Assembly (NCBI RefSeq): GCF_000829465.1
Contig: NZ_JXAL01000006.1
Span: 62,001 to 126,000 of the forward strand
Length of the DNA stretch: 64,000 nt
From: Cohnella kolymensis
GTDB taxonomy: Bacteria > Bacillota > Bacilli > Paenibacillales > Paenibacillaceae
Direction: 5' to 3'
Shown: piece after piece, positions 1 through 64,000 of the stretch
Layout: each line of letters opens with the position of its first letter
Numbering within the stretch: the first letter of the stretch is position 1
Program-made: the position numbers and the translations under genes
The notes under the pieces: model-generated
What the model was told of the DNA's origin: nothing
The model's database searches: none
What the model saw: only the letters and a program-made list of their open reading frames with translations

Positions 1-153
1 CGGCACGTCTGTCGGCGTAATCACCGTAGCGCTGGGTGATTCCGGAGTTGCCATCGGAACATCGGTTGTTCCGCTGTCGCTCGCATTCGATCCGCAGCCG
101 GCCAGCAAGAGCGCGAGAAGGGCCGCAGACAAAAGCGGGTAGACTCTGCGCAT
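1..153 (-). CDS. Partial lipoprotein, N-terminal end only
   Basis: The reverse strand opens with an ATG preceded by a strong AGGAGG. It encodes a short basic n-region, a hydrophobic stretch and the lipobox LLAGC, followed by a Ser/Thr/Pro-rich linker that runs off the window edge. This is the signature of a membrane-anchored lipoprotein exported by Sec and lipidated on cysteine. Only about 51 residues are visible, so the mature domain and function are unknown. It is divergent from the oxidoreductase gene starting at 258, with about 100 bp of shared promoter space. Confidence 0.7.
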   Translation of the reverse strand, partial: MRRVYPLLSAALLALLLAGCGSNASDSGTTDVPMATPESPSATVITPTDVP

Positions 154-257
154 TATCATACCTCCTTGCTTGTAAGTACTCATTTAGACGCAAAACAAGC
201 CGAGATGTTCCGCTGGAAAATGCAAGGAATCAAGTTTTTTCAACGGGAGGGCGTAAA

Positions 258-1511
258 ATGGGCGGTAAGAAGCCGGGGTTCGGGAAGCAGCTGGGCGATT
301 TGCATCGATGGAACGCTTGGATTACAGTCATTCTTGCAGTGACAGGGTTACTATTGGCATGGGATGTCGTGCGCGGATGGTTGAACGGTGAAGCCAGAAA
401 TCCGATCAAACAGCTTCACATCGCGCTGGGCGTTCTTTCCGCGGTTCTCATTGTGCTCTATACTCCGCTGATGCGGCGCCATTTGAAACAAATCAGGCAG
501 CGCCCGCGTCAGAAAGGTAATCTGGCTTTTGTGCTCGTGCTGCTTGTCGGCTGGTTTCTATCTGGAATCGTCCTTTGGCAGCTTAGGTTATTCCCGCCTG
601 TATGGGCGAATGCCGCGCTTCTGGTGCATGATTTGCTCACTTGGGTTGCGGTACCTTATCTCGTCTTTCATTCGGTCACCCGTATCCGGTGGATGAAGCA
701 GCCCGAACGCCGCGCAATCAAGACAGCACCGGCCGCTTCCCCGGAATCATCAGACCCGGACCGCCGCCGGCCTTATGAGGAGCCTGCTCCATGGATAAAC
801 CGCAGGCAGTTCTTGAAATGGTCGATCGGTGCCGTTATCGCGGTAACCGCAGCTCCGCCGTTTTTCCGGTGGCTGGCGAAAGCCGGCAGCGGGTTCACTT
901 CAACACGCGATGTGATGGGAACCGATGCGAATCCGAACATGATGCTGCCTGATCCTGTGCCGCTCCCGGACTCCGTCAACGTAATCGGCGGGGGCGCCCA
1001 AGGTTATTTTCGTCCGTATACCGTTACTCGTTTTCCTAAATTTGATTCGAACAGTTGGAGTTTCACGGTGAATGGGCTGGTCGACAACCCCGGCAAGTGG
1101 AATTGGGAGCAGTTCCTCGCCCTGTCCCGCGCCGTACAGGTAAGTGATTTTCACTGCGTAACGGGATGGTCGGTGTATAAAAATACGTGGGAAGGAATCC
1201 CGCTGTCCGCATTGCTGCAGCAAGCCGGTGTGAAGCCGAACGCGAGGTTTGTGAAATTTTACTCCGGGGACGGCGTTTATACCGATGCGATATCTTTGGA
1301 ACAAGCCGGCATGAAGGACGTGATGGTGGCTGTTCTGCATGACGGGAATCCGATCCATCGCGATTACGGCGGTCCGGTCCGGTTAATTGTGCCTGCCATG
1401 TACGCTTATAAATCGGTAAAATGGTTGGAGCGCATCGAACTCGTCGAAGAGGAACATATCGGGTATTGGGAGGTGCGGGGTTACGATAACGACGCTTGGA
1501 TCAAAGCCTGA
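258..1511 (+). CDS. Membrane-anchored molybdopterin-dependent oxidoreductase (cytochrome b-like N-terminus fused to a sulfite-oxidase-type domain)
   Basis: 417 aa from the ATG that follows GGGAGG. The N-terminal third has four hydrophobic segments with histidines at H16, H54, H124 and H138, as expected of a haem b-binding membrane domain. An NRRQFLK motif (181-187) follows, then a further hydrophobic stretch, then a SuoX/YedY-type molybdopterin domain. DFHCVTGW (C300) supplies the cysteine ligand of the molybdenum. In family terms this resembles the MsrP catalytic subunit and an MsrQ-like haem membrane partner joined in one chain. The substrate cannot be told from sequence; methionine-sulfoxide or other S/N-oxide reduction outside the membrane is an inference. 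Confidence 0.8.
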   Translation: MGGKKPGFGKQLGDLHRWNAWITVILAVTGLLLAWDVVRGWLNGEARNPIKQLHIALGVLSAVLIVLYTPLMRRHLKQIRQRPRQKGNLAFVLVLLVGWFLSGIVLWQLRLFPPVWANAALLVHDLLTWVAVPYLVFHSVTRIRWMKQPERRAIKTAPAASPESSDPDRRRPYEEPAPWINRRQFLKWSIGAVIAVTAAPPFFRWLAKAGSGFTSTRDVMGTDANPNMMLPDPVPLPDSVNVIGGGAQGYFRPYTVTRFPKFDSNSWSFTVNGLVDNPGKWNWEQFLALSRAVQVSDFHCVTGWSVYKNTWEGIPLSALLQQAGVKPNARFVKFYSGDGVYTDAISLEQAGMKDVMVAVLHDGNPIHRDYGGPVRLIVPAMYAYKSVKWLERIELVEEEHIGYWEVRGYDNDAWIKA

Positions 1512-1547
1512 CTATTGTTCGTAACTTTATCCGCAAGGGGGTTCATT

Positions 1548-2438
1548 ATGTTTTCGTCAAAAATGTTTTATGATCGCAGAATCGTTTTACTGGCTTTCTT
1601 ATTGTCCGCAGCCATCGGCATTTCCGGGTGTTCATCCGAAACTCCGGAAGCCGGCGCGCCATCCCAAGTTAAACCGGCTGACAATCCGGCAGCAGCGCTT
1701 CTGACGGAAGCGCAAGCCGCCACACGAACGATGAAGAAGTATGGGTTTCAGCTGCAAATGACTCAGAAAGTTACCGGTGCCACCGAAGCCGACAACGCTT
1801 ATTTCAAAGTCGACATGGTCGGCCGCGTGGAACGGGATCCTCTTAAACTGGATCAGACGATAAAAAACGATGATAACGGAGAAGTCTCGACCTTGCGATC
1901 GTTGATTGTTCCTGGAGCCTACTACATGTACATGCAGGACTTCGAGGAATGGAGCAAGCTTTCGAAAACCGATGCGGAGGACAATATAAAGACGCTGTCC
2001 GATTTCCAGGTGAATCCCGAAAAAGCGCTGAAAGACATTCAATCGCTCGGCAATTCGTTGAAGGATGAAAAGACCGGACAAGCTGTGACCGTTAAATATG
2101 ACGGCGCCGGCCCCGAAGGCAAAGCCTATCTGGAAGGTGTGCTGGAAAGCGCGATGGGACTGTCGAGCTTCGACAAGAGTGTCCGGGACACTCTTGACAT
2201 TCAACAACTGAACGTGTCCGTGACGCTGGATGCGGTTAAGCATTGGCCTCTTTCCTATCGAATAGAGTCGACGATGACGCTTGAATTTGAACCTGGAAAA
2301 AAGTCTTCCATCCATCAGACGATAGCAGGCACCTACAGCAAACATAACGCCTCTGCCGCCGTCACCGTGCCTAAAGAAGCCAAAGAAGCGATCGACCCGG
2401 ATCAAATGCCGGAAGAAGACGGTTCCGGCCCGCTGTAA
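1548..2438 (+). CDS. Putative lipoprotein, LppX/DUF6612-like
   Basis: 296 aa. The ATG at 1548 follows AAGGGGG. A hydrophobic signal ends in the lipobox GISGC (C28). The mature part is soluble and about 265 residues long, with alternating amphipathic strands. Features such as repeated QTI and a late TIAGTYSKHN segment recall LolA/LppX-fold lipoproteins (DUF6612 type), but I cannot confirm the family. It follows the oxidoreductase closely and may be cotranscribed. The role is unknown; cell-envelope ligand binding is only a guess. Confidence 0.6.
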   Translation: MFSSKMFYDRRIVLLAFLLSAAIGISGCSSETPEAGAPSQVKPADNPAAALLTEAQAATRTMKKYGFQLQMTQKVTGATEADNAYFKVDMVGRVERDPLKLDQTIKNDDNGEVSTLRSLIVPGAYYMYMQDFEEWSKLSKTDAEDNIKTLSDFQVNPEKALKDIQSLGNSLKDEKTGQAVTVKYDGAGPEGKAYLEGVLESAMGLSSFDKSVRDTLDIQQLNVSVTLDAVKHWPLSYRIESTMTLEFEPGKKSSIHQTIAGTYSKHNASAAVTVPKEAKEAIDPDQMPEEDGSGPL

Positions 2439-2509
2439 CGGCGCTGTGGACGTTCCCTTCCACTTCCGTTATAATTGCGTGAGAATTTAAGGTCAGGAGT
2501 GTTCGATCA

Positions 2510-3610
2510 ATGGCACTGTCATGTGGAATTGTCGGACTGCCCAACGTAGGGAAGTCGACGTTATTTAACGCAATCACGCAAGCGGGCGCGGAGTCCGCTA
2601 ACTATCCTTTTTGCACGATTGATCCGAATGTGGGTGTTGTGGAAGTTCCGGATGAGCGCCTGCAAAAGCTGGCCGACATCGTGAATCCGAACCGGATCGT
2701 CCCGACAGCGTTCGAGTTTGTCGATATTGCCGGCTTGGTGAAAGGCGCGAGCCGCGGTGAAGGCCTGGGCAACAAATTCCTTGCCAATATTCGCGAAGTC
2801 GACGCGATCGTCCATGTCGTACGCTGCTTTGAAGACGAGAATATCACGCACGTCTCCGGTAAAGTGAACCCGATTCACGATATCGAGATCATCAATCTTG
2901 AGCTCATTCTGGCGGACATCGATTCGGTCGAGAAACGGATGGATCGCACACGCAAAAGCCTGAAGGGCGGCGACAAGAAGCCGGCTCAAGAGCTCGCGGC
3001 GCTGGAACGCATTCATGCGGCATTGCTGGAAGAAAAGCCGGCCAGAAGCGTCGAGCTCAGCGACGAAGAGAAGCTGCTTGTGCGCGATCTTCATTTGCTG
3101 ACGATGAAGCCGGTGCTGTACGCTGCGAACGTGAGCGAAAGCGAAGCGGCCAACGCGGACGGCAACCCTTTTGTACAGCAGGTGCGCGAATTTGCTGATG
3201 CCGAAGGTTCCGAAGTGGTGCCGATCAGCGCCAAAGTGGAGTCCGAAATCGCCGAATTGGAAGGCGAGGACAAGGATCTGTTCCTGGAAGAGCTCGGTTT
3301 GACCGAGTCCGGACTCGACCGGCTCATCAGTGCCGCCTACAAGCTGCTCGGATTGTATACGTACTTCACCGCAGGCGTGCAGGAAGTGAGAGCATGGACG
3401 ATCCGCAAAGGCACGAAAGCGCCTCAAGCGGCCGCTGTCATCCACACGGATTTCGAGCGCGGCTTCATACGGGCCGAAGTCGTTTCCTATGCGGATCTGG
3501 TTGCCGCGGGGTCGATGAACGCCGCCAAAGAAAAAGGGCAGCTGCGCCTCGAAGGCAAAGAGTATGTCGTGGCCGACGGCGATGTCATGCATTTCCGTTT
3601 CAACGTGTAA
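2510..3610 (+). CDS. ychF: Redox-regulated ATPase/GTPase YchF (Obg family)
   Basis: 366 aa, full family length. It has the G1 loop GLPNVGKST at the N-terminus, the switch/G3 sequence [10 protein letters not shown], a coiled-coil insertion (residues about 130-190) and a C-terminal TGS domain ending FRFNV. YchF/OLA1 proteins bind ribosomes and prefer ATP over GTP. The start is preceded by GGTCAGGAG, and a TATAAT at 2470-2475 is a likely -10 box. A strong terminator follows at 3630, so this looks like a single-gene transcript. Confidence 0.96.
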
Positions 3611-3629
3611 CAATAGCTTATCAACGCAG

Positions 3630-3661
3630 ATGGCGAGCCCTGGGGCTCGCCATTTTATTTT
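3630..3661 (+). terminator. Intrinsic terminator after ychF
   Basis: An 11-base inverted repeat, ATGGCGAGCCC paired with GGGCTCGCCAT, is followed by TTTATTTT. It lies 20 bp after the ychF stop. Confidence 0.85.
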
Positions 3662-3782
3662 GCGGCTGCAGCTGCAGGGAACGATTTTTGACGGATACTC
3701 ACTAAATTTTGCTGTAACCTTTTTCAACCGGATTGCGTCTGTGAGAGTGGAAACAATACCCAACAAGGAAAGGGGCATTATT

Positions 3783-4913
3783 ATGAACAAGCAAAAGTGG
3801 ATCGTACTTGTAACGGCTGCAGGATTGCTCGGAACAACGGCTGCGGCAGGCGCTGCCGGCATGGTGGACAAGGTAAGCGGACTGTTACGTAAAGACGTCG
3901 TCATCTCCGTTAACGGCACGGATACGTCGATGAAGCCCGTTTACATTAACGGCAAGGCTTACCTGCCTGCACGCGATGCCGCGTCGGCTCTCGGATATGA
4001 CTTGAATTGGAATTCAAAGGGCAGGGAGATCGAATTGCAGCAGAAAAATCCCCCGCAAGCGGAAGAGCCTGTGCAATACATGAAGGCTGCCGGCGTGATC
4101 GTGGATGTTCGTGAGGACAATGGCAGGCACAGGATCGAACTGATGGGCAAAGGTCCGACAGCCGCGTATTCTTGGTTGATCCTGTATGCCGACAAAGAAA
4201 CGGTTCTGACAGATGAGAACGGCCGAGCTTTTGCGGTCGCGGATCTTAAGGCCGGCATGCACATTACCGCAGATTATGGGCCGATGGTGCAGATGAGCTT
4301 CCCAAGTACTTCACATGCCGCCAATATTGTGGTCGGGGAACAGCGGCTGATTTCAGAACAATTCGTCCAAGAGGTCCGTCCAACTGACGACGGCTGGCAG
4401 GTGCACATCGGACCGGGCAAGCTCAGCACCACACCTGTCACAACGATCTTGAACGTCGGCAAAGACGCGACTGTCCAAACCGCCCAAGGAGAACCGGTCG
4501 AGGTAACGAAGCTGGCACCGGGCACCAGAGTTCGTGCTTACTATGGTCCAGCAGTCACCAAGAGTATTCCTGCACAAAGTACCGCGGAACTCATTGTAGT
4601 CATGCCGGAGCTGCTGAGAGAGCAAGTCACGCTTAAGTTTCTGGATCTCGCTTGGAGCAACGTGCCTGAGACTGAAAAATCACATTTGAAGACATCAAAA
4701 GAGCAGGCAAACGTTTCTTTGATCGACTCTCAGGGTGCAATGATTGTCGGGCTTACCGATGAACAGAAGCAATTCCTGGCCGGCATCAAGGATCGCAGCG
4801 TGCAACTGGTCACCGTAACTTACAATACGGATCAAGATGCGCTGCTCGGACCTCTGACGGTCGTCATCGACCCCGCGACTATGAAAGTAGTCGGCTATTT
4901 TGCTAGATACTGA
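3783..4913 (+). CDS. Secreted protein with a copper amine oxidase N-terminal-like domain
   Basis: 376 aa from the ATG preceded by AAAGGGG. A signal peptide ends near residue 25. It is followed by a copper-amine-oxidase-N-terminal-like (CuAO_N, PF07833-type) region (VISVNGTD... VYINGKAYLPARDAASALGY), which in Paenibacillaceae is a widespread surface module rather than an oxidase. The rest consists of two related beta-rich repeats, each ending in a YYGP/DYGPM motif (around residues 165 and 260), and a C-terminal region. No catalytic motif is visible. The function is unknown; an extracellular or wall-associated role is inferred. Confidence 0.7.
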   Translation: MNKQKWIVLVTAAGLLGTTAAAGAAGMVDKVSGLLRKDVVISVNGTDTSMKPVYINGKAYLPARDAASALGYDLNWNSKGREIELQQKNPPQAEEPVQYMKAAGVIVDVREDNGRHRIELMGKGPTAAYSWLILYADKETVLTDENGRAFAVADLKAGMHITADYGPMVQMSFPSTSHAANIVVGEQRLISEQFVQEVRPTDDGWQVHIGPGKLSTTPVTTILNVGKDATVQTAQGEPVEVTKLAPGTRVRAYYGPAVTKSIPAQSTAELIVVMPELLREQVTLKFLDLAWSNVPETEKSHLKTSKEQANVSLIDSQGAMIVGLTDEQKQFLAGIKDRSVQLVTVTYNTDQDALLGPLTVVIDPATMKVVGYFARY

Positions 4914-4937
4914 TTGATTGACCTGAGTTCACCGGCG

Positions 4938-4968
4938 AGCGCACTTCATTTCGATGGAGTGCGCTTTT
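4938..4968 (+). terminator. Intrinsic terminator
   Basis: Stem AGCGCACT / AGTGCGCT with a 12-base loop, followed by TTTT. It ends the copper-amine-oxidase-domain gene. Confidence 0.75.
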
Positions 4969-5033
4969 CGCTGTTTTTTTGCTATCCCCGAAAGCGTTGT
5001 AACGGTCTGTACACACACGAAATCTGCGTCATG

Positions 5034-5042
5034 TGATATAAT
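5034..5042 (+). promoter_or_regulatory. Extended -10 promoter for prfA
   Basis: TGATATAAT (TGn plus TATAAT) lies 57 bp before the prfA start, in the only intergenic space available. No convincing -35 is seen, as is usual for extended -10 promoters. Confidence 0.5.
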
Positions 5043-5098
5043 ATTTTCAGTATGTCTTATGCAAGTAAGCCGATTATGGCAACGGAGGTTGAGGAGAA

Positions 5099-6172
5099 GT
5101 GCTGGACCGTCTGCAAGCTTTGGCGGATCGATATGAGAAGCTTAACGAGCTGCTTAGCGATCCTGATGTGGTCAGTGATTCCGCGCGTCTGCGTACTTAC
5201 GCCAAGGAGCAATCCGGGCTCGAGGACGCTTATCGCGCGTATGAAGAATATAAAGTCGTATTAACCCAGCTGCAGGACGCCAAGGTCATGCTGGCCGACA
5301 AGCTGGACGATGAGCTTCGCGATATGGTGAAGCTGGAGATCGATGAACTCGAAGCCCGCCGAATCGAGCTGGAAGAGAAAGTTCGTCTGCTCCTGCTGCC
5401 TAAAGATCCGAACGACGGCAAGAATGTGGTTGTGGAGATCCGCGGCGCCGCCGGCGGCGCGGAAGCGAACCTGTTCGCGGCCGAGCTGTACCGGATGTAT
5501 GCGAAGTATGCGGACAGCCAAGGCTGGCGTACCGAGCTGCTGGAAGCGAACGTAAGCGATTTGGGCGGCTTCAAGGAAGTTATTTTTACAATCAGCGGGC
5601 AGGATGCTTATCGCAAGATGAAATATGAAAGCGGAGCCCACCGCGTGCAGCGGGTTCCGGAAACGGAGTCCGGCGGCCGTATTCATACTTCGACGTCTAC
5701 GGTAGTCGTCATGCCGGAAGCCGAAGAATTGGACATTGCCATTCACGACAAAGATATCCGTGTCGACACCTTCTGCTCGAGCGGAGCCGGCGGTCAATCG
5801 GTCAATACGACCAAGTCCGCGGTTCGGGTGACGCATGTTCCGACAGGTATTGTCGCCACCTGCCAAGACGGCAAATCGCAGAACGATAACAAGGATAAGG
5901 CGCTGCAGGTGCTGAGGACTCGTATCATGGACGTTAGACGTCAAGAAGAGGAAGCGAAGATCTCCGGCGAACGCCGGGAGAAAATCGGTACGGGCGACCG
6001 CAGCGAGCGGATCCGCACCTATAATTTCCCGCAAAGCCGGGTAACGGATCACCGCATCGGTTTGACGCTTCATCGCTTAGAGTATGTGCTGAACGGCGAC
6101 ATGGACGAGATCGTCAACGCGTTAACGGTTGCTGAGCAAGCGGAAATATTGGAACGCGAGAATATGGGCTGA
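5099..6172 (+). CDS. prfA: Peptide chain release factor 1
   Basis: 357 aa, starting at GTG after GAGGAG. Domain order is RF1-like: an N-terminal helical bundle, then the codon-recognition region with PET at 187-189 (the position of the PxT tripeptide reading UAA/UAG), then the GGQ loop at 231-233 in [10 protein letters not shown], which triggers peptidyl-tRNA hydrolysis. The glutamine of GGQ is the substrate of PrmC, whose gene follows 17 bp downstream. Translation termination; cytoplasmic. Confidence 0.97.
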
Positions 6173-6189
6173 GCCGGGAGGCGCTTGAC

Positions 6190-7097
6190 TTGAACGGAAA
6201 ACACGAGACTAGCGGGAATAGGCATGAGACGCTTGGAAGTGTTTGGCGTGAAGGAGCGCAGCTTTTGCGGCAGGCCGGAATAGAAGAAGCGGACGCGGAT
6301 GCGGAGCTTCTTCTTCTTTATTTGCTTGGAATAAGCAAAACGGAACTGCTGCGCGATTGGCGCGAACCTTTTCCCGCGAGTAAGCAGGAAGCATGGCTTC
6401 AACTGCTGGCGCGCAAACAAGCGGGAGAGCCGGTACAGTATATTACAGGCAGGCAGTATTTTTACGGCAGGGCGTTTGAAGTGTCTCCCGCCGTTCTGAT
6501 TCCCCGGCCGGAAACGGAGCTGCTTGCCGAGGCCGTGCTGGAGATCGGGGATCGCCTTTGGCCGGAGGCCGGGGCACACCCTGTCGTTCTGGATGTCGGA
6601 ACGGGCAGCGGAATTCTTGCCGTCACCTTCGCGGCGGAGCGGCCCTCCTGGAAAGTAATCGCATCCGATCTCTCGACGGATGCCCTGCTAATGGCGCAGC
6701 GCAACGCAAGCAGCCATGACACGGGTGACCGGATCAGCTTCGTGCGGGGAGATCTGCTGACTCCGTTTACGGCTGCCGAGAGCGGGACGCCAATCGATAT
6801 TCTGGTTTCGAATCCCCCTTACATTCCTTCATCGGACATCCCCGGACTCCAGCGTGAGGTCAAGGATTACGAACCCCGGCTGGCGCTTGACGGAGGAGAG
6901 GACGGATTGAATCCCTACCGCCAGATGGCATCTCAGCTCCGTCTGCTTCCCCGGCTGCCTCGGCTTGTCGCTTGGGAAATGGGGCGGGACAAGCCCGTCA
7001 AGCGGCGGATTTGCTGCGTTCGGCGGCCGACTGGGATGAAATTCGCTTTGTAACGGATTACGCGGGGATCGAGAGGCATGTGTTAGCAATTCGATAA
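6190..7097 (+). CDS. prmC: Release factor glutamine methyltransferase (single frameshift near 6988)
   Basis: About 302 aa when the frame is restored; TTG start. It shows the PrmC N-terminal helical domain, the SAM-binding motif DVGTGSGILAV and the catalytic NPPY (in ILVSNPPYIPSS). It methylates the GGQ glutamine of release factors. The reading frame breaks at the GGG of 6986-6988. Adding one G restores the usual C-terminus (QARQAADLL ... ERHVLAIR) and a stop at 7095-7097; as written the frame ends at 7053. A sequencing indel is more likely than gene loss. Confidence 0.88.
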
Positions 7098-7111
7098 AAC
7101 CCATTTGATAG

Positions 7112-7140
7112 GTTTATAGATTCCACAATCGGACATACTG
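7112..7140 (+). promoter_or_regulatory. Candidate sigma-F promoter of spoIIR
   Basis: GTTTA (-35) and GGACATACTG (-10), 14 bp apart, match the forespore sigma-F/G pattern GYWTA ... GGNRANANTR at nearly every defined position. The site lies 62 bp upstream of spoIIR, a gene known to be sigma-F dependent in Bacillus. Confidence 0.6.
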
Positions 7141-7201
7141 ATGGCTAAGACGTTCCGGAACGCATAGCGGAGCACCGACGGGTGCCTGAAGGAGTTTAAC
7201 T

Positions 7202-7878
7202 ATGCGTAGTCAATGCCAGATTCAGTATGTTCGGCCTCATGCCCTTTTTTCCTTTCATTTGTTAGTCCCTGCGGTTGTTAGAATCGTCTTGATCGGTATC
7301 GTTCTATTGCTTGCCGGTTTGCCGCTCGCCGGTAAAACCGCCACGGCCGGAACGGCAGCACAGATCCCGGAGGATGCCATACGTATCCGCATTATCGCAA
7401 ATTCGGATTCCAAGTATGATCAAGAGATTAAACAACTCATTCGCGACCGCGCAGCTAAGCTGATCACTTCGTGGGGCGCTATGCCGACAACCCATGATGA
7501 GGCGCGTACACTCATTGAAGCCCATTTAGAAGATATACATAGCTGGCAAATGACACGCTATCGGAATTTAACGTCAATTACAGCGCGGAAGCAGTGCTTG
7601 CCAACGTTCCCTTTCCTGCGAAAATATTCGACGGACAAAATTATGCGGCCGGTGATTACGAAGCATTGAGAATTACGTTAGGCGAAGCGAAAGGCAGCAA
7701 TTGGTGGTGTGTATTGTTCCCGCCGTTATGCCTTACCGCAGCCGCTGCTCCGGATGACGATGCGCAAGCGGATAAAGTCAGCCGGCTGCAAGCACCGCAG
7801 AATTCCAAGCCGGAAGCGAAATTTTTCGTGCTGGAGATGTTTGATAAGCTGTTTGATTTTGTAAAATCGCTGTTCTGA
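7202..7878 (+). CDS. spoIIR: Stage II sporulation protein R (single frameshift near 7541)
   Basis: About 226 aa when repaired. A signal peptide is followed by the family region beginning IPEDAIRIRIIANSDS and the hallmark NWWCVLFPPLC. SpoIIR is made in the forespore, secreted into the intermembrane space, and triggers SpoIIGA processing of pro-sigma-E in the mother cell. The frame shifts at the single A of 7541. One added A gives HKLANDTLSEFNVNYSAEAV, joining the two halves (7202-7540 and about 7541-7878). The start follows GAAGGAG. Probable sequence error rather than a dead gene. Confidence 0.85.
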
Positions 7879-7989
7879 GCGGGCGCTCCGCTCACATGGC
7901 GGTGCCGGGGTTTTGTGATATAATAAGGACAAAATCATGTTGTATTTCGGAGCAGGCTCCGCTAATTTTGTCGAGGATGGAACTGTGCA

Positions 7990-9057
7990 ATGACTGAAAC
8001 GAAATATTGGCCCGCGGCTGAGAGGTGTACCGGGTTGAAAGAAGCCGCCGCGGCATTGGCCGAAGGCGGCGTTGTTGCATTCCCGACCGAGACGGTTTAC
8101 GGTCTGGGCGCGGATGCGCGGAATACATCGGCTGTCCGGCGTATATTTATCGCCAAGGGCAGGCCATCTGACAATCCTCTCATCGTACACTTGGCACATG
8201 CGGAACATGTACACCGGATCGTCGGCTCGGTTAACGAGATCGAATCTATATTGATGGCGGCGTTTTGGCCGGGACCGTTAACGTTAGTGCTTCCGGTTCG
8301 CGAAGGCGCCGTATCGCCTCTCGTGACGGCAGGCTTGGATACGGTAGCGGTGAGAGTTCCGGCGCACGATCTGGCACGCGAACTTATTGACGCATGCGGG
8401 TGCCCTTTGGCCGCGCCGAGCGCCAATCGTTCGGGCCGTCCGAGTCCGACGCTTGCGGATCACGTGATGGAAGATTTGAACGGCCGAATTGACGGGGTTC
8501 TGGATGGAGGGCCTACAGGAGTCGGGCTTGAGTCGACGGTCGTGCGGGTAATGGAGGGCAGAATCCATATTCTCAGGCCGGGCGGCGTGACTTCGGAGCA
8601 ATTGAGAGAGGCTGCAGGCGGCACGGCGGAAATCGTGATCACGGTTAACCTGCCAAATTCAGACGCGGTAGCGCCTGAACAGGAAACTCCCCGTGCACCC
8701 GGGATGAAATATGCGCATTACGCGCCCAAAGGCGACATGCTGCTCGTCACCGGCGATTTCAGCGGTATAGCAGCCGCTGTGCAAGGCAAACTGGCAGAGG
8801 CCAAACAGCGACATCGCCGAGTTGCGGTTCTGTGCTGTACGGAACACGCCGCTTTGTACGACGCCGATGCTGTGCTGGAATATGGATCCCGGCATTCTCC
8901 GGAGGACGCCGCACACTCTCTTTATTCTTTGCTGCGAGAATGCGATGAACTCGATATAGACTATATTGTCGCCGAAGGATACCCTGAGACGGGCATCGGC
9001 ACCGCGCTTATGAATCGCTTGCGTAAAGCGGCCGGAGGCAATGAATTGACGGTTTAA
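7990..9057 (+). CDS. ywlC: Threonylcarbamoyl-AMP synthase (Sua5/YwlC)
   Basis: 355 aa. The N-terminal YrdC domain carries PTETVYGLG, the KGRPSDNPLIVHL nucleotide-binding segment and SANRSGRPSPT. A linker (APGMKYAHYAPKG) leads to the C-terminal Sua5 domain, so this is the long Sua5 form. It makes threonylcarbamoyl-AMP from threonine, bicarbonate and ATP for t6A37 modification of ANN-decoding tRNAs. An extended -10 (TGATATAAT, 7916-7924) lies upstream, suggesting its own promoter. Confidence 0.95.
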   Translation: MTETKYWPAAERCTGLKEAAAALAEGGVVAFPTETVYGLGADARNTSAVRRIFIAKGRPSDNPLIVHLAHAEHVHRIVGSVNEIESILMAAFWPGPLTLVLPVREGAVSPLVTAGLDTVAVRVPAHDLARELIDACGCPLAAPSANRSGRPSPTLADHVMEDLNGRIDGVLDGGPTGVGLESTVVRVMEGRIHILRPGGVTSEQLREAAGGTAEIVITVNLPNSDAVAPEQETPRAPGMKYAHYAPKGDMLLVTGDFSGIAAAVQGKLAEAKQRHRRVAVLCCTEHAALYDADAVLEYGSRHSPEDAAHSLYSLLRECDELDIDYIVAEGYPETGIGTALMNRLRKAAGGNELTV

Positions 9058-9097
9058 TTCGTTCATGCCGGGATACGATAAAGCCTTGTCCAAGCGC

Positions 9098-9160
9098 GGG
9101 AGCATGTTCCCCCCCTTGTCCGCATATGTTGGGAAGAGGATTGCGCCGGACAAGGGGGGA
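9098..9160 (+). promoter_or_regulatory. RBS-sequestering hairpin in the mntP leader
   Basis: CCCCCCTTGTCCG (9110-9122) pairs perfectly over 13 bases with CGGACAAGGGGGG (9147-9159) across a 24-base loop. The right arm is the Shine-Dalgarno sequence of mntP (ATG at 9166). The left arm can alternatively pair in a small upstream hairpin (GGGA 9098-9101 with TCCC 9108-9111), so a switch between ribosome-accessible and closed states is possible. No yybP-ykoY manganese riboswitch core is recognisable. The structure is seen in the sequence; regulation is inferred. Confidence 0.6.
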
Positions 9161-9165
9161 AATCT

Positions 9166-9726
9166 ATGTTCGATGTGTCCGCGTCTACCGGGCAGCTGCT
9201 TACTATTCTCGTGATGGCGCTCGCTTTGGGCATGGACGCGTTCTCACTGGGAATCGGAATCGGCCTGAAGGGCGTTCGGCTGCGGGACATAGTGAAGCTC
9301 AGCACGATCATCGCTTTATTTCATGTAATTATGCCGCTTGCCGGCATGATAACGGGGCAATATGTAAGCGGGCTGCTGGGCGGGATCGCCACCTCTGCCG
9401 CGGGGGCGCTGCTGCTGCTGCTCGGCGGGCATATGGTGTACAGCTCCCTGCGCGGGGATGCGGTGGATTCCATCGATCACCGGACGGCCTGGGGCATGCT
9501 TGTATTTTCTTTTAGCGTGAGCATCGATTCTTTTTCCGTGGGTGTATCGCTCGGGATGTTCTCGGCACATCTGCTGCTTACGGTACTGATGTTCGGATTT
9601 TTCGGCGGTGTCATGAGCGTTCTCGGCTTAATGCTTGGCAGGAGGGTGAGCCGTTCCTTAGGCGGTTACGGAGAGGCGCTTGGCGGTGTTATTTTGTTTT
9701 CATTTGGTCTATTATTTTTAGTGTAG
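9166..9726 (+). CDS. mntP: Manganese exporter MntP (YwlD)
   Basis: 186 aa, six hydrophobic segments in two related halves. Each half carries the acidic motif of the family: ALGMDAFSLGIGIG near the N-terminus and SVSIDSFSVGVSLG at about residues 115-130. These aspartates line the Mn2+ path in MntP. Plasma membrane; Mn2+ efflux protects against manganese excess. It lies between ywlC and ywlE as in Bacillus. Translation is probably controlled by the leader hairpin that covers its ribosome-binding site. Confidence 0.92.
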   Translation: MFDVSASTGQLLTILVMALALGMDAFSLGIGIGLKGVRLRDIVKLSTIIALFHVIMPLAGMITGQYVSGLLGGIATSAAGALLLLLGGHMVYSSLRGDAVDSIDHRTAWGMLVFSFSVSIDSFSVGVSLGMFSAHLLLTVLMFGFFGGVMSVLGLMLGRRVSRSLGGYGEALGGVILFSFGLLFLV

Positions 9727-9757
9727 GTGAATCATTGACAATAGAGGAGGGGAGAAA

Positions 9758-10351
9758 ATGCGACGCATTCTGATCGTATGCACGGGGAACACCTGCCGCA
9801 GTCCGATGGCCGAATCGATGCTCAAGGATTTAGCTGCGCGTAACGGGAAAACGCTGGAAGTGCGTTCCGCAGGAGTTGCAGCCGTAAGCGGACTTCCGGT
9901 TTCTCCCCATGCCATGCAAGCGCTCAAAAAGCGCAATCTGTCCGTACCCGGACCATCCACCATGTTATCCGCCGAGGACATCGAATGGGCGGATTTGATT
10001 TTAACGTTAACGACAGGCCACAAACGCGCCATACTCGAGCGACACCCGCAAGCTGTGTCCAAGACCTTTACGCTGAAGGAATATGCCATGCGCGGCGAAG
10101 CGGCGATGGACGATGTGGCCGAGGCGGAGCGGTTGTACTCCGAGTGGCAGATGCGCCAGGCATTGGGGCAAGACCTCACGGAAGCCGAGCGCGCCCGTTT
10201 GTTTGAATTGCAGCGCAGAATACCCGATTTCGATATCGCGGATCCGTTCGGCGGTCCGCTGGCCTTCTATGAGCAGTGCGCGGATGAAATCGAGGATGCG
10301 CTGCTGACCGTTGTGGAGAAGATTGACGGGGAAACGGAGAAGAAAGATTGA
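9758..10351 (+). CDS. ywlE: Low-molecular-weight phosphatase, protein-arginine-phosphatase type (YwlE)
   Basis: 197 aa. The phosphate-binding loop CTGNTCRS (C8-S15) is at the N-terminus. A threonine (T12), rather than the isoleucine of tyrosine phosphatases, occupies the position that confers phospho-arginine specificity in YwlE. The general acid is in IADPFGGP near residue 165. The chain is about 45 residues longer than B. subtilis YwlE, with the extra helical segment (roughly residues 110-160) placed just before the DP motif. It would reverse McsB-type arginine phosphorylation; the specificity is inferred from the loop. Confidence 0.88.
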   Translation: MRRILIVCTGNTCRSPMAESMLKDLAARNGKTLEVRSAGVAAVSGLPVSPHAMQALKKRNLSVPGPSTMLSAEDIEWADLILTLTTGHKRAILERHPQAVSKTFTLKEYAMRGEAAMDDVAEAERLYSEWQMRQALGQDLTEAERARLFELQRRIPDFDIADPFGGPLAFYEQCADEIEDALLTVVEKIDGETEKKD

Positions 10352-10376
10352 TTTTTCCCGTCTCCTTAGGTATGAT
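10348..10376 (+). promoter_or_regulatory. Sigma-A promoter of the rpiB-ywlG-glyA unit
   Basis: TTGATT, 17-bp spacer, TATGAT. It overlaps the last codons of ywlE and lies just upstream of the ZTP riboswitch. Confidence 0.7.
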
Positions 10377-10392
10377 AAAGCTACAATTTCAA

Positions 10393-10470
10393 GGTTCCGA
10401 TGTAACTGGCGACGCGAAGTGGAGAAACCACGGTGGAGCATCGGAATGACGGCCGGTCGCCTGGGCGAAG
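10393..10470 (+). ncRNA. ZTP (pfl) riboswitch aptamer
   Basis: P1 is TTCCGATG (10395-10402) with CATCGGAA (10439-10446). Inside it are the conserved TAACTGGC and a GTGG-AGAA-ACCAC hairpin. Downstream is the family hallmark CGCCTGGGC, whose GTCGCC (10456-10461) pairs with GGCGAC (10408-10413) to form the pseudoknot. ZTP riboswitches sense ZMP/ZTP (folate shortage) and switch on purine and one-carbon genes; glyA, two genes downstream, is a classic target. The placement before rpiB means rpiB and ywlG are probably co-regulated. Confidence 0.9.
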
Positions 10471-10502
10471 AGCAGCGTGCATATGCACGTTTGCTCTTTT
10501 TT
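10468..10502 (+). terminator. ZTP riboswitch expression-platform terminator
   Basis: AAGAGCAGCGTGC pairs with GCACGTTTGCTCTT around a short AT loop, followed by T-rich sequence. It starts right after the aptamer's CTGGGC, so ligand binding to the pseudoknot can compete with terminator formation. The roughly 150 bp that follow, up to rpiB, contain only the rpiB ribosome-binding site that I can recognise. Confidence 0.82.
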
Positions 10503-10653
10503 GTCTTTATAAACTTGAATAAATGCAGAATGGAGGCGGTAGAGGCGTTTAGACGACCCCACCTTCCTGTCAAACTGTTTGGTTCAAGGGAAATCAGGTA
10601 TAATAGCTTAAGATATGCCGACTTGTTTTTCCGTTCGTACAGGAGGGTTTTCC

Positions 10654-11112
10654 ATGAAAATTGCGATTGGTGCAGATCATGCCGGTTACCGGCTGAAGGA
10701 TCAAATTGTTCCTATGCTTAAGTCGTTAGGCCATGAAGTAATCGATGTGGGCTGCGACTGCGCGGATTCCGTCGATTATTCCGATTATTCCATTCCCGTG
10801 TGTGACCAAGTTGTGAGCGGAGAAGCGGAGCGGGGAATTCTCATTTGCGGTACGGGGATCGGGATGTCGATCGCCGCGAACAAGATACCCGGCATACGCT
10901 GCGCGCTTGTACACGATATGTTCTCCGCCAAAGCGACGAGAGAGCACAACGACACGAACGTATTAGCTATGGGTGAGCGTGTGATCGGCCCAGGCCTCGC
11001 AGAGGAAATTACCCGTATATGGATCGAAACGCCTTTCTCCCATGGCGAGCGTCATCAGAGGCGTATCGACAAAGTGATGGCTTTGGAGTCCAGCCAGTCG
11101 CTTCACCCATAA
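10654..11112 (+). CDS. rpiB: Ribose-5-phosphate isomerase B
   Basis: 152 aa from ATG 10654, preceded by AGGAGGG. RpiB/LacAB fold: N-terminal KIAIGADHAGY, GCDCADSVDYSDY, and the active-site segment GILICGTGIGMSIAANK with catalytic cysteine, then NDTNVLAMGERVIG. It interconverts ribose-5-P and ribulose-5-P in the pentose phosphate pathway. First gene behind the ZTP riboswitch; ywlG follows 14 bp later. Confidence 0.96.
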   Translation: MKIAIGADHAGYRLKDQIVPMLKSLGHEVIDVGCDCADSVDYSDYSIPVCDQVVSGEAERGILICGTGIGMSIAANKIPGIRCALVHDMFSAKATREHNDTNVLAMGERVIGPGLAEEITRIWIETPFSHGERHQRRIDKVMALESSQSLHP

Positions 11113-11126
11113 AAGGAGGTCCTGCC

Positions 11127-11726
11127 ATGGTGCGGGATACACGGTCGATCGCCGATCAAGTCGAAATCATAGTTAATGAATTGGTGACAGCCGGCAGCGT
11201 GCGTGCGGGCCAGCTTGTGGTGTTCGGAGTGAGTACGAGTGAAGTTGTGGGACAACGGATCGGCACTTCAGGCACGGAGTCGGTCGCTTCGGAAATTCAC
11301 GAAGGTGTGGAGCGGGTTCGACAACGGATCGGATTTCATGCGATATGGCAGTGCTGCGAGCATCTGAACCGGTCTTTGGTGACGGAGCGTGCGGTTATGG
11401 AAGCACAAGGCTGGACGGAGGTATCGGCCGTTCCGGTACCTAAGGCGGGCGGTTCTATGGCTGCTTACGCATACCGGCGCATGAAGGATCCCTGTCTTGT
11501 GGAACATGTGCAAGCGCATGCCGGAGCGGATATCGGGGAGACGATGATCGGTATGCATCTTCGTCCGGTTGCTGTCCCCGTCAGACCCACCATTCGATAT
11601 ATCGGCGAAGCGAGAGTCACGATGGCCGTCACCCGGCCGAAGCTGATCGGCGGTTCGCGGGCGGTTTATTCTGCAGATCAACCTGCGCCGGGCGGCCCGG
11701 AAGCGTTAACGAATAACTGTGATTAA
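11127..11726 (+). CDS. ywlG: YwlG/TIGR01440 family protein of unknown function
   Basis: 199 aa from ATG 11127 after AAAGGAGG. Conserved family segments are visible: CCEHLNRSLV, the GGSMAAYAYR glycine turn, DIGETMIGMHLRPVAVPVR and RPKLIGGSRAVY. The family (UPF0340) is conserved in Firmicutes between rpiB and glyA, and its biochemical role is unknown. Placement between rpiB and glyA under a ZTP riboswitch suggests a link with one-carbon or pentose metabolism, but that is inference. Confidence 0.9.
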   Translation: MVRDTRSIADQVEIIVNELVTAGSVRAGQLVVFGVSTSEVVGQRIGTSGTESVASEIHEGVERVRQRIGFHAIWQCCEHLNRSLVTERAVMEAQGWTEVSAVPVPKAGGSMAAYAYRRMKDPCLVEHVQAHAGADIGETMIGMHLRPVAVPVRPTIRYIGEARVTMAVTRPKLIGGSRAVYSADQPAPGGPEALTNNCD

Positions 11727-11765
11727 TGATAGATTCCATGAAGATTACTTAGGAGGCTGCCTATT

Positions 11766-13015
11766 ATGTTAGAACATTTGCGCAATCAAGACCCGGAAAT
11801 TGTAAAAGCTTTGAACCAGGAGCTCAAGCGTCAGCGTGACAATCTGGAGTTAATCGCATCGGAAAATATCGTTAGCCCCGCTGTTCTTGAAGCGATGGGT
11901 ACGGTATTGACGAATAAGTATGCGGAAGGTTATCCGGGCAAACGTTACTACGGCGGCTGTGAGTACGTGGACATTCCGGAAGAGATCGCCCGCAGCCGCG
12001 CCAAAGAACTGTTCGGCGCAGATCATGCGAACGTACAGCCGCACTCCGGCGCGCAAGCCAATATGGCAGTCTACCTCGCCGCCATTAAACCGGGCGACAC
12101 CGTTCTCGGCATGAACCTGGCACACGGCGGGCATTTGACGCATGGCAGCCCGGTTAACGCATCCGGCTTGCTCTACAACTTCGTCGCGTATGGGGTCGAT
12201 GAGCAGACTTTCACGATCGATTATGATGAAGTCCGCAAAGCAGCCTTCAAGCATCGCCCGCGTCTCATCGTTGCAGGCGCCAGCGCTTATCCTCGGATCA
12301 TCGATTTCGCTGCTATGGGCCAAATCGCGCGGGACGTAGGTGCGCTGTTCATGGTGGATATGGCGCACATCGCCGGTCTTGTCGCTGCAGGCGAACATCC
12401 AAGCCCGGTACCGCACGCCCAATTCGTGACGACGACAACGCACAAAACGCTCCGCGGTCCACGCGGCGGACTCATTCTATGCAGCCAACCATGGGCGCAA
12501 GCCATCGACAAAGCGGTGTTCCCAGGCTCCCAAGGCGGCCCGCTCATGCACATTATCGCGGCTAAGGCAGTCGCGCTGGGCGAAGCTTTGCAGCCTTCTT
12601 TCAAAGAATACGGCAAGAAAATCGTTGTTAACGCGAAAGCTCTGGCGGAAGGTCTCATGGCGGAAGGGTTGACTCTCGTTTCCGGCGGAACGGACAATCA
12701 CCTGATGCTGGTCGACACACGCAATCTGAACATTTCCGGTAAGGATGCCGAGCACGTGCTTGATTCCGTAGGCATCACCGTCAATAAGAACGCCATTCCA
12801 TTCGACCCTACGAGCCCGTTCGTAACCAGCGGCATTCGCATCGGAACACCGGCCGTCACCTCCCGCGGCATGGACACGGAAGCGATGAGAACAATGGCGA
12901 AAGCATCGCGCTTACGCTCAAAAATCCGAAAGACGACGCATCCCTGGACAAAGCACGCGCCATGGTCAGCGACCTCTCCAAGCAATACCCGCTGTATCCC
13001 GGATTGGAATATTAA
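11766..13015 (+). CDS. glyA: Serine hydroxymethyltransferase (single frameshift near 12905)
   Basis: About 416 aa when repaired. It shows the PLP enzyme sequence [18 protein letters not shown], and the Schiff-base lysine K227 in [14 protein letters not shown]. It converts serine and tetrahydrofolate to glycine and methylene-THF. The last 36 residues are out of frame: one missing A at 12905 turns [20 protein letters not shown] into unrelated residues and carries the frame to 13037. With the base restored the normal ending YPLYPGLEY and stop 13013-13015 appear. Third gene of the ZTP-controlled unit. Confidence 0.93.
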
Positions 13016-13034
13016 GAGGCGCGCTTGTACGCTT

Positions 13035-13058
13035 TAAGACGGTTTTTCCGTCTTACAG
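13035..13058. repeat. Short palindromic repeat, copy 1 (TAAGACGG type)
   Basis: TAAGACGG-TTTTT-CCGTCTTACAG lies 20 bp after glyA. It belongs to the same family as the copies at 13084, 13136 and 28786-29016, and may also act as the glyA terminator, although no T-run follows. Confidence 0.6.
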
Positions 13059-13083
13059 CGAATGACGGACTCAAATTTCACCG

Positions 13084-13109
13084 TGTAAGGCGGGTTAGCC
13101 GCTCTACAG
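13084..13109. repeat. Short palindromic repeat, copy 2
   Basis: A 26-base unit beginning TGTAAGGCGG and ending CCGCTCTACAG; imperfect inverted repeat with a short central loop. Confidence 0.6.
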
Positions 13110-13135
13110 CGTGTGTTCTGTGGAAGTAGCTGCCG

Positions 13136-13161
13136 TGTAAGGCGGGTTAGCCGCCCTACAG
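13136..13161. repeat. Short palindromic repeat, copy 3
   Basis: TGTAAGGCGGG-TTA-GCCGCCCTACAG-type unit, 52 bp from copy 2, with the flanking bases CCG shared. The arms form an 8-base stem with one mismatch. Confidence 0.6.
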
Positions 13162-13231
13162 TGCATAAAGTATGGAGTTCCGACTCTGTAACGCCGATCA
13201 GCAGCCTTATTAACAAATTGGTTAGTTTTAA

Positions 13232-13260
13232 GAAAATAGCCGGCCATAGGCCGGCTATTG
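13232..13260 (-). terminator. Terminator of the minus-strand reductase gene (possibly bidirectional)
   Basis: Perfect 11-base stem AATAGCCGGCC / GGCCGGCTATT with loop ATA. On the minus strand it is followed by TTTTCTT, so it best serves the gene ending at 13396. Confidence 0.7.
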
Positions 13261-13270
13261 CTAATTATTC

Positions 13271-13350
13271 AGTATGTGCAATTACGTTACTACGTGGCTG
13301 ACAAGCCATCTCTAATCAGTATGTGCAGTTACGTCACTGCATGGTTGACG
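13271..13350. repeat. Two direct repeats of 33 bp
   Basis: Copies at 13271-13303 and 13318-13350 begin CAGTATGTGCA and agree at 28 of 33 positions, with a period of 47 bp. They lie in the 380-bp gap between glyA and the reductase gene, outside any gene. Function unknown. Confidence 0.6.
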
Positions 13351-13395
13351 GACCTCCTGCTACTACGCGCAGAGCCCTCTGCAGAGTGCCTACCC

Positions 13396-14415
13396 TTAAA
13401 ATCCGCGCTCGTACTGTTTGACGACTTCGACTTTATCGCCCAAAGCGCGCAGCGCATCATTCGCCCAGTATGGATTGCCGAGCATTCCGCGGGCGACTGC
13501 GATAAGATCGGCGTCTCCGTTGCCGAGTACGCTTTCCGCCAGCTTGGCATCATGCAGCATGCCCAGGGCCATGACGGGCACGTCCACCTCTTGCTTGATC
13601 CGCCGGGCGAAAGGTACTTGATACCCGGGATAGTTGCCCGGTCTCCGCTTCCCGATAGGGCCTTCTCCGCCGCTCGATACGTCGAACAGATCGACGCCCG
13701 CTTCCCGATATTTGCGGCACAGCTCCACCGCGTGATCTAGACCGTACCCGCCATCCATATATTCGACCGCAGAAATCCGGAACAGCAGCGGCATATCGGC
13801 AGGGATCGCCTTTTTCACCGCTTTTATGACCTCGACTCCGAATTTCGCATAATCTTGGCCGAACTCATCCGTGCGTTTGTTGATCCCTGGAGATTGGAAC
13901 TGATGGATCAGGTAACCGTGCGCTCCGTGAATCTCCAACGTGTCCACGCCGGCTTCTACCGCGCGGCGCGCAGCCTGGCCATACTTGTCGATCATTTCCC
14001 AAGCTTCCTCCGTCGTCAGGGCGCGGGGCTTTTTGTACTTGTCGTCCCATTTTTCATCAGATGGACCGACCGGAGTCTCGGCGTCTTGGGCTTTACGTCC
14101 CGCGTGGGCGATCTGGATGCCGATCTTCGCCCCGTATTTGTGAGCTTCATCAATGATCCGGCGGAACGCCGGTATATGCTCGTCCGACCAGATCCCAAGG
14201 TCTCCGTCGGTGATTCGGCCGTCCGGCTCGACGTCCGTCATTTCCATAATGATCAGTCCCGCTCCCCCGATCGCTCGAGAGGTATAATGAACGAAATGCC
14301 AGTCATTCGGCTTTCCGTCATGCGCATCCACGGAATATTGACACATCGGGCTCATGACGATCCGATTGCGCAGCGTTAATCCTTTTAAAGTGTACGGTTG
14401 CCCCAAATGGCTCAT
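13396..14415 (-). CDS. namA: NADPH dehydrogenase, old yellow enzyme family (YqjM/NamA)
   Basis: 339 aa from the ATG at 14415, preceded by GAGGAGG; this matches the 338-residue family length. FMN-binding TIM barrel: RIVMSPMCQYS contains the YqjM-type Cys and Tyr that tune FMN. HGAHGYLIHQFQSP holds the substrate-binding His pair, and VARGMLGNPYWA is the phosphate-binding end. It reduces activated alkenes and nitro compounds with NADPH and is often induced by electrophile stress. It lies alone on the minus strand in an island absent from the B. subtilis glyA-upp arrangement. Confidence 0.94.
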   Translation of the reverse strand: MSHLGQPYTLKGLTLRNRIVMSPMCQYSVDAHDGKPNDWHFVHYTSRAIGGAGLIIMEMTDVEPDGRITDGDLGIWSDEHIPAFRRIIDEAHKYGAKIGIQIAHAGRKAQDAETPVGPSDEKWDDKYKKPRALTTEEAWEMIDKYGQAARRAVEAGVDTLEIHGAHGYLIHQFQSPGINKRTDEFGQDYAKFGVEVIKAVKKAIPADMPLLFRISAVEYMDGGYGLDHAVELCRKYREAGVDLFDVSSGGEGPIGKRRPGNYPGYQVPFARRIKQEVDVPVMALGMLHDAKLAESVLGNGDADLIAVARGMLGNPYWANDALRALGDKVEVVKQYERGF

Positions 14416-14569
14416 GCTGACAGGTCCTCCTCGGAAAATAAATGAAATAACATACATTTCCTATTTTAAAACAACACCCTTAACAATGCTAATTTGCGCT
14501 AGTACTCTAAGGATGATGCTTATTATGTTGACGTTTTGAAGTTTGGTTTTTATACTGAATACAACCATC

Positions 14570-14584
14570 GGGTAAACGTTTCCA
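14570..14584. promoter_or_regulatory. LacI-type operator upstream of the lacI-family gene
   Basis: The pseudo-palindrome GGTAAACGTTTCC has the AAACGTTT core typical of LacI/CcpA operators. It lies 37 bp before the regulator start, suggesting autoregulation. The glycoside hydrolase promoter has the related site at 15760. Confidence 0.55.
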
Positions 14585-14620
14585 TGCAATTCACTTCAAG
14601 AATCTCGGGAGGTCAGGCGA

Positions 14621-15613
14621 ATGGCAACTATTAAAGATGTGGCGCATCTTGCCGGCGTTGCCGTCTCAACGGCCTCCTATGCTCTTAGCGGCGACACCAA
14701 GGTAAGCAGCAAAACGAAAGCCAAGGTCCTGGAAGCTGCCAAACAGCTTAATTACCAGAAAAACGGCTTCGCCATGGATTTAAAAAGAACCCGCACCAAC
14801 ACCATCGCGCTTTTCTTGAGCGATTTGTCGGGCCCCTTTTACTCCGAGTTGATCAAAGGCGTTCAGGATGTTTCTCTCTCCAAAGGCTATGATCTCATTG
14901 CGTGCAGCTCCGTTGGCGGCAACGATTCGACCGCGATCCGTTTCCTCAAAGAGAAAAGAGTGGACGGGGCCATTATTTTTGCTCATAACATTGACGATCA
15001 CGTTATCCTGGAATCCGCCCGGGAAGGGTTCCCGATTATCGTGCTGGAGCGGGGCTTGGTGGGGGAATATTTGGTTAATGTGACCGTCGATAACGAACAT
15101 GGCGGGTTCATTGCCACACAGCATCTTATCGAACAGGGGCATACCGAGATCGGATTTGTCGGCGGCCCTGCGAACTCTTTTGACAGTCAAATGCGTTATG
15201 TGGGATTCAAGAAGGCATTGGCTGCCAATAACCTGGCGGAGTATGCGAAGTGGAATGTAACCGGTAATTTTACCCGGGACAGCGGATACCTTGCGACAAA
15301 AATGCTGCTTTTGCAGGGCGAGCTGCCCAGCGCAATATTTTATGCGAACGACGAGATGGCGATCGGCGGATTGAAAGCGTTCGACGAACAGCGTGTACGC
15401 GTTCCGCAGGACGTTTCCATCATCGGATTTGACGATATAGCGCTGAGTGAATATGTTACGCCGAAGCTCAGTACCGTTCGACAGCCCAAATATGAAGTCG
15501 GCACATTAGCGGCACACTTGTTGTTCCAGATCGTCGGCGGTGAATTTGTAAATAAGCAGTACAAGCTGAGTACCGAATTGGTACAGCGGAACTCCTGCAT
15601 GCACAAAACTTGA
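14621..15613 (+). CDS. LacI-family transcriptional regulator
   Basis: 330 aa. The N-terminal helix-turn-helix reads ATIKDVAHLAGVAVSTASYAL with the usual hinge helix (KVLEAAKQLNY). The periplasmic-binding-protein-like sensor domain starts at NTIALFLSD and contains IIGFDDIALSEYVTPKLSTV. It is likely a repressor responding to a sugar made available by the neighbouring secreted enzyme. The two AAACGTTT-core sites, one before this gene and one before the hydrolase, define a minimal local regulon. The effector is unknown. Confidence 0.9.
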   Translation: MATIKDVAHLAGVAVSTASYALSGDTKVSSKTKAKVLEAAKQLNYQKNGFAMDLKRTRTNTIALFLSDLSGPFYSELIKGVQDVSLSKGYDLIACSSVGGNDSTAIRFLKEKRVDGAIIFAHNIDDHVILESAREGFPIIVLERGLVGEYLVNVTVDNEHGGFIATQHLIEQGHTEIGFVGGPANSFDSQMRYVGFKKALAANNLAEYAKWNVTGNFTRDSGYLATKMLLLQGELPSAIFYANDEMAIGGLKAFDEQRVRVPQDVSIIGFDDIALSEYVTPKLSTVRQPKYEVGTLAAHLLFQIVGGEFVNKQYKLSTELVQRNSCMHKT

Positions 15614-15759
15614 ACCTAGCTGAGCGGTTTCTTGAAAGGGGTGATGGGCGGCAGGCGCCATGCAAAAAGCAAATGCGCCGGTAAATGTTTCATTTATAGG
15701 GTATTTGTTTAATTGTTATTAGCTAAAAGTACCATACACCTTTTTTTTGGACAAAAATC

Positions 15760-15769
15760 GAAACGTTTC
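15760..15769. promoter_or_regulatory. LacI-type operator before the glycoside hydrolase
   Basis: Perfect 10-base palindrome GAAACGTTTC, 58 bp upstream of the hydrolase start. It shares the AAACGTTT core with the site upstream of the adjacent lacI-family gene. Confidence 0.6.
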
Positions 15770-15826
15770 ACCTAATTTCGATTGGTTACGCTTACAAGGT
15801 TACATATTTGAGAGGAGAATGCAATT

Positions 15827-18740
15827 ATGCGTTCTGTAAACCGCAGGCTTCTTCACGTTTCCAAGCTGGCTCTTGTGATGGTTTTAGCGGCCGGAATGGT
15901 ATTTACATCAGCGTTTTTACGACAGGGACAGGCACATGCCGCAACCGATTTTACTTCCATGACGGACGATGAACTTCTGGATTATGAAAGCCATAAGTCT
16001 TTCGATTTTTTCTGGAAGGAAGCGAACACCGACTGCAAGTGCGGGTTACGGTTTGGTCCGCGACCGGGCGCCGGGCACGGCACTTAACGCGCAGAATATG
16101 AGCAGCGTCGCATCCGTCGGGTTCGGTTTGAGCGCCATCGTGATCGGGGCGGACAGAGGCTGGATCACTCGCGAAGAGGGCTTCGAAAGGGCTCGAGGCA
16201 CGCTGAATACGCTGCTGCACCACGCGGCTCAAAAGAACGGCTTCTTCTATCATTTTCTGAATATGCAGACGGCGGAGCGGTATGGCTCTACCGAGCTTTC
16301 CATTATCGATACGGGTATTGCCATCAACGGCGCATTGTCCGCAGGAGAATATTTCGGCGGCGAGGTTAAGGAGTTGGCGGACCAACTCTATAAGAACGTG
16401 GATTGGGAATGGTACCGTGATCCGAATCCGGGAGAGAGATTCAATCAATTCTATATGGGCTACTCTCCTGAACACGGCTTTTCCGGACACTGGGATTTCT
16501 ACGCCGAGCAGTTCATGCTCTATTTCCTAGGTGCGGCGTCTCCTACGCATCCGGTCAACTCGGATATGTTCTATGACTTTATGAGGCGCCCGGCTTCTTA
16601 CGGCGGCTATCCGGAATTTATCCATTCCTGGTTCGGCTCCATCTTCACCCACCAGTTCTCATTCGCGTGGTTCGATATGAGGAACATGGTGGATCGTGAA
16701 GGGGTTAACTGGTGGAACAACTCCGTTGTCGCAACCAAATCAAGCAGACAATTTGCGATAGACAACAGCGCTAAGTACAAGACGTTCGGTCCGGATTCCT
16801 GGGGACTGACCGCCTCGGATGGACCGTACGGATACGAGGGAAGATACGGCTCCGCTCCATCCGGTTTCGGCAACGACCAGCACCGGATCGACGGCACCAT
16901 GGCTCCTGCGGGCACACTGGGTTCCATAGTCTTCACGCCTAATGAAGTGATATCGGCTCTTCGCCACTACTATTCGTATCCGAACCTGATCGGCGAATAT
17001 GGATTGAAGGACGCCTACAATCTGGACGTCAGCGCGGAAGGTTGGTACGGAGAAGATGTGATCGGCATCGACAAAGGCATTACGCTTGTCATGATCGAGA
17101 ACTATCGGACCGGCTTGCTGTGGAACCTGATGAACAAGAACAAGTATGTACAAGCAGGCATGAAGAAGGTGGGTCTTGTGAATCTGGGCTCCACGGTGAT
17201 CGATGATTTCGAAGGAAACCATATTCATACCGGCTGGAAAGATAACGGGGACGGGGTATATGCGCTTACTCCGGACAGCAGCCTCTCTCACACCGGAACA
17301 GGCGCGCTAAAGATCGATTACAATAAAAACGGTAATCCGTGGGCTGCTTTCTCAGCAGCATTCGACGGCGACCACAATTTCTCTTCGGCGGATTCATTCA
17401 AAGCTTCCGTGTACGGTAACGCAACTCTGCTGCTGAAATTCGAAACCTCGTCGCAGCCGATTGAAAAAACGTTTACCGTCACCGGAGATCATTGGAACGA
17501 GATCGAATGGATATTCACCGCGGCGGAGAAAGAAAAGCTGCAAGCTGCCAAAAGGCTGCTCATTTTCGCGGCGCCGGGCACCGATCAAGCGAGCGGCACT
17601 TTTTACTTGGACGATCTGCAGGTGAATGGTAAAGGCCCTGCCGCATCCAATCTGCTGATTGAAGGGAAACCGGTCGTCGGAGAAACGTTAACGGCGAGTT
17701 ACAATTACTTTTCTCCTGAGGGCTTGAATGAAGGCGATTCCCGATACCGCTGGCTGAAATCTCAAGAGCCGAACGGCGCGTTCGAGCCGATTGCCGGAGC
17801 CGTATCCAAGACGTACACGGTACAGAGCTCGGATGTCGGCAGCTACCTGAAATTCGAAGTCACTCCGGTGTCGGTACCGGATCCGAATACGGGTGAGTCA
17901 TTAACAGGAAAGGCCTTGTCGAGCGATCCGACCAAAGCGGTGGAGGTTGCGGAACCGACGGCCAGGAACGTAACGATTACTACAGTTCCAGGCACAACAG
18001 CAACGATCATCGATAATTTCGACGGCCAAGGAATCAATCCCGACTGGAAGGATTCCGGCGACTCGGTATATACACTGTCGTTGGATAACACGGTGACAAC
18101 GGACGGCAGCAACGCTCTTAAGATCGATTATAATAAAGACCTATACGACTGGGCATTCCTGAAAGGTACCGTAGATCCCGCCCAGCCTTATTTTGCAGGA
18201 GACACTTTGTCCTTTGACGTTAACGGAAAATACAACTTTATTCTGAAGTTTGAAGAGGTCAGCGGCCAGCATGAACACTCCTTCCAGGGCGATACGAACG
18301 GCAAATGGGAGACGCTCACCTGGGACATTTCCGCATTGAAAAATGAACTTGGAGATGTGCAGCGCATTCTGCTGTTTATCGAACCGGCTTACAAGCACCT
18401 GACCGGTACGGTTTACATCGATAATTTCAAGGTGTTGAAAATGTCGCAGATTGACCTGACGAAGGAACAGCCGCCTGTGGTCGGTTCGCCGGTATATGGC
18501 AGCTATGATTTCTACGACGCCAACGGCGATCAGGAGCAAGGCAGCATTTATCGCTGGTACAGAGCGGATGAGAAGCACGGTAAGTTTAAACAGATCAAGG
18601 ATGCTTCCTCCCGCACTTACACACCAACGGAGAAAGATTTAGGCAAATTCTTGAAATTCGAAGTGACGCCGATGTCGGATCATACGCCGAATGCCGGCGC
18701 AACCGCGACAAGCGCCTCTACGCTTATAGTCACGAAGTAA
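15827..18740 (+). CDS. Secreted modular glucoamylase-like (COG5368/GH144-type) hydrolase, one frameshift near 16033
   Basis: About 970 aa when repaired. It has a signal peptide ending AHA, then a Glycoamylase-type (PF10091) alpha/alpha-barrel to about residue 450. This is followed by two alternating copies of a jelly-roll-like module (starting near 459 and 725, each opening I-[ID]-[DN]-F and having ALKIDYNK) and two Ig-like modules (near 608 and 875, RYRW/IYRW...YLKFEVTP). The family includes endo-beta-1,2-glucanases, so a beta-glucan substrate is plausible but unproven. The frame breaks between ANTD and the conserved SAGYGLVRDRAPG. Two lost bases would restore the family-like DPASAGYGL; one extra base is the alternative. 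Confidence 0.82.
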
Positions 18741-18747
18741 CGGAAAG

Positions 18748-18792
18748 AAGACTGTCGGGGCACCGTGAATGGAGCCCTGACAGTCTTTTTTT
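18748..18792 (+). terminator. Intrinsic terminator after the glycoside hydrolase
   Basis: AAGACTGTCGGGGC pairs with GCCCTGACAGTCTT, followed by a run of T. It separates the hydrolase from the convergent small gene. Confidence 0.88.
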
Positions 18793-18802
18793 GCGCATGC
18801 AA

Positions 18803-19102
18803 TTAAATAAGAAGTGTAATGGCTAGAAGATCGAACAACACCAAAGGCAGGATGAATCCGGCAGAGTAAGGTCCGTACCCGTAGAATCTGTTCTGGCCGG
18901 TCGCAAGATGCAGATAGGTATTGTCATGGCCGACGATAACTCCCTCGTAGGATTTGCCGTCTATCGTTTCTACCCGTACCCGGCGGTGTAAGCAGTGTGA
19001 GCACGCTCCGGCAAGCTTCTGACGGGTTTTTCGCACCTGCTCGCACCAGTGGGAATCCGCCTTGTAGATCGCGTTCGGGTCCCGCGCAGCATCGGTCAGC
19101 AT
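18803..19102 (-). CDS. Small conserved-looking protein with Sm-like motif, CxxC-like pair and C-terminal membrane segment
   Basis: 99 aa. The ATG at 19102 has GGGAGG at good spacing (an ATG two codons earlier is too close). The chain has a basic helical N-terminus, CSHC (HCxxR pair), then [20 protein letters not shown], which resembles a small beta-barrel Sm/YlxS-type strand pair. It ends with a hydrophobic stretch ([19 protein letters not shown]) likely to insert in the membrane. I do not recognise the family. It runs opposite to its neighbours and shares a divergent promoter region with upp. Confidence 0.65.
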
Positions 19103-19230
19103 AGGCATTCCTCCCTCTTTTCTTGCTGTATAGTATGCATTTGTCCGTGTTCCGTTCCCCGGTGCACTCGGCCTGTTTTCGACATAAAGCATGTTGTTGC
19201 AGCAGGGATTGTGCAGGTGCTCGGAGACAA

Positions 19231-19239
19231 TGATATAAT
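19231..19239 (+). promoter_or_regulatory. Extended -10 promoter for upp
   Basis: TGATATAAT, 80 bp before upp. TTGTGC at 19209-19214 is a weak -35 with a 19-bp spacer. No attenuator hairpin with a T-run is visible between it and the gene. Confidence 0.5.
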
Positions 19240-19318
19240 GAATCGGGCAAGAAAACAGGTTGACGACCGGGCCGCTGGCCTCAGCGCTTTTGCCGGTCGC
19301 ACGAAAGGGAGGAAAATC

Positions 19319-19948
19319 ATGGGGAAACTCGTGATTTGCGATCATCCGCTGATCCAGCACAAAGTAACTTTTATACGTGACAAAATGACAGATACGAAGC
19401 AATTCCGCGAGTTAGTGGATGAAGTGGCCATGCTGATGGCTTACGAAATTACGAGGGACATGCCGCTGTCCACGGTCCGGGTACAGACACCGGTCGACAC
19501 GGCGGAAGGGAAGATCATAGCCGGCAGAATGGTGGGCTTGATCCCGATTCTTCGGGCAGGGCTCGGCATGGTGGACGGTGTATTAAAAATAATGCCTTCG
19601 GCAAAAGTAGGCCATATCGGTTTATATCGCGACCATGAGACGCTGCAGCCCGTTGAATATTATTGCAGTCTTCCTTCCGATGTGACGGAGCGCGAGTTAA
19701 TCGTGATCGACCCTATGCTGGCTACCGGAGGCTCGGCGAACGCAGCTTTGGATTTGCTCAAGAAGAAAGGCTGCCGCCCTACGAAGCTGATGTGTCTTAT
19801 TGCAGCTCCGGAAGGCGTGAAGGCCGTTCAGGAAAAGCATCCCGACGTCGAAATCTATTTGGCCGCGCTGGATGAGAAGCTGAACGAACACGGCTACATC
19901 GTACCGGGTCTGGGTGACGCGGGCGACCGTCTGTACGGCACGAAGTAG
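19319..19948 (+). CDS. upp: Uracil phosphoribosyltransferase
   Basis: 209 aa, the exact family length, from ATG 19319 after GGGAGG. It carries the PRPP-binding segment [16 protein letters not shown] and the uracil-binding C-terminus [17 protein letters not shown]. It salvages uracil to UMP using PRPP. Located upstream of mnaA and the atp operon as in B. subtilis. Confidence 0.97.
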
Positions 19949-19972
19949 CGGGATGATAAGGAGACGAATTAC

Positions 19973-21112
19973 GTGAGCAAGATTAAAGTAATGACCGTTT
20001 TCGGAGTGCGGCCGGAAGCCATCAAGATGGCTCCGCTCATTCTCGAGCTTCAGAAATATCCGGATCAGATCGAACCGATTGTCTGCGTCACGGCCCAGCA
20101 CCGCCAAATGTTGGATCAGGTGCTGGAAGTGTTCGGGATCAAGCCCGATTACGATCTGGATATCATGCAGCAGCAGCAGACTTTGAATGATATATCGATC
20201 CGCGTCTTGCAAGGTTTGGAACCCGTTCTTAAAGAGGCCAAGCCGGACCTGGTGCTCGTGCATGGCGATACGCTGACGACTTTCCTCGCAAGCTACGCCT
20301 CATTCATGCAGCAAATTCAGGTCGGCCACGTAGAAGCGGGGCTGCGTACCTGGAACAAGCTTTCTCCGTACCCGGAGGAGATGAACCGGCAGCTTACCGG
20401 GGTGCTGGCGGATTTGCATTTTGCCCCGACCGATATGTCCGCCAATAATCTCCGCAAAGAAAACAAGAATGAGGATCACATCTATATCACCGGCAATACG
20501 GTAACGGATGTGTTTCAATACACGGTGAAGCAGGACTTCCGCCATCCCGTATTGGAATGGGCGGCCGGCAAACGGCTCATTCTGATGACGGCTCACCGCC
20601 GCGAAGCGCAGGGCGAGCCGCATCGGCGGATCTTCCAAGCGGTCAAGCGCATTGCCGACGAATTCGAAGATATTGCGATCGTCTATCCCGTGCATCCGAG
20701 CCCTGCGGTGAGGGAGCCTGCGCAAGCGATTCTTGGGGATCATCCGCGCATCAAGCTGATCGACCCGCTTGACGTCGTGGAGCTGCACAACTTCTATCCG
20801 CACACACATCTGATTCTGACGGATTCAGGCGGGCTGCAGGAAGAAGCGCCTTCGTTCGGCGTGCCGGTACTCGTTCTTCGGGATACGACGGAACGGCCGG
20901 AAGGAATCGAGGCGGGAACGCTGGAGCTCGTCGGAACCGATGAGGAACAGGTCTACAGCCGTACCCGCGCCCTGCTGACGGATTCCCAGCTGTACGACAA
21001 AATGAGTCAGTCCGCGAATCCTTACGGTGACGGGAAAGCTTCGGAGAGGATTGTCGGAGCGATTCTGCATCATTTCGGTAAGGCGGAACGAATGGAACCG
21101 TTTCGGCGTTAG
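19973..21112 (+). CDS. mnaA: UDP-N-acetylglucosamine 2-epimerase
   Basis: 379 aa, GTG start after AAGGAGA. It begins KVMTVFGVRPEAIKMAPL and contains VHGDTLTTF, GHVEAGLRT, and the UDP-binding DSGGLQEEAPSFGVPVLVLRDTTERPEG. It interconverts UDP-GlcNAc and UDP-ManNAc. UDP-ManNAc feeds teichoic acid linkage units or, in Paenibacillaceae, the secondary cell wall polymer. This fits the tagO, tagA and csaB genes at 57-60 kb. Confidence 0.95.
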   Translation: MSKIKVMTVFGVRPEAIKMAPLILELQKYPDQIEPIVCVTAQHRQMLDQVLEVFGIKPDYDLDIMQQQQTLNDISIRVLQGLEPVLKEAKPDLVLVHGDTLTTFLASYASFMQQIQVGHVEAGLRTWNKLSPYPEEMNRQLTGVLADLHFAPTDMSANNLRKENKNEDHIYITGNTVTDVFQYTVKQDFRHPVLEWAAGKRLILMTAHRREAQGEPHRRIFQAVKRIADEFEDIAIVYPVHPSPAVREPAQAILGDHPRIKLIDPLDVVELHNFYPHTHLILTDSGGLQEEAPSFGVPVLVLRDTTERPEGIEAGTLELVGTDEEQVYSRTRALLTDSQLYDKMSQSANPYGDGKASERIVGAILHHFGKAERMEPFRR

Positions 21113-21251
21113 CCGAGCGGTTTTATATTTAGAGAGTGGAAGGATTTGCCGCATTTTTTCGATGCGCCGAAATCCGTCATTTTTAGCACGGCAAGACCGA
21201 GCTGCTTTATGTTGGAACGGACATTGTCAGACAGGCAGACGGAACATACAG

Positions 21252-21270
21252 CATACAGTTTAACTGTATG
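21252..21270. promoter_or_regulatory. Perfect inverted repeat upstream of the atp operon
   Basis: CATACAGTT-T-AACTGTATG is a 9-base perfect palindrome in the 352-bp gap between mnaA and atpZ. It lies 78 bp upstream of the -35 box. It could be an operator or a weak terminator; no T-run follows, so an operator is favoured. Confidence 0.4.
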
Positions 21271-21347
21271 GTTGGAAAGTCTCGGAATTGTTGATCTGAC
21301 AAGGATTTTTCACTTTCGTGTTCACACAAAGTTTGATTTTCAATCAA

Positions 21348-21377
21348 TTGACAAACGTTGTTACTGAACGATACAAT
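21348..21377 (+). promoter_or_regulatory. Sigma-A promoter of the ATP synthase operon
   Basis: Consensus TTGACA, 18-bp spacer, TACAAT, 88 bp before the first gene. The only strong promoter in this gap. Confidence 0.8.
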
Positions 21378-21464
21378 TAAACGTGACAATGGGGAAAGAA
21401 AGGGCTTACTTTTCATAAGGAGGCTTCGAAAATCCCATTCGCGTGTCGAAGGAGCGTCAAATCC

Positions 21465-21713
21465 ATGTCAGAGTCCCCAGACCGCCCACCGCTTCCGCCG
21501 GATGACAATCCGTGGCGGGCCGCAGGCCTCATCAGCGCCATCGGCGTAGATTTAGGCATAACGCTCGGTTTGGGTTGGTGGATCGGCAGTTACTATGACC
21601 AGCATCAAGGCACCCGATACGGTTACCTGGTGGGATTGCTTGTCGGATTGGCGGCGGGCATCGGGACGGTTATCGCGCTGATCCGCAAGTATACGGGGGC
21701 AGGACGAAAGTGA
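21465..21713 (+). CDS. atpZ: AtpZ/AtpI-family small membrane protein
   Basis: 82 aa, two hydrophobic segments (AAGLISAIGVDLGITLGLGWWIG and YGYLVGLLVGLAAGIGTVIALI). This is the AtpZ (F0F1-ATPase subunit family PF09527) pattern. AtpZ with AtpI has been linked to Mg2+/Ca2+ handling and c-ring assembly of ATP synthase. First gene of the operon; its stop overlaps the atpI start. Confidence 0.8.
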   Translation: MSESPDRPPLPPDDNPWRAAGLISAIGVDLGITLGLGWWIGSYYDQHQGTRYGYLVGLLVGLAAGIGTVIALIRKYTGAGRK

Positions 21714-22086
21714 TGGATCAATTGCCGGCTCTGCTTCGAGGCGTTTCTCGCTTTCACGTTCTTTTTTTTTGTCCATGGGTTGCCTGGGCTGGGCCGTTTG
21801 GCCGGATTACAAAGCTTTTTTCGGCGGCTTTATGCTTGGGGCGATCGGAAGCCTTATGGGATCATGGCATCTCGCATGGAAGACCTCGCGGCTAGGGGAT
21901 GTGATTACAACCGGACGGAAAGCGCGTTCGGGTTTCGGTTTCCTGACCCGCGCTGCCCTTGCGCTGCTTGCCGTGGTTGTATCGGTTCGTTACATGGAGT
22001 TTAATCTGGCGGCTACGGTGACAGGTTTAATTGTAGCCCCGTTGGCAACACTCCTACTGAGTTTATTTGCCAGACGCCGTTCTTGA
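21713..22086 (+). CDS. atpI: ATP synthase subunit I (single frameshift in a T9 run, 21762-21770)
   Basis: About 124 aa when repaired. The N-terminal frame reads MDQLPALLRGVSRFHVLFF, then breaks in a run of nine T. A tenth T joins it to LSMGCLGWAVWPDYK and on through AWKTSRLGD to LLSLFARRRS, giving a four-helix AtpI-like protein that helps assemble the c-ring. The homopolymer makes an under-called base very likely, though slippage-based variation in vivo cannot be excluded. It overlaps atpZ by one base and precedes atpB by 41 bp. Confidence 0.75.
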
Positions 22087-22127
22087 CGACGGCCATCCCG
22101 TATAAGAAAGGGGTGAAAAGCACTTAA

Positions 22128-23136
<1,009 letters not shown>

Positions 23137-23240
23137 GAGAGTACATTATTATGTCAGGCGCGGAGAGAACAGCCTCCTCGCCTTCGTTATGCAACGGGTA
23201 AAAGGCACTTACCGCAGTAGGGTGAAAGGAGTGAAGATCG

Positions 23241-23726
23241 GTGAGCTTTAACTGGACGACATTTGTCATTCAATTGGTATCCTTCGGCCTTCTGTTCTGG
23301 TTTCTTCAAAGAAAAGCGTTCGGACCTCTGCTCGGCATTATGGAGAAACGCCGCCAGGCGATCCAAGAGCAATTGGACAGCGCATCGAATAACCGTTCGG
23401 ACGCGGAGCGTCTGATCGAAGAACAGAAGCAAGCGCTGCAGCAAGCGCGCAAAGAGGCTTACGATATTATCGAGCAGGCGAAATCTACCGGCTCGAAGCA
23501 AGCGGAAGACATTGTTATCGCGGCTCGTAACGAGTCCAACCGCCTGAAAGAAGATGCGGTTCGCGATATCGAGACCGAGAAGAACAAAGCGGTGGCTTCA
23601 CTGAAAGCTCAGGTCAGCGGATTGTCCGTCCTGATCGCTTCGAAGATCATCGAGAAACAAGTCGACGAACAAACACAGAAGCAATTGGTTGATGAATACC
23701 TGCAAGAGGTAGGGAACAAGTCATGA
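23241..23726 (+). CDS. atpF: ATP synthase subunit b
   Basis: 161 aa, GTG start. One N-terminal membrane helix (FVIQLVSFGLLFWFLQR) leads into a long charged helix that forms the peripheral stalk dimer. Its last codons overlap atpH by 4 bases, indicating translational coupling. Confidence 0.96.
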   Translation: MSFNWTTFVIQLVSFGLLFWFLQRKAFGPLLGIMEKRRQAIQEQLDSASNNRSDAERLIEEQKQALQQARKEAYDIIEQAKSTGSKQAEDIVIAARNESNRLKEDAVRDIETEKNKAVASLKAQVSGLSVLIASKIIEKQVDEQTQKQLVDEYLQEVGNKS

Positions 23727-24270
23727 GCCGCGGCACAGGAGCAGCTAAGCGATATGCCAAGGCGCTGTTCGAATTGGCGCTGGAGCAAGGGCTTGTCACT
23801 GAAACGGAAAACCAATTAAAGCTGATCGCCGATATCGTCGAGTCGGATGCGGAAGTTCGCGCATTCCTGACCGCGCCTAACATCACGTTGGACACGAAGC
23901 TCAAGGTGCTGAACACCGCTTTTAACGACAAGGCTTCGGCCATCGTGCTCAATACGGTCAGCCTGCTGCTGGAACGCGGACGCGAAGGTGAGCTGCCTGC
24001 AGTATTGGAAGCTTATCTGCAAGTAGCCGGCGGAGTACTGCGCCGCGCGGATGCGCACGTGACCTCTGCGAAGCCTCTAACGGAGCAAGAGATTACGAAA
24101 TTGGCGGACAAGTTCGGCACTTTGCTCGGCAAGACAGTGCGCGTTACCAACACCGTGAATCCCGAGCTTCTTGGCGGCGTAACCGTTCGGATCGGCGATA
24201 CGCTGTATGACGGCAGCTGCGGGGAAAACTCGAACGTTTGGAAAAAGAGCTGCAAACAGCGGCAATCTAG
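23723..24270 (+). CDS. atpH: ATP synthase subunit delta (frameshift near 24217)
   Basis: About 182 aa when repaired. OSCP/delta fold: AAKRYAKALFELALEQG at the start and the C-terminal VRVTNTVNPELLGGVTVRIGDTLYDGS. One C is missing after 24217. With it, the normal ending LRGKLERLEKELQTAAI and the stop 24268-24270 appear; as written the frame reads CGENSNVWKKS to 24274. Connects F1 to the b stalk. Confidence 0.92.
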
Positions 24271-24293
24271 TTAAAGCAATAAGACAGGGGTGA

Positions 24294-25817
<1,524 letters not shown>

Positions 25818-25915
25818 TAAAAGCAATCTAAATAGGTTTGTGGTGAACGAACCTTACCATAAAGCTTGAGCCGGGCTTTCCGAGAGGAAGTCCGGCGATA
25901 AGGTGGTGACAATGA

Positions 25916-26776
25916 TTGGCTAAAGGGATGCGCGAAATCAAGCGCTCAATTAAGAGTAAACAGAATACGAAGCAGATTACGAAGGCGATGGAAATGGTCG
26001 CAGCTTCTAAGCTTAGAAGAGCCCAGGAAGCGGCGGTGGCCTCCCGTCCCTATACGGATAAGCTGAGAGAAGTGGTAGCCAGTATCGCTTCCGGATCTGG
26101 AAACAGCAAGCATCCTATGCTTCAGAGCCGCTCTGTTAAGAGAACGGCTTACCTGGTAATCACATCTGACCGCGGCTTGGCCGGCGGTTATAACGCCAAC
26201 ATCCTTCGTAAGGTTCTAATGACGATTCGTGAGAATCATCAATCTGCAGATGAATACGCAGTGCTGGTGATCGGGCGCAAAGGCCGTGACTTCTTCAAGA
26301 GACGGAATATCGCCTTGGCTGATGAGATTACGGGTTTGTCCGATTCTCCGAAGTTTTCCGATGTCAAACAAATCGCCTCAGCAGCTGTTAAAGGCTATGA
26401 AGACGGCGTGTACGACGAACTTTATCTCGCTTATAACGAATTCCACAATGCGATCACGCAAGTGCCTGTACTGAAGCGCCTGCTTCCTTTGAATCAGGAG
26501 CAAATGTCAGGGGCAAAATCGGATTACGAGTACGAGCCGTCTCCGGAAGACGTACTCAGCGTGCTTCTGCCCAGATACGCTGAGACTCTTGTATTCAGCG
26601 CGCTGTTGGAAGGCAAAGCGAGTGAGTTCGGCGCACGGATGACCGCTATGGGTAACGCTACGAAGAATGCTACCAAAATGATTGCGGATCTGACGCTTAC
26701 CTATAACCGTGCGCGTCAAGCAGCCATCACACAGGAAATTGCAGAGATCGTCGGCGGAGCAAGTGCACAGCAATAA
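25916..26776 (+). CDS. atpG: ATP synthase subunit gamma
   Basis: 286 aa, TTG start; an ATG four bases upstream is out of frame. N-terminal MREIKRSIKSKQNTKQITKAM and C-terminal MTAMGNATKNATKMI...RQAAITQEIAEIVGG form the central-stalk coiled coil. Rotor shaft of F1. Confidence 0.97.
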   Translation: MAKGMREIKRSIKSKQNTKQITKAMEMVAASKLRRAQEAAVASRPYTDKLREVVASIASGSGNSKHPMLQSRSVKRTAYLVITSDRGLAGGYNANILRKVLMTIRENHQSADEYAVLVIGRKGRDFFKRRNIALADEITGLSDSPKFSDVKQIASAAVKGYEDGVYDELYLAYNEFHNAITQVPVLKRLLPLNQEQMSGAKSDYEYEPSPEDVLSVLLPRYAETLVFSALLEGKASEFGARMTAMGNATKNATKMIADLTLTYNRARQAAITQEIAEIVGGASAQQ

Positions 26777-26837
26777 ACTTAGTGACGGCGGGCGGGATCT
26801 GAAGGATCTCGCTGTCGGCCGCACTTATAGGAGGTAA

Positions 26838-28261
<1,424 letters not shown>

Positions 28262-28287
28262 TCAGCCGCCGGTTTGGAGGTATCGAA

Positions 28288-28686
28288 ATGAGCACCTTAC
28301 GATTGGAAATCGTCACTCCTGAGCGCAAGGTTTACGAGAAAGACGTAAACATGGTCGTCGTCAAAGGTGTAGCTGGTGAACTGGGGATTTTACCTAATCA
28401 CATACCACTTGTTACTCCATTGAAGATCGCTCCGGTTAAAGCCAAGATCGGCAATAACGATGAGTTTATCGCCGTTCACGGCGGTTTCATGGAAGTGCGT
28501 AAAGACAAAGTCGTCATCCTCGCGGAAGCCGCCGAGCTGGGCTCGGATATCGATGTATCCCGTGCACGGTTGGCGAAGGAACGCGCAGAGCGACGTCTGG
28601 CACAGAAACAATCCGATTATGACGCTGAACGCGCTGAATTGGCGCTGCAGCGCGCGATGAACCGTTTGGACATTGCCGGAGAATAA
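28288..28686 (+). CDS. atpC: ATP synthase subunit epsilon
   Basis: 132 aa. N-terminal beta-sandwich ([34 protein letters not shown]) and a C-terminal helical hairpin rich in Arg and Ala ([16 protein letters not shown]) that can inhibit ATP hydrolysis. Last gene of the operon; the terminator follows at once. Confidence 0.97.
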
Positions 28687-28697
28687 CAGCTGTCATT

Positions 28698-28742
28698 ACA
28701 CCCTTGTTGGATCCTATGCGATCCGGCAAGGGTGTTTTTTTT
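28698..28742 (+). terminator. Terminator of the atp operon
   Basis: ACACCCTTG ... CAAGGGTGT with an inner GGATC/GATCC pairing, followed by a T8 run. Confidence 0.9.
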
Positions 28743-28785
28743 GTTTTGCATCCTGTTCCGCGGCTTTGGATCAATCGATTGTCGC

Positions 28786-28811
28786 TGTAAGGCCGGTTGG
28801 CGGACTTACAG
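28786..28811. repeat. Short palindromic repeat, copy 4
   Basis: TGTAAGGCCGGTT...CGGACTTACAG, same family as copies 1-3. The outer arms TGTAAG/CTTACA are perfect and the inner arms imperfect. Confidence 0.65.
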
Positions 28812-28836
28812 GCGTTGCGTCAAGCAGTTTGGCCCG

Positions 28837-28862
28837 TGTAAGGCCGGTTATCGGACTTAGAG
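28837..28862. repeat. Short palindromic repeat, copy 5
   Basis: TGTAAGGCCGGTTATCGGACTTAGAG-type unit with a diverged right end, 51 bp from copy 4. A further degraded unit can be seen near 28889-28914. Confidence 0.55.
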
Positions 28863-28939
28863 CATACTTCGCGGGCTCAGTTTGTGCGTGCAAGTTCGGT
28901 GGCCAGACTTACAACTCGCCGGCCGAGCCGATTCCTCAC

Positions 28940-28965
28940 TGTAAGACGATTTTTCCGCCTTACAG
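28940..28965. repeat. Short palindromic repeat, copy 6
   Basis: TGTAAGACGA-TTTTT-CGCCTTACAG-type unit, followed by CTCGCCGGTCGAGC. Copy 7 lies 51 bp later with the same flank, forming a short tandem array. Confidence 0.7.
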
Positions 28966-28990
28966 CTCGCCGGTCGAGCTGATTTCTCTC

Positions 28991-29016
28991 TGTAAGACGG
29001 TTTTTCCGCCTTACAG
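28991..29016. repeat. Short palindromic repeat, copy 7
   Basis: TGTAAGACGG...CCGCCTTACAG, the most symmetric copy, followed by CTCGCCGGCCGAGC. This is the third occurrence of that flank in about 150 bp, including the partial copy before 28940. Confidence 0.7.
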
Positions 29017-29098
29017 CTCGCCGGCCGAGCCGATAAATTCAGGCGGTTCAGCGGGCTCACAGTAAGCTGGGAGCTTGCAGCTAGACGAATCGCTTTTG

Positions 29099-29123
29099 AT
29101 TTAACAGCGGCTGTTCAGGGTAA
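29099..29123 (+). promoter_or_regulatory. Sigma-B-like promoter of dps
   Basis: ATTTAA, 13-bp spacer, GGGTAA, 40 bp upstream of dps, resembles the general-stress pattern GTTTAA ... GGGTAT. Many Paenibacillaceae lack a classical sigma-B, so the cognate sigma factor is uncertain. Confidence 0.4.
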
Positions 29124-29162
29124 AGTATGACGGAGAAAGACAAGTCGTAGGAGGGATCTCAT

Positions 29163-29600
29163 ATGAAAAAATTGCATGACGCGATGAACGTGCAGCTATC
29201 GAACTGGACGGTTATGTATGTGAAGCTGCATCACTTCCACTGGTATGTGAAAGGCCCGCATTTTCCTGTACTACATGCGAAATTCGAAGAGCTGTATGAT
29301 ATGTGCGCGTTAAAGCTGGACGAACTCGCGGAACGGCTTCTGGCCATTGGCGGGCGCCCGGCCTCAACGATGAAAGAATATCTTGATCTAAGCACGATCA
29401 AAGAAGGCAGCAAGAACCCGACGGAAGAAGATATGCTTTCCGCAACGATCAAGGACTTGAGCGCTTTGGTCGAAGGTCTGCAGCAGACCGCAAAAATAGC
29501 CGAGGAAGAGGCGGAAGACGCCGCAACAGCAGATCTGATTACCGGACAAGTCGAAGAGCTCCAGAAACAAATCTGGATGCTGAAAGCGACATTGGGCTGA
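29163..29600 (+). CDS. dps: Dps-family ferritin-like protein
   Basis: 145 aa. Four-helix bundle with the ferroxidase signature HHFHWYVKGPHFPVLHAKFEELYD (first 40 residues; the two His and the Asp/Glu pair are present). It stores iron and protects DNA against peroxide as a dodecamer. Start after GGAGGG. It sits between the repeat cluster and the nuo operon with its own promoter and terminator. Confidence 0.93.
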   Translation: MKKLHDAMNVQLSNWTVMYVKLHHFHWYVKGPHFPVLHAKFEELYDMCALKLDELAERLLAIGGRPASTMKEYLDLSTIKEGSKNPTEEDMLSATIKDLSALVEGLQQTAKIAEEEAEDAATADLITGQVEELQKQIWMLKATLG

Positions 29601-29627
29601 ACTGACGCTGATGTGGCGCGATACAAC

Positions 29628-29658
29628 GGCGGTGCCTCTTTTGAGGCACTGCTGTTTT
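29628..29658 (+). terminator. Intrinsic terminator after dps
   Basis: GGTGCCTC / GAGGCACT stem extended by wobble pairs, followed by TTTTG. Confidence 0.7.
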
Positions 29659-29753
29659 GTTTCCGCTAGTTTCGCAATTGTTTTCATTCCGAGTGCGTAC
29701 TAGCTGCTGCGGCGGCCGAAATCAAGTAAGTAACTCTGAAACCGCTTTTTTCG

Positions 29754-29782
29754 TGGACTTGGCTGGGAGCATTTGCTATAAT
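29754..29782 (+). promoter_or_regulatory. Promoter of the nuo operon
   Basis: TGGACT, 17-bp spacer, TATAAT preceded by TGC (extended -10), 75 bp before nuoA. Confidence 0.6.
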
Positions 29783-29856
29783 TGTGGGGGAAATTTGCCT
29801 GCTGCGGGGCTTCCGCACAGCGCTGTTTTCATCATAGAGATCGCGGAGGCGAAGAT

Positions 29857-30228
29857 GTGGAGAACTACATCAATTCATACGTCATTGTAACCATCTTCCT
29901 GGTTCTGGGCATCGCTTTTCCGATATTGGTGCTCAGCCTCGGAAGAATACTGCGCCCGCACAAGCCGACGACAGCCAAGGAGACGACGTACGAGAGCGGG
30001 AACGACCCCGTGGGAGACAGCCAGATCCGCTTTAACGTTCGCTATTATTTGTACGCGCTTATGTTTGTAGTTTTCGATGTGGAAACCGTCTTCCTCTATC
30101 CCTGGGCCGTGGCGTATAAGCAGCTCGGGCTGTTTGCGTTGATGGAGATGGTCATTTTTGCGGGATTATTGTTGATAGGACTCATCTATGCCTGGAAGAA
30201 GAAGGTGCTGCAATGGAACTCGATTTAG
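29857..30228 (+). CDS. nuoA: NADH-quinone oxidoreductase subunit A
   Basis: 123 aa from a GTG with GGAGG seven bases upstream. Three membrane helices and the conserved [40 protein letters not shown] region (about residues 45-85), which forms the loop near the quinone site. It overlaps nuoB by 16 bases. Confidence 0.94.
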
Positions 30229-30731
30229 CGAAAGTGTCGCCGGAAGAGCGGCAGGAAATCGAAAAGAACGTTTTCTTCGGTACAATCGATCAGCTCAAAG
30301 GCTGGGCCCGCAGCAACTCATTATGGCCGCTCACTTTCGGTCTCGCATGCTGCGCAATCGAGATGATGGCGGCCGGCGGCGCGCATTACGACCTTGACCG
30401 TTTCGGCGTTATGTTCCGCACTTCGCCGCGGCAAGCGGATGTGATGATCGTATCCGGAACCGTGACCAAGAAGATGGGACCGCTGCTTAAGCGGCTGTAC
30501 GACCAGATGCCCGAGCCGAAATGGGTCATCGCCATGGGCTCCTGCGCAACTGCGGGAGGACCTTATATCAAGTCCTATTCAGTCATCAAAGGCGTGGATC
30601 AGATCGTTCCGGTGGATGTCTATATTCCGGGCTGCCCGCCTAATCCGGCGGCGCTTATCTATGGAATCAACAAGCTTCAGGAGAAGATCCGGTATGAGGC
30701 GAAGACCGGGAAGCAGGTGACCGAAGCATGA
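30213..30731 (+). CDS. nuoB: NADH-quinone oxidoreductase subunit B
   Basis: 172 aa. N2 cluster ligands: [14 protein letters not shown] (vicinal cysteines), [10 protein letters not shown] and [13 protein letters not shown]. Carries the terminal [4Fe-4S] cluster that reduces quinone. Overlaps nuoA and nuoC by a few bases. Confidence 0.97.
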
Positions 30732-31495
30732 GCGACGACAACAAGCGCGAGGAAGATAGCGCCGCTCCCGCACCGGCAGCCGGCGACACACCGGCCGCAC
30801 CGGCCCCAGCCGCTGAAGGCGATGCGGCACCGCCCAAAAGAAAAGAGACGGACGAAGAGAAGGCAGCCCGCCGCAAAGCGGCGCTAGAAGCCCGTGAAGC
30901 CGCCAAAGCGGCAGCGGCTCAAGCGGCGGCGCAGGCGGCTCAAACCGCTCAGACTGCAGGCGCCGCCGGCGATTCCGCCGAAGGCTCCGAGCCGCAAGAC
31001 CCGCCCAAGCCGCCATCGCCTAATCAGCCTCGCCTGGATCGTGTTGTCGCTCTGCTGCGTGAACTTGTAGCGGAAGACGCCGTCGAGGAAGCTTATATTA
31101 ACGAACCGAACGATCACCTTCCTACATTGGTTGTGAAGAACGACCGCTGGCTTCAAGCGGCTGGACTGTTCCGCAATCATGCCGAGCTCGGCTGCAATTA
31201 CTTGCGCAACGTGTCCGGCGTGGACTACGAAACCCACATGGAAGTTGTGTATTATCCGCTCAGCTTGGAGAGCCGGCACGTTTACTGCGTGAAGGTTAAA
31301 GCCGACCGCGAGAATGCTTCCGTGGCGTCCGTCACTCCCATATGGGAGACCGCCAACTGGAACGAGCGCGAAATTTATGACTTGCTAGGTATAGATTTTC
31401 CCGGCCATCCCGACCTTCGGCGCATCATGATGCCGGACGACTGGGTCGGTCACCCGCTCCGCAAAGACTACGTTCCGCTCGACCCGGAGGTGTAA
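30728..31495 (+). CDS. nuoC: NADH-quinone oxidoreductase subunit C with Ala/Pro-rich N-terminal extension
   Basis: 255 aa. The first 105 residues or so are low-complexity, rich in Ala, Pro, Glu and Lys, likely disordered or helical, and not part of the catalytic fold. The 30-kDa subunit domain follows ([10 protein letters not shown] ... [43 protein letters not shown]), with the family signature intact. Such extensions occur in Bacillus/Paenibacillus NuoC; their role is unknown. Confidence 0.94.
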
Positions 31496-31502
31496 AGCAC
31501 GC

Positions 31503-32603
31503 GTGATTCGTACAGAAGAACTGCTGCTCAACGTCGGTCCGCAACACCCCAGTACCCATGGCGTGTTCCGGATCGTGGTGAAATTGGACGGAGAGATCAT
31601 AACGGAAGCGACTCCCGTCATGGGCTACCTGCATCGGGGAACCGAGAAGCTGGCTGAAAACCTGAATTTTACTCAAATCATACCTTATACCGATCGTATG
31701 GATTACGTATCGGCCATGACGAACAACTACGTTCTCTGCCATTCGGTCGAGAAAATGATGGGCCTCGAGATTCCGGAACGCGCTGAATTTCTTCGTCTGA
31801 TCGTGATGGAGATGCAGCGGGTGGCCAGCCATCTCGTCTGGTGGGGTACATATTTGCTCGACATCGGCGCCATGAGCCCGTTCTTGTACGCCTTCAGCGA
31901 CCGGGAACGCATTCTGCAGCTGTTTAACGAGCTGTGCGGGGCCCGGCTGACCTACAACTATATGAGGGTCGGAGGCGTCAAATGGGACGCGCCGGACGGT
32001 TGGATCGACCGTGTGAAGACGTTCGTGAAGGATATGCACTTCCGTCTCGACGAATATCACAATCTTGTGAGCGGCAACGAGATATTCCTCTCCCGGATCA
32101 AAGGCGTAGGCCAATATGACGCGCAGACGGCCATTGATTACGGGTTGTCCGGCGCGAACCTGCGCAGCACAGGCGTGCAGTGGGACTTGCGCAAAACCGA
32201 GCCGTACAGCTTGTATGACCGCTTTGAGTTCGATGTGCCGGTGGGCAAGAACGGCGATTGCTATGACCGTTATCTCTGCCGCATGGAAGAGATAACGCAG
32301 AGCTTGCGGATTCTGGATCAAGCGTTGGAACAGTTCCCCGGAGAAGGCGATACGATGGGCAAGGTACCGCGCGCCATACGTCCTCCGGCAGGGGAGATCT
32401 ATGTGCGCATCGAGTCGCCTCGCGGCGAAATCGGCTGTCACATCGTGTCCAAAGGAAAAGCCGAGCCCTATCGGTTGAAATTCCGCCGGCCGTCCTTTGT
32501 TAACCTCCAGATTCTGCCCAAGCTGCTGGTCGGAGAAAGCATGACGAACTTGGTTACGATCTTGGGCGGCATTGACATCGTGCTCGGGGAGGTCGACTGC
32601 TGA
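31503..32603 (+). CDS. nuoD: NADH-quinone oxidoreductase subunit D
   Basis: 366 aa, GTG start. Opens LLLNVGPQHPSTHGVFRIVVKLDGE, the quinone-site HxxxH-type region, with GYLHRGTEKLAE and RMDYVSAMTNN. Ends IDIVLGEVDC. The 49-kDa subunit forming the quinone pocket with NuoB. Stop and nuoH start overlap (TGATG). Confidence 0.97.
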   Translation: MIRTEELLLNVGPQHPSTHGVFRIVVKLDGEIITEATPVMGYLHRGTEKLAENLNFTQIIPYTDRMDYVSAMTNNYVLCHSVEKMMGLEIPERAEFLRLIVMEMQRVASHLVWWGTYLLDIGAMSPFLYAFSDRERILQLFNELCGARLTYNYMRVGGVKWDAPDGWIDRVKTFVKDMHFRLDEYHNLVSGNEIFLSRIKGVGQYDAQTAIDYGLSGANLRSTGVQWDLRKTEPYSLYDRFEFDVPVGKNGDCYDRYLCRMEEITQSLRILDQALEQFPGEGDTMGKVPRAIRPPAGEIYVRIESPRGEIGCHIVSKGKAEPYRLKFRRPSFVNLQILPKLLVGESMTNLVTILGGIDIVLGEVDC

Positions 32604-33610
32604 TGCAGCATTTCTGGGATCAGCCTTTGAGCTGGGGAACGGCGGCCATCTTCGCAGCAGGGGCGGTGGGCGTACTGGCTTTTGTACTCTTTTTCGTGAC
32701 CTATGCCATTTACTTCGAACGCAAAGTCATCGGATGGATGCAATACCGCAAAGGACCTAACCGGACGGGACCGTTGGGATTGCTCCAGTCGGTGGCCGAC
32801 GTAGCCAAGCTGCTGCTGAAGGAAGATACAATTCCGAAAAAAGCCGACAAAGGGCTGTTCGTGCTGGCGCCTGTACTTGCGTTTGTTCCTTCTTTTGCCG
32901 TACTGGCAATGATTCCGTACAGCATGAATTTACAGTTTGCCGACCTGAACGTCGGTTTTCTGTATTACATCGCATTATCGGGCATAACCACAATCGCCAT
33001 TGTCGTCGGCGGTTGGGCGTCCAATAACAAATACGCCTTGCTCGGAGGCATGCGCTCCGCCGCGCAGATGATCAGCTATGAAGTTCCGCTGGTTATCTCT
33101 GTAGTCGGCTGCGTCATGCTGTCGGGCAGCTTGAATTTGCGGGAGATCGTCGAGTCGCAGGCGGGCTATTTCTGGCAATGGAACTTCATTCCGCAGATCA
33201 TCGGCTTCGCCGTATTCCTCGTCGCCGCCGTATCGGAGTTGAACCGCACACCGTTCGACTTGCCGGAAGCTGAATCCGAACTGGTCGCCGGTTATCACGT
33301 CGAGTACAGCGGTTTCCGGTTCGCCTTCTTCATGCTGACTGAATACGTTTACGTCTATGCCATCGCCGCGCTCACCACGCTGCTGTTCCTGGGAGGATGG
33401 AATGCGCCTGCGCCGCAGCTGGATTTCATCCCCGGAATTCTATGGTTTTTTGTTAAGTTTGCGTTCATTGTGTTCAGCCTATTCTGGATTCGGGCCACTT
33501 TCCCGCGGCTTCGGGTCGACCAATTGATGGGTTTGGCTTGGAAGGTGCTGCTGCCGCTGGCGATTCTCAATATTTTCTTGACGGCAATAGGCATCGAATT
33601 GATGAGATGA
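32603..33610 (+). CDS. nuoH: NADH-quinone oxidoreductase subunit H
   Basis: 335 aa, eight membrane helices. Conserved ERKVIGWMQYRKGPNRTGP, the acidic loop ELNRTPFDLPEAESELVAGYHVEYSG-type region (about residues 213-235), and WIRATFPRLRVDQLM. It forms the entrance of the quinone channel and links it to the proton pumps. Confidence 0.97.
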   Translation: MQHFWDQPLSWGTAAIFAAGAVGVLAFVLFFVTYAIYFERKVIGWMQYRKGPNRTGPLGLLQSVADVAKLLLKEDTIPKKADKGLFVLAPVLAFVPSFAVLAMIPYSMNLQFADLNVGFLYYIALSGITTIAIVVGGWASNNKYALLGGMRSAAQMISYEVPLVISVVGCVMLSGSLNLREIVESQAGYFWQWNFIPQIIGFAVFLVAAVSELNRTPFDLPEAESELVAGYHVEYSGFRFAFFMLTEYVYVYAIAALTTLLFLGGWNAPAPQLDFIPGILWFFVKFAFIVFSLFWIRATFPRLRVDQLMGLAWKVLLPLAILNIFLTAIGIELMR

Positions 33611-33626
33611 TCGGGGGGCTGACGCC

Positions 33627-34073
33627 ATGAAAGGAATGCTCAAAGGGCTGGGCGTAACAATGAAAACACTGGGCTCGAAAAAGGTAACGCTGGCATATCC
33701 GGACGTTCCGATTGACATGCCCGACCGTTTTCGCGGAATTCAATATTTCGATCCGGACAAATGTATCGTGTGCAACCAATGCGTACGAATTTGCCCGACC
33801 GAATGTATCACACTTACCGGCAAAGCCAATCCGGATCCCGAGAAAAAAGGGAAAGTGATCGATACTTATGATATCAACTTCGAGATTTGTATTTTATGCG
33901 ATCTATGTACCGAAGTTTGTCCCACGGAAGCCGTTGTGATGACGAATAATTTCGAACTGGCGTCCTACAGCCGGGATGAACTGTTCAAGGATAAGGACTG
34001 GCTGTTCGGAAACAACACCAACGTTCGCGAAGATAACAACAACATCGGTTCCCCGAAAGGAGGCGCCAAATAA
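33627..34073 (+). CDS. nuoI: NADH-quinone oxidoreductase subunit I
   Basis: 148 aa. Two 4Fe-4S motifs, CIVCNQCVRICP and CILCDLCTEVCP, that carry clusters N6a and N6b towards NuoB. The C-terminus is hydrophilic and acidic. In the absence of NuoEFG the electron donor to these clusters is unknown. Confidence 0.96.
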   Translation: MKGMLKGLGVTMKTLGSKKVTLAYPDVPIDMPDRFRGIQYFDPDKCIVCNQCVRICPTECITLTGKANPDPEKKGKVIDTYDINFEICILCDLCTEVCPTEAVVMTNNFELASYSRDELFKDKDWLFGNNTNVREDNNNIGSPKGGAK

Positions 34074-34076
34074 GCC

Positions 34077-34601
34077 GTGTTTAATTTCAACATCGAATTT
34101 ACCGGCGAGTTTGTGGCCTTTTTCCTGCTGGCCGTATGTGCGATCGTTGGAGCCGTGCTGGCCATTAACTTCACGAAAGTGGTCCATATGGCCTTATCGC
34201 TTGCTTTCACGTTCATTTCACTCGCCGGGCTCTATGTACTGCTTGGCGCAGAGTTCGTAGCGTTCGTACAGGTGCTGCTCTATGTAGGCGCCATTACGAT
34301 TCTTATGATCTTCGGCATTATGATGACCAAACACGATGGCGAAGGCCAAGAGCCGGCGCGCCCGCTCCTTGAGACACTGGCGGCGATCGGCTGCCTTTGC
34401 CTGTTCGGCATTCTATTCTACGGAATACGAAGCGCAGAATTTCCTGCCGAGGCAGCCTCGTTACCGGCGGACAACACGCTGGAAATCGGTAAGCTCCTGT
34501 TCACGCAGTACGCGATCCCGTTTGAGCTCGTTTCGGTGCTGCTGACCGTAGCCTTCATCGGCGCAGTGGCGCTGGCCAAGCGAGAGGAGGACCCGCAATG
34601 A
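34077..34601 (+). CDS. nuoJ: NADH-quinone oxidoreductase subunit J
   Basis: 174 aa, GTG start, five membrane helices. Conserved [19 protein letters not shown] with the pi-bulge helix involved in coupling. Overlaps nuoK by four bases. Confidence 0.95.
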
Positions 34602-34906
34602 CGATCCTGTCCTCATACTTAACCTTGGCGGCCGTCCTGTTCTGTGTCGGGCTGTACGGAGTATTGACCAAACGCAACGCCATAATCGTACTTCTGTCCG
34701 TTGAGCTGATGCTGAACGCGGTCAACCTGAATCTTATCGCCTTTTCCAAATACGGGGTCAACCCGTCGCTGGCCGGGCAAATCTTCACCCTGTTCACCAT
34801 CACGGTCGCAGCTGCGGAAGCCGCGGTCGGCGTCGCGATATTGGTTGTGTTGTACCGCAGCCGCGCAACGGTGAACGTGGATGAATTCGACGAGTTGAGG
34901 AGGTAA
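34598..34906 (+). CDS. nuoK: NADH-quinone oxidoreductase subunit K
   Basis: 102 aa, three helices, with the conserved membrane glutamates in [13 protein letters not shown] and [14 protein letters not shown] used for proton translocation. Confidence 0.96.
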
Positions 34907-34911
34907 CATCT

Positions 34912-36780
34912 ATGAGCACCTTCTTTGCGGAATACGCTTGGCTCGTCCCGCTTTTCCCTCTGATTGCGTTTGCGATACTGACGGCGACGGGCAGAGGCGC
35001 GAAGCGGGCCGGAGCCTGGATCGGCACGGCTGCCACGTTCTTGTCTTTGGTTTTGTCGATATGTATCGCGGTCGAGCGGCTGTCCGGCACATCAACGGAC
35101 TACATCCGTCAGATCGACTGGCTTCAGGTCGGCGAAATGACTTTGACGGCGGGCTTTGAGGTGACGAACTTGACCTCGCTCATGCTGGTCGTGGTCACAT
35201 TGGTCAGCTTTCTCGTCAATCTATATTCTCAAGGTTACATGCGCGAGGATGACAGAATCTCGACGTTTTTTGCTTATGTCGCGCTGTTTACCAGTTCGAT
35301 GCTTGGACTGGTGCTGTCCGACAATCTGCTGACTTTCTATATTTTCTGGGAGCTCGTAGGCGTTTGTTCGTTCCTGCTCGTCGGATTCTGGTATCAGAAG
35401 CCGGAGGCCAAAGCAGCCGCGAAGAAAGCATTCATCGTGACGAGAATCGGGGATCTGGGGCTGTTCATCGCTCTTCTCCTGCTGTTCTGGTATATGCCGG
35501 GGAATGCGCTCGACTTCTCCAGTATCCATAATGTCTTCGGTACCCAGGGCGGTGTGATTGCGACAGGAATCACCACATTGATTGCTCTGCTCATCTTCGT
35601 CGGAGCGGTAGGTAAATCCGGTCAGTTCCCGCTTCATGTGTGGCTGCCGGATGCGATGGAAGGCCCTACGCCGATCAGCGCTTTAATCCATGCCGCAACG
35701 ATGGTTGCTGCCGGCGTCTTCCTGGTTGCGAGAACGTTCCCGGTTTTTGAAGCTTCACCGGCGGCGATGACCACGGTCGCGATCGTCGGCGCTTTCACCG
35801 CCATCTTCGCAGCGACGATCGGCATTGCGCAGAACGACATCAAGCGGATACTTGCGTACTCGACGATCAGTCAACTGGGTTACATGATGCTGGCGCTCGG
35901 CGTCGGCTCCGTAACGGCCGCGATGTTCCATCTGTTCACTCATGCATTTTTCAAAGCGCTGCTGTTCCTTGGCGCGGGCAGCGTCATTCACAGCGTACAT
36001 ACGCAGGACATCCGCGAAATGGGCGGGCTCGGCAGCCGGATGAAAATCACGGCATGGACATTCGGCATCGGCGCCTTGGCGCTGTCCGGGATCCCGCCGT
36101 TCGCCGGGTTCTGGTCCAAAGATGCCGTATTGACTGAGGCACTCAATAAGTCTCCGATCTTATTCATTGTCGGTGTTGTTGCCGCGTTTTTCACAGCATT
36201 GTACATGGCGCGGCTGTACTTTCTCGTATTTGCGGGCAAGCCCCGCCAAGACGGCCATGCGCACGAGTCGCCTCCGGTGATGACGATTCCGCTCATTGTG
36301 CTTGCGGTGCTGTCTTTATTTGCCGGATTCGTGGAGACGCCGTTCAACGGCTGGTTCGGGGAATGGCTCACAGGCGAGACCGCGGATCATCACGGAAGCG
36401 GTCTGGTCATGGTCGTATCGGTTGCCGTAGGGCTGCTGGGCGTCTATCTGGGCTGGTTGATATATGTCAAAGGCACAATCAGCCGCGATATCGTTTCCTC
36501 CCGGATGCCGGGCTTAGTCATGGTATTGGAGCGCAAGTACTATATCGACGAGCTCTACCATCTGATCTTTGTCAAGCCTCTCTACGCGGCAGGCAAGCTG
36601 CTTGAAGCTTTTGACGAATACGTCGTAGACGGTGCCGTCCGCCTGACGGGGCGAGCCGCTAACGCTCTCGGCCGGTTGAACACCAGGCTTCAGAACGGGC
36701 AAGTTCAGTCTTACGCGCTTACCGCATTGATCGGAATCGTCATTCTGCTGCTGGCTATCGCGGGAAGGAGGTTCTGGTAA
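34912..36780 (+). CDS. nuoL: NADH-quinone oxidoreductase subunit L
   Basis: 622 aa antiporter-like pump subunit. FWELVGVCSFLLVGFWY, GKSGQFPLHVWLPDAMEGPTP-type lysine/histidine helix (around residues 240-260), and a long C-terminal amphipathic helix plus anchor (about 510-622). Last base overlaps the nuoM start. Confidence 0.96.
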   Translation: MSTFFAEYAWLVPLFPLIAFAILTATGRGAKRAGAWIGTAATFLSLVLSICIAVERLSGTSTDYIRQIDWLQVGEMTLTAGFEVTNLTSLMLVVVTLVSFLVNLYSQGYMREDDRISTFFAYVALFTSSMLGLVLSDNLLTFYIFWELVGVCSFLLVGFWYQKPEAKAAAKKAFIVTRIGDLGLFIALLLLFWYMPGNALDFSSIHNVFGTQGGVIATGITTLIALLIFVGAVGKSGQFPLHVWLPDAMEGPTPISALIHAATMVAAGVFLVARTFPVFEASPAAMTTVAIVGAFTAIFAATIGIAQNDIKRILAYSTISQLGYMMLALGVGSVTAAMFHLFTHAFFKALLFLGAGSVIHSVHTQDIREMGGLGSRMKITAWTFGIGALALSGIPPFAGFWSKDAVLTEALNKSPILFIVGVVAAFFTALYMARLYFLVFAGKPRQDGHAHESPPVMTIPLIVLAVLSLFAGFVETPFNGWFGEWLTGETADHHGSGLVMVVSVAVGLLGVYLGWLIYVKGTISRDIVSSRMPGLVMVLERKYYIDELYHLIFVKPLYAAGKLLEAFDEYVVDGAVRLTGRAANALGRLNTRLQNGQVQSYALTALIGIVILLLAIAGRRFW

Positions 36781-38396
36781 TGCCTGAGAACATACCGTTT
36801 TTGTCGCTCATAACGTTAATGCCTTTGCTCGGGGCTATAATCGTGCTGCTGCTCCCGAAAGAGCAAAGCCAGTGGCTCCGTATAACCGGAATCGTATTTA
36901 CCGTGATTCCGCTGCTTCTTGCCGTGTGGCTGTTCATATCCTATCAAACTTCAATGAACGCGGGCGGCTTCACGGAACAATATACTTGGCTATCCATTCC
37001 GCTGAACAATGAGTACGAGGCCAGAGCCTCTACATTGTCACTCGTTTTTGATTACCATCTGGCCGTAGACGGCATCTCTTTGCCGCTGCTGCTGCTGACC
37101 GGCATCGTATCGACGATGGCCGCACTGGCTTCCGTCTTCATCCGCAAAAGATGGAAGACCTACTACTTCCTGTTTTTGCTTCTGTTGACCGGGATGTACG
37201 GCGTGTTTCTGGCGCGGGATTTGGTCTTATTCTTCATTTTCTTTGAAATCACGCTCATTCCGATGTTTTTCCTCATTGGCATATGGGGATATTTCGGACG
37301 CGAAAAAGCGGCTGTCAAGTTTCTGATCTACAACGGGCTTGGGTCCGCCGCCATGCTGTTCGCTTTTCTGATCCTTATCGCTACTTTAGGTCTCAGTGTG
37401 GCTGAACCCGGTGCCGCAGGTCCTTGGATTTTCACCGGTAACTATGATGTTCTGCTGCAGAATTTGACGGACCCGGGCGCTGCGGCCAATATTGCAGAGA
37501 GCCAGTTCAGTCTTCATGTGTTTTTTACGGATGAAATGAAATGGACGGCGTTTATCTTGCTGCTTGTGGCGTTCGGCATCAAGATTCCGATATTCCCGTT
37601 CCATACGTGGATGCTGAAGGTACATACGGAAGCACCTCCGTCCATCGTTATGATCCATTCAGGGATTTTGCTCAAAATGGGCGTATATGGTCTCATTCGA
37701 TTCGGAGCGTTCCTGTTTCCGCAGCAGCTCAGCTCGTGGTCGACGGTGTTGGCGGTGCTCGGGGTGATCAACATTCTGTACGGAGCCATTCTGGCGTGTG
37801 TGCAAAAAGAGTTCAAGCTCGTTCTCGCTTACTCCAGCATCAGCCATATGGGCATCGTGCTTCTCGGTATTGCTTCGCTTGAAGAAGCGGGACTGCAGGG
37901 AGCCATTTATCAGTCCGTTTCCCATGGGCTCATCTCCGCTTTACTCTTCCTCATCGTAGGAAGCTTATATGAGCGGACAAATACGACGCAGCTGGATGAA
38001 CTCGGCGGGTTGGCGAGGGCGGTTCCTTTTATGTCGGGAATTCTGCTGCTCGCGGGTCTTGCTTCTCTCGGTTTGCCGGGACTGTCGGGATTCGTCGGAG
38101 AGTTCCTGTCCTTCCTCGGATTGTTCGGTTCGATGAAGTGGCTGACCGCGATCGGGGTGCTCGGCATGTTGTTCGCAGCCGTATATGTGCTTCGCAGTGT
38201 ACTGAATATCACGTACGGACCGATGCCTGAGCGCTTTACGGGCATGAAGGATGCGAGATTCATCGAGGCGCTGCCGATGGTCACGCTGGCGGCGCTGATT
38301 GTGCTGCTCGGTGTTTACCCGTCGATCTTGACGGACCTTATGCAGCATGGATTTGACGGCTTGCTGGAACAACTACAGACGAGGATGGGGGGATAA
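36780..38396 (+). CDS. nuoM: NADH-quinone oxidoreductase subunit M
   Basis: 538 aa antiporter-like subunit with about 14 helices. FFEITLIPMFFLIGIWGYFG contains the key glutamate; FGIKIPIFPFHTWMLKVHTEAP and LAYSSISHMG are the other hallmarks. Full length and in frame. Confidence 0.96.
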   Translation: MPENIPFLSLITLMPLLGAIIVLLLPKEQSQWLRITGIVFTVIPLLLAVWLFISYQTSMNAGGFTEQYTWLSIPLNNEYEARASTLSLVFDYHLAVDGISLPLLLLTGIVSTMAALASVFIRKRWKTYYFLFLLLLTGMYGVFLARDLVLFFIFFEITLIPMFFLIGIWGYFGREKAAVKFLIYNGLGSAAMLFAFLILIATLGLSVAEPGAAGPWIFTGNYDVLLQNLTDPGAAANIAESQFSLHVFFTDEMKWTAFILLLVAFGIKIPIFPFHTWMLKVHTEAPPSIVMIHSGILLKMGVYGLIRFGAFLFPQQLSSWSTVLAVLGVINILYGAILACVQKEFKLVLAYSSISHMGIVLLGIASLEEAGLQGAIYQSVSHGLISALLFLIVGSLYERTNTTQLDELGGLARAVPFMSGILLLAGLASLGLPGLSGFVGEFLSFLGLFGSMKWLTAIGVLGMLFAAVYVLRSVLNITYGPMPERFTGMKDARFIEALPMVTLAALIVLLGVYPSILTDLMQHGFDGLLEQLQTRMGG

Positions 38397-38397
38397 C

Positions 38398-39941
38398 ATG
38401 GAACCATTGACATTACAATGGAGCGACGCTTGGCTTCTAGCCCCCGAACTCGTTGTGTCGGTGTTCACCGTTGTGCTTGCCGTTCTGGACCTTTTGCTGC
38501 CCAAGCGCACAAACCGCGACCTGATCGGCTGGCTCACTCTTGCCGGTTTGGTGACCGCAGGCGTATTTGTTGTCCTGCATATTATCATGCTGCAAGGAGC
38601 TACACCGACGGGCAGTTCGCCTCAGGTCTATAACCTGCTAGGCGGAAGCTATCGTGTCGATGACTTCGGCAATTTGTTGAAGCTCGTGTTCCTTGCCGCG
38701 TCGGCGTTCATCGTATTATCCTCCCTGGGAACGATACGCGATAAAGATATGGCGATAAAAGGCGAGTTCTATTACTTGATCCTTCCGGCAGTATTGGGTG
38801 CCATGGTGATGGCCTCATCCGGAGATTTGCTCACGTTGTTTGTCGGTCTGGAGCTGCTCAGCATAACCACATATATCTTGGTTGGCGCGCGCAAAAGAGA
38901 CCGGCTTTCAAGCGAGGCGGCTTTCAAGTATGTCATTACCGGAGGAGTGGCCTCCGCATTTGTTCTATATGGCATGTCCTTCCTGTACGGAGTGACGGGC
39001 AGCACGCAGCTGGTGCAGATTGTAAAAGGCGTGGAGCCTGCAATGGAGCCCCTTACCGAGCTGCTGTACATCAGTTTTTTCCTGATGATCGCGGGATTTG
39101 CCGTTAAGCTGGCTTTAGCTCCGTTTCACGCCTGGGCAGCCGATGTGTATCAAGGAGCGCCCACGCCGGTCACTGCATTTTTAGCCGTTGTCGCCAAAGG
39201 TGCGGCATTTGCGATGTTGTACCGCGTCTTTATGAATTCGGCGTTTTTCACGTTCGGTGAAGACGGCACCATGCATAAAGATATCTTCCTCGCCCTGGCC
39301 GTGCTGGCGGCGGCTGCGATGATCATAGGTACAGTCGGCGCATTGCGCCAAAAAAATGTGAAACGGCTCCTGGCATTATCCGGCGTCGCGAACGCGGGGA
39401 TCCTTTTGATCCCGTTGACACTCGACATCACTAACGTGCATACGTCGCTGTTCTCTGAATTCATTTATTATTTAATCGCGTATGCGTTCATGAATGTCGG
39501 CGCATTTTCAGTGCTTACGATGCTCACAAGAGACTCGGATAACCATTCGTTAGCAGCTTCGCCGGGCTGTATTACCGGGCTCCGTGGACCGCAGGCGCAA
39601 TGACCGTACTTCTTTGTTCATTAGCGGGGCTTCCGGTAACCGGAGGATTTTTCGGGAAGCTGTTTATCCTTTTCGGTACGATCGAGACGAAGCAGTACTG
39701 GCTGGCGGCCATCCTGCTGGTGACAACGGTCATCTCTTATGCCGTGTATTTCGCGTTTATCCGGCAAATGTATATGAGAAGCGGTTCTTCGGACTCCGAG
39801 CTTCGGCTGCCGGTACCGGCTGCAGTCACCGTTTGGCTCTGCACGGCGGCAACTTTGCTGCTCGGCTTCCTGCCGATGCCGATATTGGATTGGATAGATC
39901 AGATCTTCTCCGTACCGGTCGATTTACTGATGCAAGGGTAG
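38398..39941 (+). CDS. nuoN: NADH-quinone oxidoreductase subunit N (frameshift near 39556)
   Basis: About 514 aa when repaired; ATG 38398. Antiporter-like subunit: GLELLSITTYILVGARKRDRLSSEAAFKY, KLALAPFHAWAADVYQGAPTP, LLALSGVANAGILL. One base is missing near 39556. Adding an A gives NHSLADFAGLYYRAPWTAGAMTV and restores the last 115 residues; as written the frame ends at 39603. Last gene of the 11-gene operon. Confidence 0.92.
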
Positions 39942-39965
39942 AGTTGTCCAACTGACATATCGCAG

Positions 39966-40004
39966 CCGTTCAAAACAGATCCCATCTGTTTTGAACGGTT
40001 TTTT
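39966..40004 (+). terminator. Terminator of the nuo operon
   Basis: Perfect 15-base stem CCGTTCAAAACAGAT / ATCTGTTTTGAACGG with a CCC loop and a T6 tail. A very strong intrinsic terminator. Confidence 0.95.
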
Positions 40005-40148
40005 GTTGAGTAAACAAGGTTAAAGCATGTCTGCAGACACCTGAAGCATTCGACAGATTGCGACCAAAGAAGTATTTTTTGCACGAAAGAAGGAAATCGC
40101 TGTCGAAACTCGAAAAGATATCTTTAGAATAAAGAAGTTCATAAAGGC

Positions 40149-42512
40149 GTGGTTCGGATAAGAGATATCGTTAACAGAAGAAGAAAGGTTACTCGCCGAT
40201 TGCGAATAATCCTTTCCATAGCCGCCATTTCCCTCATTTGTGCGGCGCCGCTGCTGACGTCTTTCCTATCCCCGCGAGAGTACCGCCTCTCCTCGGATGA
40301 GGTGAGGATTGCCGCATCGTCGCAAGCTCGGGTTGCTGCACAACCGGGTATTTCGTCGTCCCCAGCTTTTTTGAACAGCATCGGGATTCCGCGTGCTTGG
40401 GCTGCATTAACAGAAGATGTAACATCAACCATTGCGATTGTGGATACAGGTGTCGATTTCAATCACCCTGAACTGAGGCCTTTCCTGCTTAAGGGGAAGA
40501 ACTTGATCGACGAACGCAAGCCGCCTCAGGATGACAACGGACATGGTACTGCCGTGGCCGGAATTATCGCTGAAGCGGCGAAGGCGGGGCAAAGCTCAGG
40601 TAAGCCCCGTTGGAAAGGAAAGCTGTTACCCGTCAAGGCACTCGATGATCAGGGTTCCGGCACCGAAGAGAGGTTGACGAACGGTCTTCGTTATGCGGTG
40701 GAACAGGGTGCCGATATTGTCGTGCTCTCGCTTGGACTAAGGCGTGACGCCCCGGATTTACGGGAAGCGGTAGCCTGGGCCGAGAGCAAAGGAGTGCTCC
40801 TCATCGCCGCCAGCGGTAATGATGCGGTTCTCCACGGTGCGAAAGCAGCCGTCCAATATCCGGCCGCATATCCGACTGTACTCGGCGTGTCAGGGTCCGA
40901 AGGCTTACAACCTGTGCTGAAATCCACATCCGGTCCTGAAGTCGATTTGAGCGCTGCTTGGCGTGTGCAGACATTGGCTGTCGGCGGCGGCATCACCCAG
41001 ATGGAAGGAACTTCTATGGGAGCGCCTCAGGTCGCAGCAGCTGCGGCGATGCTGAAGGCGGTACATCCCGACTGGGCGCCATCACGTCTGCGGGAAGCGT
41101 TAAGAATGACAGCCTTGAAGAAAAATCCGAAGGGCTGGAATTCAAACACCGGCTACGGTTTTTTGTCTGTGGACAAAGCAGTTGCGGCGGATGCGCGTGA
41201 GGATTGGCGTGAACCGAATAACTCCAAGGCTGAGGCAGCTCCATTTCCTGTGGGCAAAGAAGTGACCGCTGCATGGGGAAGTAAGAGCGATAACGATTGG
41301 TATTCCATTGAAATCCCTTATGACGGATATTATTCCGTTCTGGGAGATCAAGCGCAGCTGTCGTTGTATGACGAGAACGCGCTGGTGGAATCGGAGCAGG
41401 ATGACTCACCTGGGGTAATCGGGAAGTGGCGCGTTGCAAAAGGCCTTTATTGGCTTAAAGCGGTGAAGCCGCGAAACAACTCGAATGGATCCCGGGATTA
41501 TCACTTTACCTCGCACTTCGAGATGCGCCCCGACGCCAGCGAGCCGAATGACACTCCTGCGTCGGCGATGACCATTCCTTCTCGCAGCCAGCAATGGACG
41601 GGATCGTTTCATCAGGCTGGAGATGAGGATTGGGCGGTCATCAGTTTGCCGAAAGACGGAATGGTCAAAATTTCGGTAACTACTGACACCACACGCATAG
41701 ACCCGGAGCTTCTGGTCCAGCCTGCGGGTGGCACCGCGACTGTTGCAGACGAACGGGGAGACGGGGACAGCGAACACCTGACTTTACAACAAGTGAAAGC
41801 CGGCAAATTTTATATCAAGGTCAGAAACGCTTCCTCACCAAGACCTGAACCTGTAATCGGGACGTATACAGTCTCTTTGGAATATATTACCCAATACGTA
41901 GATCCGAATGAACCTAATGAGGGACCGTTAACGGCCACCCCATTGTCGTCCGATAACGTTTATACTGGGCTTTTGCCTACGGGGAAGGACCAGGATTGGT
42001 TCCATCTGACCATTAATGGCAAACAGAAAGTAAAGCTGCAGCTAACCCGTTTGCCCGGCTCAGCGGGCACATCTCTTGTATTAAGGGATAGAAAGCTGCA
42101 AACCTTAAAAAAATGGAGTAAATCCCATGGCCGCACTTCGATTCAAGCCGAAGCGCTGCTGCCGCCGGGCACTTATTACTTAACACTAACGGCGGATCCC
42201 ATTGCGGGGAATCGAAGTTATTTACTGGAAATGCGTACGGAGTCGGTTAACATGGCCTTTGCCGGTTTTTCCGCGCTTTGGACCGGCCTCGAACAGCGGT
42301 CTATTCAGAAATTACGGCACACAGATATATCACCACAATTGTGGGCATATGAATCGTTTTTGTCGGCAGGGGGTAAAAACGCCCTATTGTTCCTGAAAGC
42401 AACAGATGTTACGATGTGGTCCTATGCGTTACAATGGCTTTCCCAAATTCCTGGCAATGACCGAACACCATCAACCGTCACAACATTGAACTTGCGCGGG
42501 AGGAATGCTTGA
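40149..42512 (+). CDS. Subtilisin-like (S8) serine protease with C-terminal PPC-type repeats
   Basis: 787 aa, exported by an N-terminal signal/anchor helix (about residues 18-38). Catalytic triad D99 (IVDTGVDFNHPEL), H132 (DDNGHGTAVAGI) and S289 (EGTSMGAPQVAAAAAML), with oxyanion N224 in AASGND. After the protease domain come three beta-rich repeats, opening EPNNSK (about 354), EPNDTP (about 466) and EPNEGP (about 587), typical of bacterial pre-peptidase C-terminal domains. The GTG start has AAAGG unusually close, so the true start may lie a few codons later. The stop overlaps the downstream ywzB start. Confidence 0.9.
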   Translation: MVRIRDIVNRRRKVTRRLRIILSIAAISLICAAPLLTSFLSPREYRLSSDEVRIAASSQARVAAQPGISSSPAFLNSIGIPRAWAALTEDVTSTIAIVDTGVDFNHPELRPFLLKGKNLIDERKPPQDDNGHGTAVAGIIAEAAKAGQSSGKPRWKGKLLPVKALDDQGSGTEERLTNGLRYAVEQGADIVVLSLGLRRDAPDLREAVAWAESKGVLLIAASGNDAVLHGAKAAVQYPAAYPTVLGVSGSEGLQPVLKSTSGPEVDLSAAWRVQTLAVGGGITQMEGTSMGAPQVAAAAAMLKAVHPDWAPSRLREALRMTALKKNPKGWNSNTGYGFLSVDKAVAADAREDWREPNNSKAEAAPFPVGKEVTAAWGSKSDNDWYSIEIPYDGYYSVLGDQAQLSLYDENALVESEQDDSPGVIGKWRVAKGLYWLKAVKPRNNSNGSRDYHFTSHFEMRPDASEPNDTPASAMTIPSRSQQWTGSFHQAGDEDWAVISLPKDGMVKISVTTDTTRIDPELLVQPAGGTATVADERGDGDSEHLTLQQVKAGKFYIKVRNASSPRPEPVIGTYTVSLEYITQYVDPNEPNEGPLTATPLSSDNVYTGLLPTGKDQDWFHLTINGKQKVKLQLTRLPGSAGTSLVLRDRKLQTLKKWSKSHGRTSIQAEALLPPGTYYLTLTADPIAGNRSYLLEMRTESVNMAFAGFSALWTGLEQRSIQKLRHTDISPQLWAYESFLSAGGKNALLFLKATDVTMWSYALQWLSQIPGNDRTPSTVTTLNLRGRNA

Positions 42513-42769
42513 AGATGGATGGATCAGTGCTCGCGTTGGCCGGCTGGGAAGGATTACTTGCCATAATCGTGACGCTTGGCTGTATCGCCTTTTCTTGGGT
42601 AATACTTCAAGAGCTCAATTTCGATAAACTCGTCCGGAATCCCCGAAGTGCACGTGCCCGATTGCTGCAATTGCTGACGGCAATTGCCCTGGGACACCTG
42701 GTCGCCCGGTTCGTCTTGGACTATTGGACATGGACTCGTGCGATCAATTGGCTGTTCCGTTCCGGATAA
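42509..42769 (+). CDS. ywzB: DUF1146 small membrane protein (YwzB family)
   Basis: 86 aa with a TTG start overlapping the protease stop; an ATG two codons in is an alternative and has better spacing to GGAGG. Two hydrophobic helices flank LQELNFDKLVRNPRSARARLLQLL, the DUF1146 core. Conserved next to murA and spoIID in Bacilli; function unknown. Confidence 0.85.
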   Translation: MKMDGSVLALAGWEGLLAIIVTLGCIAFSWVILQELNFDKLVRNPRSARARLLQLLTAIALGHLVARFVLDYWTWTRAINWLFRSG

Positions 42770-42893
42770 CGGCCGGCCGCATAAGGGTGTGTCGGAATGA
42801 AAACAATGGGTAATAAGTGTGCAACGGGATGGGACAGGGAAATAACGAAAGAAAAATGTCGAGAAACGATCGAAAAACGCCAAAAGTTGCCGC

Positions 42894-42923
42894 TTGTGCC
42901 AAAGTTGGGCTCGGTGGTATTAT
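42894..42923 (+). promoter_or_regulatory. Candidate murA promoter
   Basis: TTGTGC, 18-bp spacer, TATTAT, 76 bp before murA. Confidence 0.45.
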
Positions 42924-42998
42924 GAAATTTGGGTTTTTCAGGGTAAGGCGATCGCCTGCAGCCCGGAAAAAATCTATTATTCGCGGAGGGAACCACCC

Positions 42999-44402
42999 AT
43001 GAGCAAAATCATCGTCCGCGGCGGACGTACCCTGAAGGGAACAGTTCGCGTACACGGCGCCAAAAATTCAGTCCTCCCGATCCTGGCGGCTGCACTGTTA
43101 GCAGAAGAAGGATCCAGCGTCATTCATGACGTTCCCGCCCTTGACGATGTAAAGAACATCCTGCAAGTGCTGGCGGCTTTGGGGGTTCACGCACAGCAAA
43201 GTGACGGAAGTGTCCGTCTGCAAGCTGAATCGCTGACTTCACATGAAGCACCTTACGAGTTAGTAAGAAAAATGCGTGCATCGTTCTTGGTTATGGGACC
43301 ACTGTTGGCACGACTGGGTAAAGTGAAAATTTCGCTTCCCGGGGGTTGTGCGATCGGAACGCGTCCCATCGATCAACATCTGAAGGGTTTCGAAGCAATG
43401 GGAGCAGAGATCGGCTTCGGCCAAGGCGCCATTGAAGCCACTGTTAACGGGAAATTGCGCGGAGCCAGAATTTACTTAGACGTTGCCAGCGTTGGAGCCA
43501 CAGAGAATATCATGATGGCTGCTGCAACGGCAGACGGCACAACGACCATCGAAAATGCCGCCAAAGAACCGGAAATCGTCGACCTGGCGAACTATCTCAA
43601 TGCCATGGGCGCCATAGTCCGCGGTGCGGGTACAGGTGTCATTCGCATTGAGGGTGTTGAGCGTTTGCATGGCGTGGAGCATCATGTCATTCCCGACCGC
43701 GTCGAAGCGGGCACTTATATGATCGCAGCTGCCATTACCGGCGGAGATGTATATGTTGAAGGCGCTATTCGCGACCATCTCGGTCCTGTCGTTGCAAAGC
43801 TCGAGGAAATGGGTGCAGTCATCGACTGCGACGAGAACGGCATTCGTGTCAGAGCGAGCCATCCTCTTCGTGCCGTTGACGTCAAGACATTGCCGTACCC
43901 CGGATTCCCGACCGATATGCAGGCTCAGATGATGACACTGCTCTTGGTCGCGGATGGAACAAGCATTGTTACTGAGACCGTTTTTGAAAATCGTTTCATG
44001 CATGTCGATGAATTGATAAAAATGGGTGCCGAGATCAAGGTGGATGGCCGCACAGCAATTGTGACCGGTAATGCCAAGATCTCCGGTGCCAGCGTATGCG
44101 CAACTGATCTGCGTGCAGGCGCCGCACTCATCTGTGCAGCCCTTGCAGCTGAGGGAAGCACGGAAGTAACCGGACTTCACCATATCGAACGCGGCTATGT
44201 GGATATTGTCAGCAAATTGGCCGTACTCGGAGCCGACATATTGCGTGCGCCTTCTCCGGAAGAGCTTTTGGAAGAGGCCGAGCAAGCACAACTGCAACCT
44301 GCGAATCTGCTTCAGCATCTGGAACAACAGCAGCAGCAACCACAGCGCCCAGCCGCAAAAGCGGATGTCGGTGTGCTGAACGTTCAAGCCACACTGGCAT
44401 AA
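42999..44402 (+). CDS. murA: UDP-N-acetylglucosamine 1-carboxyvinyltransferase
   Basis: 467 aa from ATG 42999 (GGAGGG upstream). Opens [28 protein letters not shown] with the UDP-GlcNAc-binding KN pair; [26 protein letters not shown] contains the PEP-binding cysteine. Ends in a Gln-rich, non-conserved tail of about 40 residues ([11 protein letters not shown]), longer than usual. First committed step of peptidoglycan synthesis; target of fosfomycin. Confidence 0.96.
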
Positions 44403-44451
44403 GCTGCTTTTTTCCCGAAATTCACCGCACTCATCGCATACTTATACAAGT

Positions 44452-44485
44452 CCCTCAAGCCTTCGCGGGTTTGAGGGATTTTTCA
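44452..44485 (+). terminator. Terminator after murA
   Basis: TCCCTCAA / TTGAGGGA stem followed by TTTTT. The remaining 200 bp to the transposase-like gene hold no feature I can recognise. Confidence 0.85.
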
Positions 44486-44688
44486 TTTTTCGGATTGGTG
44501 CCGGCGCTGCATTACTCCCTTTCAAGTCCTTATGGGCACTATCCCCGTCACTCAGGTGATACTCAAATCGATATAGAGATTGCTCAGGAACCGGATCAGC
44601 AAAATTGTAACTTCATTAAAATGATACCGTTTACATATTAGACTCGTCATTCATCCAAAATGTTGCGCAAACGAATATTGAAAAAATC

Positions 44689-45615
44689 TTAACTTGCTGC
44701 TGCTCTTACGCGGAAAAAGGACAAGGGTCTGGACTTTCTCCTTGCTGTTTTGTCACGGATCAACACAGGATAGGTCAAAGTAGGGGTACTAGCAGAAAGT
44801 TCTAATAGTTTAGTAAGAATCGGCTGTCGACGCAGCTGCATGTTCATTCCAAAGCAGTACTGATCCAAATAAGCTTGCAGATGTTTTCCGCCGATCCCAT
44901 GAAATGTAAAGTTCAGCCAACAGTTAAGCTTCTTGCACATCTGAAACAAAGGTTGAAATTTATTAGCACGGAATTTGCGTGTTTCAACGATCACTTCATA
45001 GGCATCAGGAGCCACATGTTCTTTAATAAATTGTCGTTTTCCGAAGCTGACGATGTAGCCTTCATTAAGATGATCCTGGGGCACTTGCTTGATTTTGACT
45101 TGAGCCAATTCCCCAGTCTCCTCGATGGAGGCGGCCATAAGAAGAATGTGTTCTTGCGGATGTAGATAGACGGTGGGGTTATATGGTCCGCCATATTGCC
45201 CCCAATTGATTCGAACCAGGCCGGTGAGCAATTCACTTTTGTCAGCTTCTCTCATGGCATGGCGGATTTTATGACAGATGAGCCAGGCTGTTTTGTAAGT
45301 TGTGTCGATAATGGAAGCTAACCGCAGCGCACTGATACCGCCAGGCTGAGCGTGGAGATACAGAGCTTGAAACCACAATCTCAACGGGGTACGGCTACCC
45401 TCGAAAATCGTACCGGCAATATGCGATGTCTGGTGTCTGCATGAACTGCATTCATACAGCGGCAGCTTACGACTGCGGATGACGTATGCATGCTGATCGT
45501 CACACCGCGGGCAGCGGAATCCGTCCGGCCATCTCGCTTCATACAAAGCAGCCCTGCAAACATCCTCCTGCTCAAAGCGCTCACAAAACTCCTCAAAGCC
45601 CAGAGATTCCACCAC
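44689..45615 (-). CDS. IS1595-type transposase-like protein, catalytic residues apparently lost
   Basis: 308 aa, GTG start at 45615 with GGAGG seven bases upstream. An intact zinc ribbon (C35, C38, C56, C59) and the IS1595 helix region (RLWFQALYLHAQPGGISALRLASII) precede an ISXO2-like domain. Where the family has its DE motif before the YxGG turn, this protein reads RINWGQYGG (N137, W138). The second TDG motif is not found, and the segment before KLNCW...KHLQAYLDQY is shortened. It therefore looks catalytically inactive: a decayed or domesticated transposase. No clear terminal inverted repeats flank it. A LexA-like box overlaps its promoter. Confidence 0.75.
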   Translation of the reverse strand: MVESLGFEEFCERFEQEDVCRAALYEARWPDGFRCPRCDDQHAYVIRSRKLPLYECSSCRHQTSHIAGTIFEGSRTPLRLWFQALYLHAQPGGISALRLASIIDTTYKTAWLICHKIRHAMREADKSELLTGLVRINWGQYGGPYNPTVYLHPQEHILLMAASIEETGELAQVKIKQVPQDHLNEGYIVSFGKRQFIKEHVAPDAYEVIVETRKFRANKFQPLFQMCKKLNCWLNFTFHGIGGKHLQAYLDQYCFGMNMQLRRQPILTKLLELSASTPTLTYPVLIRDKTARRKSRPLSFFRVRAAAS

Positions 45616-45633
45616 TATTATTCCTCCAAAATA

Positions 45634-45647
45634 AGAACATGTGTTCT
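45634..45647 (-). promoter_or_regulatory. LexA-like operator of the transposase-like gene
   Basis: The 14-base palindrome AGAACATGTGTTCT contains GAACATGTGTTC, an exact match to the GAAC-RNRY-GTTC core of the Bacillus LexA box. It lies 19 bases upstream of the GTG start and directly downstream of an AT-rich -10-like stretch (TATATA on the minus strand), a position where a repressor would block transcription. Confidence 0.6.
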
Positions 45648-45773
45648 ATATATAATTTACCAAAAAATCAATCGTCTAGCAATCAAAATTTTTTCGCAAC
45701 TGGAAGTTTTATTTGCTTTTTCAGGGTTCCTTCAAGAAAGTGATAACGGTTAAAAGCAAAAAAACTGAAATGG

Positions 45774-45895
45774 TCCTGCACGAGCGGGATAGAGGCCAAA
45801 AGGAGTCAATTGAGAGAACGTCCTGCACGAGCGGGATAGTGGACATAAGGGATCCAACACACAAAGCCTCCTGCATGAAGGGGATAGTGGCCATA
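45774..45895. repeat. Three direct repeats with period 47-48 bp
   Basis: Units start at 45774, 45821 and 45869, with the shared core TCCTGCACGAGCGGGATAG followed by WGGMCAWAAG. The third unit has several changes. A diverged fragment (GTGCACGAGCA) follows near 45920. CCTGC-ACGA-GCGGG can fold as a small hairpin in units 1 and 2. They lie in the 474-bp gap between the transposase-like gene and spoIID, outside any convincing gene. Confidence 0.7.
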
Positions 45896-46089
45896 AGTGA
45901 AGTTGCAGGGACATCTGATGTGCACGAGCAAACTGTACAGGAGGAAGCACACTGTCTAGCATTGTTGTTCTACCTATCGGATTGCCTGCATATTTTGAAA
46001 GCATCGGCGAACGCAGACAAGCTGTGAATCTTAAATAGAGAGTCTGCGATAGATTGCTGAAAATAATGTTTGGCAGGTGAGCCATTCCC

Positions 46090-47259
46090 ATGGATCGCAA
46101 GCAAAATGAAAAATGGCTGACCGGTACGAGTTCCAAAGCGACTTTGAATTTATGGCTGGCATTTTCCATGGGTGTCGCATTCGCGGTATTATCGTGGCTG
46201 CATCTCCATTCGGATAATGGGGCGCAGGCTGATTTAGTTTCGCAGGGTGTTTTTGAGGACAACGAAGGCTCGCAAGGTACGAAGAATATCGAAACAGTCG
46301 ACAATGTAGCCGGCCCCCTGGATGCAGACGGTGCACCAACCTTGGGCGCTAAGGGTGCAGACGAAGCTGATTCTGAGCCGAGGATCAACATACGAGTATA
46401 TTTAATGGAGGATAAAAGAGTAGAATCGGTGCAGCTCGAAACCTATGTCGCTGGAGTGGTGGCAGCCGAGATGCCGGTCGATTTTGAGCCGGCAGCTCTT
46501 GAAGCTCAGGCGCTGGCCGCAAGAACTTATATTGTTCGGAAACTTTGGCTGAATGACAAATCAGGTGTGCCGGTGCCGGGAGCGGATGTGACCGATACGC
46601 AAACTCATCAAGTATACCGATCGTCTTCCGAAATGAAACGGCTGGCAGCAATTGACCAAGCGGGATGGCGAAAGGTTCAAAAGGCGGTAAAGGATACCGC
46701 CGGACAAGTTATCTCTTATCGAGGCGAGCCGATTGAGGCGCTTTTCTTTTCTACCAGCAACGGATATACGGAAAATTCGGAAGAAGTATTTCCGGCTAAA
46801 CTCCCGTACCTCAGATCGGTTGCAAGTCCTTGGGATAAAGAGGGCTCACCACGAGCGGCGGAAACGGTGGAGATGCCCTTGACCGATTTCTATCAAAAGC
46901 TCGGAGTGCGCTCCCTCTCGGCCGGCGCCGGTGTGATCCGTCAGCCAACGATCCGCATTGTCGAACGAACGGCAGGTCATCGAGTGAAACTACTTTCAGC
47001 CGGCGGAACAATTTTAACCGGCGAGCAGGTGCGTAATAAGCTGGGCCTGCGTTCGGCATCTTTCGAGTGGGTTGTTCGCAAGGACAAAGTGGTCATGACA
47101 GTCTTCGGAAGCGGACATGGTGTCGGCATGAGCCAGTGGGGGGCGCAAGGCATGGCACAAGCAGGTATGTCCGCCCGCCAAATCGTGCAACATTACTATA
47201 CGGGCACCCTCATAGAGAAAGTTTCGAAGCTTCTGAATCGGTCCGGAAAACGTCTCTAA
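46090..47259 (+). CDS. spoIID: Stage II sporulation protein D (lytic transglycosylase)
   Basis: 389 aa. N-terminal membrane helix (LNLWLAFSMGVAFAVLSWL), an acidic linker, then the SpoIID domain. The catalytic glutamate is E127 in VAAEMP; AQALAARTYIVRK and the DTQTHQVY segment follow; GSGHGVGMSQWGAQGMA is the C-terminal signature. It cleaves denuded glycan strands during engulfment, working with SpoIIM and SpoIIP. Gene order murA-spoIID-spoIIQ is conserved. Confidence 0.95.
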   Translation: MDRKQNEKWLTGTSSKATLNLWLAFSMGVAFAVLSWLHLHSDNGAQADLVSQGVFEDNEGSQGTKNIETVDNVAGPLDADGAPTLGAKGADEADSEPRINIRVYLMEDKRVESVQLETYVAGVVAAEMPVDFEPAALEAQALAARTYIVRKLWLNDKSGVPVPGADVTDTQTHQVYRSSSEMKRLAAIDQAGWRKVQKAVKDTAGQVISYRGEPIEALFFSTSNGYTENSEEVFPAKLPYLRSVASPWDKEGSPRAAETVEMPLTDFYQKLGVRSLSAGAGVIRQPTIRIVERTAGHRVKLLSAGGTILTGEQVRNKLGLRSASFEWVVRKDKVVMTVFGSGHGVGMSQWGAQGMAQAGMSARQIVQHYYTGTLIEKVSKLLNRSGKRL

Positions 47260-47302
47260 ATATCTTTTCGCTACAAAAATTGTAATCTTTCAACTAAAAC
47301 AG

Positions 47303-47331
47303 GTATAAAACCCCGTCACCTGGTAAGAATG
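47303..47331 (+). promoter_or_regulatory. Candidate sigma-F/G promoter of spoIIQ
   Basis: GTATA (-35), 14-bp spacer, GGTAAGAATG (-10); every defined base of the forespore consensus GYWTA ... GGNRANANTR is present. It lies 23 bp before the ATG, in the short spoIID-spoIIQ gap. Confidence 0.7.
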
Positions 47332-47353
47332 GCTTACTGAGGTGATGATAATA

Positions 47354-48088
47354 ATGAATGAAGGTAACAAAACTCCACGCAAGATCGAAGAGTCTACCAA
47401 GTCGGTTGCGGAATCGTCTTCCGCTGTCAAGCCTTCCGGATGGAAGAGGCTGCTTTCCAAGCGCTGGGTATTCCCTGCAGCTTACATGGCCGCGGCAGCA
47501 ATTATCGTAACGATTCTCTGGCTGAATTCGGGAGCGGTAGAGAAAGATCCACAGCAAGCCGTTCCTGGACTCACAGATGTCGACAAGAGCGATACCGCCG
47601 GTCAATCAAGCGCTGACGCCCTGGAAGCTGCCGCCAACGGAGAAACACTCCAGTGGCCGGTAGCAAAGCTGGAAGACATGGACACCAAGATGGCTTTCTA
47701 TGATGAAAAAGCATCGGAAGAAGAGCGCCAAGCCGCATTGGTAGAGTACAACCAGCAGTTCATCCCGCATATGGCCGTAGATTTGGCCCGTAAGGACGCC
47801 AAAGAATTCGAAGTCCTGGCTGCAATGAGCGGGAAGGTATCGGTGGCCGAGCAGAATACGGTCAACGGCTATGAGGTGCAAATCGAGCATCCGAACGGTT
47901 TGGTGACGATCTACCAAAGCTTGAAAGACTTGAAGGTTCAAGTCGGCGATGAAGTGGAGCAAGGCGATCTGATCGCAACAGCAGGTGAAAGCGAGTTTGA
48001 ACCGGCTGAAGGGATCCACGTACATTTCGAGGTTCACAACAACGGCAAGTCTGTTAATCCGGCTACCTTGATCAAAACAAAAGAGTAA
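47354..48088 (+). CDS. spoIIQ: SpoIIQ-like M23 peptidase domain protein with intact zinc ligands
   Basis: 244 aa from the ATG that has GAGGTGAT eight bases upstream. One membrane helix (about 38-58), then an LytM/M23 domain. H139 and D143 (HMAVD) and H222/H224 (HVH) occupy the zinc-ligand positions; B. subtilis SpoIIQ lacks one of these and is inactive. VLAAMSGKV, LVTIYQSLKDLKVQVGDEVEQGD match SpoIIQ. Its forespore-side role is to bind SpoIIIAH across the engulfing septum. Confidence 0.88.
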   Translation: MNEGNKTPRKIEESTKSVAESSSAVKPSGWKRLLSKRWVFPAAYMAAAAIIVTILWLNSGAVEKDPQQAVPGLTDVDKSDTAGQSSADALEAAANGETLQWPVAKLEDMDTKMAFYDEKASEEERQAALVEYNQQFIPHMAVDLARKDAKEFEVLAAMSGKVSVAEQNTVNGYEVQIEHPNGLVTIYQSLKDLKVQVGDEVEQGDLIATAGESEFEPAEGIHVHFEVHNNGKSVNPATLIKTKE

Positions 48089-48110
48089 TTTGTCGCAAGC
48101 TACAAGAAGC

Positions 48111-48160
48111 AGGGCGCTTTTCCCGTACAAGATGCGGGACGAGCGCCCTCTTTCTTTTTG
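48111..48160 (+). terminator. Terminator after spoIIQ
   Basis: AGGGCGCT / AGCGCCCT with an inner CCCG/CGGG pairing, followed by a T-rich tail. The remaining 290 bp to the spoIIID promoter hold no recognisable gene. Confidence 0.8.
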
Positions 48161-48430
48161 ATATAAAAGACCTATTAAGTAACAACTCCTAATTGAAAGA
48201 AGCTTGGCCTAAGCGGCCATAAAAATGCCCCCATTGATGCCGGTAGTGGAGATTATTTTTGATTAGGGATAAGGTCATCACCATTAAATCGGCTGGGAAA
48301 GCAAGCAGAAAGGCAGACGGCGCAAGCTTCTCTGTCTTTTTGCGTGGGACTAAAGATGCATGGGATGAACGTTTGTACCCATAGTTCTCGTCGGAATCGG
48401 GACTTTCTAGGCTTGTCAGGCTTGGCTACA

Positions 48431-48460
48431 AAGAATAAGTGACCGCGCCCCTCATATAAT
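48431..48460 (+). promoter_or_regulatory. Candidate sigma-E promoter of spoIIID
   Basis: CATATAAT matches the sigma-E -10 (CATACAMT) at 7 of 8 positions, with an AT-rich GAATAA 14 bp upstream as -35. spoIIID is sigma-E dependent in Bacillus. Confidence 0.45.
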
Positions 48461-48492
48461 GTACCAATCTATTTCAGCAGGGAGGCGGGAGC

Positions 48493-48780
48493 GTGCACGA
48501 TTACATCAAGGAACGCACGATCAAGATCGGCCGTTGCATTGTGGAGACGCGCCATACGGTGCGAACGATAGCCAAAGAATTCGGTGTCTCCAAAAGCACG
48601 GTGCATAAAGATCTGACTGAGCGGCTGCCGGAAATCAACCCCGATTTGGCCGACCAGGTCAAGCACATTCTTGAGTACCATAAATCGATCCGGCACCTGA
48701 GGGGAGGAGAAGCGACCAAGATCAAATATAAGAAAACAACCATCAAAAAACGTGAAGTTTTGACAGCAGGGAAAGCATAA
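48493..48780 (+). CDS. spoIIID: Sporulation transcription factor SpoIIID
   Basis: 95 aa, GTG start after GGAGGCGG. Helix-turn-helix in HTVRTIAKEFGVSKSTVHKDL, followed by a basic C-terminal tail (KIKYKKTTIKKR) that adds DNA contacts. Mother-cell regulator acting between sigma-E and sigma-K. Next to mbl as in Bacillus. Confidence 0.97.
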   Translation: MHDYIKERTIKIGRCIVETRHTVRTIAKEFGVSKSTVHKDLTERLPEINPDLADQVKHILEYHKSIRHLRGGEATKIKYKKTTIKKREVLTAGKA

Positions 48781-48899
48781 TATCCATAATATTGTCGATA
48801 AAAAAGGAATTATTATACTTGTGGCGAATAATATACCCATCTAAGCTACATTTAAACATTGCAGCAGTCATTCCATAACGGTGAGGGATCATACACGTC

Positions 48900-49898
48900 A
48901 TGTTCAACAAAGACATTGGCATCGATCTTGGTACGGCGAACGTATCCATACATGTTAAAGGCAAGGGAGTGGTCCTTGACGAACCGTCGGTTGTCGCCAT
49001 CGAGAGCGAAACCAGAAAAGTATTGGCGGTAGGAGAAGAGGCCCGTCGAATGGTGGGCAGGACTCCGGGTAACATTGTGGCCATCCGACCACTGAGAGAT
49101 GGTGTCATTGCAGATTTTGAAGTGACGGAGATGATGCTCAAGGCATTCATCCAACGTGTCGGGGGAAGCAGCTGGTACGGGCGTCCCCGCATTCTGATAT
49201 GCGCACCGACGAACATTACGTCGATCGAGCAGAAAGCGATCCGTGAAGCGGCGGAGCGAAGCGGTGCCAAAGAAGTGTTCCTGGAAGAGGAACCGAAAGT
49301 TGCGGCAATCGGCGCCGGCATGGATATTTTCCAGCCGAGCGGGAATATGGTCATCGATATAGGCGGAGGCACGACGGATGTAGCCGTCCTTTCCATGGGC
49401 GACGTCGTAACCGCCTCTTCTCTTAAAGTCGCAGGGGACAAGTTCGATGAGGCGATAATGAGATACATAAAGAACAAATATAAGCTTCTGATCGGCGAAC
49501 GCACCAGTGAAGATATCAAGATGAAGATCGGCACGGTATACATCGGCGGGCGGCGCGAGCAATTGGATATTCGCGGACGCGACATGGTGAGCGGACTTCC
49601 TCAAACGATAAACATCACTTCCGAAGAAGTTCGGGAAGCGTTATCGGATCCGATCAGCTCCATTATTGCGGCAGCCAAATCCGTGCTGGAACGGACGCCC
49701 CCGGAGCTGTCCGCGGATATCATCGACCGCGGCGTAATACTTACCGGAGGCGGCGCGCTTTTGGACGGCTTGGACGCGGTCTTGTCGGAGGAGCTTAAAG
49801 TTCCCGTCTTGATTGCCGAAAATCCCATTCACTGCGTAGTCAAAGGGACCGGAATCATGCTCGATCATCTCGACAAGATCACTCATAAATTAAGTTAG
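48900..49898 (+). CDS. mbl: MreB-like actin homologue Mbl
   Basis: 332 aa. Actin-fold phosphate loops DIGIDLGTANVSIHVKGKG and MVIDIGGGTTDVAVLS, and the adenosine motif VILTGGGALLDGLD. It guides the lateral wall synthesis machinery. Called mbl rather than mreB from the spoIIID-mbl-flhO order. Confidence 0.94.
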   Translation: MFNKDIGIDLGTANVSIHVKGKGVVLDEPSVVAIESETRKVLAVGEEARRMVGRTPGNIVAIRPLRDGVIADFEVTEMMLKAFIQRVGGSSWYGRPRILICAPTNITSIEQKAIREAAERSGAKEVFLEEEPKVAAIGAGMDIFQPSGNMVIDIGGGTTDVAVLSMGDVVTASSLKVAGDKFDEAIMRYIKNKYKLLIGERTSEDIKMKIGTVYIGGRREQLDIRGRDMVSGLPQTINITSEEVREALSDPISSIIAAAKSVLERTPPELSADIIDRGVILTGGGALLDGLDAVLSEELKVPVLIAENPIHCVVKGTGIMLDHLDKITHKLS

Positions 49899-49939
49899 CG
49901 AAGGGCGAGGATCTCGCCAAGAATTAAGGAGGAATCTCC

Positions 49940-50818
49940 ATGTTAAGAGGTTTATATACAGCAGCTTCGGGGATGCTTTCGCAGCAGCGGCGCCACGATA
50001 CGGTCACGAACAACATCGCGAACCTCAACACTCCCGGCTTCAAGGAGATGAACGCGGTTAACCGCGCTTTTCCCGATATGCTGATTTCCGCATTAGGCGG
50101 CCCTGATCCTTCCGACGGCAAGCTGGGCAAGCTGAATCTCGGCGTATTCGCGGAAGAAAATTTAATGCGGATGGGCCAGGGCGACCTGCAGCAAACCGAT
50201 CGCAGACAGGATATGGCGCTGATGTCGGATATCACAGTTGCCGGCATACAGTTCGACGCCTCCGGCAAATATGTGGATCCCGATACCGGGGAAGTGACAT
50301 ATAAACCGGAAGCTTTCTTTACCATACGGACACCTGAAGGTGAAAGGTATACCAGGGACGGCAGCTTCAAGACGCTCCCGGATGGCACGCTGGTGACGTC
50401 GGATGGCTTTGAGGTGGTCGACAAGAACGGCGGTTCCATCAAGATCGATGATATTGCTTGGGAGCAAGTGACAGTCACAGGCGACGGCAGGCTGGTGGAT
50501 TCAACAACAGGGCAGGCGCTTGCAAATTCGCCTCAACTAAACATTGTCAGTGTTGAAAATCCCAATCTCCTGATCCGCAAAGGTGACGGCCGATATGAAT
50601 ATACAGGAGATCCCGCTGGTATACGTCAGCTGAACCTGGCCGATCCCACGGAGAGAGTTCAGGTCCGCCAAGGCTACCTCGAACGCTCCAATGTAGACTC
50701 CGCCCAGTCGGCGGTAGATATCATGTCGGCACTTAGGGCTTATGAAGCGAATCAGAAAGTGGTACAATTCTATGATCGCAGCTTGGATAAGGCCGTTAAC
50801 GAAATCGGCCGCGTTTAA
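49940..50818 (+). CDS. flhO: Flagellar hook-basal body (rod) protein FlhO/FlgF
   Basis: 292 aa. N-terminal rod signature LRGLYTAASGMLSQQRRHDTVTNNIANLNTPGFK and C-terminal YLERSNVDSAQSAVDIMSALRAYEANQKVVQ helix. Distal rod component exported by the flagellar type III system. 26 bp before flhP. Confidence 0.93.
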   Translation: MLRGLYTAASGMLSQQRRHDTVTNNIANLNTPGFKEMNAVNRAFPDMLISALGGPDPSDGKLGKLNLGVFAEENLMRMGQGDLQQTDRRQDMALMSDITVAGIQFDASGKYVDPDTGEVTYKPEAFFTIRTPEGERYTRDGSFKTLPDGTLVTSDGFEVVDKNGGSIKIDDIAWEQVTVTGDGRLVDSTTGQALANSPQLNIVSVENPNLLIRKGDGRYEYTGDPAGIRQLNLADPTERVQVRQGYLERSNVDSAQSAVDIMSALRAYEANQKVVQFYDRSLDKAVNEIGRV

Positions 50819-50844
50819 CGGATGACGAAAGGAGGGACAGCTAA

Positions 50845-51675
50845 GTGAACAGCTCGATGATCAGCGCATCCGTATCGATGGGCGCGCTCCAGCAGAAGCT
50901 GGATCTGCTCGCTGATAATATTGCCAATGCCAACACCGTCGGTTATAAGCGCAAGACGGCGGTGTTTGAAGATATTCTGACTAACGTGAATTCTCACCTG
51001 AAGGATTTTGAACAGGATGGACGCCGCACACCTCTTGGTTTTACGAACGGGTGGGGCGCGAAGATCACGTCGATGCAGCTGGACTTATCCCAAGGCTCAC
51101 TTCAAGAGACAGGCAGTATGACTGATGCGGCGATTGAAGGCAATGTGATGTTTGAGGTCAGGCCCGATGGGAAAATCGGCGGACCGCCTGCATATACGCG
51201 TCACGGGGCATTTCAGTTAATACCGCTTCAAGGGGGCGGCAGGGAACTGGTCACCAACACGGGACATCCTGTGGTGGCGGATAACAACGGAACGCCGGAC
51301 TTTGTCACCGTCCCGGACGTTTACGATCTAAGCATTGCCGCAGACGGCACGCTCACGGCAACCGGCCCGGCGGGTTCCACCCCGCTTAACTTGGGAAAAC
51401 TGAAGATGGCAGAAGTGGTCAGACCGGAACTGCTGCAATTGTCTGAGGACAATCTTTACGTGATTCCAAGTGATCTGCTTACCTCACAACCACCGGTGGT
51501 GAGAGATCCGGAAACGGAGTTTGCCATTCGGCAAGGCTATCTCGAGCAATCGAATGTAGACATGACGGCCGAGATGACGGATTTAATGATGGTGCAGCGC
51601 GCCTATCAATTGAGTGCACGTGCCCTTTCCTCGAGCAACGATATGATGGGTATGGCCAATAACTTACGCGGTTGA
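50845..51675 (+). CDS. flhP: Flagellar hook-basal body (rod) protein FlhP/FlgG
   Basis: 276 aa, GTG start after GAAAGGAGGG. LDLLADNIANANTVGYKRK at the start and GYLEQSNVDMTAEMTDLMMVQRAYQLSARAL at the end. Partner of FlhO in the rod; the pair next to mbl is a Bacilli hallmark. Confidence 0.93.
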   Translation: MNSSMISASVSMGALQQKLDLLADNIANANTVGYKRKTAVFEDILTNVNSHLKDFEQDGRRTPLGFTNGWGAKITSMQLDLSQGSLQETGSMTDAAIEGNVMFEVRPDGKIGGPPAYTRHGAFQLIPLQGGGRELVTNTGHPVVADNNGTPDFVTVPDVYDLSIAADGTLTATGPAGSTPLNLGKLKMAEVVRPELLQLSEDNLYVIPSDLLTSQPPVVRDPETEFAIRQGYLEQSNVDMTAEMTDLMMVQRAYQLSARALSSSNDMMGMANNLRG

Positions 51676-51690
51676 GGAGATTACGGAGCC

Positions 51691-51924
51691 ATGACAGAAA
51701 CCCCTCGTACGCCGGACAAGAGCGGGCGTTCTGCCGGGCGGATAATCGGTCGTATTTTGTGGGTAAGCTTTAAGCTTCTCATTATTCCTGTTCTTTGCAT
51801 TGCGGCATTGCTGGTAGGCTTAGCGATAGGGTATGTGGTGCTGGGCGATCAGCCCATGTCGGGTGTGTTCGATATGAACACATGGAAGCATATGTATGAT
51901 CTGGTGTTCGCGGACGGCGGCTAA
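51691..51924 (+). CDS. EpuA/RNA polymerase subunit beta-like small membrane protein
   Basis: 77 aa. Basic N-terminus, one long membrane helix (LLIIPVLCIAALLVGLAIGYVVLG) and the short tail FDMNTWKHMYDLVFAD. Matches the EpuA family (PF11772), commonly and misleadingly annotated as an RNA polymerase beta subunit. In Streptococcus EpuA helps the EndA nuclease; its role here is unknown. Confidence 0.75.
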   Translation: MTETPRTPDKSGRSAGRIIGRILWVSFKLLIIPVLCIAALLVGLAIGYVVLGDQPMSGVFDMNTWKHMYDLVFADGG

Positions 51925-52049
51925 AGCCCTGCAGAGGCTTGTGACAATAGAGAGATCGGACTCCCCGGAACGTTCCGGGGAGTTTTCATTTATAAAGGTC
52001 AGCGGTATAATGATGGAGAAGTTGAGAGAAATGAGGGAAAAATCCGGGG

Positions 52050-52562
52050 ATGAACGTGCCCAACATGCTTACTGTGTCCCGATTTATTTTAATCCCCATC
52101 TTTTTGGCATTATACTTCAACGACTATCGCATCACGGCTCTTTTGGTCGTATTGCTTGCGGGATTGACGGACTTTCTTGACGGCTACATCGCCCGCCGGC
52201 GCGGGCAGATCACGATGACCGGCATCATGCTCGACCCGCTGGCGGACAAGCTGATGATGCTTTCCGTCGTAATCGCGCTGCTGCTCGGGCATATGCTGCC
52301 TTGGTCGGCTGTTGCGGTCATGGCGTTCAGAGAGGTCGGCATGATTGCCTTCTCGGCATTTTTTCATTTCCGCGGCTACAAAACCGTACCGGCCAACCTG
52401 TTGGGCAAAGCAACCACGGTCGTCTACTATCTGGCGGTTGTGCTCTTGTTTCTGGAACAGCCGGGCGGTGTGGCGGTGCTCTGGAGCGGCATTGCTTTAT
52501 CCTTCATTGCGTCGGCTATATACCTTTCGAAATTTCGCAGATTAAACAGTCCCGATGCCTGA
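52050..52562 (+). CDS. CDP-alcohol phosphatidyltransferase family protein
   Basis: 170 aa, about five helices. Contains the family signature D-x2-DG-x2-AR-x8-G-x3-D-x3-D in TDFLDGYIARRRGQ ... GIMLDPLADK. Probably a phosphatidylglycerophosphate synthase paralogue (PgsA-like), joining CDP-diacylglycerol to glycerol-3-phosphate or another alcohol. The substrate cannot be fixed from sequence. Confidence 0.88.
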   Translation: MNVPNMLTVSRFILIPIFLALYFNDYRITALLVVLLAGLTDFLDGYIARRRGQITMTGIMLDPLADKLMMLSVVIALLLGHMLPWSAVAVMAFREVGMIAFSAFFHFRGYKTVPANLLGKATTVVYYLAVVLLFLEQPGGVAVLWSGIALSFIASAIYLSKFRRLNSPDA

Positions 52563-52707
52563 CCAAAGAGCCTGCAGCCAGCCGTGACGGCTATGCGGCA
52601 AGCTCTTATATCGAACCTTTGCGACTGCAGTTTCGACAAAGGGATAATTGTATTATCGGCCGCTTCCAAGCGGCTTATGCGCTGATTAGAGGAGGATCCC
52701 CCAAATC

Positions 52708-53145
52708 ATGTTGGACATTGTGCAAATTCAGGAAATCATCCCCCATCGGCCGCCGTTCCTGCTGGTAGATAAGATATTGGAAGTTGAACCCGGCAAACGC
52801 GCGGTGGGGCTTAAAAACGTGACGATGAACGAACCTTTTTTTGTCGGGCATTTTCCGGGTTATCCGGTCATGCCGGGCGTATTGATTGTCGAGGCGCTGG
52901 CGCAGGTCGGCTCCGTCGCTATGCTCGTGGTAGAAGAAAACCGCGGTAAATTAGGCTTTTTCGCCGGGATAGACGAGTTCCGTTTCCGCGGGCAAGTGAA
53001 GCCGGGCGACACCCTCACGCTAGAAGTAGAGATTACGCGGCTTAAAGGCCCCATCGGCAAAGGGCGCGCCGTTGCCCGGGTCGGGGACACTGTTGTCGCC
53101 GAAGGTGAGCTTATGTTTGCGTTATCCGACCCTTCCAAAGGGTAA
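52708..53145 (+). CDS. fabZ: 3-hydroxyacyl-ACP dehydratase
   Basis: 145 aa, hot-dog fold. [11 protein letters not shown] start; catalytic H48 in [13 protein letters not shown] and E62 in VEALAQ. Dehydrates 3-hydroxyacyl-ACP in fatty acid elongation. Start after GAGGAGGATC. Confidence 0.96.
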
Positions 53146-53258
53146 TAGGTCATTACACCTCAGGCAAGCAAGCCGGCAAATTTGAGTAACGCCTTTCCAT
53201 CTACACGATATATTCAAGATTACAAGGAAAGAGGTCATAGGATATCGAGAAGGGATGA

Positions 53259-54968
53259 ATGAGTATGGTGAAAACTCCGAACGAAGTTTATGAATCTTGG
53301 CTTAACGATCCCAATGTGGATGAAGTGACGAAAGAGGAGCTTCTCGCTATCAAAGGGGAAGAGGCAGAGATCGAGGATCGGTTTTATCGGGAGCTTGAGT
53401 TCGGAACGGGCGGTCTGCGCGGAGTGATGGGCGCCGGCACGAACCGGATGAACCGTTATGTGATCGGCAGAGCCACACAGGGTTTTGCGAATTATTTGCT
53501 GGGCCAGTCATCATCTCCATCTGTTGTCATCGCGCACGATTCGCGCAGCAATTCGGATGTTTTCGCGTTAGAAGCGGCGTGTGTGCTGGCTGCTAATGGA
53601 ATCAAGACACATCTGTTCCGTTCCCTTCGTCCTACTCCTCAGTTGTCTTTTGCAGTTAAGGATCTGAAAGCAACGGGCGGCATCGTCATTACAGCGAGCC
53701 ATAACCCTCCAGAATATAACGGCTATAAGGTTTACAACGCCGAGGGCGGCCAATTGGTTCCCCATGAAGCGGAGCAGGTCATCGCGAACATTCGCGAGGT
53801 GCAGTCGTTCGATGCGGTCAAGCGGCTCACACAATCTGAGGCTGAGCGGCAAGGTTTGCTGAACTGGCTCGGCGATGAAGACGATCAGCGCTACATCGAT
53901 GCGGTTGTGGAGCAGACGGTTCAACCTGAGATACTGAAAGGCCAAGCAGGTAAAGACCTGTCGGTCGTATTCACGCCTCTTCACGGTGCGGGGAATATAC
54001 CGATTCAACGTGTACTTGCACAAACAGGATTCACCAACGTTCATGTGGTGCCGGAACAGGAGCAGCCGAACGCGATGTTCCCGACGGTCAAGTCTCCGAA
54101 TCCCGAAGAACATGAGGCGTTCACGCTGGCGATCGAGCTGGCGGATGAGGTCGGAGCCGATATCATCGTGGGCACCGACCCGGATTGCGACCGCATGGGT
54201 GCCGTCGTGAAGAACGATGAAGGCCGCTATGTGGTGCTGACCGGCAACCAGTCGGGGGCTTTGATGGTCAATTATTTGCTATCGAACAGGAAAGCCCAGG
54301 GCAAGCTACCAGAGAATGCCGCAGTAATCAAAACCATCGTGACGAGCGAGATGGGAGCGGATATCGCCGCATCATACGGCTGCGAAGTGTTCAACACTTT
54401 GACCGGCTTCAAGTATATCGGCGAAAAAATGTCCGAATTCCAAGCGACCGGCTCCCACACCTTCATGTTCGGGTACGAGGAAAGCTACGGCTACCTTACC
54501 GGAATGTACGCGCGCGATAAGGATGCGGTTGTCGCCGCTTTGCTCATTTGCGAAGCCGCCGCTTATTACAAGTCTCAAGGTAAAACGCTGTACCAGGTAC
54601 TGTTGGAGCTCTACGAGAAGTATGGGACGTATTTGGAAAAGCTGGAATCGCGCACGCTCAAGGGCAAGAACGGCGTGGAACAGATCGCGGCTATTATGGA
54701 AGATTGGCGTTCCAACCCGCCGGGAGAGATTGCGGGAAAACCGGTAGAGCGCATGCTCGACTATGCCGGCGGACTGGATGGTCTCCCTTCCGAGAATGTG
54801 CTGAAGTTCATTCTAGGCGACGGATCGTGGTTCTGCCTCCGGCCTTCGGGTACGGAGCCGAAAATTAAAGTATATTTTGCGGTGCGGGGCACGGGACTGG
54901 ATGAAGCGGAGGCCGCGCTGAAACGCTTGATTTCAGCGGTCATGGCACGAGTCGACTCGCTCTCATAA
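53259..54968 (+). CDS. Phosphoglucomutase/phosphomannomutase family (PgcA type)
   Basis: 569 aa (start at 53259, or 53265 with better RBS spacing). Phosphoserine loop TASHNPPEYNGYK (about residue 146), metal loop GTDPDCDRMG, sugar loop GYEESYGYL and phosphate loop RPSGTEPKIKVYF. It interconverts hexose-1- and hexose-6-phosphates for wall polymer and glycolipid precursors. Length matches PgcA/YhxB. Confidence 0.93.
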   Translation: MSMVKTPNEVYESWLNDPNVDEVTKEELLAIKGEEAEIEDRFYRELEFGTGGLRGVMGAGTNRMNRYVIGRATQGFANYLLGQSSSPSVVIAHDSRSNSDVFALEAACVLAANGIKTHLFRSLRPTPQLSFAVKDLKATGGIVITASHNPPEYNGYKVYNAEGGQLVPHEAEQVIANIREVQSFDAVKRLTQSEAERQGLLNWLGDEDDQRYIDAVVEQTVQPEILKGQAGKDLSVVFTPLHGAGNIPIQRVLAQTGFTNVHVVPEQEQPNAMFPTVKSPNPEEHEAFTLAIELADEVGADIIVGTDPDCDRMGAVVKNDEGRYVVLTGNQSGALMVNYLLSNRKAQGKLPENAAVIKTIVTSEMGADIAASYGCEVFNTLTGFKYIGEKMSEFQATGSHTFMFGYEESYGYLTGMYARDKDAVVAALLICEAAAYYKSQGKTLYQVLLELYEKYGTYLEKLESRTLKGKNGVEQIAAIMEDWRSNPPGEIAGKPVERMLDYAGGLDGLPSENVLKFILGDGSWFCLRPSGTEPKIKVYFAVRGTGLDEAEAALKRLISAVMARVDSLS

Positions 54969-55056
54969 ACAGAAAAGCGGCGGCGGTCGTTGGACCGCCG
55001 CTCCTTTTGCGCAAAGCCCGCGAAATTTGACGAAAAGAATTGAAGGAGTGACAGTT

Positions 55057-57087
55057 GTGCCGGAGTGGCTGAATAAATGGAATACGCGATTGGCGCGGTG
55101 GCTTTGGTGGGTCGTGCTGGTCGGTATCGTGGCATCTTTGCCGGTAATGTATGCAAGAGTCCAGACGGAATCCTCGGCGAATCAAGTTGCGATCGCAATG
55201 GATTACCGCGATCTGCTGCAGGTAGGAGCATCCCAGACGAATCCGCAAGCTTTCGTGCAAGAGCAGCTGAAGCGTCTTAAGGATGCGGGTGTTAACAGCA
55301 TGATCGTGTTCGAGGGCACGCTGGAGGAGCTGGCCTGGGCAGGTGAAGTTGCCGTCTATAACGCCTCGCAAGCGGCTCTGCTGGAGCAGCGGGTCGCAGA
55401 TCCCGGGGACAACCGCACTTATGTCCTTTTTACGAATCCCGAACATGAGAAACAATTGCGTCCCGTCATCGACTGGGCGTTCCGCAACCATGGCGCTGAT
55501 GTTACGGACTGGTCTTTCAAAGGCCGCTCCGGCGTCATACTCGGACTCGGCTACGATGATGCGATGATCCGCCCGATGCAGCCTAATCCTGCAGCCATGC
55601 AGGAGCTGAAGGAGCAAGGGTTCCTCATCATACCGCGGCTATCGGATCGGTTCGATCCTTTGGACACAGTTGAACTGGACAAATGGCTGCGGTCGTTCCA
55701 GGAGCTCGGAGTGAAACAAATCGTGTTCGACGGCGAGGCCGTCACCGGTTTTGAAGAAGGGCCGCAAGGTGTGGCCGCTTTCGCCCAACTGCTGAACAAG
55801 CACAATATCGGAATCGGTATTTTTGAAAATTTGAAGGTCCCGCAGAAGGGCATCGACAGGCTGGCAAATCTGCTGGACTATAATGCCGTTCGCGCTCATC
55901 CGGTCGGAGACGCGGAAATCATGACGATCCGCAAGGAACAGCTGGCGGACCGGCTTGTTCTCGCGGTGAAAGACCGCAACATCCGTATTCTGTATTTGAA
56001 TGCCATGACGGTTCGCGATGTCAGCAAAGGGCAGGTTGTGCATCCGCTCGATACGATTGTTTACGTTTTGCAAGGTGAGGGAGATACGAGAGGCGTAACT
56101 GCCGAGCTTGCTGATTTCGGCTTCACGCCGGGTGCGCCGCAAGCGTTCCAGCCTCACCATGCTCCTTATGAGCTGTTATTGCGCGGCTTGACGGCACTTG
56201 GAGCAATTGCGCTTATCGCACTCGCTTTCGGATTGTTCGTACCGTCACTGCTGGCGCCTGCTTTTGTGCTGGGTGCAATCGGCGGAGCGGGACTGTATGT
56301 GCTGAACTCGACACTGATGATTCAAATGCTTGCATTGCTGGCAGCGATAGCCGCTCCTACGGCATCCGTCGTGCTGCTCATCAAGCGGCTCAGGGAGCTC
56401 CGCGAAGGCGCGGGGGATCAGCCGATCTCCGCCTCCAAACGGTTGGGCGGCGCGGTCATTCTGTTCATCCGGACAACCGTGCTCTCTCTTGCGGCCATCC
56501 CTTTGGTGGTGGCGCTGCTGAATCACATTTCGTACAGCCTTGTTTTGCAGCAATTCCGCGGTGTCAGCTTGCTTCATGCTGCTCCGATCGGGCTCGTTGC
56601 TTTATACGTTTTCTTGTACGGCTCGGGCAATACCGTGGTCGGCAATGCGCGGCGCATTCTGGCGATGCCGCTTACGGTGTTGTGGATTGTGGCACTCGGC
56701 GTGCTAGGCGCGGCTGGTATGTACTATATGACAAGAACCGGCAACGCCGGCTCGGTATCCGGACTGGAGCTCAAGTTCCGCGCTCTGCTGGAAAATACTT
56801 TCGGCGTGCGTCCCCGTACCAAAGAAGCGTTCCTCGGTCATCCGTTATTTTTGGCGGGTATATTCCTGGCGCTTCGGTATCGCTGGGCCATGGTTCTGCT
56901 TATTGCCGGAACGATCGCGCAGCTGTCCATGGTGGATACGTTCGCGCATATTCATACGCCGCTCGTGCTTTCGATCATCCGGGTTCTGCTCGGTCTCGGT
57001 ATCGGCGCGTTGATCGGCCTTGGTATTATTGCCGTTTGGCAAATCGGTGAAGGAGTCCGCAATCGATGGGTGAGAAGACAGGTTTAA
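55057..57087 (+). CDS. DUF5693 family multipass membrane protein
   Basis: 676 aa from the GTG with GAAGGAG seven bases upstream. One N-terminal helix, an extracytoplasmic domain of about 350 residues (VNSMIVFEGTLEELAWAG ... HPLDTIVYVL), then about nine helices. The family is found beside csaB in Paenibacillaceae and other S-layer bacteria, which suggests a role in secondary wall polymer synthesis or export; this is inference. Its last 22 bases overlap csaB. Confidence 0.8.
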   Translation: MPEWLNKWNTRLARWLWWVVLVGIVASLPVMYARVQTESSANQVAIAMDYRDLLQVGASQTNPQAFVQEQLKRLKDAGVNSMIVFEGTLEELAWAGEVAVYNASQAALLEQRVADPGDNRTYVLFTNPEHEKQLRPVIDWAFRNHGADVTDWSFKGRSGVILGLGYDDAMIRPMQPNPAAMQELKEQGFLIIPRLSDRFDPLDTVELDKWLRSFQELGVKQIVFDGEAVTGFEEGPQGVAAFAQLLNKHNIGIGIFENLKVPQKGIDRLANLLDYNAVRAHPVGDAEIMTIRKEQLADRLVLAVKDRNIRILYLNAMTVRDVSKGQVVHPLDTIVYVLQGEGDTRGVTAELADFGFTPGAPQAFQPHHAPYELLLRGLTALGAIALIALAFGLFVPSLLAPAFVLGAIGGAGLYVLNSTLMIQMLALLAAIAAPTASVVLLIKRLRELREGAGDQPISASKRLGGAVILFIRTTVLSLAAIPLVVALLNHISYSLVLQQFRGVSLLHAAPIGLVALYVFLYGSGNTVVGNARRILAMPLTVLWIVALGVLGAAGMYYMTRTGNAGSVSGLELKFRALLENTFGVRPRTKEAFLGHPLFLAGIFLALRYRWAMVLLIAGTIAQLSMVDTFAHIHTPLVLSIIRVLLGLGIGALIGLGIIAVWQIGEGVRNRWVRRQV

Positions 57088-58217
57088 ACAATGCCGCCGG
57101 GAGTGAAAATAAAGCTCGCCGGCTGGTAATTTCCGGCTACTATGGTTTTCGCAACAGCGGGGATGAGGCGGTACTCAAAAGTATTCTCACCGCGTTAGAG
57201 GAGTCTGCTTTACAAACCGGCGTAACGGTGGAGCCTGTCGTTCTCTCCGCAGATCCGGAGTGGACGGCGCGGCAGTACGGCGTTGAGGCTGTGCACCGCA
57301 TGAAACTGGCGGAAGTACGGCAGGCGCTTAGCAGCAGTGACGGCTTGATCAGCGGAGGCGGCAGTCTTCTGCAGGATGCGACAGGACTCGGCTCTATTCC
57401 TTATTATCTTGGCATTATGGAGATGGCCCGCTGGGCAGGGAAACCCACTTTTGTCTATGCCCAGGGCATAGGACCGGTGAACCGCAAGCTGTTCCAGCCG
57501 TTCATCAGCAGGGCATTTAGGCGCGCGGCGTATTTGTCCGTGCGCGACGATGAATCGGCGCAACTGCTGCGCCGATATGGTGTGGGTGCGGACCGGATCG
57601 ACGTTGTGCCCGATCCGGTCATGGGCTTGCCGCTCGGCGGCGCGGCGGATGTGGCGCCGCCGGCGGCTGGGGAGGACACGCCGCCCGTGGTGGGCGTGTC
57701 CGTCAGGTTCTGGCGCAGCGACCGCGCGGACTTGGACCGCACGGCGGCAGCGCTTGAAGCGCTGGCCGGACGGCATCGCGTCCGGCTGCGCTTCCTGCCG
57801 TTCCATCAAGGCAGCGACGAGGATGCGTCGCGCTATGTGATGGAACGGCTGGGTGCGGCAGCGGGCCTAGCGGAGCTGGCCCCGTCGCACGAGGACCCGC
57901 AGCTGATGCTGCGGGAAGTGAGCCGATGCGCGCTGCTCATCGGCATGCGGCTGCATTCGCTTATCTATGCAGCCAACCGCAGGGTCCCGCTTCTCGGCAT
58001 CTCGTACGATCCCAAGATCGACCAGTTCCTGCACCGGCTCGGGCAGCGCCCCGCCGGCACGACTGAGTCTATCGATCCACACTTTTTCGCCGAGGACGCG
58101 GTGCATCTCCTGAATCATCCGGACCAGTGGCATGAGTCGACGGATTCAGCCATTACCAGGCTCAAGCAAGAAGCAATAAGGCCTGCGCAACAAATTATCC
58201 AGTCAATTCGTATTTAA
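57066..58217 (+). CDS. csaB: Polysaccharide pyruvyl transferase CsaB
   Basis: 383 aa. VISGYYGFRNSGDEAVLKS at the N-terminus and ISGGGSLLQDATG, with the C-terminal GMRLHSLIYAANRRVPLLGISYDPKIDQF. CsaB adds 4,6-pyruvate ketals to wall-polymer ManNAc; these ketals are the ligand of SLH domains. The 22-base overlap with the DUF5693 gene implies translational coupling. Local GC is high (57600-57850), with an Asp/Arg/Ala-rich segment. Confidence 0.94.
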   Translation: MGEKTGLNNAAGSENKARRLVISGYYGFRNSGDEAVLKSILTALEESALQTGVTVEPVVLSADPEWTARQYGVEAVHRMKLAEVRQALSSSDGLISGGGSLLQDATGLGSIPYYLGIMEMARWAGKPTFVYAQGIGPVNRKLFQPFISRAFRRAAYLSVRDDESAQLLRRYGVGADRIDVVPDPVMGLPLGGAADVAPPAAGEDTPPVVGVSVRFWRSDRADLDRTAAALEALAGRHRVRLRFLPFHQGSDEDASRYVMERLGAAAGLAELAPSHEDPQLMLREVSRCALLIGMRLHSLIYAANRRVPLLGISYDPKIDQFLHRLGQRPAGTTESIDPHFFAEDAVHLLNHPDQWHESTDSAITRLKQEAIRPAQQIIQSIRI

Positions 58218-58243
58218 CAATATAAGCTTGGAGGGTGTGACTT

Positions 58244-59014
58244 TTGGTGAACCCCAATCCGCGGCCGTATCCGACGGTGTCCTTGTACGGCGTGCCTTTT
58301 TCCCGGATGGATATGAAGGAAACTGTAGCTTATCTAACCGAAGCGATCGAATCCCGCCGCCCGCATCGTGTCGTCACGGGCAATCCCATCATGCTGATGG
58401 CCGGCTTGGAGAATCCCGCTTTTCATCGGGCTCTTGCGACCGCCGACCTAGTCGTGCCTGACGGTTCAGGCGTCGTATGGGCAGCCCGCAAAGTGGGCCA
58501 GCCGGTCAAGGAGCGCGTCGCAGGCTTTGATCTCCTTCATGAATTACTGAAAGAAGGAGAAAAACGGAGCTGGAGCGTGTATTTGCTGGGCGCTTCCGCG
58601 GAAATCATCGACACCGCACATGCCAAATTGGCCGAAAAGTACCCCGGCGTGCGTTTCGTCGGGCATCGTGACGGTTACTTCTCTGATAGGGAAGACGGCG
58701 CGGTGGTGTCCGCCGTCCGCGCGGCCAACCCCGATCTGCTCTTCGTGGCCCGTGCCATGAACAATCAAGAACCGTGGATCGCGAAGTACCAAGAAGTGTT
58801 GGGCGTTCCTGTTATGATGGGAGTAGGGGGCAGCTTTGACGTCATTTCAGGCAAGCTCAAGCGGGCACCGGCACTTTTTCGCAAATTGGGTATCGAGTGG
58901 TTCTACCGGCTGCTTCAGGAACCCTCGCGCTTCGGAAGGATGTTGGTTCTGCCCCGATTTGCCATGAAAGTGCTCAAAGACGGAGAGAAAGTACTGAAAC
59001 CAACCAATCCTTGA
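58244..59014 (+). CDS. tagA: WecG/TagA/CpsF family glycosyltransferase
   Basis: 256 aa, GTG start after GGAGGG. GT26 fold: VVTGNPIMLMAGL, VPDGSGVVWAAR with the conserved aspartate, and a basic C-terminal membrane-binding helix. Where most members have GxPxQE this one reads ARAMNNQEPWI, keeping QE. Probably transfers ManNAc from UDP-ManNAc onto lipid-linked GlcNAc. It works between tagO and csaB in wall-polymer synthesis. Confidence 0.9.
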   Translation: MVNPNPRPYPTVSLYGVPFSRMDMKETVAYLTEAIESRRPHRVVTGNPIMLMAGLENPAFHRALATADLVVPDGSGVVWAARKVGQPVKERVAGFDLLHELLKEGEKRSWSVYLLGASAEIIDTAHAKLAEKYPGVRFVGHRDGYFSDREDGAVVSAVRAANPDLLFVARAMNNQEPWIAKYQEVLGVPVMMGVGGSFDVISGKLKRAPALFRKLGIEWFYRLLQEPSRFGRMLVLPRFAMKVLKDGEKVLKPTNP

Positions 59015-59052
59015 TGAAAATTTAATGTGAGTCATGAAAATCACCAAAAACG

Positions 59053-59090
59053 GCCGAATACGACATAATTAATACCTTGTTGTATTCGGC
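59053..59090. promoter_or_regulatory. Inverted repeat overlapping the tagO promoter
   Basis: GCCGAATAC (59053-59061) and GTATTCGGC (59082-59090) form a perfect 9-base inverted repeat around a 20-base AT-rich centre. It covers the -35 region of the tagO promoter. It could be an operator or a leader/terminator hairpin, although no T-run follows. Confidence 0.5.
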
Positions 59091-59106
59091 GTGCACGGAG
59101 TATAAT
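59077..59106 (+). promoter_or_regulatory. Sigma-A promoter of tagO
   Basis: TTGTTG, 18-bp spacer, TATAAT, 33 bp before the gene. Confidence 0.6.
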
Positions 59107-59138
59107 TCATTCCGTCATACAAAAAGGGGAGTTGTGAA

Positions 59139-60284
59139 GTGGCTACTGGCTGGATGCTTGGAATAGGATTGTCGGGATTCATAGCGGCAATAGCGCTTGC
59201 GCTTATTTTGACGCCGTTAGTGAAGAAGATGGCCGTCCGATTCGGTGTCGTTGACGTGCCAAACCAACGCAAAGTTCATACCCGGATCATGCCTCGCCTC
59301 GGCGGAGTGGCAATTTACGCTTCATTCACAATCGGACTCTTATTGATCTTGCCATGGCTGCCGGACGGCATGCTTAGCGCGTATGATCGCAATCTGATAA
59401 GCGCACTTCTTACCGGAGGAACGCTGATCGTATTGCTTGGTGCTCTGGACGACAAGTTCGACTTGCCCGCCAAGCTGAAATTACTCGTGCAAATTGCCGC
59501 GGCGTGTATCGTCGTGTTCGGCTTTGATGTGAAGATCAATCTGCTCAATATCCCTTTCGGTTCCGCTATGCAGCCGTTGGGTGAATGGCTCAGTATTCCT
59601 CTGACGATTTTCTGGATCGTCGGTGTAACCAACGCAATTAACTTGATAGACGGTCTGGATGGATTGGCCGCCGGGGTTTCCGGCATCGCCATCGGAACCA
59701 TTCTCGTAATGGCTATTCTGATGGGCAACGAGACGGTTATCTTCCTATCTGCGATTCTGCTAGGAAGTATTCTCGGGTTCCTGTTCTTCAACTTTCATCC
59801 TGCGAAAATATTTATGGGAGACTCGGGCTCCTTATTCCTCGGATTCGCCTTGGCGATGTTGTCCATGCTGGGGTTCAAACAGATTACTGTGGTCTCACTC
59901 GTCACTCCGCTGCTGATCATCGGCGTTCCGTTGTCCGACACTTTTTTCGCCATCGTGCGTCGTTGGATTCACAAGAAACCGATCTTCGCACCGGACAAGG
60001 GTCATCTGCACCACTGCCTGCAGCAGCTAGGCTTCAGCCACCGCAAGACCGTGCTTATTATTTACGGCATCGCCGCTTTCTTCGGCACTTGTGCCGTAAT
60101 CCAGTCCACGCTTACGAATTCGGGCTGGGGCAACTGGATTACTTTCATCGTAATCGCCGCACTCGTATTCCTGCTCCAAATCGGCGCTGAGCTCATCGGC
60201 ATCGTGGATCAAACACGCCGTCCGGTGCTGGACTTCCTAGCAAGAATGCGGATGAAAACCGAGACTCAAACTCGCAGTAAATAG
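59139..60284 (+). CDS. tagO: Undecaprenyl-phosphate N-acetylglucosaminyl-1-phosphate transferase
   Basis: 381 aa, GTG start after GGGGAG. MraY/WecA family with about ten helices: DDKFDLPAKLK (Mg2+ site), NAINLIDGLDGLAAG (catalytic Asp), FMGDSGSLFLGF, and the cytoplasmic loop KGHLHHCLQQLGFSHRK. It starts wall-polymer assembly by moving GlcNAc-1-P to undecaprenyl phosphate. Confidence 0.94.
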   Translation: MATGWMLGIGLSGFIAAIALALILTPLVKKMAVRFGVVDVPNQRKVHTRIMPRLGGVAIYASFTIGLLLILPWLPDGMLSAYDRNLISALLTGGTLIVLLGALDDKFDLPAKLKLLVQIAAACIVVFGFDVKINLLNIPFGSAMQPLGEWLSIPLTIFWIVGVTNAINLIDGLDGLAAGVSGIAIGTILVMAILMGNETVIFLSAILLGSILGFLFFNFHPAKIFMGDSGSLFLGFALAMLSMLGFKQITVVSLVTPLLIIGVPLSDTFFAIVRRWIHKKPIFAPDKGHLHHCLQQLGFSHRKTVLIIYGIAAFFGTCAVIQSTLTNSGWGNWITFIVIAALVFLLQIGAELIGIVDQTRRPVLDFLARMRMKTETQTRSK

Positions 60285-60313
60285 TATTCAGCCATTATAT
60301 TAATCTTATAACG

Positions 60314-60351
60314 ATCCCCATTTCTCCTTTTGAGAGAAATGGGGATTTTTT
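60314..60351 (+). terminator. Terminator after tagO
   Basis: 13-base stem ATCCCCATTTCTC / GAGAAATGGGGAT followed by TTTTT. Confidence 0.93.
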
Positions 60352-60473
60352 GCTATGTACGCTCAAATAGGACTTGCGGCATCTAAAAAGCATCTTTCAT
60401 TTTGCCGATAGATTAATCACGTGTGTATTTAACATAGTAAGTCACTGATGTACGACAAAGGAGAGATTCTCAG

Positions 60474-63400
60474 ATGCGTCATATGAAACGGCCGCTGGTG
60501 TGGCTCATGCTGGTTGCATTGATCGGCACCCTGATTCCCGCAGGATTTACACCCAAGGCCAATGCGGCAGGCAATCCGGCAACCTACTTCATCCCCGACA
60601 GTTCGGGCATTCGTAATACTGCGAAATTAGTTCTTGATAATAAAACGTCACCTGACTATTTGACTCGCACTACGGCTTATACAACGAACAATGGAACTCT
60701 AACCATTAACGGTACATACTCCTATGTTTCCAAAGACAGCATGGCTGTTAAGATCGAGCAGCTTAATCTGCAGTCAGATGGCAGTTGGACACCCGACAGT
60801 ACTCACTTTACCACTGGAACGGTAGTGGAAGAGCCGGGTTCCATGAACCGCTTTTCGGCCAGCGGCCTTACTCTGTTCAGTGGGATGAATAGAATTACCT
60901 TCTCAGGCAAGCAGGGCAGCATCAATCGTTCTGATGTTTTCTATGTGCTCTACGACCAAGTTCCATATGTGCAGAGCATGCAAGTTACTAGCGCCTCCGG
61001 TACGATTAACCTAAATGAGGGCACGCAGGCTGTAGTGCCTTCCCAAGACATAACGCTTCAAGGTGTTGCAAAAAATGCGAACAAAGTAACCGTTGGTGTG
61101 AACGGCGGTTCACAAATCATAGCTTCCGTGCTGGAAGATGGAACGTTTTTCTCGCCTTCATTAAAATTACTCGCGGGTCTCAACACCCTGACAATCACCA
61201 TAACCAACGGAACGAATACAGCCAATATTTCACGTCAGTTGTATTATTTCGATCCGAATAACCCGTATACCGACGTTCAATTGGTGCAGACAGGCGGTGG
61301 TACTCATCAGCTGGTGAATGCCATTCCACAACTGACGAATTCAACAGCAACTCCTGAAGGCAAATTAACCGTCCAAATGCTTGTCCCCAGCGACGAATTA
61401 TCACCTGATTTTGGCGATAATGCTAGTTATACTTTAAACGGGGGCGCTAGTACAGTTATTCCTGCTGCAAGTGTGACATCAGAGACGATTATTCCGGGCA
61501 GCGACGGAGTCACACCCAAGTACCGACTTGTTACTTTTACAACACCAAATACTTTTCAGTTTAAAAGTGTCTCTGGAGTTTACGATAAAACTCAAAGTGT
61601 AAGTTTGACGGTGAGTTATACAGATAATACCAAAACCTTTACCTCAACCTTTAACGGAAAATTCATGTACTTGCCGGGCGACACGGTAATCACAAAAATG
61701 CATTACCTGCCTGGCTATGATGGCACTTCCAGTGTGGGTACAGCGTTGAAAGAGCCTCTTAACGGCGCAGAGGTAAGCAGCTCTATTTTTTATATATTGG
61801 TAGAGGCAGACCAATCTATCGGCACTACAACTAATTTATCCGCGGTTTATTTGCCATTAGCCAGTTCCGTAATCGATTTAACTGATGTGACTCCAGCTGG
61901 CACACCTGCTAATCAAAAGGTTTACAAGGTCAAAGATTTCGCTAACGGACAACAGAAGGTACAGTTCAAGCTGGGAACCTCGTCTTCCACGTACAATGCG
62001 GACATTACGTTTGTATCCAAAAGCTACATTTATGTCGAAAACTTATATGATGGTCAAACTTATTCATTTGATTCCAACGTTACGAACACAATCACAATTA
62101 CAGGTCAGTACATCGGATTCCAGAACATTGCGACTGGATCTGCGCAATATTTCATTAACGGAATCGCAGTGACCACACCGGCATTAAGTGTAACAACGAG
62201 CACTCCGACTTTTAATTTGCCTTTAACCGTTGGCGGCACCAGCCCGCTCGTATTCGGGGAGAACCGTATCGTTTTCAAAGGCATTAATCAGAACGGAACG
62301 GGGAACTCACAGGAAATAATCAAAGAAATACGGATTTATATTATCGATACCAATGTGTCGACAATTACGCGTTTCCATCCTACACTTAGCGCGGCTACAC
62401 GTGAACCTTTCGATTCGGCTATTCTGAGTCAGACAAACTATCCGACTTCTAAGATGGCCAAGATCTTTGCTCTTACACCGGAATTCTTGCCGAAGGACGG
62501 CAAATATATTACCAGCGAGACCCAGTATGATCTTGTTCTCCGTGGGGGCGGAGCATCGTTTATGAATTTGAAGCTGGGCTCACAGACGATGCACAGAATG
62601 AATCTCCCGACAACTGCAAATCTACCCACAACTGGAACCTTCGATTTTGACTTTAACGGCGACGGCGATGATGAGACATATACTTACGATTTCGCCGGAG
62701 ATCAGACGGAATTCATCTTCCGTGTGCGTGAAATTTCGTTCGCGGCTCCCGGATCTCATATCTATAATCTAGAGTTGATCAACAGCACAGGTGCCGTATC
62801 CAACCAGAGTTTAGAGATTACACGCGAACTGTCGCCATACCGGATACTTTCGCCTCAACCGACCGTGGGCAATCAAATCGTGGTTAATAAGAACTTCGTA
62901 CGTTTCGATATTGAAGCAGAAGGAGCGACGGAAGTTTTGATCGGCGGGAAGCCGGCTGTGAAACGGGCTGACTTGAACGATCGTTTCGTTTACGATTACG
63001 TTGGTCTTAAGCCCGATAAACTCACCGCCATTAAAATCCAGATCAAAACTGCGGGTAATACGCTGAATGACACCGTGAATGTATTCTACACCGCCTCTGT
63101 ACAAGTAGATTCTCAGTATATGGAGAAATTAGGGCCGAAATATGCGATCTTCAACAAGAAGCTCCAGCTTACTTTTCCAAAAGGCACGGTGCTGAAATCC
63201 GCATACCCGAATTTGAACAGCAGGAGAACAAGCAAGCTTTATAACGACACCATGATTCTCTTCGGTATCGCCGATCCTGTAGACGGCATAGTCGAGAAAA
63301 GAAACGATTACGGCAATATCCTAGGTGTCGATAAAGATGCAAGAACATACCAGGGCTTAGATTCGATCCTGATTCCGGATTACCTGACCTTGCGATTCGG

Positions 63401-64000
63401 CAACAACAGCAACACATTCAACTTCACCCGGATTTCTGAAGTATTCTGGATTAGCGGCGGCGCGGGTGAATTCGGGGAACGAGGCCAAATTGGCTATAAG
63501 CCCGCAACAAACGGTTTGGCTCCATACTCCAATGAAGGCAATTTCACAGAATTTGCAGCTGAGCGGAAGGTTATCCCTTCGAACCGCGGTAAATTAACTC
63601 TAACCTATGACTCCAATGTAGTCGAAGAGGTCGGACATACGGTAACTGTCTTCCGCTACACAGACAAAGGGGTCTGGGAGAACATCGGCGGAGAGGTGAA
63701 CACGAAGAGCCGTACCATCACCGTTCCTTTTGATGATTTTGGTTACTACATGGTTGTTAAACTCAGAAAAAGCTTCAACGATGTAACGAATCACGGGTGG
63801 GCTCGGAATATCTTGAACGGCCTCTATTCCAAAGGAATCATGAAAAGTATCCGCGGAGATGAATTCGGGGCAAATGATTTGACCACACGTGGAGAATTTG
63901 CAACGCTGCTTGTTAAATCCCTGAACATCCCGATCAATTCAGAAGGCGTGCAGACGTTCTTCGATATTTCTCCAGGAACCGCATCGGATACATGGGACTA
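60474..64000 (+). CDS. Large secreted S-layer homology (SLH) domain protein, cut by window end
   Basis: At least 1175 aa with no stop before the window end; ATG after AAGGAGAG. Signal peptide ends ANA. About 1080 residues of beta-rich, Thr/Ser/Asn-rich sequence follow, with repeated Ig-like features. Near the end, FNDVTNHGWARNILNGLYSKGIM (starting F1101) ... TRGEFATLLVKSLNI is a complete SLH motif, and VQTFFDISPGTASDTWDY opens a second. SLH domains bind pyruvylated wall polymer, the expected product of csaB/tagA/tagO just upstream. The missing part probably holds the rest of an SLH triplet. Confidence 0.88.
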   Translation, partial: MRHMKRPLVWLMLVALIGTLIPAGFTPKANAAGNPATYFIPDSSGIRNTAKLVLDNKTSPDYLTRTTAYTTNNGTLTINGTYSYVSKDSMAVKIEQLNLQSDGSWTPDSTHFTTGTVVEEPGSMNRFSASGLTLFSGMNRITFSGKQGSINRSDVFYVLYDQVPYVQSMQVTSASGTINLNEGTQAVVPSQDITLQGVAKNANKVTVGVNGGSQIIASVLEDGTFFSPSLKLLAGLNTLTITITNGTNTANISRQLYYFDPNNPYTDVQLVQTGGGTHQLVNAIPQLTNSTATPEGKLTVQMLVPSDELSPDFGDNASYTLNGGASTVIPAASVTSETIIPGSDGVTPKYRLVTFTTPNTFQFKSVSGVYDKTQSVSLTVSYTDNTKTFTSTFNGKFMYLPGDTVITKMHYLPGYDGTSSVGTALKEPLNGAEVSSSIFYILVEADQSIGTTTNLSAVYLPLASSVIDLTDVTPAGTPANQKVYKVKDFANGQQKVQFKLGTSSSTYNADITFVSKSYIYVENLYDGQTYSFDSNVTNTITITGQYIGFQNIATGSAQYFINGIAVTTPALSVTTSTPTFNLPLTVGGTSPLVFGENRIVFKGINQNGTGNSQEIIKEIRIYIIDTNVSTITRFHPTLSAATREPFDSAILSQTNYPTSKMAKIFALTPEFLPKDGKYITSETQYDLVLRGGGASFMNLKLGSQTMHRMNLPTTANLPTTGTFDFDFNGDGDDETYTYDFAGDQTEFIFRVREISFAAPGSHIYNLELINSTGAVSNQSLEITRELSPYRILSPQPTVGNQIVVNKNFVRFDIEAEGATEVLIGGKPAVKRADLNDRFVYDYVGLKPDKLTAIKIQIKTAGNTLNDTVNVFYTASVQVDSQYMEKLGPKYAIFNKKLQLTFPKGTVLKSAYPNLNSRRTSKLYNDTMILFGIADPVDGIVEKRNDYGNILGVDKDARTYQGLDSILIPDYLTLRFGNNSNTFNFTRISEVFWISGGAGEFGERGQIGYKPATNGLAPYSNEGNFTEFAAERKVIPSNRGKLTLTYDSNVVEEVGHTVTVFRYTDKGVWENIGGEVNTKSRTITVPFDDFGYYMVVKLRKSFNDVTNHGWARNILNGLYSKGIMKSIRGDEFGANDLTTRGEFATLLVKSLNIPINSEGVQTFFDISPGTASDTWD

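Follow-up and report, generated by a model that had tools for sequence, protein, structure and literature searches.

The gene on the minus strand at positions 44689-45615 of the window (the whole stretch of 64,000 nucleotides of Cohnella kolymensis DNA analyzed here) is neither a live insertion sequence nor merely one domesticated regulator; gene and repeats together have the appearance of a REP/RAYT-like system that arose from a DDE-type element, lost the catalytic function and stands under SOS-type control. The anatomy of gene and repeats, their conservation and orientation, the agreement of the two ends, the cognate arrays that lack a gene, a single loss of catalysis within the tree sample, vertical inheritance at the sigG-ylmC interval and an amplification in one further genome (G031) are each supported directly. 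As an explanation of the whole we favor, at somewhat better than even odds, the descent of the family from an SOS-inducible ISPaen6-type insertion sequence, of which repeat arrays and a cognate binding protein that does not cut would be what remains.

The protein and its catalytic positions

Read from the window, the open reading frame encodes 308 aa from a GTG start and lies antisense to both of its neighbors, murA and spoIID, whose identification in the preliminary description holds. Pfam and NCBIfam profiles and a profile-profile alignment describe the product as a catalytically degenerate IS1595-like protein composed of a C4 zinc ribbon, a TYKTAW..CHKIRHAM region that we take to be helix-turn-helix-like, a remodelled and shortened core, and a C-terminal KHLQAYLDQ block. 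The zinc ribbon, previously described as kept, matches Zn_ribbon_IS1595 (PF12760) at E 1.3e-13 in Pfam and was found in all 63 aligned family members. DDE_Tnp_IS1595 reached only E 0.064, below the Pfam cut-off, and the NCBIfam profile NF033547 scored 70.2 bits against a cut-off of 75. By these profiles the protein is of IS1595 type and not the HuH/Y1 transposase of a RAYT/REPtron. Plasmid matches amounted to 296 records, every one below 60% identity, and most of the 12 listed are annotated as IS1595-family transposases; phage matches to the family were limited to three weak records. Searches for PDB relatives returned five chance-level matches for A1 (best E 0.13) and none for A2.

The genome that carries the window (G000) gave seven family matches, which correspond to six genes (the window gene, or L001, and L002, L003, L004, L005 and L007); L006, considered as a seventh paralogue, proved to be an assembly overlap of L002. 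The L002 protein is 64% identical to the window protein. L007, found by the own-genome homologue search at G000:C1:92558 (locus L044, G000:C1:88000-97000), encodes 166 aa comprising the zinc ribbon and helix-turn-helix region only, and has two LexA-type boxes and long arrays on its upstream side only.

Catalytic positions were read against the nearest catalytic relatives, the ISPaen6-type IS1595 transposases (a name taken from P0128), in whose 39-row alignment D138, D205, N243 and K245 are invariant. Aligned by hhalign, the family profile (63 rows) matches this catalytic profile (39 rows) over nearly its full length with probability 100 and E 1.3e-82. Inspected by eye, the profile-profile alignment places N137/W138 of the window protein opposite the first catalytic Asp and its neighbor (D138 D139 of L094), V opposite the second catalytic Asp (D205) and K opposite the third catalytic residue (N243); 19 columns are missing after the second position. 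The alignment thus bears out three earlier readings of the sequence, namely that the first catalytic position reads NW, that the second acidic position is gone and that the core is shortened. The loss is also consistent across homologues, as the preliminary description had expected of a domesticated protein: the best 120 of 652 family proteins, among them the window protein, retain D138 in 5 cases, D205 in 4 and N243 in 8, compared with 120, 119 and 118, respectively, of the best 120 of 4525 catalytic relatives. The DDE/DDN triad of an IS1595 insertion sequence is therefore absent from the window protein and from most family proteins. A single clade with support 100/100 unites 56 of the 57 family rows in the tree and sets them apart from the 26 catalytic rows, the exception being L007, a short protein on a very long branch. 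Because these 56 rows group in a single clade, we conclude that, within the tree sample, catalysis was lost once and early, before the family diversified, and not in the window gene.

It is conceivable that the protein is still a nuclease whose active site has been rebuilt. The N that occupies the D138 position in 86 of the best 120 of 652 family proteins and the amplification of the G031 elements with two of three catalytic residues gone would fit such an enzyme, which we nevertheless judge very improbable given that the invariant columns of the 63 members contain no acidic residue, that E72, N-terminal to the core, is the only one among the near-invariant columns, and that columns are missing after the second Asp. 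An active site masked by misalignment was considered separately; hhalign and a joint alignment revealed none, P0086 being the sole protein with D, E or N at all three aligned catalytic positions, and this protein is counted against the main reading.

Outward repeat units with and without a gene

The earlier statement that no obvious terminal inverted repeats bracket the gene has to be withdrawn. On its downstream side a minus-strand unit, CCTGAGTGACGGGGATAGTGCCCATAAGG, lies at ~44528-44557 (pattern site C6:106529-106555, sequence reading), and on its upstream side a repeat search identified three plus-strand units, at 45773-45803, 45820-45850 and 45868-45898, so that all four point outward; the three upstream units read CCTGC rather than CCTGA. 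The own-genome loci L001-L005 are all bracketed by outward units of ~30 nt with the core CTGA-N6-GGGATA, spaced 45-52 bp apart where iterated. In a pattern-free test, from which L006 was left out, the 750-bp flanks of each locus were compared with each other; their best match in inverted orientation exceeded all 8 shuffles at 27 of 35 loci and did not at the other 8. Counted with the pattern CTGA-N5-7-GGGAT at 34 loci, units upstream of the genes number 105 outward and 0 inward, and those downstream 44 and 0. Both flanks carry the pattern at 29 of the 34 loci; a control set of 69 loci, drawn from lexA loci and from gene-less sigG-ylmC and spoIID loci, has 5 sites in 246,424 bases and gives an expectation of 1.1. 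The strict pattern is missing upstream of the window gene itself, downstream of L002, L020 and L030, and on both sides of L032. As the pattern was taken from own-genome loci prior to counting, the flank count contains some circularity, which affects the analyses given below (counts over whole genomes, site orientation in G020 and the survey of 60 genomes) to a lesser degree. L006 and L007 were left out of the unit counts and of the comparisons of sides, proteins and clusters that follow.

Within a locus, the variable halves of the units on one side match those on the other, with an identity of 0.67 compared with 0.44 between loci (29 loci), or 0.66 compared with 0.39 when sigG-ylmC orthologues are removed (18 loci); the permutation p was 2e-4 in both comparisons, the minimum possible with 5000 permutations. 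Repeat similarity also follows protein similarity (Mantel r 0.67 for 33 loci and 0.53 for 21 loci without sigG-ylmC orthologues), a correlation that is partly expected from common descent. With inverted flanks in the pattern-free test, patterned units on both flanks and sides that agree, the family genes are surrounded by cognate inverted repeats as RAYT/REPtron genes are. Compared by eye, the unit is similar to the repeat at the ends of catalytic relatives (ATATCAAGTTNGCTCAG vs TTATCCCCTTCGCTCAG; L148, L101), and because of this resemblance the arrays may most simply be read as iterated end repeats. Where an IS1595 insertion sequence has terminal inverted repeats, the family has inverted units that are iterated, and in G031 homology extends past them.

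The repeats are not confined to the genes. The own genome contains 98 core sites, against 8 for the reversed control, and these fall into 13 clusters whose neighboring pairs are outward in 11 cases and inward in none; G020 contains 402 sites against 12 reversed, the first 100 of the 402 giving 8 outward and 0 inward pairs. By the own-genome homologue search, a family gene is absent from 10 of the 13 own clusters. When these 10 were matched to a pool of 33 gene loci (5 own and 28 from other genomes), the repeats of an own-genome gene were the best match in every case, those of L004/L005 for seven clusters and those of the window gene or L002 for three. The window gene entered this matching by its single downstream unit, its upstream units not fitting the pattern. 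The match of one cluster, C6:61k, was weak (0.73), and four of the 10 lie within ~26 kb of the matched gene, where local duplication may account for them. Three own clusters are doublets of the simple 1+1 kind; when RNA folding was scored, L217 and L219 gave z-scores of -5.5 and -6.7, well beyond shuffles, and L222 just -1.8. Dispersed cognate inverted doublets with hairpins, as in RAYT/REPtron systems, are accordingly present, with RNA folding weak for L222.

Across 60 genomes, the median density was 15.7 sites per Mb in the 47 with the gene and 4.5 in the 13 without (Mann-Whitney p 1.6e-7), in a comparison that ignores relatedness and in which G044 and G054, whose best E values were 2.0e-4 and 4.7e-4, are classed as without the gene. 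Site density and gene density were correlated (Spearman 0.66, 60 genomes), again partly as expected from common descent. We count against the main reading that genomes without the gene still hold sites at 3 times their reversed control, and we note one exception, G057, which is unenriched: its 7.2 Mb contain 10 gene matches and just 26 sites.

Another family of palindromic repeats (GTAAGRCGGNTTNNCCGNCTTAC, ~51-bp period) was observed at window positions 13032-13162 and 28783-29034. It gave 127 strand hits in the own genome at up to 2 mismatches, where a palindrome may count on both strands, against 0 for the reversed sequence. Two 37-nt copies (TATTCAGTATGTGCAATTACG...), 47 bp apart at window positions 13266-13349, adjoin the first GTAAGRCGGNTTNNCCGNCTTAC array.

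LexA-type operators, inheritance and spread

The GAAC-N4-GTTC palindrome reported previously between the -10-like region and the start codon is confirmed as a LexA-type operator, GAACATGTGTTC, at 45635-45646, located between the -10-like region and the RBS/start by motif search and upstream comparison. In the adjoining promoter region on the minus strand (45647-45680; upstream comparison, coordinates by eye), the -10-proximal operator has decayed to GATTGATTTTTTGGTAAATT: the five other own-genome paralogues retain an operator that overlaps the -10 (GAACATAYGTTTGGTAWAAT), and the window gene has lost that box and keeps the start-proximal one. Judged within the window alone the box is weak, with 3 matches against 1.05 expected and as many reached in 9 of 100 shuffles. 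Among homologues, however, at least one box of the form GAAC-N4-GTTY or RAAC-N4-GTTC lies within 160 bp upstream at 35 of 35 family loci (six from the own genome plus the top match from each of 29 others, with L006 left out), compared with 3 boxes in 126,775 bases over the rest of these loci; two boxes are present at 10 of the 35. A box of the same form precedes lexA itself at all 30 lexA loci fetched from the genus and order. It is this conservation across loci, as in the promoters of a LexA regulon, that makes the window operator convincing and rules out a chance palindrome, which the window on its own would have allowed. The family genes are thereby predicted to be under LexA control.

Inspected by eye, the catalytic relatives L148, L101 and L150 carry LexA-type boxes too, and for this reason the SOS-type switch is probably ancestral. 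The same boxes, taken with the resemblance of the repeats to the terminal repeat of catalytic relatives, could suit a self-inhibitor of transposition, that is, a dominant-negative relative that is co-induced with catalytic SOS-regulated relatives and covers or titrates their ends; since the repeats of the subfamilies have diverged from the catalytic ends, we give this proposal only a slight chance. We also observed that a LexA-type box separates L150 (G019:C28), a broken catalytic relative, from the family-like gene that comes directly after it.

Family matches were found in 49 of 60 genomes, the own genome included: in all 37 Cohnella genomes, which have 2-27 matches each, and in 12 of the 23 others. 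At the sigG-ylmC interval, a family gene is present at 12 of the 30 loci fetched, belonging at 11 of these to the subfamily of the window gene, whereas the other 18 hold none with both neighbors in view; six named Cohnella records, partly identical genomes, show the same arrangement. The gene is thus vertically inherited at this interval within a Cohnella clade. Of the 30 loci fetched on the spoIID side, 8 carry a gene; another 12 show none as far as murA, and the remaining 10 are pieces that stop short of murA. Two named records have a family gene between murA and spoIID. Five of the 8 genes are of the L004/L005 type, not the window type, and because the subfamilies beside spoIID differ between species, the site has probably been filled more than once. 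The notion of a conserved locus therefore holds at sigG-ylmC and fails at murA-spoIID.

Selection on the protein is evident from low dN/dS, in line with what the preliminary description had anticipated: 0.24 for the own paralogues L004/L005 (the window gene/L002 pair not being computable), a median of 0.23 in G031, and, with dS near saturation, 0.05 and 0.06 for the two orthologue pairs compared at sigG-ylmC. These low ratios at sigG-ylmC, together with vertical conservation at 11 of the 30 loci fetched, are what a host-domesticated, SOS-controlled regulator of neighboring core or sporulation genes, as proposed earlier, would produce; its occurrence at many unrelated loci in each Cohnella genome, its absence from 18 of the 30 sigG-ylmC loci and the fact that the repeats track the gene's own subfamily make that role improbable.

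The G031 genome (Cohnella silvisoli, going by protein names P0072 and P0084) contains ~17 copies, roughly 86-94% identical, at different loci: homology spans 1.4-1.7 kb, repeats included, and the outer flanks differ. This genome has therefore undergone a past amplification. Full-length reading frames are open in 15 of 16 copies, and the median dN/dS among these 15 was obtained at dS ~0.10, with L060 (which has a stop) and L061-L063 left out. The protein retains the first Asp and lacks the second and third catalytic residues. IS1595 insertion sequences produce an 8-bp target duplication; the ends of the G031 copies, inspected by eye, are uneven, with no constant target duplication seen. A search for an empty site corresponding to the copy L054 matched the right flank in 12 of 35 other genomes, left the left neighbor unmatched (blastn, 8 loci) and gave no boundary. 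By eye, the starts and ends of the G031 copies (L045-L060) often lie beside terminator-like hairpins and runs of T or A, which would suit insertion at intrinsic terminators. Separately, short family reading frames of 152-173 aa were seen at L114 (G020:C11), G020:C16, G020:C27, G008:C14 and G008:C34, four of them at most 100 bases from a contig end, where near-identical multi-copy elements may possibly have broken the assembly.

The strongest rival to our reading is that the genes and arrays are non-autonomous insertion sequences that an intact ISPaen6-type transposase mobilizes in trans, the degenerate protein being a passive remnant. Such movement would explain the ~17 copies in G031 and the MITE-like appearance of the gene-less arrays, and catalytic relatives do occur in some Cohnella genomes (for example L094 and L143 in G002, with broken ones in G018 and G019). 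A passive remnant, however, is hard to reconcile with reading frames that remain open and under constraint after amplification in G031, with the dN/dS of L004/L005, or with a single degenerate clade in which operators still stand at every one of the 35 loci. Moreover, the end sequences vary between subfamilies and from catalytic relatives, and the sole clearly catalytic IS1595 among the 7 listed of 10 own-genome matches, L097, has no phmmer match to the window protein. We therefore regard mobilization in trans as unlikely, although it deserves more weight than the other alternatives. The earlier view of a domesticated protein rather than a live insertion sequence survives in part: catalytic loss, SOS-type operators and low dN/dS agree with it, and multiple copies, inverted ends, cognate gene-less repeats and spread do not. 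Domestication at a single locus as the whole account is ruled out by the paralogues, the G031 amplification and the gene-less arrays.

Proposed mechanism and comparison with known systems

In the mechanism that we favor, the family of Cohnella, Paenibacillus and relatives would derive from an SOS-inducible ISPaen6-type IS1595 insertion sequence whose DDN triad was lost a single time, ahead of family diversification, while selection continued to act on the zinc ribbon and helix-turn-helix region, the LexA-type promoter was retained and the terminal inverted repeat grew into an array of outward units on either side of the gene. DNA damage would inactivate LexA and so allow the protein to be made; the protein would then bind its own repeat variant, in the two flanking arrays as well as in cognate arrays elsewhere that lack a gene, and could pair or bridge the bound arrays without cutting. 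The product is thus probably an SOS-induced DNA-binding protein that recognizes, and probably pairs, arrays derived from terminal inverted repeats, although DNA binding, the bridging of arrays and their mode of spread are what we infer from sequence. Spread of genes and arrays would be rare, with cutting supplied elsewhere, either by a catalytic relative or by replication or repair at hairpin-forming doublets. Some cutter is missing from this model, because the G031 copies spread even though their protein was already without its second and third catalytic residues.

More tentatively, and with less than even confidence, we suggest that the family may represent a new class of repeat partner, a protein that descends from a DDE-type insertion sequence, is catalytically dead and is induced by DNA damage, and that binds and pairs the end-derived arrays it has spread or maintained in intergenic regions of Paenibacillaceae. 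Such a system would be the DDE-derived equivalent of RAYT/REPIN, and several lineages of protein and repeat would co-evolve in one genome. No account of this family appears among the titles and abstract openings listed by keyword searches on IS1595, LexA-controlled transposases, RAYT/REPIN, domesticated transposases, MITEs or Paenibacillus repeats. If the proposal is true, the repeat-partner architecture would have a second, unrelated origin, from a DDE-type insertion sequence without its chemistry, and what such a partner needs (recognition, pairing and inheritance) would be separable from the way in which DNA is cut. The several subfamilies with distinguishable repeats in one genome make protein-repeat specificity directly testable, and the conserved SOS-type switch supplies a testable condition for the system's action.

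Relative to ISPaen6-type IS1595 elements, the family shares the zinc ribbon, helix-turn-helix region and C-terminal block, as reflected in the near full-length profile match, and, by eye, the LexA-type boxes and related end repeat of L148 and L101. Unlike them, it lacks D138-D205-N243, has a shortened core and ends iterated into arrays, and is vertically kept in a clade. The transposases of ISCR1/ISCR8, IS10 and Tn5/IS50 are working enzymes. According to passages of PMC13393415, LexA controls the transposase genes of ISCR1, ISCR8, IS10 and possibly Tn5/IS50, with an operator that overlaps the -10 in ISCR1, ISCR2 and ISCR8, and the window family likewise has a LexA-type operator at the promoter of a transposase gene; iterated end arrays go unmentioned in those passages and are a feature of the window family.

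The closest organizational parallel is with RAYT/REP/REPIN systems (PMC3116915, PMC8266576), in which a gene is linked to cognate repeats, the repeats are matched to their own gene, and dispersed inverted doublets can fold as hairpins; matched repeat-protein lineages and vertical inheritance complete the organization that the window family shares. RAYTs are HuH enzymes, and E. coli TnpA-REP is reported to process single-stranded REP in vitro (PMC3116915, PMC8266576), whereas the window family is of IS1595 type without catalytic residues, has an SOS-type promoter and forms arrays more commonly than doublets. By analogy, then, the window family would work like a REP/RAYT pair, yet it is no member of the RAYT family.
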